DNA of 40,309 bases from contig JAAYKO010000029.1 in the NCBI GenBank assembly GCA_012522345.1, positions 1-40,309 of the forward strand. Reading direction: 5' to 3'. The translations under genes and the position numbers were made by a program. Shown one piece after another: positions 1 through 40,309 of this stretch. The DNA comes from Acholeplasmataceae bacterium (GTDB taxonomy: Bacteria; Bacillota_I; Bacilli_A; Acholeplasmatales; UBA5453). Below the pieces are notes generated by a model, which saw nothing but the letters and a program-made list of their open reading frames with translations, searched no databases and had not been told where the DNA came from. Each line of letters opens with the position of its first letter. Positions within the stretch are counted from its first letter, which is position 1.

Positions 1-2
1 AC

Positions 3-1175
3 CTAATCTTGGTCACCTGATTTAAAATTGTAAATTGGTTTAATAACAAACAAAACTTTTATAGTATCTTTAATATTGTCAATTATTTCAGCCATTGACT
101 TATAGGCTCGCGGCGATTCATCAATGGTTGAGATATTAGCAGTCGTGGTGTAAATACCTTTCATGTCTTTTTTTAAATCTTCAACGAGCAAGCTTCTTTT
201 AGCTTCTCTACGACTCATAATTCTCCCTGCTCCGTGAGGACCAGAATAATTCCAGTCAGGGTTGCCTAAGCCAATTCCGAATAAAGAACCATCTCTCATA
301 TTAATCGGAATTAAAACCTTTTCGCCTTTTTTAGCTGAAATGGCTCCTTTTCTCACTATATTGTCATCACCAATATAATTATGAATTGTTTCAAAGCGTT
401 CAATTTCTTTTAATTGAGCATGTTTAATAATTGTATCAGCGATTTTATGACGATTAGCAGAAGCATAAATTTGGCATAATCTCATATCGTGTAAATAATT
501 ATTGCGATCTTCTTTTTCCAAATAAGCTAAAGATTTAGGAATCCCTCCTCGCGCATCAAGCATTTTTAGTGCTTCAGGAATTTTTTCTTGCTCATTATCT
601 TTTATCAATTGTTCAATTACTCTTTGTCTTTCTTGAACTGAGCCCTTTTTCATTTTTGAAATTGCTAAGCGTTGATAAATATCAGCAACCTGTTTACCTA
701 AGTTTCTTGAACCAGTATGGACTACTAAAAAGACTCTGCCGTCATCAGACTTACCTATTTCAATAAAGTGATTTCCGCCACCTAAAGTACCGATAGAAGA
801 TTCTATCCGTCTAATGTTTTTAAGTCGATTATAGACCTTTATCTTTGTTAAATCAAAAGGCATTTCAACAGGTCTCCGATGAATGTTAAAACCTGCTGGT
901 ACATGCTTGTGAATTACATAATCAATTAATGCTAAATCAATATTGTAATCCTCAATTTCAACCGTTAACATCCCGCAACCGATATCTACACCGACTACAT
1001 TAGGAATAACTTTATCACCTAAATCCCCTGTAAAACCCACTACACAGCCAATGCCTAAATGAACATCTGGCATAATTCTTACTTTAGAGTTTTTAAAAGC
1101 TTCTTGACGCATTAAAGTATGGACTTGCTCAAGCGCTTCAGGTTCAATATTGTCAGTAAAAATTTTTAAATCCAC
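3..1175 (-). CDS. rtcB: RtcB family RNA-splicing ligase
   Basis: This 390-residue protein belongs to the RtcB family, which joins RNA 2',3'-cyclic phosphate or 3'-phosphate ends to 5'-OH ends using GTP and Mn2+. Visible family motifs are the metal-binding GVDIGCG (Cys67), LGGGNHFIEI (about 131-140), HTGSRNLG (153-160) and PHGAGR (313-318), where His314 fits the guanylylated histidine. It is shorter than the roughly 480-residue archaeal/human form and matches the compact bacterial type. The start is GTG with a strong AAGGAGGC ribosome site five bases upstream; the stop is TAG at the left edge, so the gene is complete. It lies 49 bp after the GltS gene on the same strand and is probably co-transcribed. 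No Archease or RNA-repair partner is visible. Family assignment is firm; the natural RNA substrate is unknown. Confidence 0.95.
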   Translation of the reverse strand: MDLKIFTDNIEPEALEQVHTLMRQEAFKNSKVRIMPDVHLGIGCVVGFTGDLGDKVIPNVVGVDIGCGMLTVEIEDYNIDLALIDYVIHKHVPAGFNIHRRPVEMPFDLTKIKVYNRLKNIRRIESSIGTLGGGNHFIEIGKSDDGRVFLVVHTGSRNLGKQVADIYQRLAISKMKKGSVQERQRVIEQLIKDNEQEKIPEALKMLDARGGIPKSLAYLEKEDRNNYLHDMRLCQIYASANRHKIADTIIKHAQLKEIERFETIHNYIGDDNIVRKGAISAKKGEKVLIPINMRDGSLFGIGLGNPDWNYSGPHGAGRIMSRREAKRSLLVEDLKKDMKGIYTTTANISTIDESPRAYKSMAEIIDNIKDTIKVLFVIKPIYNFKSGDQD

Positions 1176-1224
1176 TATTAGCCTCCTTCGTGCTTTAAGT
1201 AAATCTCAAATAAGTAATAAAAAA

Positions 1225-2640
1225 TTATTTTTCAGTTAGAGATGGTTTCTCTTTTCCCTTGCGATGTAAAAGAAAGGTAAACAAAATAAAACAAGCAATT
1301 AAAGCGATAAATGACCCCCATAAATAGTACCACTCAGGTAAATAGACAACACCAGTTATTAGTAAAATAGGTGCCCCAAATAAAACTGCAGTTGAAGAAC
1401 CAGTCACTAAATCATCAGCAGCTGGGGTTTTAAAATCAGGATCGATTTCACGGAGTAAGGCGATTCCGTTTGAAGCAGTACCAGTTAAATTGCCAAAAAG
1501 AGTTGCGAAAGCCTCATGCTTATAATCGGGATAGATTTTATAAATTGTATACTTCAAATAAAAGTAAGTTATAAAACCACCGACAGTTGTAATAGCGAGA
1601 AGAGCAACCCAAAGATCGATGCTCGCTAACATCTTAATATCAATTGCCATAATACTGGCAACAATCATATAATCAAAAACAACCCCTGTAATTCTGTTTA
1701 ACATATACTCATTAGTATACTTTCTTTTCATCCAACCAGCTTTTCTAAGGCTATTTAAAATCAGTTTTGCGAGCATTGCGAAGAGCATCCCGAAAATAAA
1801 ATTAAATCCCCAAATTAAACTTTGAAAAGCCGGCACCGTAATTAAAGTTGTTAGTCCTTTAATAAACAAAAAGCTAAAGAAATAAACAACTACTACAAAA
1901 ATAATTTGAATGCTCATTTTATCAATCGCTTCGCTAATTGGAATTTCACCTAAGTCTTCGATAATCTCAGGAGTGACAAGTTGAGATTTTTCTGCCTCTA
2001 CCCGTTTAACCTTTCCTTCTTTAGCGCGCTTGTTAATGTAATAAATACCCGCTACACAAGCCCAGAGTGTTCCAATTGTAGCGACCGATAGGCCAAAAGT
2101 TTTCCCGCCAATAAAGCCGTTTTCTTCAAAAACACCACCGATATTGCCTGCTTGTCCCGGACCTTGGCCAAACCCAAGTGGCAAAAGAATCCCACCAAAG
2201 TTAGCAAGTTTTGTAAAGCTCAAAGCTAAAATAATCGTTAGTCCGAGGCCAATAATGCCTTGGAGTAAATAAGTATTTACAATAACAAGCCCAGTTTTAA
2301 AGGGTCTGCCTTTGATTTCATTGCTGTTTTCTTTTTTTACAGACTTAAGACCCATCGCAATAAACCCTAATGCAATCGTGTGATAAGTAATCGCCTCTAA
2401 AAAAGAATTAGTCAATAAAAAATTCCCATCAATTTTAAGATTTAAACCAAAGATTAAATATTTAATTCCAAGACCGATAAAGCCACCAATAATAGCTGTT
2501 GGAAAAAGTAAATTCCGAAAGAGTTTTATTTTTCTTCTGACAATGTTAGCCAAAAGAAGAATAAGTGAAATAATTCCGATTTGAACAATTGAGTGCCAAT
2601 GACTAAAGTCCGAAGTCTGAAACGCTAAGATTTTGCTCAT
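1225..2640 (-). CDS. gltS: Sodium/glutamate symporter (GltS family)
   Basis: A 471-residue polytopic membrane protein of the GltS family, expected to import glutamate with Na+. It has the two repeated signature segments of the family: a Gly-rich stretch LPLGFGQGPGQAGNIGGVF near residues 155-173 and a second inverted-repeat counterpart GNLTGTASNGIALL followed by DLVTGSSTA near residues 385-415. It is longer than E. coli GltS (about 400 residues), mainly in a charged central loop (about 205-240). ATG start with AGGAG nine bases upstream. The first 38 bp overlap the end of the acyltransferase gene, so the two are translationally linked. Substrate could be another dicarboxylate or amino acid; the family is secure, the substrate less so. 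Confidence 0.88.
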   Translation of the reverse strand: MSKILAFQTSDFSHWHSIVQIGIISLILLLANIVRRKIKLFRNLLFPTAIIGGFIGLGIKYLIFGLNLKIDGNFLLTNSFLEAITYHTIALGFIAMGLKSVKKENSNEIKGRPFKTGLVIVNTYLLQGIIGLGLTIILALSFTKLANFGGILLPLGFGQGPGQAGNIGGVFEENGFIGGKTFGLSVATIGTLWACVAGIYYINKRAKEGKVKRVEAEKSQLVTPEIIEDLGEIPISEAIDKMSIQIIFVVVVYFFSFLFIKGLTTLITVPAFQSLIWGFNFIFGMLFAMLAKLILNSLRKAGWMKRKYTNEYMLNRITGVVFDYMIVASIMAIDIKMLASIDLWVALLAITTVGGFITYFYLKYTIYKIYPDYKHEAFATLFGNLTGTASNGIALLREIDPDFKTPAADDLVTGSSTAVLFGAPILLITGVVYLPEWYYLWGSFIALIACFILFTFLLHRKGKEKPSLTEK

Positions 2641-3814
2641 CTAAAAGTTCTCCTTTTTTATAGAATTGGTAGGTTAAAAAGTAAGCGTAGGGGCTAATGT
2701 TTTGATCTAAAACAAAGAGCCAGGTATCATCTTTATGATAAACTATCAGCTTCTTTTTACCTTGAATAGCGATTGAGCCGATATCAGCAAAATTCATTGT
2801 TAAAACTGAATTGGTTTTTTTCTTCACGAGAAAACTATCTTTTTTTAAAGTTAAGGTTGCTTTACCATATTTTTTCTTTTTATTTTTAATCGTTCTTTCT
2901 AAAAAAATCGAAGTAGTAAAATCCATCTGTTGAGTTTTTTTATAATAAGCAAAAAAACTCTTAATAACTCTTTCATTTAACTCAATTAAAGTTAATTTAT
3001 TATTATTTTGGTCAAGCAAATAACCATCTTCTAAATATTTTAAGGAAAATTCACTACTTCTTGAATAAAGCATATCGCCTACTGTATAGTTTTGAAAAGG
3101 TTCATCAGTTAAGAGATCAATGAAAATTAACCGTTCAAGACCTAAAGCTAAATCTTGGCCTTTAAAAGGGATTTTAGGATCTTGTTGATAAGCATTGACA
3201 TAAAGCTCATTATAAACATGTTGATAAAGTTGTTCATCATTTAATTTATTGTAGTCTTCAGGTTCTAAAATAGATTTTAAATATCCTTTTGATCGACCAC
3301 GTTTTTTATTGACTGCCCAGCGAGGATTAGATAAATAGAGTCCTTCTGTAACGAAGAAAATAACGGGAATTTTTAAAAGTCTAATCAATTTAATAACGCT
3401 GATACCAAATTGTGAAGTTTGACCATCATAAGTTAAATTTCCTTCAGGATAAACACCGATGCTACCACCCTCACTAACAATCTTGCGAGCTTTTCTAATC
3501 GCGACAATATCGTTGACAGACTTAGATTTTTTAATGGGATTAACCGCAAACTTTAAAAGTTTAGAAAGAAATCCTAAGTTGAAGATTTGTTCAGTCGCAA
3601 TATAATAAATATGAAAGGGAAATGAAAGACTCATCAACAGCGGATCAATAGCAACCGTGTGATTTCCCAGTATTAAAAAAGGACCTTGACGTTTAAGTTC
3701 ACGATGTCTTTTACTTTCATAGTTATAGGAGCGCCTCATAAATTTTGCTAGAAATAATCTCGCAATATTAACGATAAAAAGATGACGCCATTTTGTCTCT
3801 TTTTTCTTTCTCAT
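2603..3814 (-). CDS. PlsC-like 1-acyl-sn-glycerol-3-phosphate acyltransferase
   Basis: A 403-residue protein whose first half is a PlsC-type acyltransferase domain. It carries the catalytic HX4D motif as NHTVAID (His52, Asp57) and the substrate-binding YPEGN motif near residues 122-126. Such enzymes acylate lysophosphatidic acid in phospholipid synthesis at the membrane. Ordinary PlsC proteins are about 200-250 residues; here about 180 extra C-terminal residues rich in Lys and Leu have no domain I recognise. GTG at 3817 is immediately followed by ATG at 3814; I choose the ATG because GAGG then lies seven bases upstream. The gene has its own promoter at 3876-3905 and overlaps gltS by 38 bp. 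Acyltransferase fold is firm; exact acceptor is inference. Confidence 0.85.
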   Translation of the reverse strand: MRKKKETKWRHLFIVNIARLFLAKFMRRSYNYESKRHRELKRQGPFLILGNHTVAIDPLLMSLSFPFHIYYIATEQIFNLGFLSKLLKFAVNPIKKSKSVNDIVAIRKARKIVSEGGSIGVYPEGNLTYDGQTSQFGISVIKLIRLLKIPVIFFVTEGLYLSNPRWAVNKKRGRSKGYLKSILEPEDYNKLNDEQLYQHVYNELYVNAYQQDPKIPFKGQDLALGLERLIFIDLLTDEPFQNYTVGDMLYSRSSEFSLKYLEDGYLLDQNNNKLTLIELNERVIKSFFAYYKKTQQMDFTTSIFLERTIKNKKKKYGKATLTLKKDSFLVKKKTNSVLTMNFADIGSIAIQGKKKLIVYHKDDTWLFVLDQNISPYAYFLTYQFYKKGELLDEQNLSVSDFGL

Positions 3815-3875
3815 CACAATTCCTCAAAATTAATAAAATTTATAAATCTTCCAAAACAACGTTTAATGTTAAGTC

Positions 3876-3905
3876 ATTTTATCATAACCAACTACTTTTT
3901 AACAA
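3876..3905 (-). promoter_or_regulatory. Promoter for the acyltransferase-gltS-rtcB group
   Basis: Read on the minus strand, TTGTTA (3900-3905) is followed after 18 bases by TAAAAT (3876-3881) preceded by TG-A, an extended -10. It sits about 60 bp ahead of the acyltransferase start, in the only gap wide enough to drive the three minus-strand genes. Confidence 0.55.
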
Positions 3906-3925
3906 ACAAAAAGGATAATATGTTA

Positions 3926-4192
3926 TTAGTCATTAATTCTTTTAATGTTATATTTTCCCCGCTTCATTTTATAAAAAGATTTGGCTTTGGTTGTTGCTAA
4001 AAGGGCGATTAATTCGCCACAATTGGGACAGATAAGTTCTTGTTGTAGCGGAGTATCAGAAAAATTAATTCGTTCTAAATAAAGTCGTAATAAACGACCT
4101 TTGCCAACCTTTTGATATGACAACAAACTTGTTTTGCAATGTCCACAAGAAACAATTAATGTGTGGCTGCCGGCTATTTTAACTTTTTTCAT
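3926..4192 (-). CDS. Small zinc-ribbon-like protein
   Basis: An 88-residue basic protein with two CxxC pairs, CGHC near residue 16 and CPNC near residue 56, spaced as in a zinc ribbon. No other domain is visible and I cannot name a function. An upstream in-frame TTG at 4204 exists, but ATG at 4192 is preferred because GGGAG lies five bases before it. It begins 12 bp after the stop of the AlkA-like glycosylase gene on the same strand, so the two are probably co-transcribed; a nucleic-acid-related role is possible but unproven. Confidence 0.7.
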   Translation of the reverse strand: MKKVKIAGSHTLIVSCGHCKTSLLSYQKVGKGRLLRLYLERINFSDTPLQQELICPNCGELIALLATTKAKSFYKMKRGKYNIKRIND

Positions 4193-4204
4193 TTTGACTC
4201 CCAA

Positions 4205-4825
4205 TTATAATTTGTTATTTAAATGGCGGTAATATAATTCCCATAAATAAATTGAAGCAACAGTGCCATAAGGGCTATAAAGTTTTTGATAATAGTTAAA
4301 AGCTTCTTTTGAGAGCGTGTCTAGATTATGTAGTAACATCAAACCTCGTTTAATTGCTAAATCAGAATAACTTATAATGTCAGGTTTTAAAAAAGTATGG
4401 ATTAACAACATCTCAACAGTCCACTTGCCGATGCCGTTTAATTTTATTAATTGATTCGAGATTTCTTTAGCACTTAAATTAAAAAGATTAGCTAAATCGA
4501 GCTGTTTAGTTATCACTGAATTTGCAAGTTCTTTAATATAATTTGCTTTTCTAAAAGACATCCCACATCCTTGAATTTGTTTATTTGTAAACGAAGCGAT
4601 ATTTTTTGGCGTAATTTTACCAACCAAAACTGTTAAATTTTGGCGAACGGTATTAGCTGCTTTAACTGATATTTGTTGACTAATTATCGATTCAACTAAA
4701 GCTTTAAAAACATCTCTATCAACAGCTCTTTTGATCAATCCAAATTGAGCGATAATCGCTCCAAGCTTTGGGTCTTTTTTTGTTAAATAATTTATTTCTT
4801 GTTCACCATATTGGATGTATTCCAT
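4205..4825 (-). CDS. DNA-3-methyladenine glycosylase II (AlkA/HhH-GPD family)
   Basis: This 206-residue protein is an HhH-GPD base-excision glycosylase. It shows SIISQQISVKAANTV (about 46-60), the helix-hairpin-helix LNGIGKWTVEML (129-140) and the downstream aspartate in SYSDLAIKRG (Asp155), the expected catalytic residue. It should remove alkylated purines such as 3-methyladenine from DNA. It lacks the N-terminal domain of E. coli AlkA, as is common in the short bacterial forms. It lacks the Cys-rich [4Fe-4S] loop of endonuclease III, which argues against that alternative. ATG start; it is divergent from the GntR gene and leads a two-gene unit with the zinc-ribbon protein. Confidence 0.87.
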   Translation of the reverse strand: MEYIQYGEQEINYLTKKDPKLGAIIAQFGLIKRAVDRDVFKALVESIISQQISVKAANTVRQNLTVLVGKITPKNIASFTNKQIQGCGMSFRKANYIKELANSVITKQLDLANLFNLSAKEISNQLIKLNGIGKWTVEMLLIHTFLKPDIISYSDLAIKRGLMLLHNLDTLSKEAFNYYQKLYSPYGTVASIYLWELYYRHLNNKL

Positions 4826-4867
4826 GTTTGTCCCTCTTTTTTGAAAATAAAACAGCTTGTTTTTGAT

Positions 4868-4873
4868 AGTATA
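4868..4873 (-). promoter_or_regulatory. Extended -10 promoter for the glycosylase gene
   Basis: On the minus strand TG-T-TATACT forms an extended -10 about 45 bp upstream of the glycosylase ATG. A -35 element is not convincing. Low-moderate confidence. Confidence 0.4.
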
Positions 4874-4935
4874 ACATTGTTAAGTAAAATAGCGAAATAA
4901 GATAAGTCAAAATAGAATTTAATGGTAAATTATAG

Positions 4936-4941
4936 TATAAT
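4936..4941 (+). promoter_or_regulatory. -10 element for the GntR regulator
   Basis: A consensus TATAAT lies 33 bp before the GntR start codon. The -35 region is weak. The -10 overlaps the perfect 11-base palindrome TTATAGTATAA (4930-4940), which could be a self-regulatory site but may be chance in AT-rich DNA. Confidence 0.45.
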
Positions 4942-4974
4942 AACAATAACCAGCTTTTGAAAAGGAGTAGCGCA

Positions 4975-5685
4975 ATGCAAATACCACTATATCAAATAAT
5001 TGAAAATGAAATTAAAGAACAAATTCAATCGAAAAAGTTGAAGGAAGGCGATTTAATTCCAAGCGAAAATCAATTGACTGAGATTTATAATGTTTCGCGA
5101 ATGACCGTCAGGCAAGCATTAAATAATTTAGTTAACGATGGTTATTTATATAAGCATAAAGGTAGAGGAACTTTTGTCGCCCCTCGAAAAATTGAAAAAA
5201 GTATCCAAGGCGTGCGTGGTTTTACAGAAGAAATGGAAGGTTTAGGAAAAGTTGTTAGTAGTAAGGTTGTGAAATTCTTAGTCTTAGAACCTTCAGAAGA
5301 GATTAGAGAAAAGTTGTTTTTAAAAGAGGATGAAAAAGCGATTTATGTCGAGCGTATAAGATATGGCGATAAAATGCCAATTTTATTTGAAACTCTTTAT
5401 ATTCCGCAAAATTTATTTAAAGATTTAACTGCCGCTGATATGGAAGAATCATTTTATACTTATATTGAAAAAGAAAAAGGTTATCGGGTCAGTCATTGTG
5501 TTCAGAGTATTGAAGCTCAAATGCCAAAATCTAAACATGCCGAGATGTTGAAAATTAATAAAAACATGCCGGTCTTAAAAATAATTCGCAACACTTTCTT
5601 AAATAACGGTAGACCATTTGAATATGTGATTTCAATTTACCGCTCTGATCAATACCGGTTTGTTCAATATGCATTTAAAGGTTAA
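4975..5685 (+). CDS. GntR/HutC-family transcriptional regulator with UTRA domain
   Basis: A 236-residue regulator with an N-terminal winged helix-turn-helix (about 4-70; VSRMTVRQALNNL is the recognition region and GRGTFVAP the wing) and a C-terminal UTRA ligand domain (about 90-230). This is the HutC subfamily, which includes NagR/YvoA and DasR, regulators that sense GlcN-6-P or GlcNAc-6-P. An in-frame TTG lies at 4957, but ATG at 4975 is preceded by AAAGGAG at normal spacing, so it is used here. It stands at the head of the glycan locus, and a HutC-type GT-N-TA-N-AC operator core sits at the main promoter at 7603-7646. It is therefore the likely repressor of that operon. The effector is inferred to be an amino-sugar phosphate, consistent with NanE in the locus. 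Confidence 0.92.
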   Translation: MQIPLYQIIENEIKEQIQSKKLKEGDLIPSENQLTEIYNVSRMTVRQALNNLVNDGYLYKHKGRGTFVAPRKIEKSIQGVRGFTEEMEGLGKVVSSKVVKFLVLEPSEEIREKLFLKEDEKAIYVERIRYGDKMPILFETLYIPQNLFKDLTAADMEESFYTYIEKEKGYRVSHCVQSIEAQMPKSKHAEMLKINKNMPVLKIIRNTFLNNGRPFEYVISIYRSDQYRFVQYAFKG

Positions 5686-5713
5686 ACGATAGCTTTTATC
5701 GTTTTCTTTTTTT
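5684..5713 (+). terminator. Intrinsic terminator after the GntR gene
   Basis: AAACGATA (5684-5691) pairs with TATCGTTT (5697-5704) over a five-base loop, followed by two T runs (5702-5705 and 5707-5713). It begins inside the GntR stop codon and separates the regulator from the glycosidase gene, which has no obvious promoter of its own. Confidence 0.75.
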
Positions 5714-5754
5714 ATTATAGAGGTTAAGAATGTTGCCAAAAAAAGGGGAAAATT

Positions 5755-7599
5755 ATGCGGAGTAATATTTTAATTAAAAAATTAATAATTGGCTTGCTTA
5801 TTTTATTGGTTGTGCCACTGAGGATAGAAGCTTCTAGTCTGGGCTATCAAGAAAATAATAAAACAGAAACCAACCTCGTAGGCGTAACACATATTAAAGC
5901 TAAAGGAACGACGACGAATGATCATGGAGTGCAAGGGACTCAACACGTTAATGTCTTTAAACAAGGAGAAAATATTGAACTAGTCAATTGGTCTAAAACA
6001 GCTAAAGGGAAAATTGTAATGTCCGATATTTTACAAATCGCCACTGATTTTGAGTTGAAAAATCCTAACTTTAAAGTAATCGCTGGGGTTAATGGTGATT
6101 TTTTCTGGGCTGGAGAGACAATAAGTTCAAATGTAATTTATGATAATCGGATTTTAAACCCGAATAATCATCTTAAATATAGTGCTTTAAAGTTTAATCT
6201 CGATGGACAGTTTGTTTCAGTTATTAAAACGCCAATTCGTCAAAGAAACTATTTTCTTTCTGCATATGATTCAAAGACCAATGCTTTAATTTACTATGAA
6301 CAACTCAAAGGAATTAATTCTTACGCGAAAGCAGAGCCAGAAACTTCGGTTATTATTGATGTTGAAAATCATATTATCGATGAAACTGCAACATATTTCC
6401 AAATTGTAGATTCCACTGTAAGAGTAATCGGTGACCATAGTTTAATTGAAGGGACAATTGGGGAACAGATTACTAGTTTTACTACAGGGCCAGTTTTAAT
6501 GAGTCAAAATGAGGAGTTAATTCAAAAGTTTGTTTTAAAGCCAAAAATTAAAATCCAACGTCCCTTAATGGACTTTGAAGAAGGTCAAATGTTAATCGGT
6601 TTTGGAGAAGAGATTTTGACAGATCAAAAAATAAAAGAATTTGCTCAAATGACTGGTCAAAGTGATCCTGAAAATAGAAGTACTCCTCCCAGAACAGGAA
6701 TCGGTTATGATAGTTCGGGAAAGGCAATTTTGTTTACTGTTGATGGCCGGGGTGCTGGTGGTTCAAAGGGGGTTAATTTAAGAGAGTTTGCGGCGATAAT
6801 GAAATATTATGGTGCAATTGATGGTTTTAATCTTGATGGCGGTGGCTCTACTGAAGCGGTTGTTAGAGAAAACGAAACGCTTGTTGTTGCTAATGTACCT
6901 TCAGAGTTCCCTTTAAGAAAGGTTGCTAATGGGCTGTTGTTTGTCAAAAGGGTGAAACCTTTAACAGTTCAGGTAGAACAAGAAAACCAAAATTTAACTT
7001 TAAATTTGACTGCATTAGACCAATTTGAAAAATTTGAGGTTTTAGCCGACGGTGAAAAAACAACTTATCATGATTTTGTTGCTAAGATTAACCTTGAATT
7101 AGCCAAGAAGGAATATGTTGCTTTAAGTGTTATTGCATATTACCGAGAAGATAATCTTTTAAAGTCAAGTTTAATTTTAAATAAAGCACTTAAAACAAAT
7201 TATGTTGAAACAATTATTTATCCTGAATTTACTGTTGAACACCAGTATTTAAATCAAGAATTAGAAGTTCTAATCAAATATAATGATCCCAATAAAGTTA
7301 TCGATTCGATGCGAGTTTATTTGGAAAAACCAGAGTTAAACTTGCCAGCTTTAATTTATAATGTTTCAACAAGAAGAGTGAGGTTTTCAGCGCTTGAAAA
7401 ACTTGAAGAGCAAGAGATCACTATTATAGTAAAATATATTGATAACACAACGACAGAAATTAAATATCAAATAACAGTTGAAAAAGAGAAAACGAGTCCT
7501 TTAAAGGCGATAATAATTGCTGTTGCTGCAGTAGTAGGTATAGGGGCTTTGGTGGGAGCTGGATTGATTTTTAAAAAATCACGAAAACGGTTACATTAA
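5755..7599 (+). CDS. Exported, membrane-anchored phosphodiester glycosidase (NAGPA family)
   Basis: A 614-residue protein with an N-terminal signal peptide (about 1-27) and a phosphodiester glycosidase (NAGPA, PF09992-type) domain at about 40-400. After that come an Ig-like region and a C-terminal transmembrane helix (about 586-607) followed by KKSRKR. Family signatures seen are GVNGDFF (111-117), RTGIGY (313-318), TVDGR (328-332) and NLDGGGST (359-366). The family includes the mammalian uncovering enzyme that cleaves sugar-1-phosphodiesters, releasing the sugar. Here it should act outside the cell, anchored at its C-terminus. ATG start with AGGGG upstream. It follows a terminator and precedes the promoter at 7603, so its own transcription is unclear. 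A shorter cytosolic paralogue lies at 33809. The exact glycan is unknown. Confidence 0.9.
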   Translation: MRSNILIKKLIIGLLILLVVPLRIEASSLGYQENNKTETNLVGVTHIKAKGTTTNDHGVQGTQHVNVFKQGENIELVNWSKTAKGKIVMSDILQIATDFELKNPNFKVIAGVNGDFFWAGETISSNVIYDNRILNPNNHLKYSALKFNLDGQFVSVIKTPIRQRNYFLSAYDSKTNALIYYEQLKGINSYAKAEPETSVIIDVENHIIDETATYFQIVDSTVRVIGDHSLIEGTIGEQITSFTTGPVLMSQNEELIQKFVLKPKIKIQRPLMDFEEGQMLIGFGEEILTDQKIKEFAQMTGQSDPENRSTPPRTGIGYDSSGKAILFTVDGRGAGGSKGVNLREFAAIMKYYGAIDGFNLDGGGSTEAVVRENETLVVANVPSEFPLRKVANGLLFVKRVKPLTVQVEQENQNLTLNLTALDQFEKFEVLADGEKTTYHDFVAKINLELAKKEYVALSVIAYYREDNLLKSSLILNKALKTNYVETIIYPEFTVEHQYLNQELEVLIKYNDPNKVIDSMRVYLEKPELNLPALIYNVSTRRVRFSALEKLEEQEITIIVKYIDNTTTEIKYQITVEKEKTSPLKAIIIAVAAVVGIGALVGAGLIFKKSRKRLH

Positions 7600-7602
7600 T
7601 TC

Positions 7603-7631
7603 TTGACTAACTGAGATTATTATCTTATAAT
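7603..7631 (+). promoter_or_regulatory. Main promoter of the glycan operon
   Basis: TTGACT (7603-7608), a 17-base spacer, then TATAAT (7626-7631): one mismatch from the sigma-70/sigma-A consensus with optimal spacing. It begins four bases after the upstream stop codon and precedes a run of 18 same-strand genes. A strong core promoter like this needs a repressor, and an operator-like site lies at its start point. Confidence 0.85.
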
Positions 7632-7636
7632 AAACA

Positions 7637-7646
7637 TGTATAGACA
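7637..7646 (+). promoter_or_regulatory. Putative GntR/HutC-type operator
   Basis: TGTATAGACA contains GTATAGAC, an exact match to the GT-N-TA-N-AC core known for HutC-subfamily GntR regulators such as NagR and DasR. It starts six bases after the -10, covering the expected transcription start, where binding would block initiation. The HutC-type regulator encoded at 4975 is the obvious candidate ligand. Confidence 0.6.
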
Positions 7647-7681
7647 AATAAGGGTTTTTTTAAAAAAAGGAGGAAAGTTAG

Positions 7682-9700
7682 ATGAAAAAAGTAGGTGCAT
7701 TTATATTGCTTGTTTTAAGCATCTTTGTTTTAGGTGCTTGTAATGGAAAAACAGACAATAACGGAAATGGTGGCAACCAAGATCCACCTGAACAAACAGA
7801 TACTAGACCGCCGGTTTTTACTGATGCTGTCGGTGGAAAACTTTTAAATATTGAACATCTTCAAGGTGATGATTATGACTTCCTTGCAGGTATAAATGTT
7901 ATCGATGATAAAACAGAAGCTAAAGATATTGTTGTTGAAGTTGATTTAGAAGGATATGATAAAAATATTCCCGGAACTTATGAGATAACTTATACTGCAA
8001 AAGATGAGGCTGGTAATAGTTCTAATGTAACGAGAACTGTAATCGTTATTGAAACTCTTGAAGTAACACTGCCAGCGATAGTTATCGGTGAGGATATTAA
8101 TTTTAATCAAATTGAATACAATAACGAAGATGCATTTTTATCAACTTCGGCTGGCGCAAACTTTAGAAACTTTCCTGATCTAATTCAAGTGATGGAAAAA
8201 GATTTTTATCTCGATCAATTAACTGAACATAGCGATGCTTGGGGTCCCTATCCTGCTTTTGCTTGGGGAACTGTTTTAATTATTACTGAAGAAGGAGCAG
8301 TTAAGCATGCGAGATTCACTGCTGGTGTGCAAATGGAAATTGATGAAACTGGCGAGGTTACCTATGATCGGGATGAGTTGGTTTGGTTTGCTGATCATGG
8401 CGGTGGTGACTTATTTAAAGGGATTGATGAGGAGTTTTTGGATGAGTTAATTTCCGATGGAGGTTATGTTGTCTTTGGTCCTTCTGAAGGTAAAGCGCGA
8501 ATCTTTTTAAATAAAAATATTTTTTGGAGTGAGTATGCTGGTGGAGGCGGAATGTATAAAGATGCGCAAGATGTTGATGTGACAACCTTGGTTGTTCAAA
8601 TCAATCAAGAACATCATGTTAAAATTGCGAAACCTGTTCCAGTAGCGACACCAGAAATAATCGTTCAACGCCATGTTTTAAAGTGGGATCCAGTTGAAAA
8701 TGCAAGCGGTTATGATATTTATGTTGATGGTGAAAAAATTAATGAAACGTTATTTGTTGGAACTACTTTTGATCTTTTAGATGTCCTTCGAGTTCGCCCA
8801 GTTATTTATGAACTTGAAGTTGTAGCTCGTTCTGTTGATATTTATCGTTGGTCTGATTCTGCCAAGTCAAACTTAATCGAATATTTAAGACCTCATATTA
8901 GAATCCAAAGCCCAGCTGAAATATCTTATGATGATGGGCTTGTGAGCTGGGAAGCATCAGAAGGGGCAATTTTTTATGAGATTTATTTAAGGTTTGCCGG
9001 TAAAAGAATTATGGTTGGAACTACTGAAACGACTTCATTTGATCCGCAAGAAGTGAGTGAGGGTTATGAAGGAACTAACTTTTATTTTATTAAAGGTGTC
9101 GGCTCTGAGACTTATAGCGATTCAGATTATTCAAACGAACTAGCGATAACGGTTGATTTTGAGCTAGAAACATTAGAAATAGGCGCGATGTCAACTGAGG
9201 TTGCGCTAATTACAGCTGAGAACTATTTTGTAAGAAGAAACACAACCGATCAAACAAAATTACCAGGTCTATTATATAAAGTAACAGGAGTTACAGAATA
9301 TCTTGCTGCCGGTAATATCGCTCTTGAATCATATAGTTTAATTGTTGTTCTTGATAGTGATGACAAGCTTAAACTTATTAGAAGTATTTTATCTAAACAT
9401 AGTTATAGCCCAGAAAAAGGCTGGTATACAGATGATGATTATCCTAACTATGCTGATCAACTCAGCAAAATAGGTGATTACATAGTAGAAGGAGATACAA
9501 TTTTAATCGGGAAAAACGGTCTAGATATTAACTATCAAGTTGAAGGACAAACAATTGAAACTGCTGCCAGAGAGTTTTTAGCTTATCATTTTGTCAATAG
9601 TTGGGATGATTTTCCAACTGTAGCAGTTGCTCCAGATGGTTGGCGAGGAGATCTCAATGATTTTATTGAAGCCAAAGAAGTAGAATTTAACTTTTCATAA
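7682..9700 (+). CDS. Multidomain surface lipoprotein (copy 1 of a locus-specific pair)
   Basis: A 672-residue lipoprotein with lipobox LGAC (Cys20) and an Asn/Gly-rich linker. A bacterial Ig-like domain of DUF5011 type (about 42-125) contains GTYEITYTAKDEAGN. Next is a core domain of about 190 residues I do not recognise, marked by GGYVVFGPSEGKARIFLNKN. Two fibronectin-III-like segments follow (about 325-490, with WDPVENASGYDIYVDG), then a C-terminal domain (about 500-672). It should be anchored on the outer face of the membrane. The paralogue at 31770 matches it end to end. First gene after the main promoter, with AAAGGAGG eight bases before ATG. A glycan-binding or surface-display role is inferred from context; no catalytic motif is visible. 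Confidence 0.85.
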   Translation: MKKVGAFILLVLSIFVLGACNGKTDNNGNGGNQDPPEQTDTRPPVFTDAVGGKLLNIEHLQGDDYDFLAGINVIDDKTEAKDIVVEVDLEGYDKNIPGTYEITYTAKDEAGNSSNVTRTVIVIETLEVTLPAIVIGEDINFNQIEYNNEDAFLSTSAGANFRNFPDLIQVMEKDFYLDQLTEHSDAWGPYPAFAWGTVLIITEEGAVKHARFTAGVQMEIDETGEVTYDRDELVWFADHGGGDLFKGIDEEFLDELISDGGYVVFGPSEGKARIFLNKNIFWSEYAGGGGMYKDAQDVDVTTLVVQINQEHHVKIAKPVPVATPEIIVQRHVLKWDPVENASGYDIYVDGEKINETLFVGTTFDLLDVLRVRPVIYELEVVARSVDIYRWSDSAKSNLIEYLRPHIRIQSPAEISYDDGLVSWEASEGAIFYEIYLRFAGKRIMVGTTETTSFDPQEVSEGYEGTNFYFIKGVGSETYSDSDYSNELAITVDFELETLEIGAMSTEVALITAENYFVRRNTTDQTKLPGLLYKVTGVTEYLAAGNIALESYSLIVVLDSDDKLKLIRSILSKHSYSPEKGWYTDDDYPNYADQLSKIGDYIVEGDTILIGKNGLDINYQVEGQTIETAAREFLAYHFVNSWDDFPTVAVAPDGWRGDLNDFIEAKEVEFNFS

Positions 9701-9712
9701 ATAAAAAGAGGG

Positions 9713-9756
9713 GAGAAGGGATTGACTAAGTCCCTTCTCAATCCCGCTGGGAGAGG
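9713..9756 (+). promoter_or_regulatory. Intercistronic RNA hairpins with alternative pairings at the next ribosome site
   Basis: GAGAAGGGA (9713-9721) pairs perfectly with TCCCTTCTC (9731-9739). Overlapping it, GGGATTGA (9718-9725) pairs perfectly with TCAATCCC (9738-9745), so both cannot form at once. TCCC (9742-9745) can also pair with GGGA (9749-9752) inside the Shine-Dalgarno GGGAGAGG of the next gene. No T run follows, so it is not a normal terminator. It may stabilise the upstream lipoprotein message or tune translation of the downstream gene. Confidence 0.55.
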
Positions 9757-9758
9757 CG

Positions 9759-10424
9759 ATGTTTGAAAAAATAATTAACAGTAAAATCTATAATGTAATT
9801 GATAAGATTGTCAAAGTATTTTGGGTTAATATTTTAACATTTTTAGCGACTGTTTTAGGGCTTGTTTTCTTTAGTTTTGGTCCAGCCATATTGGCGGGCA
9901 CTTATACAGTAAAATTAATTTATCAAAAATATGAAGGTCCAGTATTCCCAGTTTTTTATAACGCCTTTAAAAGATTTTACAAACGAGGAACAATCATATT
10001 TTTAATATTTGTAATCTTACTTTTTGTTTTAGGATTTAATAATTACTATTTTTTTACTAAATTAGAGAAGCAATTTGATTGGTATAGCTTTATTATGTTA
10101 ATCGTTATGTTTTTCTTCTTCTCAATTAGTCTTGTTTCACTGTTTCACAGCTTGCTTCTTGCAACATGTTTTAGCCAAACAAACATTTTTGAGTTAATAA
10201 AAAATGGGATTAAATTAACTTTCGCTTTTATTTTGCGTTCACTAGTCTTTTTAATTTTATTGATGTTGTTAATTTTTATCTCGTATATCGCACCAATCTT
10301 AATCTTTTTATTGAGTTTTTTTACTTTAGTGACAATTATTGAATTTATCTTATTTCGGGCCTACGATAAAATTGAAATGTTTGATAATATTTCGAATCAA
10401 GTTGCTCAGCAATTGATTAGGTAG
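9759..10424 (+). CDS. YesL-like DUF624 membrane protein
   Basis: A 221-residue protein with an N-terminal amphipathic stretch and about five hydrophobic helices. It resembles the YesL/DUF624 family, whose genes usually sit beside carbohydrate ABC importers in Bacillota: N-terminal region, FWVNILTFLATVLGLVFFSFGPA helix and a short polar loop. The function is not established; a role in assembly or regulation of the transport system is often assumed. The ribosome site GGGAGAGG lies within the hairpin region just upstream. It ends 20 bp before the solute-binding protein gene. Confidence 0.75.
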   Translation: MFEKIINSKIYNVIDKIVKVFWVNILTFLATVLGLVFFSFGPAILAGTYTVKLIYQKYEGPVFPVFYNAFKRFYKRGTIIFLIFVILLFVLGFNNYYFFTKLEKQFDWYSFIMLIVMFFFFSISLVSLFHSLLLATCFSQTNIFELIKNGIKLTFAFILRSLVFLILLMLLIFISYIAPILIFLLSFFTLVTIIEFILFRAYDKIEMFDNISNQVAQQLIR

Positions 10425-10444
10425 ATTTTTAAGAGGAGAACATA

Positions 10445-13348
10445 ATGACAAAGTCAATTCTTAAAAAAACAATAATCAGTTCAGTTTTAATACTTTTGGT
10501 AGGAACATTGATTTGGCTAGGGGTTAAAAAAGATTCTAATCTTGAATACCAACCACTAGCTTATGCGGGTTCCGTTTTTGATGTTGCTAGTGAACAAGAT
10601 GATAGTTATCGAACGTTTTTAGCAGCAAGCGAAAAAACATTTCCTACAACCATTCATGAAGTCGATCTTCAAGATTATTCATATGAAAATGGCTTATTTG
10701 AGGAAGACATCCCAAAATATGAGAATTATCTAGACGATCAAGGCAAGAATAAAAACGGGTTATATTTACCTGAGACAGGCGACCTGACTTTCAATATTGA
10801 AGTTGCCAATGCAGGTCTTTATAATGTGAATTTAGATTATTTTAATGTCAAAGGCCGCGGTGCTTCAATAATTCGTGGAATTAAAATTAATAATGAGTAT
10901 CAATATGCAGAAGCTGAAAATATTACTTTTTTAAGATTTTGGCGTGATGAGCATTTAGTTTCTGAAGATCGTCAAAAAGGAATAAATGATCTTAGACCAC
11001 TTCAAATCGAAACTCATCTTTGGGCAAATACAGACATTTATGATCAGATGGGATATTATGATGAGGCTTATTACTTTTGGCTAGATAAAGGGGTTAATAC
11101 GATTACATTTGTTAGTCATAGAGAGCCGATTGTTATCGGTAAAATTACTTTTTATCAAGCTGAGAAGTTGCGTACCTATGAACAATACCTTAATTATTAT
11201 GATTCACTTGGAATTGAAAAAAACACAACTGATTTTCACTTTATTCAAGAGGCAGAAGAAGCATATTTAAAAAGCTCGCCAACATTAAATCCAATCGCCG
11301 AGTTTAGCACTTACAAATATAGCCCTTATGAGAGACAAGTTACAAGATATAATGCGATTGGTGGTGTGAATTGGCGTGTTCCTGGTGATGAAATAACTTG
11401 GCAAGTTGAAGTACCAGAAGCGGGGCTATATTTGCTGACTTTAACAATTATGCAAAACTTTTCTCGGGGTCAAAGTGTCAGTAGAAACTTAATGGTAAAT
11501 GGGAAAATCCCCTTTAAAGAAGCGAAAAATCTTCAATTTAAATATAAATCTGATTTACAAAACATTACACTTAAAAATGCTGAAAACCTCTATCTTTATT
11601 TGGAGTCAGGTCCTAATACAATCAGTTTTAAATCAACTATAGGAATGTATGGAAGCGTTGTTCAACAAGTCAATAATGAAATTAAAAAGATGCGCGTTTT
11701 ATATCGGGAGGTTGTTACAAGAACAGGTTTGAATCCTGATCCGATTCAAGATTATTTATTGGCCAGAAACATCGAAGACTTAAATGAAAGATTGGAAAAC
11801 ATTTATGAAAGTTTTAAAGACATCCGACAAGAGGTTATTGAACTGTCACACGGAAGAAACAGCTTAGTTTCAGTCTTTGACAGAATTAATTACCAAATTA
11901 GTAAGTTTATTAAGGATGAGAAGAATATTCAAAATGGGTTGCGTGAATGGGAACAAAACATCTCTAATTTAGGTTCTTGGGTAATCGGTATTTCTGAGCA
12001 GCCACTAGCGATAGATAAATTGATTGTTCATGGAGCAGGTTATCAACCCAAACGGGTTTCAACTAATTTCTTCGAACGTCTATGGCATCAAATAATTTTA
12101 TTTTTCGAATCATTTAAAAACACAGGTGATTTTGGCAGCTCAGTCAAAGTTGCTGGTCCAACTATTGAAGTTTGGATTGGCACAGGAAGAGATCAAGCAA
12201 CAATCATCCGCCAATTAATCGATGATTCTTTTGTGACTCAAAAAGGAGTTAATGTCCGGCTTAAAATGGTTAACCTGTCGGTCTTATTATCAGCTACTTT
12301 ATCTGGCAATGGACCAGATATCGCAATCGGAGTTGACCAGAAACTACCTGTTAACTGGGGAATTAGAAATGCGATTTTAGATTTAAGTCAGTTTGCTGAT
12401 TTCCCTGAAGTCGCGACAAGATTTAGTAATAGCGCTTTAGCTCCTTTACAATATGATGGAAAAACATATGCTTTACCAGATACAGAAGATTTTTTAGTGA
12501 TGTTTTATCGGGAGGATATTTTAGCCGAAATTGGTGTTGAAAAATTGCCAAAGACATGGGATGAGATTATTGATATTTCTCCAGCTCTTCAAAAACAACA
12601 TTTTGATTTCTATATTCCCCTCGCTCAAGGAGCCTTAAGTCCGGTGCTTCATTCAATGATAGTTCAGCAAGGAGGAAATCTCTACTTAGATAATGGTGCT
12701 AGATCAGGCCTTTTGGAACAAGAAAGTTTAAATGCCTTTATTGAGTTTTCAAGATTTTTTACTGATTATGGTTTTGTTCTTCAGGCTAACTTTATTAACC
12801 GCTTTCGAAGCGGTGAGATGCCGATTGGAATCTCAAACTTTACAACTTATAACTCTTTGGCTGTTTTTGCGCCCGAGATCAATGGTCAATGGGACTATGG
12901 ACTGTTTCCTGGAACTTATGATAGCGAAGGAGTGTTACACAATCAAACTACATCAAATGTATCTTCAACAGTCATCTTAAAACATACTAAGCACCCTGAA
13001 GCTTCTTGGGAATTTGTTAAGTGGTGGTTAGATGCAGATACACAAGTTGCATATGCTAGAGGTATGGAAGCAATCCTCGGTGCTGCAGCGCGTTACCCTA
13101 CTGCAAACCTCGAGGCTTTTAAAAATCTTCCTTGGCCAGCAAAAGATTATTTATTATTGAAAACGCAAAGAGAAAATGCGGTAGGAATTCCAACAGTTCC
13201 AGGGGATTATATTGTCGGTCGTTACATCGATAATGCCTTTAGACAAACACTTAATGAACAGGTTTTACCGCAAGATAGTATTCATCGATATCATTTAATG
13301 ATCAATGAAGAACTAGCTAGAAAACGAAAAGAGTTGGGTTTAGAATGA
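10445..13348 (+). CDS. Membrane-anchored giant solute-binding protein with N-terminal beta-sandwich modules
   Basis: A 967-residue protein, more than twice the usual solute-binding protein length. It has no lipobox; residues 9-27 form a single N-terminal membrane anchor. Two related beta-rich modules follow (about 95-230 and 310-420), each with an E-V-x-x-AGLY motif (FNIEVANAGLYNVNL; WQVEVPEAGLYLLTL), resembling carbohydrate-binding sandwiches. A helical linker comes next, then a family-1 extracellular solute-binding domain from about 575 to the end (GNGPDIAIGVD, ALPDTEDFLVMFYREDIL, PKTWDEIIDISPALQ). It should capture glycan fragments for the permeases encoded immediately downstream. ATG with AAGAGGAG upstream; its TGA stop overlaps the next ATG by four bases (ATGA), showing coupling. 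Confidence 0.88.
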   Translation: MTKSILKKTIISSVLILLVGTLIWLGVKKDSNLEYQPLAYAGSVFDVASEQDDSYRTFLAASEKTFPTTIHEVDLQDYSYENGLFEEDIPKYENYLDDQGKNKNGLYLPETGDLTFNIEVANAGLYNVNLDYFNVKGRGASIIRGIKINNEYQYAEAENITFLRFWRDEHLVSEDRQKGINDLRPLQIETHLWANTDIYDQMGYYDEAYYFWLDKGVNTITFVSHREPIVIGKITFYQAEKLRTYEQYLNYYDSLGIEKNTTDFHFIQEAEEAYLKSSPTLNPIAEFSTYKYSPYERQVTRYNAIGGVNWRVPGDEITWQVEVPEAGLYLLTLTIMQNFSRGQSVSRNLMVNGKIPFKEAKNLQFKYKSDLQNITLKNAENLYLYLESGPNTISFKSTIGMYGSVVQQVNNEIKKMRVLYREVVTRTGLNPDPIQDYLLARNIEDLNERLENIYESFKDIRQEVIELSHGRNSLVSVFDRINYQISKFIKDEKNIQNGLREWEQNISNLGSWVIGISEQPLAIDKLIVHGAGYQPKRVSTNFFERLWHQIILFFESFKNTGDFGSSVKVAGPTIEVWIGTGRDQATIIRQLIDDSFVTQKGVNVRLKMVNLSVLLSATLSGNGPDIAIGVDQKLPVNWGIRNAILDLSQFADFPEVATRFSNSALAPLQYDGKTYALPDTEDFLVMFYREDILAEIGVEKLPKTWDEIIDISPALQKQHFDFYIPLAQGALSPVLHSMIVQQGGNLYLDNGARSGLLEQESLNAFIEFSRFFTDYGFVLQANFINRFRSGEMPIGISNFTTYNSLAVFAPEINGQWDYGLFPGTYDSEGVLHNQTTSNVSSTVILKHTKHPEASWEFVKWWLDADTQVAYARGMEAILGAAARYPTANLEAFKNLPWPAKDYLLLKTQRENAVGIPTVPGDYIVGRYIDNAFRQTLNEQVLPQDSIHRYHLMINEELARKRKELGLE

Positions 13349-14271
13349 TTGAATTGTCAAGAAAAGAGAAACGCAAAAACTTATTTAAAGAGATTAAAAG
13401 AAACAAGACATTTTATTTCATGATGGCACCTTTTTTAGTAGTGTTTTTCATCTTTACGGTGCTCCCAGTTATCATGTCAATGTTTTTAAGTTTTACTTCC
13501 TATGATATGTTAAATCCACCAAAATTTATCTTCTTGGATAATTATATTAATTTACTTGTCCATGATGATATCTTTATGATTGCCTTAAGAAACACTTTTA
13601 TTCTGGCAATTATTGTTGGCCCAATCTCTTATTTTGCTTCCTTTATTTTTGCCTGGCTAATCAATGAATTACCACCAAAAATTAAATGGCTGATGACAGT
13701 GGTTTTTTATGCACCGTCAATTTCAGGTAGTGTTTATTTGTTATGGCAATTAATTTTTGCTGGTGATATGTATGGTTATTTAAACTCGTTTTTATTGAGA
13801 CTAAGAATTATTGAAGCCCCAATTTTATGGTTGCAAACACCGAAATATGCGCTAGTAATTATTATAATAGTTCAACTTTGGCTTAGCTTAGGTGTCAGTT
13901 TTTTGTCATTTATTGCCGGACTCCAAACTGTGGATAAAACACTTTATGAAGCCGCAGCAATCGACGGGATTAGAAACCGCTGGCAAGAATTATGGCATGT
14001 TACTTTACCGCAAATGAAATCACAATTGATGTTTGGAGCTTTAATCCAAATTACAAGTTCCTTCAGTATAGGTGCAATTTCAGTAGGCCTTCTAGGCTTT
14101 CCATCTGTTGAATACTCGGGGCATACGATAATAACTCACTTGCTCGATTTTGGTGCTGGTTCGCAAAGAATGGAATTAGGTTATGCGAGCGCAATCGCAA
14201 CGATGTTATTTTTAATTATGATGGTTGCTAATATTGCAGTTCAAAAAATTATTAGAAGGGTGGGAACATAA
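13345..14271 (+). CDS. Carbohydrate ABC transporter permease (MalF/UgpA type)
   Basis: A 308-residue inner-membrane permease with six predicted helices. The cytoplasmic EAA loop is YEAAAIDGIRNRWQELWHVTLP near residues 198-219, which docks the ATPase. The start MMAPFLVVFFIFTVLPVIMSM is typical of the MalF/UgpA/LacF class. It overlaps the giant solute-binding protein gene by four bases and is followed one base after its stop by its MalG-type partner. No ATPase gene is nearby, so a shared MsmX/MsmK-like ATPase encoded elsewhere is expected. Confidence 0.93.
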   Translation: MIELSRKEKRKNLFKEIKRNKTFYFMMAPFLVVFFIFTVLPVIMSMFLSFTSYDMLNPPKFIFLDNYINLLVHDDIFMIALRNTFILAIIVGPISYFASFIFAWLINELPPKIKWLMTVVFYAPSISGSVYLLWQLIFAGDMYGYLNSFLLRLRIIEAPILWLQTPKYALVIIIIVQLWLSLGVSFLSFIAGLQTVDKTLYEAAAIDGIRNRWQELWHVTLPQMKSQLMFGALIQITSSFSIGAISVGLLGFPSVEYSGHTIITHLLDFGAGSQRMELGYASAIATMLFLIMMVANIAVQKIIRRVGT

Positions 14272-14272
14272 A

Positions 14273-15202
14273 ATGATTACTACCCATAAAAATCCGCAAA
14301 CATTGGGTGAACTCAAGCTGCAATTAGTTAAAGAAAAGCGGCTAAAAAAACGTTCGAAACGCAAAAAAAGACTCTCTAGATCATGGCAAGGCGATCTCGT
14401 ACTATCACTTGTTTTAATCGCCTTTGGTCTTTTTAGTGCTTATCCATTAGTCTTTACAATTGCTAACTCCTTAAAGCCATTAGATGAAATATTTATTTTT
14501 CCACCTAAGCTTTTTCCAAGAAATGTAACCTTTGATAATTTTAATGATTTATTTAATTTAATTGGTAATACAAGAATCCCCATTACAAAATATCTTTTTA
14601 ACACAATTTTTATCGCTATTATTGGTGTCGCTGGCCATGTTATTTTAGCGATGATGGCGGCATATCCTTTAGCCAAACATAAATTTCCAGGGCGGACAAT
14701 AATCAATCAGATGATTGTTTACTCTTTGATGTTTTCAGCTCTTGTTACAGCTATTCCACACTACTTGATTATTAGTTGGTTAAATTTAATTGATACAGTT
14801 TGGGCAGTTATTATTCCTTCTTGGGGCTTTACTTTGGGTCTGTTTTTAATGCGTCAATTTATGACAACAATCCCAACAGAGCTGTTGGATGCTGCAAAAA
14901 TTGATGGTGCTGGCGAGATGAGAATTTTATTTCAAATTGTTTTACCACTTGTAAAGCCTGCTTGGTTAACAGTGATAATTTTACTTTTCCAACAATTGTG
15001 GTCAACAGATGGTGGTTCCTTTATTTTTACAGAAAACTTAAAGCCATTTAGTTATGCCCTTCAACAAATCGTTGCGGGCGGTATTGCCCGAACTGGAACA
15101 GCAGCAGCGGTTGGGGTTATTATGCTTATTGTCCCAATAACGGTCTTTATTTTAAGTCAGACCAGAATTATTGATACAATGGCTCACTCCGGATTGAAAT
15201 AG
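14273..15202 (+). CDS. Carbohydrate ABC transporter permease (MalG/UgpE type)
   Basis: A 309-residue permease with a basic 40-residue N-terminus (KRLKKRSKRKKR), six hydrophobic helices and the EAA loop LLDAAKIDGAGEMRILFQIVLP. The open frame extends back to 14225 inside the previous gene, but ATG at 14273 is used because AGGGTGGG lies about nine bases before it and it directly follows the upstream stop. It pairs with the MalF-type permease at 13345 to form the channel fed by the 967-residue binding protein. Confidence 0.92.
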   Translation: MITTHKNPQTLGELKLQLVKEKRLKKRSKRKKRLSRSWQGDLVLSLVLIAFGLFSAYPLVFTIANSLKPLDEIFIFPPKLFPRNVTFDNFNDLFNLIGNTRIPITKYLFNTIFIAIIGVAGHVILAMMAAYPLAKHKFPGRTIINQMIVYSLMFSALVTAIPHYLIISWLNLIDTVWAVIIPSWGFTLGLFLMRQFMTTIPTELLDAAKIDGAGEMRILFQIVLPLVKPAWLTVIILLFQQLWSTDGGSFIFTENLKPFSYALQQIVAGGIARTGTAAAVGVIMLIVPITVFILSQTRIIDTMAHSGLK

Positions 15203-15211
15203 GTGAATGCG

Positions 15212-16654
15212 ATGAGAAAAAAACTATTTGTTAGTCTAGTTTTGTTACTTTTTACAACAGCACTATTTTCAGTAAAATTAAATGCTGAATATAACTATTC
15301 ACCTTGGATAGAGGCGATTGAATCCGCCCACAGCATGTCAATAACAAAAATAGTTGATAATGTAAATATTGAAGATTCTAGCGGTAATAAACCAGTAGTA
15401 ACTTTAGATGGTCTCTATGATTCGCATGTCTATGAAGACTTACTTTATGTTTCTGATTCTAAACAAAATAAAGTCTATGTTTTTAATAGTGACTTGGAAT
15501 ATCTTGAATCTTACCCAAAGGAGACAGACTCAGCAACTTTAGATGGACCGCTCGGAGTGTTTGTGGCGAATAATAAATTATATGTTGCTGATTCTAAAAA
15601 TTATCGAATTGCAATCTTTGATTTAACAACTAAAATGCTGATTCAAGAAATCAAAGATCCAGCTGATGATATCTTTTTAAAAATTAGATTTACTCCGCAA
15701 CGCTTAGTTGTCGACCGTTCAGGGAGAATTTTAGTAGTCGCCCAAAACGTCTTTGAAGGGATTATGGAATTTGATAGTTCAGGTAATTTTACGAGATTTT
15801 ATGGAACGAATGTTATTCAAATGGGAGTGCTTGAAGCGCTAATATACCGGCTTTCAACTAAAAAGCAAAAAGAAAAGATGGCGCTTAAACTTCAACCTTC
15901 ATTTACTAGTATTGATATCGATGAGTTTGGTTATATTTATACAGTTTCACGTGCCGATAGCAACAACCCCGTTAAAAAGTTAAACTTTAAGGGTAATGAT
16001 ATCTTAATTAAAAACGGCTATATCAATGTCATTGGTGATGCTGTTTATGCGAGAAGTGACCGTTATGTCGCCCCAGGTCCTAGTACTTTAAGTGATATTA
16101 CTGTCAATAACGATAATAATCGTTTTAGCATTTTAGATGCTAAGCGGGCAAGAATATTTACTTATGATATCGAAGGTCATCTCCTCTACATTTTTGGTGA
16201 AAAAGGTTCCCAAAATGATAAACTTCAAAGCCCGACAAGTATTACTTATTTTGACGAGAAAGTGATCGTTACCGATAATACAACAAAAAGCATTTATGTT
16301 TATGAACCAACAAAGTTCGGCTTGCTAATCAATCAAGCAACTCAAGCTTATTATCAAATGGATTATGATGCCTCTAAAACTTTTTGGAATGAAGTCGTCA
16401 GTGAAAACTCAAACTACTTTTTAGCATATGCAGGTATCGGTAAAACAAATTTAAGAAATCATGAATATCAAGAGGCAATAGAAAATCTTAAATTAGGTCA
16501 TGATTATTTTAATTATTCAAAAGCTTATAAAGAATATCGCACGCAACAAATGAAAAAGGTCCTACCTTATTTAATTGTTGGCGCACTAGGCTTATTAACA
16601 TTTATTGTCTATAAATCGATTAGACAAGCTGTTAAAAGAGATGAGGATGAGTGA
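15212..16654 (+). CDS. Exported NHL-repeat protein with C-terminal TPR and membrane helix
   Basis: A 480-residue protein with a signal peptide (about 1-25) and a beta-propeller of NHL-type repeats over about 50-380. Repeat cores include LYVADSKNYRIAIFD, RLVVDRSGRILVVA and FSILDAKRARIFTYD. After these come TPR-like helices (about 385-450), a transmembrane helix (about 454-472) and a charged cytoplasmic tail. It is probably an extracytoplasmic scaffold or sensor facing the transporter; no enzyme motif is visible. The frame is open back to GTG 15203, but ATG 15212 follows AGGTGA by five bases. That AGGTGA contains part of the preceding TAG stop, so translation is coupled. Confidence 0.75.
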   Translation: MRKKLFVSLVLLLFTTALFSVKLNAEYNYSPWIEAIESAHSMSITKIVDNVNIEDSSGNKPVVTLDGLYDSHVYEDLLYVSDSKQNKVYVFNSDLEYLESYPKETDSATLDGPLGVFVANNKLYVADSKNYRIAIFDLTTKMLIQEIKDPADDIFLKIRFTPQRLVVDRSGRILVVAQNVFEGIMEFDSSGNFTRFYGTNVIQMGVLEALIYRLSTKKQKEKMALKLQPSFTSIDIDEFGYIYTVSRADSNNPVKKLNFKGNDILIKNGYINVIGDAVYARSDRYVAPGPSTLSDITVNNDNNRFSILDAKRARIFTYDIEGHLLYIFGEKGSQNDKLQSPTSITYFDEKVIVTDNTTKSIYVYEPTKFGLLINQATQAYYQMDYDASKTFWNEVVSENSNYFLAYAGIGKTNLRNHEYQEAIENLKLGHDYFNYSKAYKEYRTQQMKKVLPYLIVGALGLLTFIVYKSIRQAVKRDEDE

Positions 16655-16659
16655 TAGTT

Positions 16660-17316
16660 ATGGAAAACGGATTTAAGCAAAAACTTAAAACTGGACTTTA
16701 TGATCTCTTTGTTTTTCCACTTTATATTTTGACACATCCAGTTAAAGGTTTTGAAGAATTAAAATATGAGAAAAAAGGCAAAATTTATGTCGCAATAGTT
16801 TATTTTATTTTGATGATTGTCGCAACTATCTTAGTTCAGACAACATCTGGCTTTTTAATCAGCCCATTAAAGGATTTAGATTTCAATATTTTTAAAACTG
16901 CACTTTTAGTTATTGTTCCGATTGTACTTGCGGTTATCGGTAATTGGTCTGTGACATCACTTTTAGATGGTAAAGGAAAAATTAAAGAAATCTTCATGGT
17001 GATTTGTTATGGTTTAATTCCTTATATATTATTAATTATTCCTTTAACTTTTTTAAGCAACTATCTGACTTTAGATGAGGTAACTTTTTATAATACTTTT
17101 GTTGGAATCGCAGTCTTTTTAGCAGCGTATATGATTTTCATGGGTCTTTTAGTCATTCATGAATATGGTTTAGGAAAAACAATCTTAACAATTATCTTTA
17201 CTGTGGTTGCGATTGCAGTAATTGTCTTTATTGGAATTTTATTTATGACTTTAATCCAACGTGCATATGATTTTGTCTGCTCTGTTTATCAGGAAATTAT
17301 TTTAAGGATTAGTTAG
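16660..17316 (+). CDS. Yip1-family-like integral membrane protein
   Basis: A 218-residue protein with a short N-terminal cytosolic part containing YILTHPVKGFEELKYEKKGK. That is typical of bacterial Yip1/YIP1-like proteins linked to carbohydrate ABC operons. Five hydrophobic helices follow. The function is unknown. Two starts are possible: GTG 16651 and ATG 16660. I prefer the ATG, whose spacing from GAGTGA (containing the upstream stop) mirrors the pattern seen at three neighbouring genes. Confidence 0.7.
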   Translation: MENGFKQKLKTGLYDLFVFPLYILTHPVKGFEELKYEKKGKIYVAIVYFILMIVATILVQTTSGFLISPLKDLDFNIFKTALLVIVPIVLAVIGNWSVTSLLDGKGKIKEIFMVICYGLIPYILLIIPLTFLSNYLTLDEVTFYNTFVGIAVFLAAYMIFMGLLVIHEYGLGKTILTIIFTVVAIAVIVFIGILFMTLIQRAYDFVCSVYQEIILRIS

Positions 17317-17325
17317 GTGAACAAG

Positions 17326-19827
17326 ATGAAAAAACGGCTTATTAAAATCTCAATAATAGTTGTTTTAGTGGGTTTATTATCCACTTTGGTTGCAGTTTTA
17401 ATAATTAAGGCAAAAGCGACATATACACCTCGTGAACCTTATGATAAAACTTCTTTTGTAGACTATGATAAGATTCCAGCTAATAAAATTTATACACTAG
17501 AAAACTCAAAATTTGAATTTCAATTAGATTCAACGACAACCAAATTTCAAATCTTAGATAAAACAACTAATCAAACATGGCATTCTAATGTTGATTCATA
17601 TTCATCTAATCCTTTAGAGTTTAATGATCTTTATACAGTTTATTATGAAAGAAAAATTGGAACACCGAGAGCTGTTTCAGTTTATGAAGAGAGTATTAAA
17701 CATCATGCATATAGCTTTAGAATCACAGAACAAAGCATTGATGTCTTGTATAAAGTTGGCGGTAAAAGAGATATAACCTTTAATGATTTGCCGCAAAAGG
17801 TCCCTGCTGAAAAATTTGAAAAATTAATTCTTGAACCACTCGAAGAATTAGCAAAAAGCGACTTTGATGTAGCATTAGATTTAAGCTTTTTAAAAAGTGT
17901 TTATTTTAAGCCAGAAGGAGCTCATAAAACAGGAGCCTATCATTTAAGAAATATTATTAATCCTCAATCTATTTTAGACATTTATATTTTGATTTTTGAA
18001 AAATCTGATTACACATATGATGACTATGTTCAAGATAGTAAACATTACAATATTCCTGCGGAAAAAGAAGTTGCTTACTTTGAATTTGTTGTAAGTTATT
18101 CTTTAAGTGAAAAAGGATTTAAAGTTCAAATAATTAATGATTCAATACTTGAATCAGCAGATTACTTAATTGCTTATCTCGATATCCTACCTTATTTTGG
18201 CGCTGGCAATGTCAATGACTCAGGTTTTACCGTAATTCCAGACGGTTCGGGAATTTATATTGATCACGAAAACCAAAGATATAATACTGCAGTTTACAAT
18301 AAAAGAATTTATGGCAGTGATCTCTCGCTTGAACGGAATCTCTATGTAGCACCAGAACAACAAGAGATTATTAAACTGCCAATGTATGTTTATAGCAAAA
18401 ACAATTATGGCTATATCAACGCCTTATTAGAGTCTGATTCAATGGCAAGCATTAGGACCGCTTTTAAAACTACCTCTGAGGCTGGTAGTTATGTAAATAA
18501 AGTTCCTTATATTCATTATCGCTATTATTTAAGAGAGCGAGATGCTTATAAATTTAAGTCAAATGTATCTGAACAAGATGTCAATATTTGGACCAATGAA
18601 TACAATAAAACTGATTATTTATCCGAGTATATCTTCGTTACCGATGGATCAAATTATTCTAATTTTGCTAAAGCATATCAAACTTATTTAATTGATAACT
18701 ATAATTTAGAATCTCGGCAGACAGCTGATTATTTACACTTAACATTTTTAGGTGGATTTAAGGAAAAAAAATACTTTGTAGGGATTCCTTATCAGCAAAT
18801 TAATCCCCTCACTAAGGCGCGAGATATTCCCAAAATCCTCACTGAACTGGATTTGGCAGAAAACTACAGCATCAGTTATCAAGGCTGGTCTAATGAGGGA
18901 ATAAAACCTAAGGCGATGAATAAAATAAGTTTTGATTCTAAAGTGATGAAAAAGGATGATTTAACTGAACTTCTTGCGGAAGTTGAGCAGAGAAATATCA
19001 ACTTGTATTTAGAGTTTTTGACAAATAGTGGCTTTAGTGAAAAAAATATTAAAGTTAAAAAAGATGTTGTTAAGACTTTGCTGCAAAATCCAGTTGGCTA
19101 TTATAAATTTAACCCAGCAACAAATCTTATCGACCGACAATCGCTGAAGCAATATTACTTTACACCTGAAATGAGCACTAAAGTTTATCAAGAAATGGTT
19201 AAGTTTTTAGCTGCCAACAAGCTTAATAATGTTGGAATAAGTGACGATAGTTCTCGTCTTGCAAGTGATTATGCAAGAGGAAAAGTGGTGTTTAAAAATG
19301 AACTTATTGAAAGTTTTGATAATAATTTGAAACTGTTGGAAGAGAAAAATGTTTTAATGAGAAACTCTAACCTTTATGCAATTTTACAGGCGAACAAAGT
19401 TTTAGATTTTCCGCTTTCAGGGACTAGGCATGGTATGGTAGACTACTCAATACCGTTTATTCAACTTATTTTTAGTGGTCAAATTGACTACTTTGGGAGT
19501 GCTGTTAATCTCGATACTTCTAAATCATTGAAGTGGCATGAACTTAAAGCCATTGAGACAGGTAGTAAAATTCAGTATGTTTTATCTGCTGAAGATACCG
19601 TTAAATTAATTAATACGGAATATTCAAATTACTTTTCTACCTATTATCAAAACTGGTTAACAGCAATTAAGACAATTTATGAAAACTTAGCTGAACTCGA
19701 TATTTATGGGTCAGAATTAATTAGTCATCAGCCCCTAAATGCTGATGCGACAATTGTGAAGGTTACATATAGCAACGGAAAAAGTTTTATTATTAATTAT
19801 TTAACAGAGACACTTGAAAGTCTTTAG
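17326..19827 (+). CDS. DUF5696-type exported protein, possible glycan-active enzyme
   Basis: An 833-residue protein with an N-terminal signal/anchor helix (about 6-27) and a large extracytoplasmic part. It resembles the DUF5696 family found with carbohydrate ABC transporters in Bacillota. Visible features are a beta-rich N-terminal half, VIPDGSGIYID near residue 300, and a later part that could be a TIM-barrel. That part includes LYLEFLTNSGFSE (about 560) and NNVGISDDSSRLASDYARGK (about 635). No hydrolysis has been shown that I know of; acidic residues in these motifs could be catalytic, but that is inference. ATG 17326 is chosen over GTG 17317 because AGGTGA lies five bases before it, overlapping the previous TAG stop. 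Confidence 0.7.
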   Translation: MKKRLIKISIIVVLVGLLSTLVAVLIIKAKATYTPREPYDKTSFVDYDKIPANKIYTLENSKFEFQLDSTTTKFQILDKTTNQTWHSNVDSYSSNPLEFNDLYTVYYERKIGTPRAVSVYEESIKHHAYSFRITEQSIDVLYKVGGKRDITFNDLPQKVPAEKFEKLILEPLEELAKSDFDVALDLSFLKSVYFKPEGAHKTGAYHLRNIINPQSILDIYILIFEKSDYTYDDYVQDSKHYNIPAEKEVAYFEFVVSYSLSEKGFKVQIINDSILESADYLIAYLDILPYFGAGNVNDSGFTVIPDGSGIYIDHENQRYNTAVYNKRIYGSDLSLERNLYVAPEQQEIIKLPMYVYSKNNYGYINALLESDSMASIRTAFKTTSEAGSYVNKVPYIHYRYYLRERDAYKFKSNVSEQDVNIWTNEYNKTDYLSEYIFVTDGSNYSNFAKAYQTYLIDNYNLESRQTADYLHLTFLGGFKEKKYFVGIPYQQINPLTKARDIPKILTELDLAENYSISYQGWSNEGIKPKAMNKISFDSKVMKKDDLTELLAEVEQRNINLYLEFLTNSGFSEKNIKVKKDVVKTLLQNPVGYYKFNPATNLIDRQSLKQYYFTPEMSTKVYQEMVKFLAANKLNNVGISDDSSRLASDYARGKVVFKNELIESFDNNLKLLEEKNVLMRNSNLYAILQANKVLDFPLSGTRHGMVDYSIPFIQLIFSGQIDYFGSAVNLDTSKSLKWHELKAIETGSKIQYVLSAEDTVKLINTEYSNYFSTYYQNWLTAIKTIYENLAELDIYGSELISHQPLNADATIVKVTYSNGKSFIINYLTETLESL

Positions 19828-19836
19828 GTGAAGTTG

Positions 19837-21036
19837 ATGAAAAAGGTAAAAAAGGAACGCTATTTTCAAAGTGAGGAAATAGCAAAACAAAAACAGAAGT
19901 TTGAAAAACAAATAACACTTTTAGAAAAGAGAAACCTAAAACTGAACAAGCGAGTTAATCTTTTCCATGAAAAACAGAGTCAAGATAAAAAGATTAGTGT
20001 TAAAAGATTAGTTAAGCTCTCTAATAAGGTGTTCAAAAACGAACTTCAAATTAAATATTTAAATCGCGATCTTAAGCTTCTTGAACAAGGCCAACTGATC
20101 AAACATGGTTTGTTTAAGCGCGGGAAAATTTGGTTTTCGGAAATTGAATATCATAAACAGCGTTATATTTGGGGTTTTATTTTTATAATTCCTTGGGTTA
20201 TCGGAATGGTATTACTATTTTTACCTTCTTTAACTACAACCTTTTATTGGAGTTTTTTCGATGTTAAGTTTGAAAGTCGGAGAGTAGTTTTAAGCAGTTT
20301 TGTTGGCTTTGAAAACTTTAGTGTTTTATTTGGCAATTACGTCCACGCTAATGGAGGGATATTTTCAGTCGATCTCTTAACGTTTTTAAGAGATTTAGTT
20401 ATTGATTTACCGACAATTATTATTTTTAGTATTATTATTGCGGTCTTATTAAATAAAAAGTTTAAAGGCCATATTTTAGTTAAAATAATCTTTTTTATCC
20501 CAGTTGTCTACAACGTTCCAATTATTGCTGCAACACTCACTAGCAGTTTTGGTCAGCACATTGAGCAGTCAATTCAAAGTGAAGCCACCTTTGTTGAACA
20601 AATGTCACAGTTTTTCTTTGAAATTGGAATTGGGGAAAATGTTATGGAAATAGTTTTAAATGCGGTCAGTAGAATTTTTACAATTGTTAATTTATCGGGA
20701 ATTCAAATCTTAATTTTTATCGCTGCAATTCAAGCTGTACCGAATCATTTGTATGAAGCTGCAGCAGTGGAAGGCGCGACAAAATATGAAAGTTTTTGGA
20801 AAATTACAATTCCAATGATAACACCAATGATTCTTACTGCAGCGATTTATACTGTTGTCGACAGTTTTACAAGGTCGCCAATTATTAGATATTTAGATCA
20901 AGCGATGTCGCAGGGAAGAAATGGTCTTGCCGCCGCGATGTCATTGACTTACTTTTTAATTAATTTGGCGCTTGTTGGAGTTATCTTTTTGTTGATGAGA
21001 GGAAGAGTGTTCTATTATGACGAAAAAGAAAGCTAA
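19837..21036 (+). CDS. Carbohydrate ABC transporter permease with N-terminal coiled coil
   Basis: A 399-residue permease of MalF/UgpA type. Residues about 105-399 form the usual six-helix unit, beginning RYIWGFIFIIPWVIGM, with EAA loop LYEAAAVEGATKYESFWKITIP. The first roughly 100 residues are an unusual Lys/Glu/Leu-rich segment likely to be a coiled coil (KQKFEKQITLLEKRNLKLNK). The extension is in frame with AGGTGA five bases ahead of ATG 19837, so it is not an annotation artefact. The gene overlaps its MalG partner by 20 bp. Confidence 0.92.
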   Translation: MKKVKKERYFQSEEIAKQKQKFEKQITLLEKRNLKLNKRVNLFHEKQSQDKKISVKRLVKLSNKVFKNELQIKYLNRDLKLLEQGQLIKHGLFKRGKIWFSEIEYHKQRYIWGFIFIIPWVIGMVLLFLPSLTTTFYWSFFDVKFESRRVVLSSFVGFENFSVLFGNYVHANGGIFSVDLLTFLRDLVIDLPTIIIFSIIIAVLLNKKFKGHILVKIIFFIPVVYNVPIIAATLTSSFGQHIEQSIQSEATFVEQMSQFFFEIGIGENVMEIVLNAVSRIFTIVNLSGIQILIFIAAIQAVPNHLYEAAAVEGATKYESFWKITIPMITPMILTAAIYTVVDSFTRSPIIRYLDQAMSQGRNGLAAAMSLTYFLINLALVGVIFLLMRGRVFYYDEKES

Positions 21037-22048
21037 TAAAATATTTTATAATTTACGCCAAAAAGGTTTTAATTACAAGGAGCACTTCACAAACCCGCAT
21101 AAGAGAAAAGCACTTATTCAAAAATTAGGGTCATTTTTGACGCTTGTTTTAAAGTATGTTTTGTTGTACGGATTGTCATTTATTATTATTTATCCGCTCA
21201 TCCAACAAATTGCGGTAGCATTGCGCGATCCCTACGACATCAACAATCCGTTTGTTTTATGGATTCCGGAAAAAGTATCTTTGAAAAACTTTGAACTCGC
21301 TTACCTTGTTCTTGATTATTGGAAGTCATTTAAAAATTCAGTAATTCTTTCTACAGGAGTAACTCTCCTCCAACTGATAATGGCAACATTAGTCGGTTAT
21401 TCATTGGCAAGATTAAAGTTTCCTGGTCATAAGATAGTCTTTTTAATTGTTATTTTTACGATTATAGTTGCGCCAATGACTTTGGAAGTTCCTCTAAAAT
21501 TGAATTTGCAAAACTTTTTAGGAAGTGGAAAGAATCTTTTAGGCACGCCGTGGATTCTGTTTTTCTTCGCCTTGACCGGAATGGGAATTAAAGGAGGAAT
21601 ATTTATCTATTTATTTAGACAATTTTTCCGCGGTATTCCAACCGAAATTGAAGAGTCGGCGATGGTTGATGGGGCAAATCCTTTCCAAATCTTTTATAAA
21701 ATTATGTTACCAAATGCGATGGGAGGAATTATCCTAACAACAGTTTTAACCTTTGTTTGGCAATGGAATGATGCTTATTATACAGTAATATATGTCAGTA
21801 AAATAACTGCTGCTTATGAAACTTTGACAACTAAAATTTTAGGCGTTGCTGGTAATATGCAAGGCGCATTAATGGCTGCAGGGTTGTGGGGACTATTAGA
21901 CCAAGATGTAACTGGAAACCCACTTTTTACGGCGATGATTTTAAATACTACGGCAATCTTAACGATGTTGCCAGTGATTGTGTTTTACTTAATTGTTCAA
22001 AGACGACTCTTTACCGAAGGAGTTGAACGAAGCGGTTTGGTTGGTTAA
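21017..22048 (+). CDS. Carbohydrate ABC transporter permease (MalG type)
   Basis: A 343-residue permease with six helices and a divergent EAA loop, IEESAMVDGANPFQIFYKIMLP. It starts by ATG inside the end of the preceding permease gene (20-bp overlap). It is somewhat longer than typical MalG because of an N-terminal cytosolic stretch of about 45 residues and an insert near residue 275 between the last helices. It works with the permease at 19837 and the lipoprotein at 22093 as the second importer of the locus. Confidence 0.92.
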   Translation: MTKKKANKIFYNLRQKGFNYKEHFTNPHKRKALIQKLGSFLTLVLKYVLLYGLSFIIIYPLIQQIAVALRDPYDINNPFVLWIPEKVSLKNFELAYLVLDYWKSFKNSVILSTGVTLLQLIMATLVGYSLARLKFPGHKIVFLIVIFTIIVAPMTLEVPLKLNLQNFLGSGKNLLGTPWILFFFALTGMGIKGGIFIYLFRQFFRGIPTEIEESAMVDGANPFQIFYKIMLPNAMGGIILTTVLTFVWQWNDAYYTVIYVSKITAAYETLTTKILGVAGNMQGALMAAGLWGLLDQDVTGNPLFTAMILNTTAILTMLPVIVFYLIVQRRLFTEGVERSGLVG

Positions 22049-22092
22049 AAAACAATATAAAAATAATATAAAAATATTTAGGAGGAAAAGAG

Positions 22093-23568
22093 ATGAAAAA
22101 AATAATTACATTTTTAATTACATTAGTATTAGCTTTAGGCTTGTTTGGCTGTGGAAATGACAAACCACCAGAAAACGGTAATGGAAATGGTGATGAGCCT
22201 AAAATTGATTTAAAAGGAATTGATTTTATTATAATGGTTGATAATAAATCAAGTGCGGATCCGCGGTTAGAAACTTATAGCTCGCTTTTTAGAGATGAAA
22301 ATATTGCCAAAATCGAAGCTGCTGAAAAAAAATACAACATCAAAGTTGTTTATGAAAATTATCCTTCAAACGCTTCTTGGGGTGCAGCTCGAACCCGCTG
22401 GATTGTTGAACAAGCAGAGCTGGGTGTCAGACCAGCGCATGTTTTTGAAGTTAACTCGATGTTTACAGGTAGTTTAGCAGCTCAAAAAGCGATTTTGCCT
22501 CTCGATGATTTAATTGAAACTTATGGTGTTAAAGGATATTGGCCTGAAAAAATGATTTTTGGGCAAGTTTTAGGCAAACACTACCTTTATGATAGTTCTT
22601 ATCCGGTTGCTGATGATGGACTTTATTATAATAGTGATCTTTTAGCAGAAGTATTAGGTCCAGAACGCCGCAATGAGCCAACAGATAAATGGCTTGAAGG
22701 GACTTGGACTTGGGATGCCTTTCACGATTTAGCGCTTGAGCTAAAAGGGAAACTTGACCACAATAGATCGGAAGAAGAAGGCGGACCACAATATGTGCTT
22801 GGAGGCCGGGTTTATAACTGGGTTTATACAATGATTGGCTCAAATGGTGCCAGTTTAGTTGATTCCGATTTTAACACTCATTTAACTGATCAAGCTGTAA
22901 TTGATACTGTAGATTTTCTTCATAATTTATATGCGGTAGAAGGAATGTGGATTGCTAATGCTCCTTTGGCAAATGCCAGTCAGCCAGAGTTTAAGGCCGG
23001 TAATGTTGTTTTCCACAATGGACATAGTTGGCACATCAATGCCAGCAACAAGTGGGGTGGAGCGGAGTTTGTAATTGACTTTGTCCCATATCCAGTTGGA
23101 CCTAATATTAAAAGCGATAAATCAAACTATTATGTAAATCATGTCTATGGTAAGGCTGGTTACGCAATTAGTAGCGCTTATTCGAAGGAAAATATTCCTG
23201 AAGGTTACGAAGATATGATTATTCATAGTGAAACAATCTTTAAAATTTGGCACGACTTACAATATTTCCCTAAATTTGATGAAGCGACACAACTAATTAG
23301 TACAGAAGAGATCTATTTAGCTTTTTACAACACAAGTCTTAGACCATATTACGGTTCTAAAAAATCAATGGATGCCCACATGGATGTTATTGATTTAGCA
23401 AGACCAGAGTTTTTCTATTCATTTGAAGAAGCGCAATCACATGATGCAAATGAATCCTATATGCTTGAACTACAAAATGCTGTTCATCACGGTGACTCAA
23501 GAAGAATTTTAGAAGCAATTGAAGCAAAATTAATCGCCATCATTCAAGAAAGATATTTTAGCGACTAA
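22093..23568 (+). CDS. ABC transporter solute-binding lipoprotein (family 1)
   Basis: A 491-residue lipoprotein with lipobox LFGC (Cys20), an Asn/Gly linker and a family-1 extracellular solute-binding fold. Typical features are LPLDDLIETYG near residue 137, DDGLYYNSDLLAEVLG near 174, and TWTWDAFHDLALELKG near 205. It is the expected receptor for the permease pair just upstream. AGGAGG lies before the ATG. The sugar is unknown; context suggests an amino-sugar oligosaccharide or its phosphodiester. Confidence 0.92.
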   Translation: MKKIITFLITLVLALGLFGCGNDKPPENGNGNGDEPKIDLKGIDFIIMVDNKSSADPRLETYSSLFRDENIAKIEAAEKKYNIKVVYENYPSNASWGAARTRWIVEQAELGVRPAHVFEVNSMFTGSLAAQKAILPLDDLIETYGVKGYWPEKMIFGQVLGKHYLYDSSYPVADDGLYYNSDLLAEVLGPERRNEPTDKWLEGTWTWDAFHDLALELKGKLDHNRSEEEGGPQYVLGGRVYNWVYTMIGSNGASLVDSDFNTHLTDQAVIDTVDFLHNLYAVEGMWIANAPLANASQPEFKAGNVVFHNGHSWHINASNKWGGAEFVIDFVPYPVGPNIKSDKSNYYVNHVYGKAGYAISSAYSKENIPEGYEDMIIHSETIFKIWHDLQYFPKFDEATQLISTEEIYLAFYNTSLRPYYGSKKSMDAHMDVIDLARPEFFYSFEEAQSHDANESYMLELQNAVHHGDSRRILEAIEAKLIAIIQERYFSD

Positions 23569-23582
23569 TAGAGGAGAAAATA

Positions 23583-24899
23583 ATGAAAAAAACATTGCTT
23601 GTTATAACGACTTTATTTCTAGTTTTTGTTGCTGGTTGTAAAAATAACAACAACAATAACGACAACAACGGTATCACCCCACCTGTTAAAGATACGACTG
23701 CACCACTTCTTTCAGTTGAATCGACAGATTTTCTTTTGATCACTGTAGTTCAAAATGAAACTGTTGATCTTGAGGAATTATTGCGAAATGGTGTTACAGC
23801 TTACGACAATATTGATGGTGATATTACAGATGAAATAATAATTAGTTATGACAATGTTGATTTAACGACACCGGGTGAGTATGAAGCCTATTTATATGTT
23901 TTTGATAGTTCTAATAATCAATCGAACATTGTTAAGAAAGTGGTTAAGGTTGTGTTGGCAACAGGACTTATTAATCCTTTTCCAATTTGGAATGAAGTAA
24001 TAGATAATGAAAAATCTCCAACTCAACAAGATTTTTTTAAAGGTGCTTGGTACCATAAAGTAGTATCTTCGCGTGATTATTGGCTTGGGATTGAAGGAAC
24101 TATTACCCTCCCAGAATTTGAAATTAGAAGATACGATGATGCCTTTGATGAAACTCTCTTTGCTGATCCTTGGGTAAAAAACTTGGATAACCCTTCGATT
24201 TATTTAGGCGGTAGAGCGACTACGGAAAGCGATGTTGGCTTAAGTTTGAGCTTAGTCTTACTAGAAAGAGATGGAAGACAAGTAATTTCTACTGGTTCTT
24301 ATGCCTTTCGACCATTTTGGCGTTATATAACCCCTACTGAACAAGATATAGGTGGTTATAATATCGAAGGCGGTAGACGCTATACAGTTGGCAAAGCAGG
24401 GACTAATAATATGATTGCTAACTGGTATTATGGAGATACTCAATATTATTATTTGCCAGGTGATAAACTAAGAATAGTTGTTTATAGCCCAAAAACACAT
24501 TATTTACAACTTCAAATCGAAGTGCTTGAAAAATCAACACTAGCAAATTCAATAAAAATTAGAGAAGATAACGGTTGGCAAGACCCTGAAAACTTTTTAA
24601 GTCCAATCTTTAGATCGCCGGGTCATGGGGGAGCCGTCTTAGCTGAATATAAACGAGTTAACGCCATTGATCAGTCAGGAAGAGAAGGGATTGACGCTTT
24701 GAGCACTAATACCGAAGTCTTTCAAGCCGTTTGGGAAAGTGTTTATCTCCATAGAGAAATTGCCGGTAGATTATACCGAGTACCTTTTAACGCCAATCGG
24801 GCTGATATCCTAAGTGCGCCGACAAGTCAAGGCTTTACATATACAGAAATTGATTCCAATGGTGGCAGTAAAGTTTCGATTCATCCTGGAAGAGAATAA
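23583..24899 (+). CDS. Surface lipoprotein of an unrecognised family (family A, copy 1)
   Basis: A 438-residue lipoprotein: lipobox VAGC (Cys19), Asn-rich linker, DUF5011-type Ig-like domain (about 38-125, with AYDNIDGDIT and TPGEYEAYLYVFD), then a domain of about 285 residues I cannot assign. That domain has conserved blocks GAWYHKVVSS, LDNPSIYLGG, YAFRPFWRYI, YYLPGDKLRI, LQLQIEVLE and YKRVNAIDQSGREG, and ends in IHPGR. It is beta-rich with many Trp/Tyr/Arg. Two further copies lie at 24899 and 30052. Binding or cleavage of a glycan is plausible from context only. Its stop overlaps the next start as TAATG. Confidence 0.82.
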   Translation: MKKTLLVITTLFLVFVAGCKNNNNNNDNNGITPPVKDTTAPLLSVESTDFLLITVVQNETVDLEELLRNGVTAYDNIDGDITDEIIISYDNVDLTTPGEYEAYLYVFDSSNNQSNIVKKVVKVVLATGLINPFPIWNEVIDNEKSPTQQDFFKGAWYHKVVSSRDYWLGIEGTITLPEFEIRRYDDAFDETLFADPWVKNLDNPSIYLGGRATTESDVGLSLSLVLLERDGRQVISTGSYAFRPFWRYITPTEQDIGGYNIEGGRRYTVGKAGTNNMIANWYYGDTQYYYLPGDKLRIVVYSPKTHYLQLQIEVLEKSTLANSIKIREDNGWQDPENFLSPIFRSPGHGGAVLAEYKRVNAIDQSGREGIDALSTNTEVFQAVWESVYLHREIAGRLYRVPFNANRADILSAPTSQGFTYTEIDSNGGSKVSIHPGRE

Positions 24900-26221
24900 T
24901 GAGAAAGTTGTTGATCGTGATGCTAGCAATTTTATTGGTATCATGTAAAAAAGAAAAAAATGAAGAGATAAAAGAAGACAATATTGCACCTCTTGTTTTT
25001 GTCGATGGCGCATATTTAAGCCATGAGGTTAAGCAAAATGTAATCTTGAATTTTGATCAGTTTTTCCTCCAAGGAGTAACAGCAATCGATGATGTTGATG
25101 GTGATTTAACAGCTAAAATAGAAATTGACTATGCTGATTTTGACATCAGTACTCCTGGTCGTTATAAAATCTACTTTTTTGTCCATGACAATGCCCAAAA
25201 TAAGTCAAACCTTGTCAGTAAAACAATTATAGTTAAGCACCATTATGAAATTTTGGAGTCATATCCAATATATTTAAACTCAATCTCAGGCGAAAAACCA
25301 ACTCCAGGACCACAACGCTTGTTTAGAGGAGCTTGGTATCATAAAGTTGTATCTTCACGCGACCAGTGGTTGGGAATGGAAGGAACAATTGTGTTACCAG
25401 AAGTAAAAATTAGACGTTATGATGGGGATTTTGATAGTAGTTTAGATTTAGACCCTTGGGTTAAAAATCTTGATAATCCCTCAATATATATGGGAGGAAA
25501 TGCAACCTATGAAAGTGATGTAGGCTTAACACTTAGTTTAGTCCATATGAAAAACCCAGAAGGAAACAACACAATTTCAACCGGTTCCTATGCCTTTAGG
25601 CCGTTTTGGCGCTATATTACTAGTCTCAACGATCCAGACAAAGACATTGGAGTGATTAATTTAACTCAAGAGAGAAGATATGGGGTAACAGCTTTAAATG
25701 CTACGGAGACTAATATGTATGCTAATTGGTATAATGCTGATAGTGAGTTTTACTATTTACCAGGCGATAAACTAAGATTGATTTTATATAGTCCCAAGCC
25801 AAATTTTCTTCAACTTCAAGTCGAAGTGTTAGAAAAATCAAGTTTGGCAAGTTCAATTAAAATTCGCGAAGACAATAATTGGCGAGATCCAGAAGACTTC
25901 ACAAGTCCATTATTCAAATCTGAAGGTCACGGCACTGAAATTTTCAAAGAATATAAGCGGGTTAACGCCATCGATCAGGTCGGAAGAGAAGGAATAGACG
26001 CTCTTAAAAGTGAAACTGAAGTGAGACTCGCAAAATGGGAAAGTGTTTATTTATTCCGTAAGATTGGTGAGACAATTTACCGAGTTCCCTTTAATTCAAG
26101 AAGATCATCTCTTTTAAATGCACCGCTTGATGGAGCCTTTATTACAACTCCGATTGAGTATGATACTGGTGGTACAACTGTTATTATTGACCCGAAAAGA
26201 ACAATAAACGAAGAGGAGTAA
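24899..26221 (+). CDS. Surface lipoprotein of an unrecognised family (family A, copy 2)
   Basis: A 440-residue lipoprotein with lipobox LVSC (Cys16), a charged linker, a DUF5011-type Ig-like domain and the same C-terminal domain as the gene before it (GAWYHKVVSS, LDNPSIYMGG, YAFRPFWRYI, YYLPGDKLRL, REGIDAL). The adjacent pair looks like a tandem duplication that has diverged in its N-terminal third. Start and stop overlap as TAATG with copy 1. It ends five bases before the DUF4127 gene. Confidence 0.82.
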   Translation: MRKLLIVMLAILLVSCKKEKNEEIKEDNIAPLVFVDGAYLSHEVKQNVILNFDQFFLQGVTAIDDVDGDLTAKIEIDYADFDISTPGRYKIYFFVHDNAQNKSNLVSKTIIVKHHYEILESYPIYLNSISGEKPTPGPQRLFRGAWYHKVVSSRDQWLGMEGTIVLPEVKIRRYDGDFDSSLDLDPWVKNLDNPSIYMGGNATYESDVGLTLSLVHMKNPEGNNTISTGSYAFRPFWRYITSLNDPDKDIGVINLTQERRYGVTALNATETNMYANWYNADSEFYYLPGDKLRLILYSPKPNFLQLQVEVLEKSSLASSIKIREDNNWRDPEDFTSPLFKSEGHGTEIFKEYKRVNAIDQVGREGIDALKSETEVRLAKWESVYLFRKIGETIYRVPFNSRRSSLLNAPLDGAFITTPIEYDTGGTTVIIDPKRTINEEE

Positions 26222-26225
26222 AAAG

Positions 26226-27743
26226 ATGAGAAAAATAATAATTGTTCCCTTAGATGAAAGACCATGTAACTATGATTTCGCAAAGTCAATGAGCCGCGAG
26301 ATGCCTTATCAAGTAATCGTTCCGCCAAAAGAGTATTATGGCAATAAAAAAATCCCTGGTGACACCGAGAAAATTATTGCCTGGTTAGAAAAAGAGGCAA
26401 TAGATGCAGATGGGATTGTAGTCGCTTTAGATACAATTCTTTATGGCGGCATCGTTCCTTCAAGACTGCATCATGAAGAGTTAAATACTTTAATTGAAAG
26501 ACTTGATGTTTTACTAAGAATTAAAGCGGTTAATCCCCAAATTTTAATCTATGGCTATCAATTAATTATGAGAAATCCTGCTTATTCAAGTTCAGAAGAA
26601 GAACCTGATTATTACGAAGATTACGGAAGAGAGATACATCTTTACGGCATTTATCAACATAAAGAAACACATAATATAATAAGCAAAGAAGAAATAGTAG
26701 ATTTTAATCGCATCAAAGCTATCTTGCCAAAAAAATATCTAACTGATTACTTAAAAAGAAGAGCTATTAACTTGCAATTGAATAGCCAGTTTTTAAGTTT
26801 AGTATCTAATGATATTGTTGATTTTGGAATAATCCCTCAAGATGATGCTTCAGTTTATGGTTTTACGGCTTTAGACCAACAAAAAATCCGTAAATTAATA
26901 GAAAAAAACAATCTAGAGTTAAATGTTTACATGTATCCCGGTGCAGACGAAGTTACCAATACTTTACTTGCTAAAATGATTCTTCATTTTGAGCAAAAAA
27001 AACCGCGTTTTTTTCTTAAATATTCAAGCGAATTGAGTAAGACTGTCATACCACTTTATGAAGATAGACCGCTAGCAGAAACAATTAAGTATCAAGTTTT
27101 GGCGGCTGGGGGAATTATTGTTGAAAGTTTAGTTGATGCTGATCTTGTATTGTTAATCAATGGCCCAGGAGTAAAGATGCGAGAAGCAAGTAGCATTCTT
27201 GAGGTTCGAACAGTAGAATATGATGCTTTTCGTAATTTAGTTGAGTTTGTTGAGTTTGCTGATTATGTCATTCAAAAACTAAAAAAACCTGTTATTATTG
27301 CCGATGTTGCTTATTCAAATGGAGGGGATCTCCACCTTTTTAAGCTTTTAAAACAAAAACAGTTACTTTATCGAGTTGCTGCCTATGCCGGCTGGAATAC
27401 ATCCTCAAACACGCTAGGTACTGCAATTCCGCAAGGGATATTTGCTTACTTGTACCCGAAAAGAAAAGCTAATTTAGATTTTCTTGCTCATCGCTATATC
27501 GAGGATGTCGGTTATTGTACGCTAGTTAGAAAAGAGGTTACAAAGACCTTAAAAGAGCCTTATCACTATTTTTATCTTGATGGCAAGAAAGGCAAAACCG
27601 TTAAAAATATTCAAGAAAAGCTTGAAGAATTTATCGCGCTTTATTTAGTTGAAAATAATAAAAAACCTTTGATTAAAGAGATTTATTCTCCTTGGAATAG
27701 AATGTTTGAGATTGGTTTAAAGGTGGAATTAAATGATAATTAA
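26226..27743 (+). CDS. DUF4127 family protein (cytosolic)
   Basis: A 505-residue protein with no signal peptide or membrane helix. It begins with the family-typical IIVPLDERPCNYD and has GIVVALDTILYGGIVPSRLH (about 66-85), a DDASVYG motif near 208 and YPGADEVTNTLLAKM near 232. DUF4127 has no function I can state with confidence; the conserved Asp/Glu/Arg clusters suggest an enzyme. It sits at the switch from exported to cytosolic genes in the operon. It overlaps the hydrolase gene by 11 bp, so the two are probably made together. Confidence 0.8.
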   Translation: MRKIIIVPLDERPCNYDFAKSMSREMPYQVIVPPKEYYGNKKIPGDTEKIIAWLEKEAIDADGIVVALDTILYGGIVPSRLHHEELNTLIERLDVLLRIKAVNPQILIYGYQLIMRNPAYSSSEEEPDYYEDYGREIHLYGIYQHKETHNIISKEEIVDFNRIKAILPKKYLTDYLKRRAINLQLNSQFLSLVSNDIVDFGIIPQDDASVYGFTALDQQKIRKLIEKNNLELNVYMYPGADEVTNTLLAKMILHFEQKKPRFFLKYSSELSKTVIPLYEDRPLAETIKYQVLAAGGIIVESLVDADLVLLINGPGVKMREASSILEVRTVEYDAFRNLVEFVEFADYVIQKLKKPVIIADVAYSNGGDLHLFKLLKQKQLLYRVAAYAGWNTSSNTLGTAIPQGIFAYLYPKRKANLDFLAHRYIEDVGYCTLVRKEVTKTLKEPYHYFYLDGKKGKTVKNIQEKLEEFIALYLVENNKKPLIKEIYSPWNRMFEIGLKVELNDN

Positions 27744-28464
27744 GGAATTAACAATTAACAATGTACCTTTGGTAACATATGAGAAAAATCTCACTACTAA
27801 AAAACCTTTAATTTTTTTCTTTCATGGTTTTACAAGTAATAAAGACTCTTTAATGGGTAGAGGAGAAAAGCTTGCAGAATTAGGTTTTTATGTAGTCGCA
27901 ATCGATGCTTATTTACACGGAAAACGGGAAGAAGAATGGTTTAAACGTTTATCAGTAAAACAAAAGTATCAATATATTGTTGAGATTGAAATTAAAACAG
28001 CCCATGATGCAAAGGAATTATGGGAGTCACATTTTTCCCAACAAGATTTTATAATAGGTGATTCATTTAATGCCTATGGAGTTTCAATGGGTGCAGCAAC
28101 AGTATTTTATTTGGCAACCATTACGAAAGAACTTCACAAAGGGGTTAGTTTAGTTGGGTCACCTTCATTTTATGAGTATTATCAAGAACGACAAAAGAAA
28201 TTTTCTTGGCCCGAAGCGGGGTTAAAAGAACGGTTAAAGAAATACTACAAGCTTGACCCCTTAATCAATAACGACAAGTTGGGCAATCAAGTATCTCTTT
28301 TTGTCGCTGTCGGTAAAGATGATCCGATTGTAAATCCTAAATATAGTCAGAAACTATTTCAATTGAGACCAGATATCGTAACTTTTAAAAGTTATAATAC
28401 CGGGCATGATTCAACAACAGAGATGTTAAATGATTCGTATACATTTTTAACAAACAATATTTAA
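27733..28464 (+). CDS. Alpha/beta hydrolase (esterase/deacylase-like)
   Basis: A 243-residue cytosolic alpha/beta hydrolase. The nucleophile elbow is GVSMG (Ser118), the oxyanion region FFHGFTSN (about 29-36), and the remaining triad candidates are Asp196/Asp197 in GKDDPIV and His225 in NTGHD. In a glycan locus it could remove an ester substituent, such as an acetyl group, from an imported sugar. It overlaps the DUF4127 gene and precedes the FAD oxidoreductase by 14 bp. The substrate is unknown. Confidence 0.85.
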   Translation: MIIKELTINNVPLVTYEKNLTTKKPLIFFFHGFTSNKDSLMGRGEKLAELGFYVVAIDAYLHGKREEEWFKRLSVKQKYQYIVEIEIKTAHDAKELWESHFSQQDFIIGDSFNAYGVSMGAATVFYLATITKELHKGVSLVGSPSFYEYYQERQKKFSWPEAGLKERLKKYYKLDPLINNDKLGNQVSLFVAVGKDDPIVNPKYSQKLFQLRPDIVTFKSYNTGHDSTTEMLNDSYTFLTNNI

Positions 28465-28478
28465 AAGGAATAAAAGAG

Positions 28479-30050
28479 ATGAAACAAAACTATGATGTAA
28501 TTGTTGTAGGTGGAAGTTTAGGTGGAGTGTTAAGTGCTTATAGCTTGGCAAAATATGGCTATGAAGTGCTCTTAGTTGAAGAAACTGATTGGCTTGGGGG
28601 ACAACTTACCAATCAAGGCGTTCCCAGCGATGAACATCCTTTTATTGAAACGACTGGTTGTAGTAAAACCTACAGAGATTACAGAAACAAAGTAAGACAA
28701 TATTATCGCAATCACCCCAATATAATCCCCAGTTTAAAGACTAAAGAAATCTTTAATCCGGGTGGCGGTTGGGTTAGTTTTAATTCACATGAACCAAGAT
28801 TGGCTTTAAAACTTTTAAATGAGATGTTGGAACCTTTCGTCGAGCGAGGAAATTTAAAGATTTTATTAAATAGTCAAGTGATAGAAGCAAAAGCGACTGC
28901 AGAGTTAATAAACTCACTAACGATTAAAACAGACCTTGAGTTAAGAACATTTGAAGCAATTTATTATATTGATGCGACAGATAATGGTGATTTACTCCCT
29001 TTGACTAAAACCGAGTATAGTATCGGAGCAGAAAGTTATGCGCAATACCAAGAACCTCATGCTCCTTTAAAAGCCAATCCTCGTGATTTACAGCCAATAA
29101 CATGGGTTGCGGCAATTGCTTATGATAAAAATGGTAAGCATCGGATAAAAAAGCCTGAAATGTATGATTATTTTAAAAATTACCAGATGCCTTTTGGGGA
29201 ATCGATTTTAAGTTGGTATGCTGCTGGTTTGGAATCCGGTTCCAAACGGCTTTTCAGCCTATTTGCAACACCAAACACAGAGTTTGAAGAGACACCTGCA
29301 ATGTTTAGCTATCGCCAAATTTTTGAGCCAAATAATTTTGTTGATCAAACTAATCTCAAGCCAATTACGTTGTTAAATTGGCCCCAAAATGATTATGTTT
29401 TTGGTAATATTATTGAAAATGAAGATTCTGAAAAACATAAAAACAATGCCAAACAACTGACAAAATCTTTAATCTATTGGCTTCAAACAGAAGCTTTAAG
29501 ATGTGATGGCAAAGGCTATGGCTATCCGGAGATTATGCTAGATAAGACGATTTTGGGAACTAAAACAGGACTAGCGAAAGCACCTTATATTCGTGAATCA
29601 AGAAGAATTAAAGCACTTTATACAATAGTCGAACAACTAATCAGTAAACGTTATGCTAAAGAACCACCAACATTTTTTGATAGTGTAGGGGTGGGATATT
29701 ATCAAATTGATGTTCACATGACCACTGAGACTAAGACTTATTTTTTTGATGAGACTTGGCCTTTTGAAATCCCCCTTGGAGCATTAATTCCAAAAACCAA
29801 ACAAAATTTGATTGCTGGTTGTAAAAATATTGGCACAACCCATATCACTAATGGTTGTTATCGATTACACCCTGTTGAATGGAATATTGGTGAATCAGCA
29901 GGATTATTGTTAGCCTATTGTTTAAAAAATAAAGTGACGCCTCACCAATTATATAAAATGAAAACTAAGATTCCCGATTTACAAAGGTTCTTAAGCGAAA
30001 ATGGGATTCAATTATCATGGCCAAAGGAAATACTTGCAGAGGTGAAATAA
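28479..30050 (+). CDS. FAD-dependent oxidoreductase (PF12831-like, cytosolic)
   Basis: A 523-residue protein with an N-terminal dinucleotide-binding fold: VIVVGGSLGGVLSAYSLAKYG (about 8-27) and the ribose-binding acid Glu34 in LLVEE. Family-typical motifs follow: WLGGQLTNQG (38-47), IDATDNGDLLPL (about 168-179) and EPHAP. The C-terminal FAD-contact region contains NIGTTHITNGCYRLHPVEWNIGESAG. No signal peptide. Proteins of this family occur in polysaccharide-use gene clusters, but their substrates are mostly undefined. Here it implies a redox step on an imported sugar or its substituent. It is followed one base later by the third family A gene. Confidence 0.85.
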   Translation: MKQNYDVIVVGGSLGGVLSAYSLAKYGYEVLLVEETDWLGGQLTNQGVPSDEHPFIETTGCSKTYRDYRNKVRQYYRNHPNIIPSLKTKEIFNPGGGWVSFNSHEPRLALKLLNEMLEPFVERGNLKILLNSQVIEAKATAELINSLTIKTDLELRTFEAIYYIDATDNGDLLPLTKTEYSIGAESYAQYQEPHAPLKANPRDLQPITWVAAIAYDKNGKHRIKKPEMYDYFKNYQMPFGESILSWYAAGLESGSKRLFSLFATPNTEFEETPAMFSYRQIFEPNNFVDQTNLKPITLLNWPQNDYVFGNIIENEDSEKHKNNAKQLTKSLIYWLQTEALRCDGKGYGYPEIMLDKTILGTKTGLAKAPYIRESRRIKALYTIVEQLISKRYAKEPPTFFDSVGVGYYQIDVHMTTETKTYFFDETWPFEIPLGALIPKTKQNLIAGCKNIGTTHITNGCYRLHPVEWNIGESAGLLLAYCLKNKVTPHQLYKMKTKIPDLQRFLSENGIQLSWPKEILAEVK

Positions 30051-30051
30051 A

Positions 30052-31029
30052 ATGAAAAAAGATCTTTCTAAAAACATCATTCCAACCAGAGACTCTAATT
30101 ATGCTGATTATCGAGCTTTTATTGATGCGCCAATCTCCAGCGAAAAAATTAAAGATGAAGTTCCTAAACCAGAAGCGCCAAAATGTTTTTTAGGTGCTTG
30201 GTATCGGAAAGTTTTCTCAAGTAAAGATTATTGGTTGGGAATTGAAGGAGTTATCACTTTAGGTGAATTTATCCCAGATGAAAACCGTTTTGGCACCGAC
30301 AAAAGAGTAATTTATGAGCGTTATTTGGATAATCCTTCAGTTTATATGGGAGGAGCTGCTCTAGCAGAAAGCGATGCCGGCTTAGGTTGGAATATTGGTT
30401 ATCGTGAGGCAGATCAAAAATTAGATTTAAATTATGGTTCACCAAAAGTAGCTTACAGACCATTTTGGCGTTATATTTATCAACAAGTAAGTGATGTGGC
30501 GACTAATGTTGAACGCAATTATGTTAATTCTTGGAATGTTAGCAATGTTAATGATTTTGACTTTTACTATTTTCCTGGTGATAAAGTGAAGATGGCAGTT
30601 TATTCACCGTTAAACAACTACCTACAACTAAGAATAGAACTTTTGGAGCCAACAAAAATTGAAAAATATGCCAATTTAAGAAATTCTTATCAGCTTAAAA
30701 CTAAACCACGAGTTTTTTATAGTCCTTTGTTTTATTCAGAAGGACATCGGGTAGATAAAGCAGAATTTAAACGAGTTAATTCAATTGACCAATATGGAAA
30801 TGAAGGCTATGAAGTCAGTAAAACAACTGCTAAAGTAACTGAGGCAGTGTGGGAAAACACCTATTTATTTAGAAAAATTAAAGGGACTATTTATCGAGTT
30901 CCAATGCTTGAGAATAGAAAAGCTGAAATGGCTTGTCCAAACCAGGAATCTTTTTCTACAAAACGACTTCCAAATGGTGGAGAGGCTATTCTGATTCATC
31001 CAGTTTATGATCTAAAGAAAAGAGGTTGA
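30052..31029 (+). CDS. Cytosolic member of unrecognised family A (copy 3)
   Basis: A 325-residue protein containing only the family A domain (from about residue 46: LGAWYRKVFSS, LDNPSVYMGG, YRPFWRYIY, YYFPGDKVKM, FKRVNSIDQYG, IYRVP, ILIHP). The lipoprotein signal and Ig-like domain of copies 1 and 2 are absent, replaced by about 45 polar residues, so it should stay in the cytosol. It lies between the FAD oxidoreductase and NanE, overlapping neither by more than a few bases. Having the domain on both sides of the membrane fits an enzyme or a binder of the transported glycan better than a structural role. Confidence 0.8.
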   Translation: MKKDLSKNIIPTRDSNYADYRAFIDAPISSEKIKDEVPKPEAPKCFLGAWYRKVFSSKDYWLGIEGVITLGEFIPDENRFGTDKRVIYERYLDNPSVYMGGAALAESDAGLGWNIGYREADQKLDLNYGSPKVAYRPFWRYIYQQVSDVATNVERNYVNSWNVSNVNDFDFYYFPGDKVKMAVYSPLNNYLQLRIELLEPTKIEKYANLRNSYQLKTKPRVFYSPLFYSEGHRVDKAEFKRVNSIDQYGNEGYEVSKTTAKVTEAVWENTYLFRKIKGTIYRVPMLENRKAEMACPNQESFSTKRLPNGGEAILIHPVYDLKKRG

Positions 31030-31034
31030 AAAAA

Positions 31035-31721
31035 ATGAGCAAAGAAAAACTAATTAATCAACTAAAGGGCGGTTTGATTGTCTCTTGTCAAGCTTTAGAA
31101 GAAGAACCTCTTCACGGTGCGGACATTATGAGTAAAATGGCTTTGGCGGCTAAAATGGGGGGAGCTGTTGCGATTAGAGCAAACGGAGTTTTAGATATCC
31201 AGGCAATTAAGCAAAAAGTTGATCTTCCTGTAATTGGAATTATTAAAAAAGAATACCCTAATTTAGATCGTTATATTACACCAACTTTAAAAGAGATTAA
31301 AAAATTAATTGAAATTGGTGTTGATATTATTGCGATGGATGCAACCCAGCGGGTTAATCAAGATGAGGTTAGTTTTAAAGAAAAAGTGGATTATATCCAT
31401 CAAAACGGCCTACTTGCAATGGCTGATATTTCGACTTTAGAAGAAGGATTATTAGCTGAAAAAAATGGTTTTGATTTTATTAGCACGACTTTATCTGGCT
31501 ATACGAATTATTCAAGAAAAAAAGCTGGACCAGATATAAAACTAGTAAAAGAGTTAGTAAAACAAACAAATAGTTATATTATCGCCGAAGGAAAAATTCG
31601 AGATCGAGCTGACTTGAAAAAAGTTTTAAAACACAATCCTTTTGCGGTTGTGATAGGGGGGGCAATTACTAGGCCTCAATGCATTACAAAACTGTTTGTT
31701 GAAACATTAAAAGGAAAATGA
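31035..31721 (+). CDS. nanE: N-acetylmannosamine-6-phosphate 2-epimerase
   Basis: A 228-residue TIM-barrel enzyme converting ManNAc-6-P to GlcNAc-6-P. Family motifs are clear: LIVSCQALEEEPLHG near the N-terminus, GAVAIRANG, PVIGIIKKEY, DIIAMDATQR, AEGKIR and VVIGGAITRPQ. The frame runs back to TTG 31026, but ATG 31035 is chosen because GAGG lies nine bases before it. It overlaps nothing but starts five bases after the previous stop. With the ROK kinase at 34940 it makes the two-step ManNAc to GlcNAc-6-P route. No N-acetylneuraminate lyase is in the window. Confidence 0.95.
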   Translation: MSKEKLINQLKGGLIVSCQALEEEPLHGADIMSKMALAAKMGGAVAIRANGVLDIQAIKQKVDLPVIGIIKKEYPNLDRYITPTLKEIKKLIEIGVDIIAMDATQRVNQDEVSFKEKVDYIHQNGLLAMADISTLEEGLLAEKNGFDFISTTLSGYTNYSRKKAGPDIKLVKELVKQTNSYIIAEGKIRDRADLKKVLKHNPFAVVIGGAITRPQCITKLFVETLKGK

Positions 31722-31769
31722 CTACTATTTAGTTAAAAAAGGTTTAACAAATAGAGGGAGGCAAATGCT

Positions 31770-33791
31770 GTGAAAAGAAAAGTTTTACTTTTTTTAATGA
31801 TGATTTTTAGCGTTATGTTTTTAGTTGCCTGTGAAAATACGCCTAGTGATTCTAATGGTGAATTAAACGGTAATAATAATGGTCAAGAAACAGAGGTTGA
31901 AAAAACAGATGAAATTCCGCCAGCCTTTAGTGAGGCTATTGACGGACAGTTAAGCGAAATTGAACATTTAAAAGGTGATGAAATTGATTTTTTTCAAGAT
32001 GTTGTAGTCATCGATAATGAAACTGCTTCAGAAGATATTGTATTAACAATTGAAAAAGGCGAATATGATTCCGATATTCCTGGAACTTATCAATTGACCT
32101 ATAAGGCAGTTGATGAAGCCGGAAACGAAGCGACAGTGACACGGACTGTTGTTGTCATAGATACTTTAGATGTAACATTTCCAGCAATCATTATCGGTGA
32201 AGAGTTCCTTGAATATTCATTTAATGATGAAACAGCTTTTGAAAAGACAAGTGCCGGGGCAAAATTCCGTTCTACAGCTGATCTTGTTCATATTATGGAT
32301 AAAGACTTTTTCCTCCAACAAATCGCCGAATATGAAGAAGATTGGAACGGTGTTCCAAGATTTCCTTGGGGCAGCTTAGCGCTTGTAACAACAGAAGGTC
32401 GGGTGGTTCACTGCCGGTTTACGGCGGGAGTTCAATTAGAAATCGATGCCGAAGGAAATATCACTTATATGATTTGGGATTTAGTTTGGTTTACTCACGA
32501 CTCAAGTGGTGAGTTATTTAAAGGTTTAGATGAGGAGTTTTTAGATGAACTTTTACCAGAAGGAGGCTATGTTGTTTTTGCAGCTTCTGATGGCAAAGCG
32601 CGAATCTTTTTAAATAAAAACCTTTATTGGAGTAAATATAAAGGTGGTGGAGGGATGACAAAAGATGTTCAAGATGTTGATATTACAGAAGTTGTTGTCG
32701 AAATTATTGAAGAATATAATGTTAAAATACCACTGCCAGATAGATTAGAAGCACCGACAATTGAAATCGAAGATAATACTGTATCATGGGAAGCTGTTGA
32801 AAACGCTAAAGGCTATAGTTTGTATATCGATGGCCAAAAACAAGAAAACAGACTCTTTACGCAATTAGAAATTAATTTAGATGAACTGATTATAGCGACA
32901 AAATCTTCCTACGAAATCGAAATTGTTGCAGTGTCAAGCGATATTTTCAAATGGACAAATTCCAACAAATCAAATCTTGCCAAATATAAAACTACTATCC
33001 CGCCAGAAGTTGCAGAATTTACAATTGATTTAGTTGAGAATACTATTTCTTGGGATGAAGTGGCAGATGTGAGCACTTATGATATTTATTTGGAATATGC
33101 TAGAACTTCATTTTTAATTGCGACCACAGCAGAAACAACACTTAACTTAACTGAATTTAGTGTTGGTCATGAAGGGAGAAACTTTTATTACGTTAAAGGG
33201 ATTAATGAAGATAATCAAGAAATAGCACTTTCTAACCGTGTTGTTTATAGCGTTCCTTTAATTACCCAACAACTCGAGGTTGGAGAGATGACAACTGAAG
33301 TAGCGATTGTCACTGCCGAAAACTATTTCACGCGAAGAAAAGCTACCGATTTAACTTCACTTGAGAAATATCTTTATAAAATCACGGGGGTTAGTCAATA
33401 TTTAGCGAGTGGTAATCCCATAGAGGAAAAATATAGTACAATAGTGATTTTAGATGCTGCGGATAAAATTAAATTTGTGAGAAATATTGTTCCAACGCAA
33501 ACCTACACCATAGAAGAAGGTTGGTTTATTGAATCTGAGTATAAAACAGGCGAAGAACAACTAGTCAATTTAGAAAATTATCTTGTAGAAGGGGATACGC
33601 TTTTAATCGGTAAAAATGGTCTTGAAATCAAATACACTTACCAACAAGAACAGCAGCGTGTCGAAGCTAGAAACTTCTTAGCATATCATATTATCATTAA
33701 TTGGGATGAGTTCCCATCAGGTGAAGGTTGGAAATATGCAGCGACCTACTTATTTCTTGATTCTAAAACTGTCATCTTGAAGTTTACTTAA
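31770..33791 (+). CDS. Multidomain surface lipoprotein (copy 2 of the pair)
   Basis: A 673-residue lipoprotein with lipobox LVAC (Cys21), matching the protein at 7682 along its whole length. It has a linker, DUF5011-like Ig domain, core domain (GLDEEFLDELLPEGGYVVF, GKARIFLNKN, GGGGMTKDVQDVD), two FN3-like parts (WEAVENAKGYSLYIDG) and a C-terminal domain (MTTEVAIVTAENYFTRR). GTG start with GAGGGAGG nine bases upstream; an ATG at 31765 is out of frame and meets TGA after one further codon. A 48-bp gap separates it from nanE with no convincing promoter. The function is unknown. Confidence 0.83.
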   Translation: MKRKVLLFLMMIFSVMFLVACENTPSDSNGELNGNNNGQETEVEKTDEIPPAFSEAIDGQLSEIEHLKGDEIDFFQDVVVIDNETASEDIVLTIEKGEYDSDIPGTYQLTYKAVDEAGNEATVTRTVVVIDTLDVTFPAIIIGEEFLEYSFNDETAFEKTSAGAKFRSTADLVHIMDKDFFLQQIAEYEEDWNGVPRFPWGSLALVTTEGRVVHCRFTAGVQLEIDAEGNITYMIWDLVWFTHDSSGELFKGLDEEFLDELLPEGGYVVFAASDGKARIFLNKNLYWSKYKGGGGMTKDVQDVDITEVVVEIIEEYNVKIPLPDRLEAPTIEIEDNTVSWEAVENAKGYSLYIDGQKQENRLFTQLEINLDELIIATKSSYEIEIVAVSSDIFKWTNSNKSNLAKYKTTIPPEVAEFTIDLVENTISWDEVADVSTYDIYLEYARTSFLIATTAETTLNLTEFSVGHEGRNFYYVKGINEDNQEIALSNRVVYSVPLITQQLEVGEMTTEVAIVTAENYFTRRKATDLTSLEKYLYKITGVSQYLASGNPIEEKYSTIVILDAADKIKFVRNIVPTQTYTIEEGWFIESEYKTGEEQLVNLENYLVEGDTLLIGKNGLEIKYTYQQEQQRVEARNFLAYHIIINWDEFPSGEGWKYAATYLFLDSKTVILKFT

Positions 33792-33808
33792 GTTATTAAA
33801 AAGCAATT

Positions 33809-34912
33809 ATGAAATCTTTAAATTATTTTGAAAAAACTAAACAAACAAAAACAACCAATCAAGTAACACATCTTAAAGCTGAAGGAATCGTAACAAACGA
33901 TAACAAAACTAAAACAAAACAAAATATTAACTTGTTTATTCAAGGAGAAAAGACTTTTGTTGCAACGTGGTCAGCTTTTATAAATGGCCGATATCAGCGA
34001 GAAACTGTCCTTGAAATAGCGAAAAACTTCAATAGTTTTTATCCGGAGTTTGATGTTCTTGCAGCAGTAAATGGAGATTACTTTTACTTAAATTCTAAAA
34101 AAGATCTTACAGTTAACGCTAATGTTATTTTTGGTAATCGAGTCTTAAAACATTACAATCATGATAAATATCATGCTATAGAGATTAACCAATTTGGCCA
34201 AAAAGAAAAACTTTTTAAAAGTTTAAAGGAAGTTCCAGATTTAACGTTGACGATTTATGATAAACAAAAAAAAGTCTGCCACAAAGCACTTTTAGATAGG
34301 CGGACTAAAATCATAAAAAGATCTGATTTTAAAAAGCATTTAAACAATGAAAGTTTTTATCTTCAGCCAATGATGTTATCTGATGATAAAGATTGTTTCT
34401 TCTTTGAAGGGATGATTAAAAAGGCCAATTTTAAAACAGCTCAATACGCCCTTGTTAGCCAAGACTCAAAGATTGTTGAGTTATTAAATAATTGCTCGAA
34501 AGTTAAACTTCAATTTGAATTAAAGGAAATTCAACCACAAAATAATTTAATCGGAATTGATACAAAACTGATCAGAGACAACAAAATTTTAAAATTTAGT
34601 CAAATGAGTGGCCAAGATCAAGACCACAATCAAAATAGACATCCTCGAACAAGCCTTGGTTACAATAAAGAGGGCAAGCTTATTTTATGTACGGTAGATG
34701 GAAGGACAGATGAGTTTAGTGGGGTTGATTTAAGAGAACTAGCAAAAATAATGAACTACTATCAAATTGTTGAAGCTTATAACTTAGATGGTGGAGCTTC
34801 AACGCAAGCAGTTTATAAGGATGGAGATAAATTAAAACTTGTCAATGAGCCTTCAGCAAGACCGCTGAGAAAAGTAGCAAATGCGATTTTATTTTTTGAG
34901 ATGAAAACTTAA
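33809..34912 (+). CDS. Cytosolic phosphodiester glycosidase (NAGPA family, short form)
   Basis: A 367-residue protein equal to the catalytic part of the exported enzyme at 5755 but without signal peptide, Ig-like region or C-terminal membrane helix. Its N-terminus aligns from just after the signal peptide of the long copy (VTHLKAEGIVTND against VTHIKAKGTTTND). Motifs are AVNGDYFY (86-93), TSLGY (281-285), TVDGR (295-299) and NLDGGAST (325-332). It should cleave a sugar-1-phosphodiester inside the cell. ATG 33809 lacks a recognisable Shine-Dalgarno site, so translation may be weak or coupled to the gene ending 17 bp earlier. It is the last gene before the terminator. Confidence 0.88.
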   Translation: MKSLNYFEKTKQTKTTNQVTHLKAEGIVTNDNKTKTKQNINLFIQGEKTFVATWSAFINGRYQRETVLEIAKNFNSFYPEFDVLAAVNGDYFYLNSKKDLTVNANVIFGNRVLKHYNHDKYHAIEINQFGQKEKLFKSLKEVPDLTLTIYDKQKKVCHKALLDRRTKIIKRSDFKKHLNNESFYLQPMMLSDDKDCFFFEGMIKKANFKTAQYALVSQDSKIVELLNNCSKVKLQFELKEIQPQNNLIGIDTKLIRDNKILKFSQMSGQDQDHNQNRHPRTSLGYNKEGKLILCTVDGRTDEFSGVDLRELAKIMNYYQIVEAYNLDGGASTQAVYKDGDKLKLVNEPSARPLRKVANAILFFEMKT

Positions 34913-34916
34913 TTTT

Positions 34917-34953
34917 AAAAAAGCGATAATCAATTACGACTATCGCTTTTTTT
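34917..34953. terminator. Bidirectional intrinsic terminator between glycan operon and ROK kinase
   Basis: AAAAAAGCGATA (34917-34928) pairs perfectly with TATCGCTTTTTT (34941-34952) over a 12-base loop. The T run serves the plus-strand operon and the A run serves the convergent kinase gene, whose TAG stop lies inside the stem. Confidence 0.88.
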
Positions 34954-35836
34954 CTGATTTAAGAAAAGTTTTTTTATAATGTTCAAAAGCACCTAACATT
35001 CCGGCATCGTTCCGGTGTTTCGCTAACACAACTTTTGTTCGCTCATAGAGATAAGGGGTTAGTTTCTTTTTTAAATAGGGAAGTAGTTCAGCTAAAAATT
35101 TTTGACCTCTGGCGGTTATTCCGCCTCCAATAACTATTAGTGAAGGATTAACCGCAAAAACAAGATTGGCGATTCCCGTTGCCAAATAAGTATAAAATTC
35201 TTTAACAAGCAAACCGATTTTTGGATCACCAGCATCATAGAGTTTAAAAACACTTTTGCCATCAGTTAAATTTGGATAAAGTTTTTTTGCACGGCTCACT
35301 AAAGCGCTAATCGAAGCTAACTTTTCAAAAGTTGAGTTACCCAAATGCATTTTACCCCACTCACCAACACTAAAATCATTACCTCTAAGCAAATTACCAT
35401 CAATAGTAATTGCTCCACCAATTCCTGTGCCAACAGTTAAAGCGACTACGAGATGTGAGTTTTTAGCGTTGCCTAAGTTTACTTCACAAAGAGCCATACA
35501 GTTGACATCATTGTCAACACTTACTTTTAGATTAGGTATCTGTTTGTTTAATTCTTGGCGGAAATTTAAATTTGCATAATTGTTGATTGTATCGGTGGAG
35601 TCGACAACGATTGTAGTATTGGGATCGATTGTTCCAGCAGCACTAATCGCAATTCCTGAAATTGGATATTGTTTGACCAAATCAAAGTAGATTTTCACAA
35701 TTTGGTCAATAATTGCTATTCCACCTAAATCAGCCTTAGTGGGGATGGCACTTTTAACAATAAAACTGCCACTTTGATCTAAAATACTATATTTTAAGTC
35801 AGTTCCGCCAATATCGCAGGCTAAATAAAAACTCAT
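34940..35836 (-). CDS. ROK family sugar kinase, candidate N-acetylmannosamine kinase
   Basis: A 298-residue ROK kinase: phosphate-binding ACDIGGTDLKYS (N-terminus), VDNDVNCMALCEVNLG, adenosine-side VALTVGTGIGGAI and GEWGKM. The usual ROK zinc motif CxCGxxGC after the GExG histidine region is missing (HLGNSTFEKLASISAL instead). This is also the case in the BglK-like and some ManNAc kinase-like members. Convergent with the operon containing nanE, it is the likely source of ManNAc-6-P, though glucose or another hexose is possible. ATG 35836 is used instead of 35857 because AGGAG lies seven bases upstream. Confidence 0.85.
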   Translation of the reverse strand: MSFYLACDIGGTDLKYSILDQSGSFIVKSAIPTKADLGGIAIIDQIVKIYFDLVKQYPISGIAISAAGTIDPNTTIVVDSTDTINNYANLNFRQELNKQIPNLKVSVDNDVNCMALCEVNLGNAKNSHLVVALTVGTGIGGAITIDGNLLRGNDFSVGEWGKMHLGNSTFEKLASISALVSRAKKLYPNLTDGKSVFKLYDAGDPKIGLLVKEFYTYLATGIANLVFAVNPSLIVIGGGITARGQKFLAELLPYLKKKLTPYLYERTKVVLAKHRNDAGMLGAFEHYKKTFLKSEKKR

Positions 35837-35916
35837 AACTAATCTCCTGAAAGCCAATATTTTCTCTCTTTAAAGTCATTATCTATCTCATTAAAATGCG
35901 AGTTTGTTTCGCTTAT

Positions 35917-35922
35917 ATTGTA
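35917..35922 (-). promoter_or_regulatory. Extended -10 promoter of the ROK kinase
   Basis: On the minus strand TG-A-TACAAT forms an extended -10 about 80 bp before the kinase ATG; the -35 is weak. Just downstream, at 35898-35912, lies GCGA-N7-TCGC, a small inverted repeat that could be an operator. I see nothing else in 35923-36077. Confidence 0.5.
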
Positions 35923-36077
35923 TCACATTTAGTAAATAATAACTATAATTTCTTTGGCATTGGTAGAGATAAAAACTACGAGTAACTAAAGATGCTTAAA
36001 ATAACACAATTTATTAGAAAATGCTAAATACTATTTAGTATTTAAGATAAATTTAGCAAAAAAAAGTGAAAAACTAT

Positions 36078-36106
36078 TTGAAAACGAGAAAAAACTGTGA
36101 TATCAT
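36078..36106 (+). promoter_or_regulatory. Promoter of the TrpXYZ-like ABC operon
   Basis: TTGAAA (36078-36083), 17-base spacer, TATCAT (36101-36106) with TG-A before it, so also an extended -10. Expected start near 36113, giving a leader of about 270 nt before the first ATG. Confidence 0.72.
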
Positions 36107-36165
36107 AGAGGAAATATGAAAAATGAAAAGTGATAATGATGATTAAAAAGCTTATTACAACAAAA

Positions 36166-36365
36166 TATTACTTTTTTTACTTTCAGGGAAGATATTGTGA
36201 ATAATACACTTCTGTGCTTTTACTGCTGAAAGTAAACTCATCAAATATCAAAGTGTTATTACGCAATATCTTGTTAAACAAAAGATAAAAAAAGTAATAA
36301 CACCAAATCAGAAAAAACCACTAAGACCAATGTGTTATTACTTTTATAGTAGTAGCACATTTTTT
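36166..36365 (+). promoter_or_regulatory. Structured leader RNA with competing arms, riboswitch- or attenuator-like, class unassigned
   Basis: Hairpin P1 pairs 36176-36186 with 36226-36236 (11 bp). From inside its loop, 36189-36199 can pair with 36262-36272 beyond the hairpin (11 bp, one G-U), forming a pseudoknot. Arm B (36287-36303) can pair with three partners. These are 36166-36178 (13 bp), arm A at 36253-36262 (10 bp) and arm C at 36332-36341, extended to 14 bp with 36290-36303. Arm C is also the 5' side of the terminator at 36331-36365. B with C therefore prevents termination, while A with B frees C to terminate. No T-box sequence or familiar riboswitch core is visible. A small-molecule or RNA ligand is inferred. 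Confidence 0.7.
36331..36365 (+). terminator. Conditional intrinsic terminator ahead of the ABC importer genes
   Basis: TGTGTTATTACT (36331-36342) pairs along its whole length with AGTAGTAGCACA (36348-36359), with two G-U pairs and a five-base loop, followed by six T (36360-36365). It ends five bases before AAAGGAGG of the first gene, so it lies inside the leader of its own operon. Confidence 0.82.
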
Positions 36366-36385
36366 CATTAAAAGGAGGAAGGAAA

Positions 36386-37363
36386 ATGAGGATTAAAAGA
36401 CTTTTAATGTTAGTGGTTGTAGGTTTGTTGTCGCTTGTCTTAATTGGCTGTGGCGAGAAAAAGATTGAGATTGGAATTTTACAGTATGCGGATGTTTTAG
36501 CTTTAGATGAAGCACGACAGGGCTTTATTGATGGCCTGAAAGATGCAGGCTATGAAAAGGGAAAAAATATTAACATTACAGTGTTAAACCCGCATGGAAG
36601 TTTTAGTGAAACCGAGAGTATGGCAAAAGTTTTATTAAGAAAAAGTGATTTAATCTTAGCGATTGCCACTCCAGCTGCAAGCGCGGTTGTCACTGAAGCA
36701 AAAGATCTCAATAAAAAAACACCAATTTTATTTACCGCTGTAACTGATCCGGTAGAAGCGAGTTTAATTGATTCTAATGAAAACCCGGGTGGCTACGTGA
36801 CAGGGACGAATGATATGAATCCAATTAAGGAGCAAATCGAATTAGGTCGCGAGTTATTGCCGGAAGCGACAAAACTGGGGATTTTGTATACTGCTGCCGA
36901 AGAGAACTCACAAATCCAGGCTAATATTGCGAAAATAGAAGCGGAAAAGTTACAATTTGAAGTAATTATAAAAACGATTGACTCGATAAACGATATTCAA
37001 CAAGTTGCAGGTCAATTAGCTAAACAAGTAGATTTAATTTATATTCCTACAGATAACGCGATTATCAGTTCAATTGGGATTGTCAATGAAGTTTCAATCC
37101 AACAAAAAGTTCCGATTGTAATTGCTGAAGAGAACACAGTAATAACTATTCCCGCAGTTACTTTAAGTATTAGTTATTATAATCTTGGTTATGAAACCGC
37201 TCAAATGGCAGTTCAAATTTTAAAAGATGGAGTCAAACCAAAAGATATTCCTGCAAAAGGCCTAACTCAAAACCGTTTAGTTGTTAACAAAAAACTATTA
37301 GAAAGCATCGGGATAACTGTTCCCGAATCTATTTTAAATCGTGCTGATGAGGTCTACGAATAA
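36386..37363 (+). CDS. ABC transporter substrate-binding lipoprotein (TrpX-like, PF04392 type)
   Basis: A 325-residue lipoprotein with lipobox LIGC (Cys22) and the ABC_sub_bind fold: IGILQYADVLALDEARQGF at the start of the mature part, FTAVTDPVEASL, PGGYVTGTNDM, LGILYTAAEENS and YIPTDNAIISS. These are hallmarks of the TrpX-like group. In Bacillota some members transport tryptophan under T-box control; others have different substrates. First gene of a SBP-permease-ATPase operon behind the unassigned leader. The substrate is not deducible from the protein alone. Confidence 0.92.
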   Translation: MRIKRLLMLVVVGLLSLVLIGCGEKKIEIGILQYADVLALDEARQGFIDGLKDAGYEKGKNINITVLNPHGSFSETESMAKVLLRKSDLILAIATPAASAVVTEAKDLNKKTPILFTAVTDPVEASLIDSNENPGGYVTGTNDMNPIKEQIELGRELLPEATKLGILYTAAEENSQIQANIAKIEAEKLQFEVIIKTIDSINDIQQVAGQLAKQVDLIYIPTDNAIISSIGIVNEVSIQQKVPIVIAEENTVITIPAVTLSISYYNLGYETAQMAVQILKDGVKPKDIPAKGLTQNRLVVNKKLLESIGITVPESILNRADEVYE

Positions 37364-38287
37364 ATGGGCTTCTTTGAGCAAGTTCTTTATATTTTAAAAG
37401 ACGGTATTGAATTAGGACTAATTTGGGCTTTACTTGCCCTTGGAGTATTTATCTCATTTAGAATTTTAGATTTTGCTGATTTAACTGCTGAAGGAACAAT
37501 TACACTCGGCAGTTCAATTATGGCTGTTTTATTGATTAAAACCGATAGTATTCTTTTAGGAATGCTAATCGCTTTTTCAGGTGGTTTTATTTCAGGAATA
37601 ATTACTGGTGTTCTTCACACTAAATTTAAGATTCCTCCAATTTTATCAGGAATTATTATGATGACTGCCCTATATTCTTTAAATAGGCGGATTTTAGGTA
37701 AAGCTTCAGTTTATTTAGCTGAAAATAAAACAATCTATACTTTTTTACGGACAATTATAGATAGTCCCTTTTTTGCTAAAGCTTTAACGTCTTTTAGCTT
37801 ATTGTTAATAATTGTAATAATGATTTATTTATTGTTTGGCACAGAAATTGGCATTAGTATCAGAGCGACAGGAATGAATCAAAAAATGGCTAAAGTCCAA
37901 GGCATTAACACTGATTTAATGATTATTTTTGGTCTAGCGCTTTCAAATGCCTTAATCGCCTTATGCGGTGCTTTAGTAGCTCAAAGTAATCGTTCAGCAA
38001 ACTTAGAAGTTGGGAGGGGAACGATAGTAATTGGTCTAGCTTCAATAATAATTGGCGAAATATTGTTCGGTAAAAGAACATTTAAAAATTGTTTAATTTC
38101 GGTTGTTTTAGGGAGTATTGTTTTTCAACTTTTAATTGGGATTGCAATTACAATCGGTTTAAATCCCAATGATTTAAAATTAATTCAAGCAGTTTTAATC
38201 GCTTTTATTTTAGCTGCTCCAGAAGTTAAAAAATGGCGCAAGAAAAATGGAGGGAAACAAAATGTTAAAGTTGAGCAATATATCTAA
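37364..38287 (+). CDS. ABC transporter permease (TrpY-like, BPD_transp_2 type)
   Basis: A 307-residue membrane protein with eight to nine hydrophobic helices and the family-typical start ILKDGIELGLIWALLALGVFISFRILDFADLTAEG. Its ATG directly follows the TAA of the substrate-binding protein gene with no gap, and its end overlaps the ATPase gene by 26 bp. It belongs to the same permease superfamily as branched-chain amino acid and ribose/nucleoside importers. Confidence 0.9.
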   Translation: MGFFEQVLYILKDGIELGLIWALLALGVFISFRILDFADLTAEGTITLGSSIMAVLLIKTDSILLGMLIAFSGGFISGIITGVLHTKFKIPPILSGIIMMTALYSLNRRILGKASVYLAENKTIYTFLRTIIDSPFFAKALTSFSLLLIIVIMIYLLFGTEIGISIRATGMNQKMAKVQGINTDLMIIFGLALSNALIALCGALVAQSNRSANLEVGRGTIVIGLASIIIGEILFGKRTFKNCLISVVLGSIVFQLLIGIAITIGLNPNDLKLIQAVLIAFILAAPEVKKWRKKNGGKQNVKVEQYI

Positions 38288-39041
38288 AACATTTAATCAA
38301 AACTTAGCTCCAGAAGATTTAAAAATAGCTTTAAAGGATATCAATCTGCAAATAGAAGCAGGGGAGTTTGTAACAATAATTGGTAGCAACGGTAGCGGCA
38401 AAACAACACTTTTTAATATTATAAATGGATCAATAAAGCCTGATTGTGGCAGTGTCTTTATTGACCAAAATGATGTAACAAACTTAAAAGAGTATCAAAG
38501 AGCGGAGTATATTGGGATTGTTTTTCAAGATCCACTTGTCGGCACTGCAGCGGGAATGAGCATTTTAGAAAACTTGCTATTGGCCAATATGAGAGCACGA
38601 AGAAAAACATTTAAGTGGGGTTTTAAGACTCAATTAAATGAAGCTTTTAAAAAAGAATTAAGTAAATTAAATCTTGGACTAGAAACAAGGTTAAACCAAA
38701 AGATTGGGCTTCTCTCTGGTGGTCAAAGACAAGCCTTGACACTTTTAATGGCAACCCTTAAAACACCTCAATTATTGTTGCTTGACGAACATACTGCCGC
38801 TTTAGACCCAAAGACTGCGGATACTGTTTTAAAGATTACAGAAAAAATTATTAAAGAGCATAATCTTACAACCATAATGATTACTCACAATATGCGTGAT
38901 GCTCTATTATATGGTAATCGTTTAATTATGCTCTGTGAAGGTGAGATTGTTTTAGACATAAAAGGTGAAGAAAAGAAAAAAATGTCTCTTGAGAGACTAA
39001 TCCATCTATTTTATGAAAAGAACTTGAATGTTTATTCCTAA
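38262..39041 (+). CDS. ABC transporter ATP-binding protein (TrpZ-like)
   Basis: A 259-residue ATPase with Walker A GSNGSGKT (41-48), Q-loop VFQD (87-90), signature LSGGQ (151-155), Walker B LLLLDE (171-176) and an H-loop ITHN near 204. An upstream in-frame ATG at 38247 exists, but GGAGGG lies between it and ATG 38262, which is therefore preferred. It completes the importer with the two genes before it. I see no strong terminator after it. Confidence 0.93.
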   Translation: MLKLSNISKTFNQNLAPEDLKIALKDINLQIEAGEFVTIIGSNGSGKTTLFNIINGSIKPDCGSVFIDQNDVTNLKEYQRAEYIGIVFQDPLVGTAAGMSILENLLLANMRARRKTFKWGFKTQLNEAFKKELSKLNLGLETRLNQKIGLLSGGQRQALTLLMATLKTPQLLLLDEHTAALDPKTADTVLKITEKIIKEHNLTTIMITHNMRDALLYGNRLIMLCEGEIVLDIKGEEKKKMSLERLIHLFYEKNLNVYS

Positions 39042-39089
39042 ATCGATTTTGTGTAAAACGCTTTTATCAAAAAATAGCTTAAAGTGTGA

Positions 39090-39095
39090 TAAAAT
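39090..39095 (+). promoter_or_regulatory. Extended -10 promoter of the PHP phosphatase gene
   Basis: TG-A-TAAAAT, 24 bp before the ATG; -35 not convincing. Confidence 0.4.
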
Positions 39096-39119
39096 TATGA
39101 TGGAAAAGAGGTTAACAAG

Positions 39120-39836
39120 ATGGATGAAAAACCGAAACTAATTGATATTCACACTCATATTATTCCTCATGTTGATGATGGTGCAAGCTCATTTGCTGAA
39201 TCATTAGAAATGCTAGAAATTATGATCAGAGATGGGATTACTGATGTAATTCTAACCCCGCATGTTCACTCGGGAGCGACAATCGCCGGAAGAGAAGAAC
39301 AAATCCTCCAATATCGTATTTTACAACAAAAGGCTAAAGATCTAGATATTAAGCTTTATTTTGGTAGTGAACTGAGATATCATCAAAACTTAGTAATTGA
39401 TTATGAAGCGAATTTAATGGCAAATAGCAATTACCTTTTAATCGAGTTTAGTTGGAATACCAAAACAGATGTTCATTCAATTTTACAAGCATTGATTAAT
39501 CGAGGATATAAACCAATTGTTGCCCACGCTGAAAGATATAGTTATCTAACTATGGCTGATTATTTTAAACTAAAAAAAGCAGGCAGTCTAATACAAGTTA
39601 ATGCAGGAGCTATTTTAGGTAACGAGAGGTCTTCTTGGCAACAAGTGGCAACCAGTTTAATGGCAGAAAAACTCGTCGATTTTATCGCTAGTGATACTCA
39701 CAACACAACAACTCGTTATCCTAATCTTAAACAAGCTTATGATTATTTAAAACCAAGTTTAAGCAAAAAATATTTAACAGATATCTTTTATAATAACGCT
39801 TTAAAAATTATTAAAACAGACAAAACAACCATCTAA
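39120..39836 (+). CDS. PHP-domain tyrosine-protein phosphatase (CpsB/YwqE type)
   Basis: A 238-residue PHP-family metal-dependent phosphatase: IDIHTHIIPHVDDGA (His11, His13, His17, Asp19), DVILTPHVHSG, PIVAHAERY, QVNAGAILG and DFIASDTHN supply the expected metal-binding histidines and aspartates. Relatives dephosphorylate bacterial tyrosine kinases of the CpsD/YwqD type that control capsule or exopolysaccharide export. No such kinase or polysaccharide gene is in view. SD AGAGG precedes the ATG. A histidinol-phosphatase-like alternative is less likely given length and motifs. Confidence 0.88.
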   Translation: MDEKPKLIDIHTHIIPHVDDGASSFAESLEMLEIMIRDGITDVILTPHVHSGATIAGREEQILQYRILQQKAKDLDIKLYFGSELRYHQNLVIDYEANLMANSNYLLIEFSWNTKTDVHSILQALINRGYKPIVAHAERYSYLTMADYFKLKKAGSLIQVNAGAILGNERSSWQQVATSLMAEKLVDFIASDTHNTTTRYPNLKQAYDYLKPSLSKKYLTDIFYNNALKIIKTDKTTI

Positions 39837-39865
39837 AGAATAATTTTTTTCGCTTGGATTTATCG

Positions 39866-40237
39866 TTATGAACAACTGCTCAAAGCGGCAAGTAACATAA
39901 CTGCTAAATAAATAATACCACTAATTGGAGTAAAAATAATTCCTGCAATTGTTTTATAAAGTTTCATTTCTGTAAGTTTTTTCTTAATCGCATTAATAAA
40001 GACAAACAGTAAAACAATTCCAATTATAAAATGAGGTAGATGGTAGAATAAAACAATCTGACTAAACTCAGCAATAACAACCGAATTAATTATTCCAACT
40101 TGAATATTGACCGCTGTAAAAATAAACATCACTAACCCAAACAGTAGAAGGCCGACTGTAAAGAAAAAATAAATGTTTTGAATATTTTTGGATTTATCAT
40201 CCTGTTTAACTTCTTGCTTATTCGAATCTTTTTCCAC
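39866..40237 (-). CDS. Small membrane protein, unknown function
   Basis: A 123-residue protein with a charged N-terminus (VEKDSNKQEVKQDDKSK) and three hydrophobic helices (about 24-45, 60-83, 97-119), ending in CS. I recognise no family. The frame runs to a GTG at 40246, but AAAGGA then lies only a base or two away. The GTG at 40237 has normal spacing (about ten bases) and is preferred. It is convergent with the PHP gene with 29 bp between stops and no clear terminator. Confidence 0.6.
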   Translation of the reverse strand: MEKDSNKQEVKQDDKSKNIQNIYFFFTVGLLLFGLVMFIFTAVNIQVGIINSVVIAEFSQIVLFYHLPHFIIGIVLLFVFINAIKKKLTEMKLYKTIAGIIFTPISGIIYLAVMLLAALSSCS

Positions 40238-40270
40238 AAAAAGCACATCCTTTCTCGAAAGTTAATTAGT

Positions 40271-40300
40271 ATGATAATAATATAAAAATAAGTTAAACAA
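40271..40300 (-). promoter_or_regulatory. Promoter for the small membrane protein
   Basis: On the minus strand TTGTTT (40295-40300), 18-base spacer, TATCAT (40271-40276), about 35 bp before the chosen start. Confidence 0.45.
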
Positions 40301-40309
40301 GTAAAGCAA

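What the first reader, a model, noticed from the sequence alone, without database searches (positions are those of the whole stretch)
36113..36385. Unassigned switch-like leader RNA ahead of a TrpXYZ-type importer
The leader has an 11-bp hairpin and an 11-bp pairing from inside that hairpin's loop to a point downstream of it (a pseudoknot). It also has one arm (36287-36303) complementary to three other places, one of which is the 5' side of a perfect intrinsic terminator. That is the full wiring of a transcription-termination switch. It lacks the T-box consensus expected for a tryptophan-type importer, and I see none of the conserved cores of riboswitches I know. It may be a new riboswitch class, or a divergent known one, whose ligand should relate to the transported molecule.
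Basis: partly seen in the sequence, partly recalled or inferred. Interest (0 to 1): 0.78.

Follow-up and report, generated by a model that had tools for sequence, protein, structure and literature searches.

The report
Tyrosine leader-peptide attenuator for amino-acid importer
The RNA ahead of this importer gene is not a new riboswitch: it encodes a tiny tyrosine/phenylalanine-rich peptide, and how fast a ribosome translates that peptide most likely decides whether transcription stops or continues into a tyrosine importer, as in the classic his, phe and trp attenuators.

Summary
The riboswitch interpretation is not supported. Homologous importer operons in other Bacilli MAGs carry equivalent leaders, mostly with strong Shine-Dalgarno sites and Tyr-rich runs, e.g. 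FYYYYYYFPRGCHV*, QYYYYYYFPRRCHV*, FYYYYYFPRIS*. I found about 33 of them. The pairings 2:3, 3:4 and 4:5 covary: partner-swap z = 8.6, 7.0 and 3.3 across 17 leaders below 70% identity. Modelled ribosome stalling on the aromatic codons favours 2:3 + 4:5 (antiterminator) over a ribosome at the stop codon in all 18 leaders tested. The margin for the window's own leader is small (0.96 versus 0.91). No Rfam family matches, and homologous operons without the leader often have a T-box instead; none has both. The substrate-binding protein keeps both residues that give C. difficile CD0873 its tyrosine specificity, so the cargo is probably tyrosine rather than tryptophan. This is a ribosome-mediated transcription attenuator: a new, apparently unreported member of a known kind.

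The parts
36078..36106 (+). sigma-70-like promoter, TTGAAA - 17 bp - TATCAT, with TG before the -10; transcript would start near 36113
   Evidence: consensus scan; 10 of 12 matches; a consensus match only
36139..36204 (+). leader-peptide ORF MIKKLITTKYYFFYFQGRYCE* (an in-frame ATG also at 36136 and a GTG at 36130)
   Evidence: ORF; homologous ORFs, mostly with strong SD, upstream of homologous importers; the window's own SD (AGUGAU, 36129-36134) is weak
36166..36183 (+). segment 1: control codons UAU UAC UUU UUU UAC UUU (Tyr Tyr Phe Phe Tyr Phe)
   Evidence: direct reading; the aromatic run is conserved in homologues; pairs over 18 nt with segment 4
36176..36186 (+).
   Evidence: partner-swap z = 2.5-2.8
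36226..36236 (+). 3' arm of P1
36184..36191 (+). 5' arm of early hairpin H1 (CAGGGAAG; CCAAG in most homologues)
   Evidence: conserved as CCAAG...CUUGG-CUUUUU in relatives; degenerate in the window
36209..36221 (+). 3' arm of H1 (CUUCUGUG) followed by CUUUU; probable pause site, possibly a weak early terminator
   Evidence: role inferred
36189..36212 (+). segment 2: last sense codons, stop codon and a few bases beyond; pairs with segment 3
   Evidence: covariation, partner-swap z = 8.6 (2:3) and 7.0 (3:4); pair counts
36282..36303 (+). segment 4: the switch arm; pairs with 1, 3 or 5
36332..36345 (+). segment 5: terminator 5' arm, or antiterminator partner of segment 4 (14 bp)
   Evidence: partner-swap z = 3.3-4.3
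36329..36366 (+). intrinsic terminator (5:6) with U tract, just before the importer's ribosome-binding site
36386..37363 (+). PF04392 substrate-binding lipoprotein of the importer; Glu248 and Tyr264 match CD0873 Glu263 and Tyr279 (tyrosine-specific)
   Evidence: Pfam; PDB best match 6hni; residue alignment
37364..38287 (+). ABC permease, PF02653
38247..39041 (+). ABC ATPase, PF00005

Best explanation
The leader is a ribosome-mediated transcription attenuator (his/phe/trp-leader type) that senses charged tRNA-Tyr and, in this copy, also tRNA-Phe, and controls an ABC importer for tyrosine. A ribosome translates the leader peptide while RNA polymerase makes the rest of the leader. When Tyr/Phe-tRNA is plentiful, the ribosome reaches the stop codon and covers segment 2; segment 3 then pairs with 4, segment 5 pairs with 6, and transcription terminates. 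When Tyr/Phe-tRNA is short, the ribosome stalls on UAU UAC UUU UUU UAC UUU. Segment 1 is then hidden, 2 pairs with 3, the freed segment 4 pairs with 5 (antiterminator), and the importer is transcribed. Without translation, segments 1:4 and 2:3 pair and the terminator forms. Shown here: the ORF, the pairings, their conservation with compensatory changes, and energy models of the states. Inferred: translation, stalling, termination efficiency and the cargo.
For: 1) Short ORF with a YYFFYF run; the control codons pair over 18 nt with the switch arm. 2) Homologous importers in several family-level groups have equivalent leaders, mostly with good SD sites, and runs of 4-8 Tyr/Phe codons. The ORF criterion is met in 18 of 20 upstream regions and at rate 0.0000 in dinucleotide shuffles. 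3) Pairings 2:3, 3:4 and 4:5 match the leader's own partner better than partners from other leaders: z = 8.6, 7.0 and 3.3 at <70% identity. Pair counts for 2:3 show up to 11 double-sided changes per position. The stop codon lies in or within a few bases of segment 2 in most leaders. 4) Constrained folding before segment 6 is made gives higher P(4:5) for a ribosome on the aromatic codons than at the stop codon in 18 of 18 leaders, with large contrasts in most, e.g. 0.91 vs 0.00, 0.99 vs 0.09 and 0.96 vs 0.27. 5) T-boxes occur in front of 12 homologous operons, none of which has an aromatic leader. 6) The binding protein carries the Tyr-specificity residues Glu and Tyr, as do 20 of 22 leader-linked proteins. 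7) Nothing in Rfam.
Against: In the window copy the Shine-Dalgarno site is weak. At equilibrium its models separate stalled from finished ribosomes poorly: P(4:5) 0.96 vs 0.91 before segment 6 is made, with the terminator favoured in both when complete. The argument there needs folding order (3:4 forms before 5 exists). A few homologous leaders (L031, L046, L048) also show weak switching in this simple model. 1:4 and P1 covary only modestly, and H1 not at all because it is nearly invariant. No expression data.
Confidence: 0.93

Rival explanations
1. A metabolite riboswitch of a new class: the RNA itself binds an aromatic amino acid (or other ligand) and switches the terminator.
For: Complex fold with a pseudoknot-like pairing and mutually exclusive arms; no Rfam match.
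Against: What is conserved is an ORF with aromatic codons plus simple helices that covary. No unpaired conserved core beyond H1 (CCAAG...CUUGG-CUUUUU) was seen across leaders. The geometry (control codons = segment 1, stop codon in or near segment 2) is explained by ribosome position.
Confidence: 0.03
2. A T-box (tRNA-binding) leader that has diverged beyond recognition.
For: T-boxes are common in this genome (9 matches) and stand before homologous importers in other genomes.
Against: No T-box match to this leader even at E up to 10; the T-box-bearing operons lack the aromatic leader peptide and vice versa.
Confidence: 0.01
3. Nascent-peptide arrest: the peptide (aromatic run followed by Pro-Arg in most relatives) stalls the ribosome in a ligand-dependent way, as in TnaC, rather than by lack of charged tRNA.
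For: The PR(R/G) that follows the aromatic run is well conserved in many relatives.
Against: That stretch is encoded by the nearly invariant RNA CCAAG, which forms H1; the window and its closest relatives have QGR/PGR/QGD instead; the codon run is long and of varying length and Y/F mix, as expected for tRNA sensing.
Confidence: 0.03

Closest known systems
his-operon leader (hisL) and pheA/pheST/trp leaders of enterobacteria (ribosome-mediated attenuation)
   Same: Short peptide rich in the sensed amino acid, stop codon in or near the next pairing segment, chain of mutually exclusive helices ending in an intrinsic terminator. The alternation 2:3 + 4:5 versus 3:4 + 5:6 matches the A-F scheme of hisL (from own knowledge).
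   Different: No Rfam match to any of these leaders; Tyr-rich peptide; in the window the control codons themselves can pair with the antiterminator strand (1:4); controls an importer rather than biosynthesis.
uORFC-13-1 motif of Acholeplasma aroF (PMC8632094)
   Same: Leader uORF with Phe codon(s), promoter, RBS and terminator in Acholeplasma, proposed attenuation for aromatic amino acids.
   Different: Exclusively upstream of aroF, run of U for Phe, 24 representatives. Here the gene is a PF04392 importer and the codons are mainly Tyr. I could not compare the two sequences directly.
His-leader attenuators of Erysipelotrichales, Peptostreptococcaceae and Bacillus cereus group (PMC9413887)
   Same: Leader-peptide attenuators in Firmicutes lineages lacking the T-box at that operon; found by comparing upstream regions.
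   Different: Histidine codons and his genes.
T-box-regulated trpXYZ of Streptococcus suis (PMC9382623)
   Same: Homologous PF04392 importer type controlled by termination in response to tRNA charging.
   Different: tRNA is bound directly by RNA; tryptophan uptake system; no leader peptide reported.

Membership tests
Ribosome-mediated transcription attenuator (his/phe/trp leader type) | Translated short ORF with a run of codons for the regulated amino acid | tested here: met
   ORF 36139-36204 with YYFFYF; homologous leaders with SD. Translation itself not tested; SD weak in the window.
Ribosome-mediated transcription attenuator (his/phe/trp leader type) | Intrinsic terminator upstream of the first structural gene | tested here: met
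   36329-36366; present in homologues
Ribosome-mediated transcription attenuator (his/phe/trp leader type) | Mutually exclusive antiterminator whose formation depends on ribosome position, conserved across relatives | tested here: met
   Covariation; stalled > finished in 18 of 18 models, but the contrast is small for the window copy
Ribosome-mediated transcription attenuator (his/phe/trp leader type) | Controlled gene belongs to metabolism or transport of the encoded amino acid | tested here: met
   PF04392 protein with CD0873 tyrosine-specificity residues
Ribosome-mediated transcription attenuator (his/phe/trp leader type) | Readthrough rises on starvation for that amino acid and needs leader translation | not testable with these tools
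   needs experiment
Known riboswitch class / T-box (Rfam) | Match to the covariance model at the curated threshold | tested here: not met
   no match in the window at gathering scores; only sub-threshold, irrelevant matches to E = 10 in 35900-36400
Tyrosine-binding PF04392 protein (CD0873-like) | Glu at CD0873 position 263 and Tyr at 279 | tested here: met
   window Glu248 and Tyr264; rule from PMC6816091
Tryptophan-binding TrpX (SP1069-like) | Ala and Gln at the same two positions | tested here: not met
   window has Glu and Tyr

The most novel reading that the evidence does not exclude
The family is a two-gate attenuator. The conserved early hairpin H1 (CCAAG...CUUGG-CUUUUU, overlapping the codons after the aromatic run) acts as a first, translation-sensitive terminator in front of the Tyr-sensing second one, so that untranslated leaders stop early and only coupled ribosomes reach the Tyr decision. 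Lineages would exchange this device for T-boxes at the same importer.
Probability: 0.15. Interest if true: 0.5.

Novelty: new member of a known kind. Interest (0 to 1): 0.38.

Why it matters
It removes a candidate new riboswitch class and puts in its place a family of about 33 tyrosine leader-peptide attenuators in Acholeplasma-like and related Bacilli, apparently unreported. T-boxes are abundant in this same genome and guard the same type of importer in other genomes, so it offers a clean comparison of two ways of sensing tRNA charging at one operon. It also predicts the cargo (tyrosine) of importers usually labelled tryptophan/TrpX.

Tried and rejected
Rfam at gathering score and to E = 10: only irrelevant sub-threshold matches. 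BLASTN of the leader against plasmids: nothing. Leader DNA in the rest of the genome: single copy. Code 4 reading (TGA = Trp, giving MKNEKW* at 36116) considered by eye: the neighbouring genes read normally under table 11 and relatives show no Trp codons, so rejected. Unspecific measure of 'segment 5 paired upstream' did not separate states; replaced by pair-specific probabilities. H1 partner-swap test uninformative because H1 is nearly invariant. Own-genome aroF: no aromatic leader upstream.

Full report
What was checked. The window region 36113-36385 lies between a plausible promoter (TTGAAA-17-TATCAT, 36078-36106) and a PF04392 - PF02653 - PF00005 importer operon. The leader is far more stable than dinucleotide shuffles (z = -5.4, none of 200 as stable), and a terminator of 14 pairs with a U tract lies at 36329-36366 (shuffles 0.1).

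The ORF list shows a short ORF, and the start at 36139, the one that lines up with the relatives, gives MIKKLITTKYYFFYFQGRYCE*. So one of the 'three other places' complementary to the arm is a run of control codons.

Relatives. The importer's binding protein was sought in the family, order and class and in GTDB contigs. Upstream of the homologues, short ORFs with Tyr-rich runs, mostly with strong SD, recur: MFNKNLQTQVYYYYYYQGDIMI (L010), MIKFSLTSKVYYYYYNPGRY (L009), MKPNVSLIAEFYYYYYYFPRGCHV (L024), MIKSINNVNQYYYYYYFPRRCHV (L025), MLVNFQNKFYYYYYFPRIS (L031), MKHLLACSQFYYYYYAPRGYRR (L033) and others. In a same-family genome (G002) the operon order is permuted to permease-ATPase-binding protein, and the leader, MILQFIQEQLYSYYYYNQGDVLINDLAF, stands before the permease. 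Forty further upstream regions gave about eleven more aromatic leaders. About 33 are now in hand. Under a fixed ORF rule 18 of 20 leaders score and dinucleotide shuffles never do.

Covariation. For each pairing I scored the leader's own two arms against arms swapped between leaders. With 17 leaders below 70% identity: 2:3 own 23.9 vs 16.3 swapped, z = 8.6; 3:4 z = 7.0; 4:5 z = 3.3; 1:4 z = 3.0; P1 z = 2.5; H1 z = 0.5 because it is nearly invariant (similar with 19 leaders). The best 2:3 duplex falls in the same register relative to segment 3 in nearly all leaders and shows many double-sided changes, e.g. 11 of 18 at offset +1 and 9 of 18 at +2. The duplex search favours standard pairs, so the swap test, not the raw counts, is the control.

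Mechanism. I folded each leader with everything upstream of and under a ribosome masked, for a ribosome on the aromatic run, at the stop codon, or absent. With transcription stopped just before segment 6, P(4:5) is higher for the stalled ribosome than for the finished one in 18 of 18 leaders: L025 0.91 vs 0.00, L026 0.99 vs 0.09, L034 0.93 vs 0.07, L037 0.96 vs 0.27, L021 0.76 vs 0.08. P(3:4) shows the reverse. For the window leader the difference is small (0.96 vs 0.91), so for it the switch must rest on folding order, 3:4 forming before segment 5 exists. In the absence of a ribosome the complete window leader forms 2:3 and the terminator. This is the alternation known from hisL (A-F) and, in shorter form, trp and phe leaders (own knowledge). 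Translation, stalling and termination were not measured.

Cargo. The best solved relative is C. difficile CD0873 (6hni, E 2.4e-51), ahead of 3lft and 3lkv. PMC6816091 reports that CD0873 binds tyrosine, 3lft tryptophan and 3lkv phenylalanine, and that Glu263 and Tyr279 set tyrosine specificity. The window protein has Glu248 and Tyr264 at these positions, as do 20 of 22 leader-linked proteins counting the window's own; the other two have Thr at the Glu site. The genome keeps chorismate synthase, DAHP synthase and a prephenate-dehydrogenase-type gene but shows no prephenate dehydratase (88.8% complete), so dependence on Phe uptake is possible.

Other regulators. Rfam finds nothing here. T-boxes are not absent from the lineage: 9 matches in this genome. 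They stand before 12 homologous importer operons in other genomes, none of which has an aromatic leader. The two devices therefore look interchangeable at this operon.

Prior knowledge. The nearest reports are a Phe-coding uORF before aroF in Acholeplasma (uORFC-13-1, PMC8632094) and His-leader attenuators in several Firmicutes lineages (PMC9413887). Searches for tyrosine leader peptides found no report of this family. The library is open-access only, so absence is not proof.

Verdict. A real switch, wrongly read as a riboswitch. It is a tyrosine(/phenylalanine) leader-peptide attenuator of an importer: a known kind of system, new as a family as far as I could see.

Noticed in passing
window 36184-36221; L020, L024-L027, L030-L034, L037-L039, L046, L048-L050: Nearly invariant early hairpin CCAAG...CUUGG followed by CUUUUU, overlapping the codons after the aromatic run; looks like a pause hairpin or a first weak terminator. 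In the window it is degenerate.
   Followed up: partly
G000 (own genome), contigs C2, C17, C34, C41, C42, C46, C56, C76: Nine T-box matches in the same genome, so the organism probably uses both T-boxes and leader-peptide attenuation.
   Followed up: no
L016, L017, L019, L064, L071-L074, L085, L089, L094, L098: Homologous importer operons in other genomes carry a T-box in place of the aromatic leader; specifier codons were not read.
   Followed up: partly
L095 and L100: Leaders of homologous importers with Phe-rich rather than Tyr-rich runs (FFFFF; YFNFFFFYF), suggesting cargo or sensing shifts toward phenylalanine.
   Followed up: no
L021/L029 and L102 (G256 contig C3): Two adjacent binding-protein genes in one genome, each with its own Tyr leader peptide.
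   Followed up: no
G238:C10:20311-21288 and G414:C2:12637-13614: Binding-protein homologues lie in a 673-aa open frame with one in-frame TAG in two related genomes; may be a tandem pair, a readthrough or a code peculiarity.
   Followed up: no
G000, whole genome: Chorismate synthase, DAHP synthase and a prephenate-dehydrogenase-type gene found, but no prephenate dehydratase; the assembly is 88.8% complete.
   Followed up: partly
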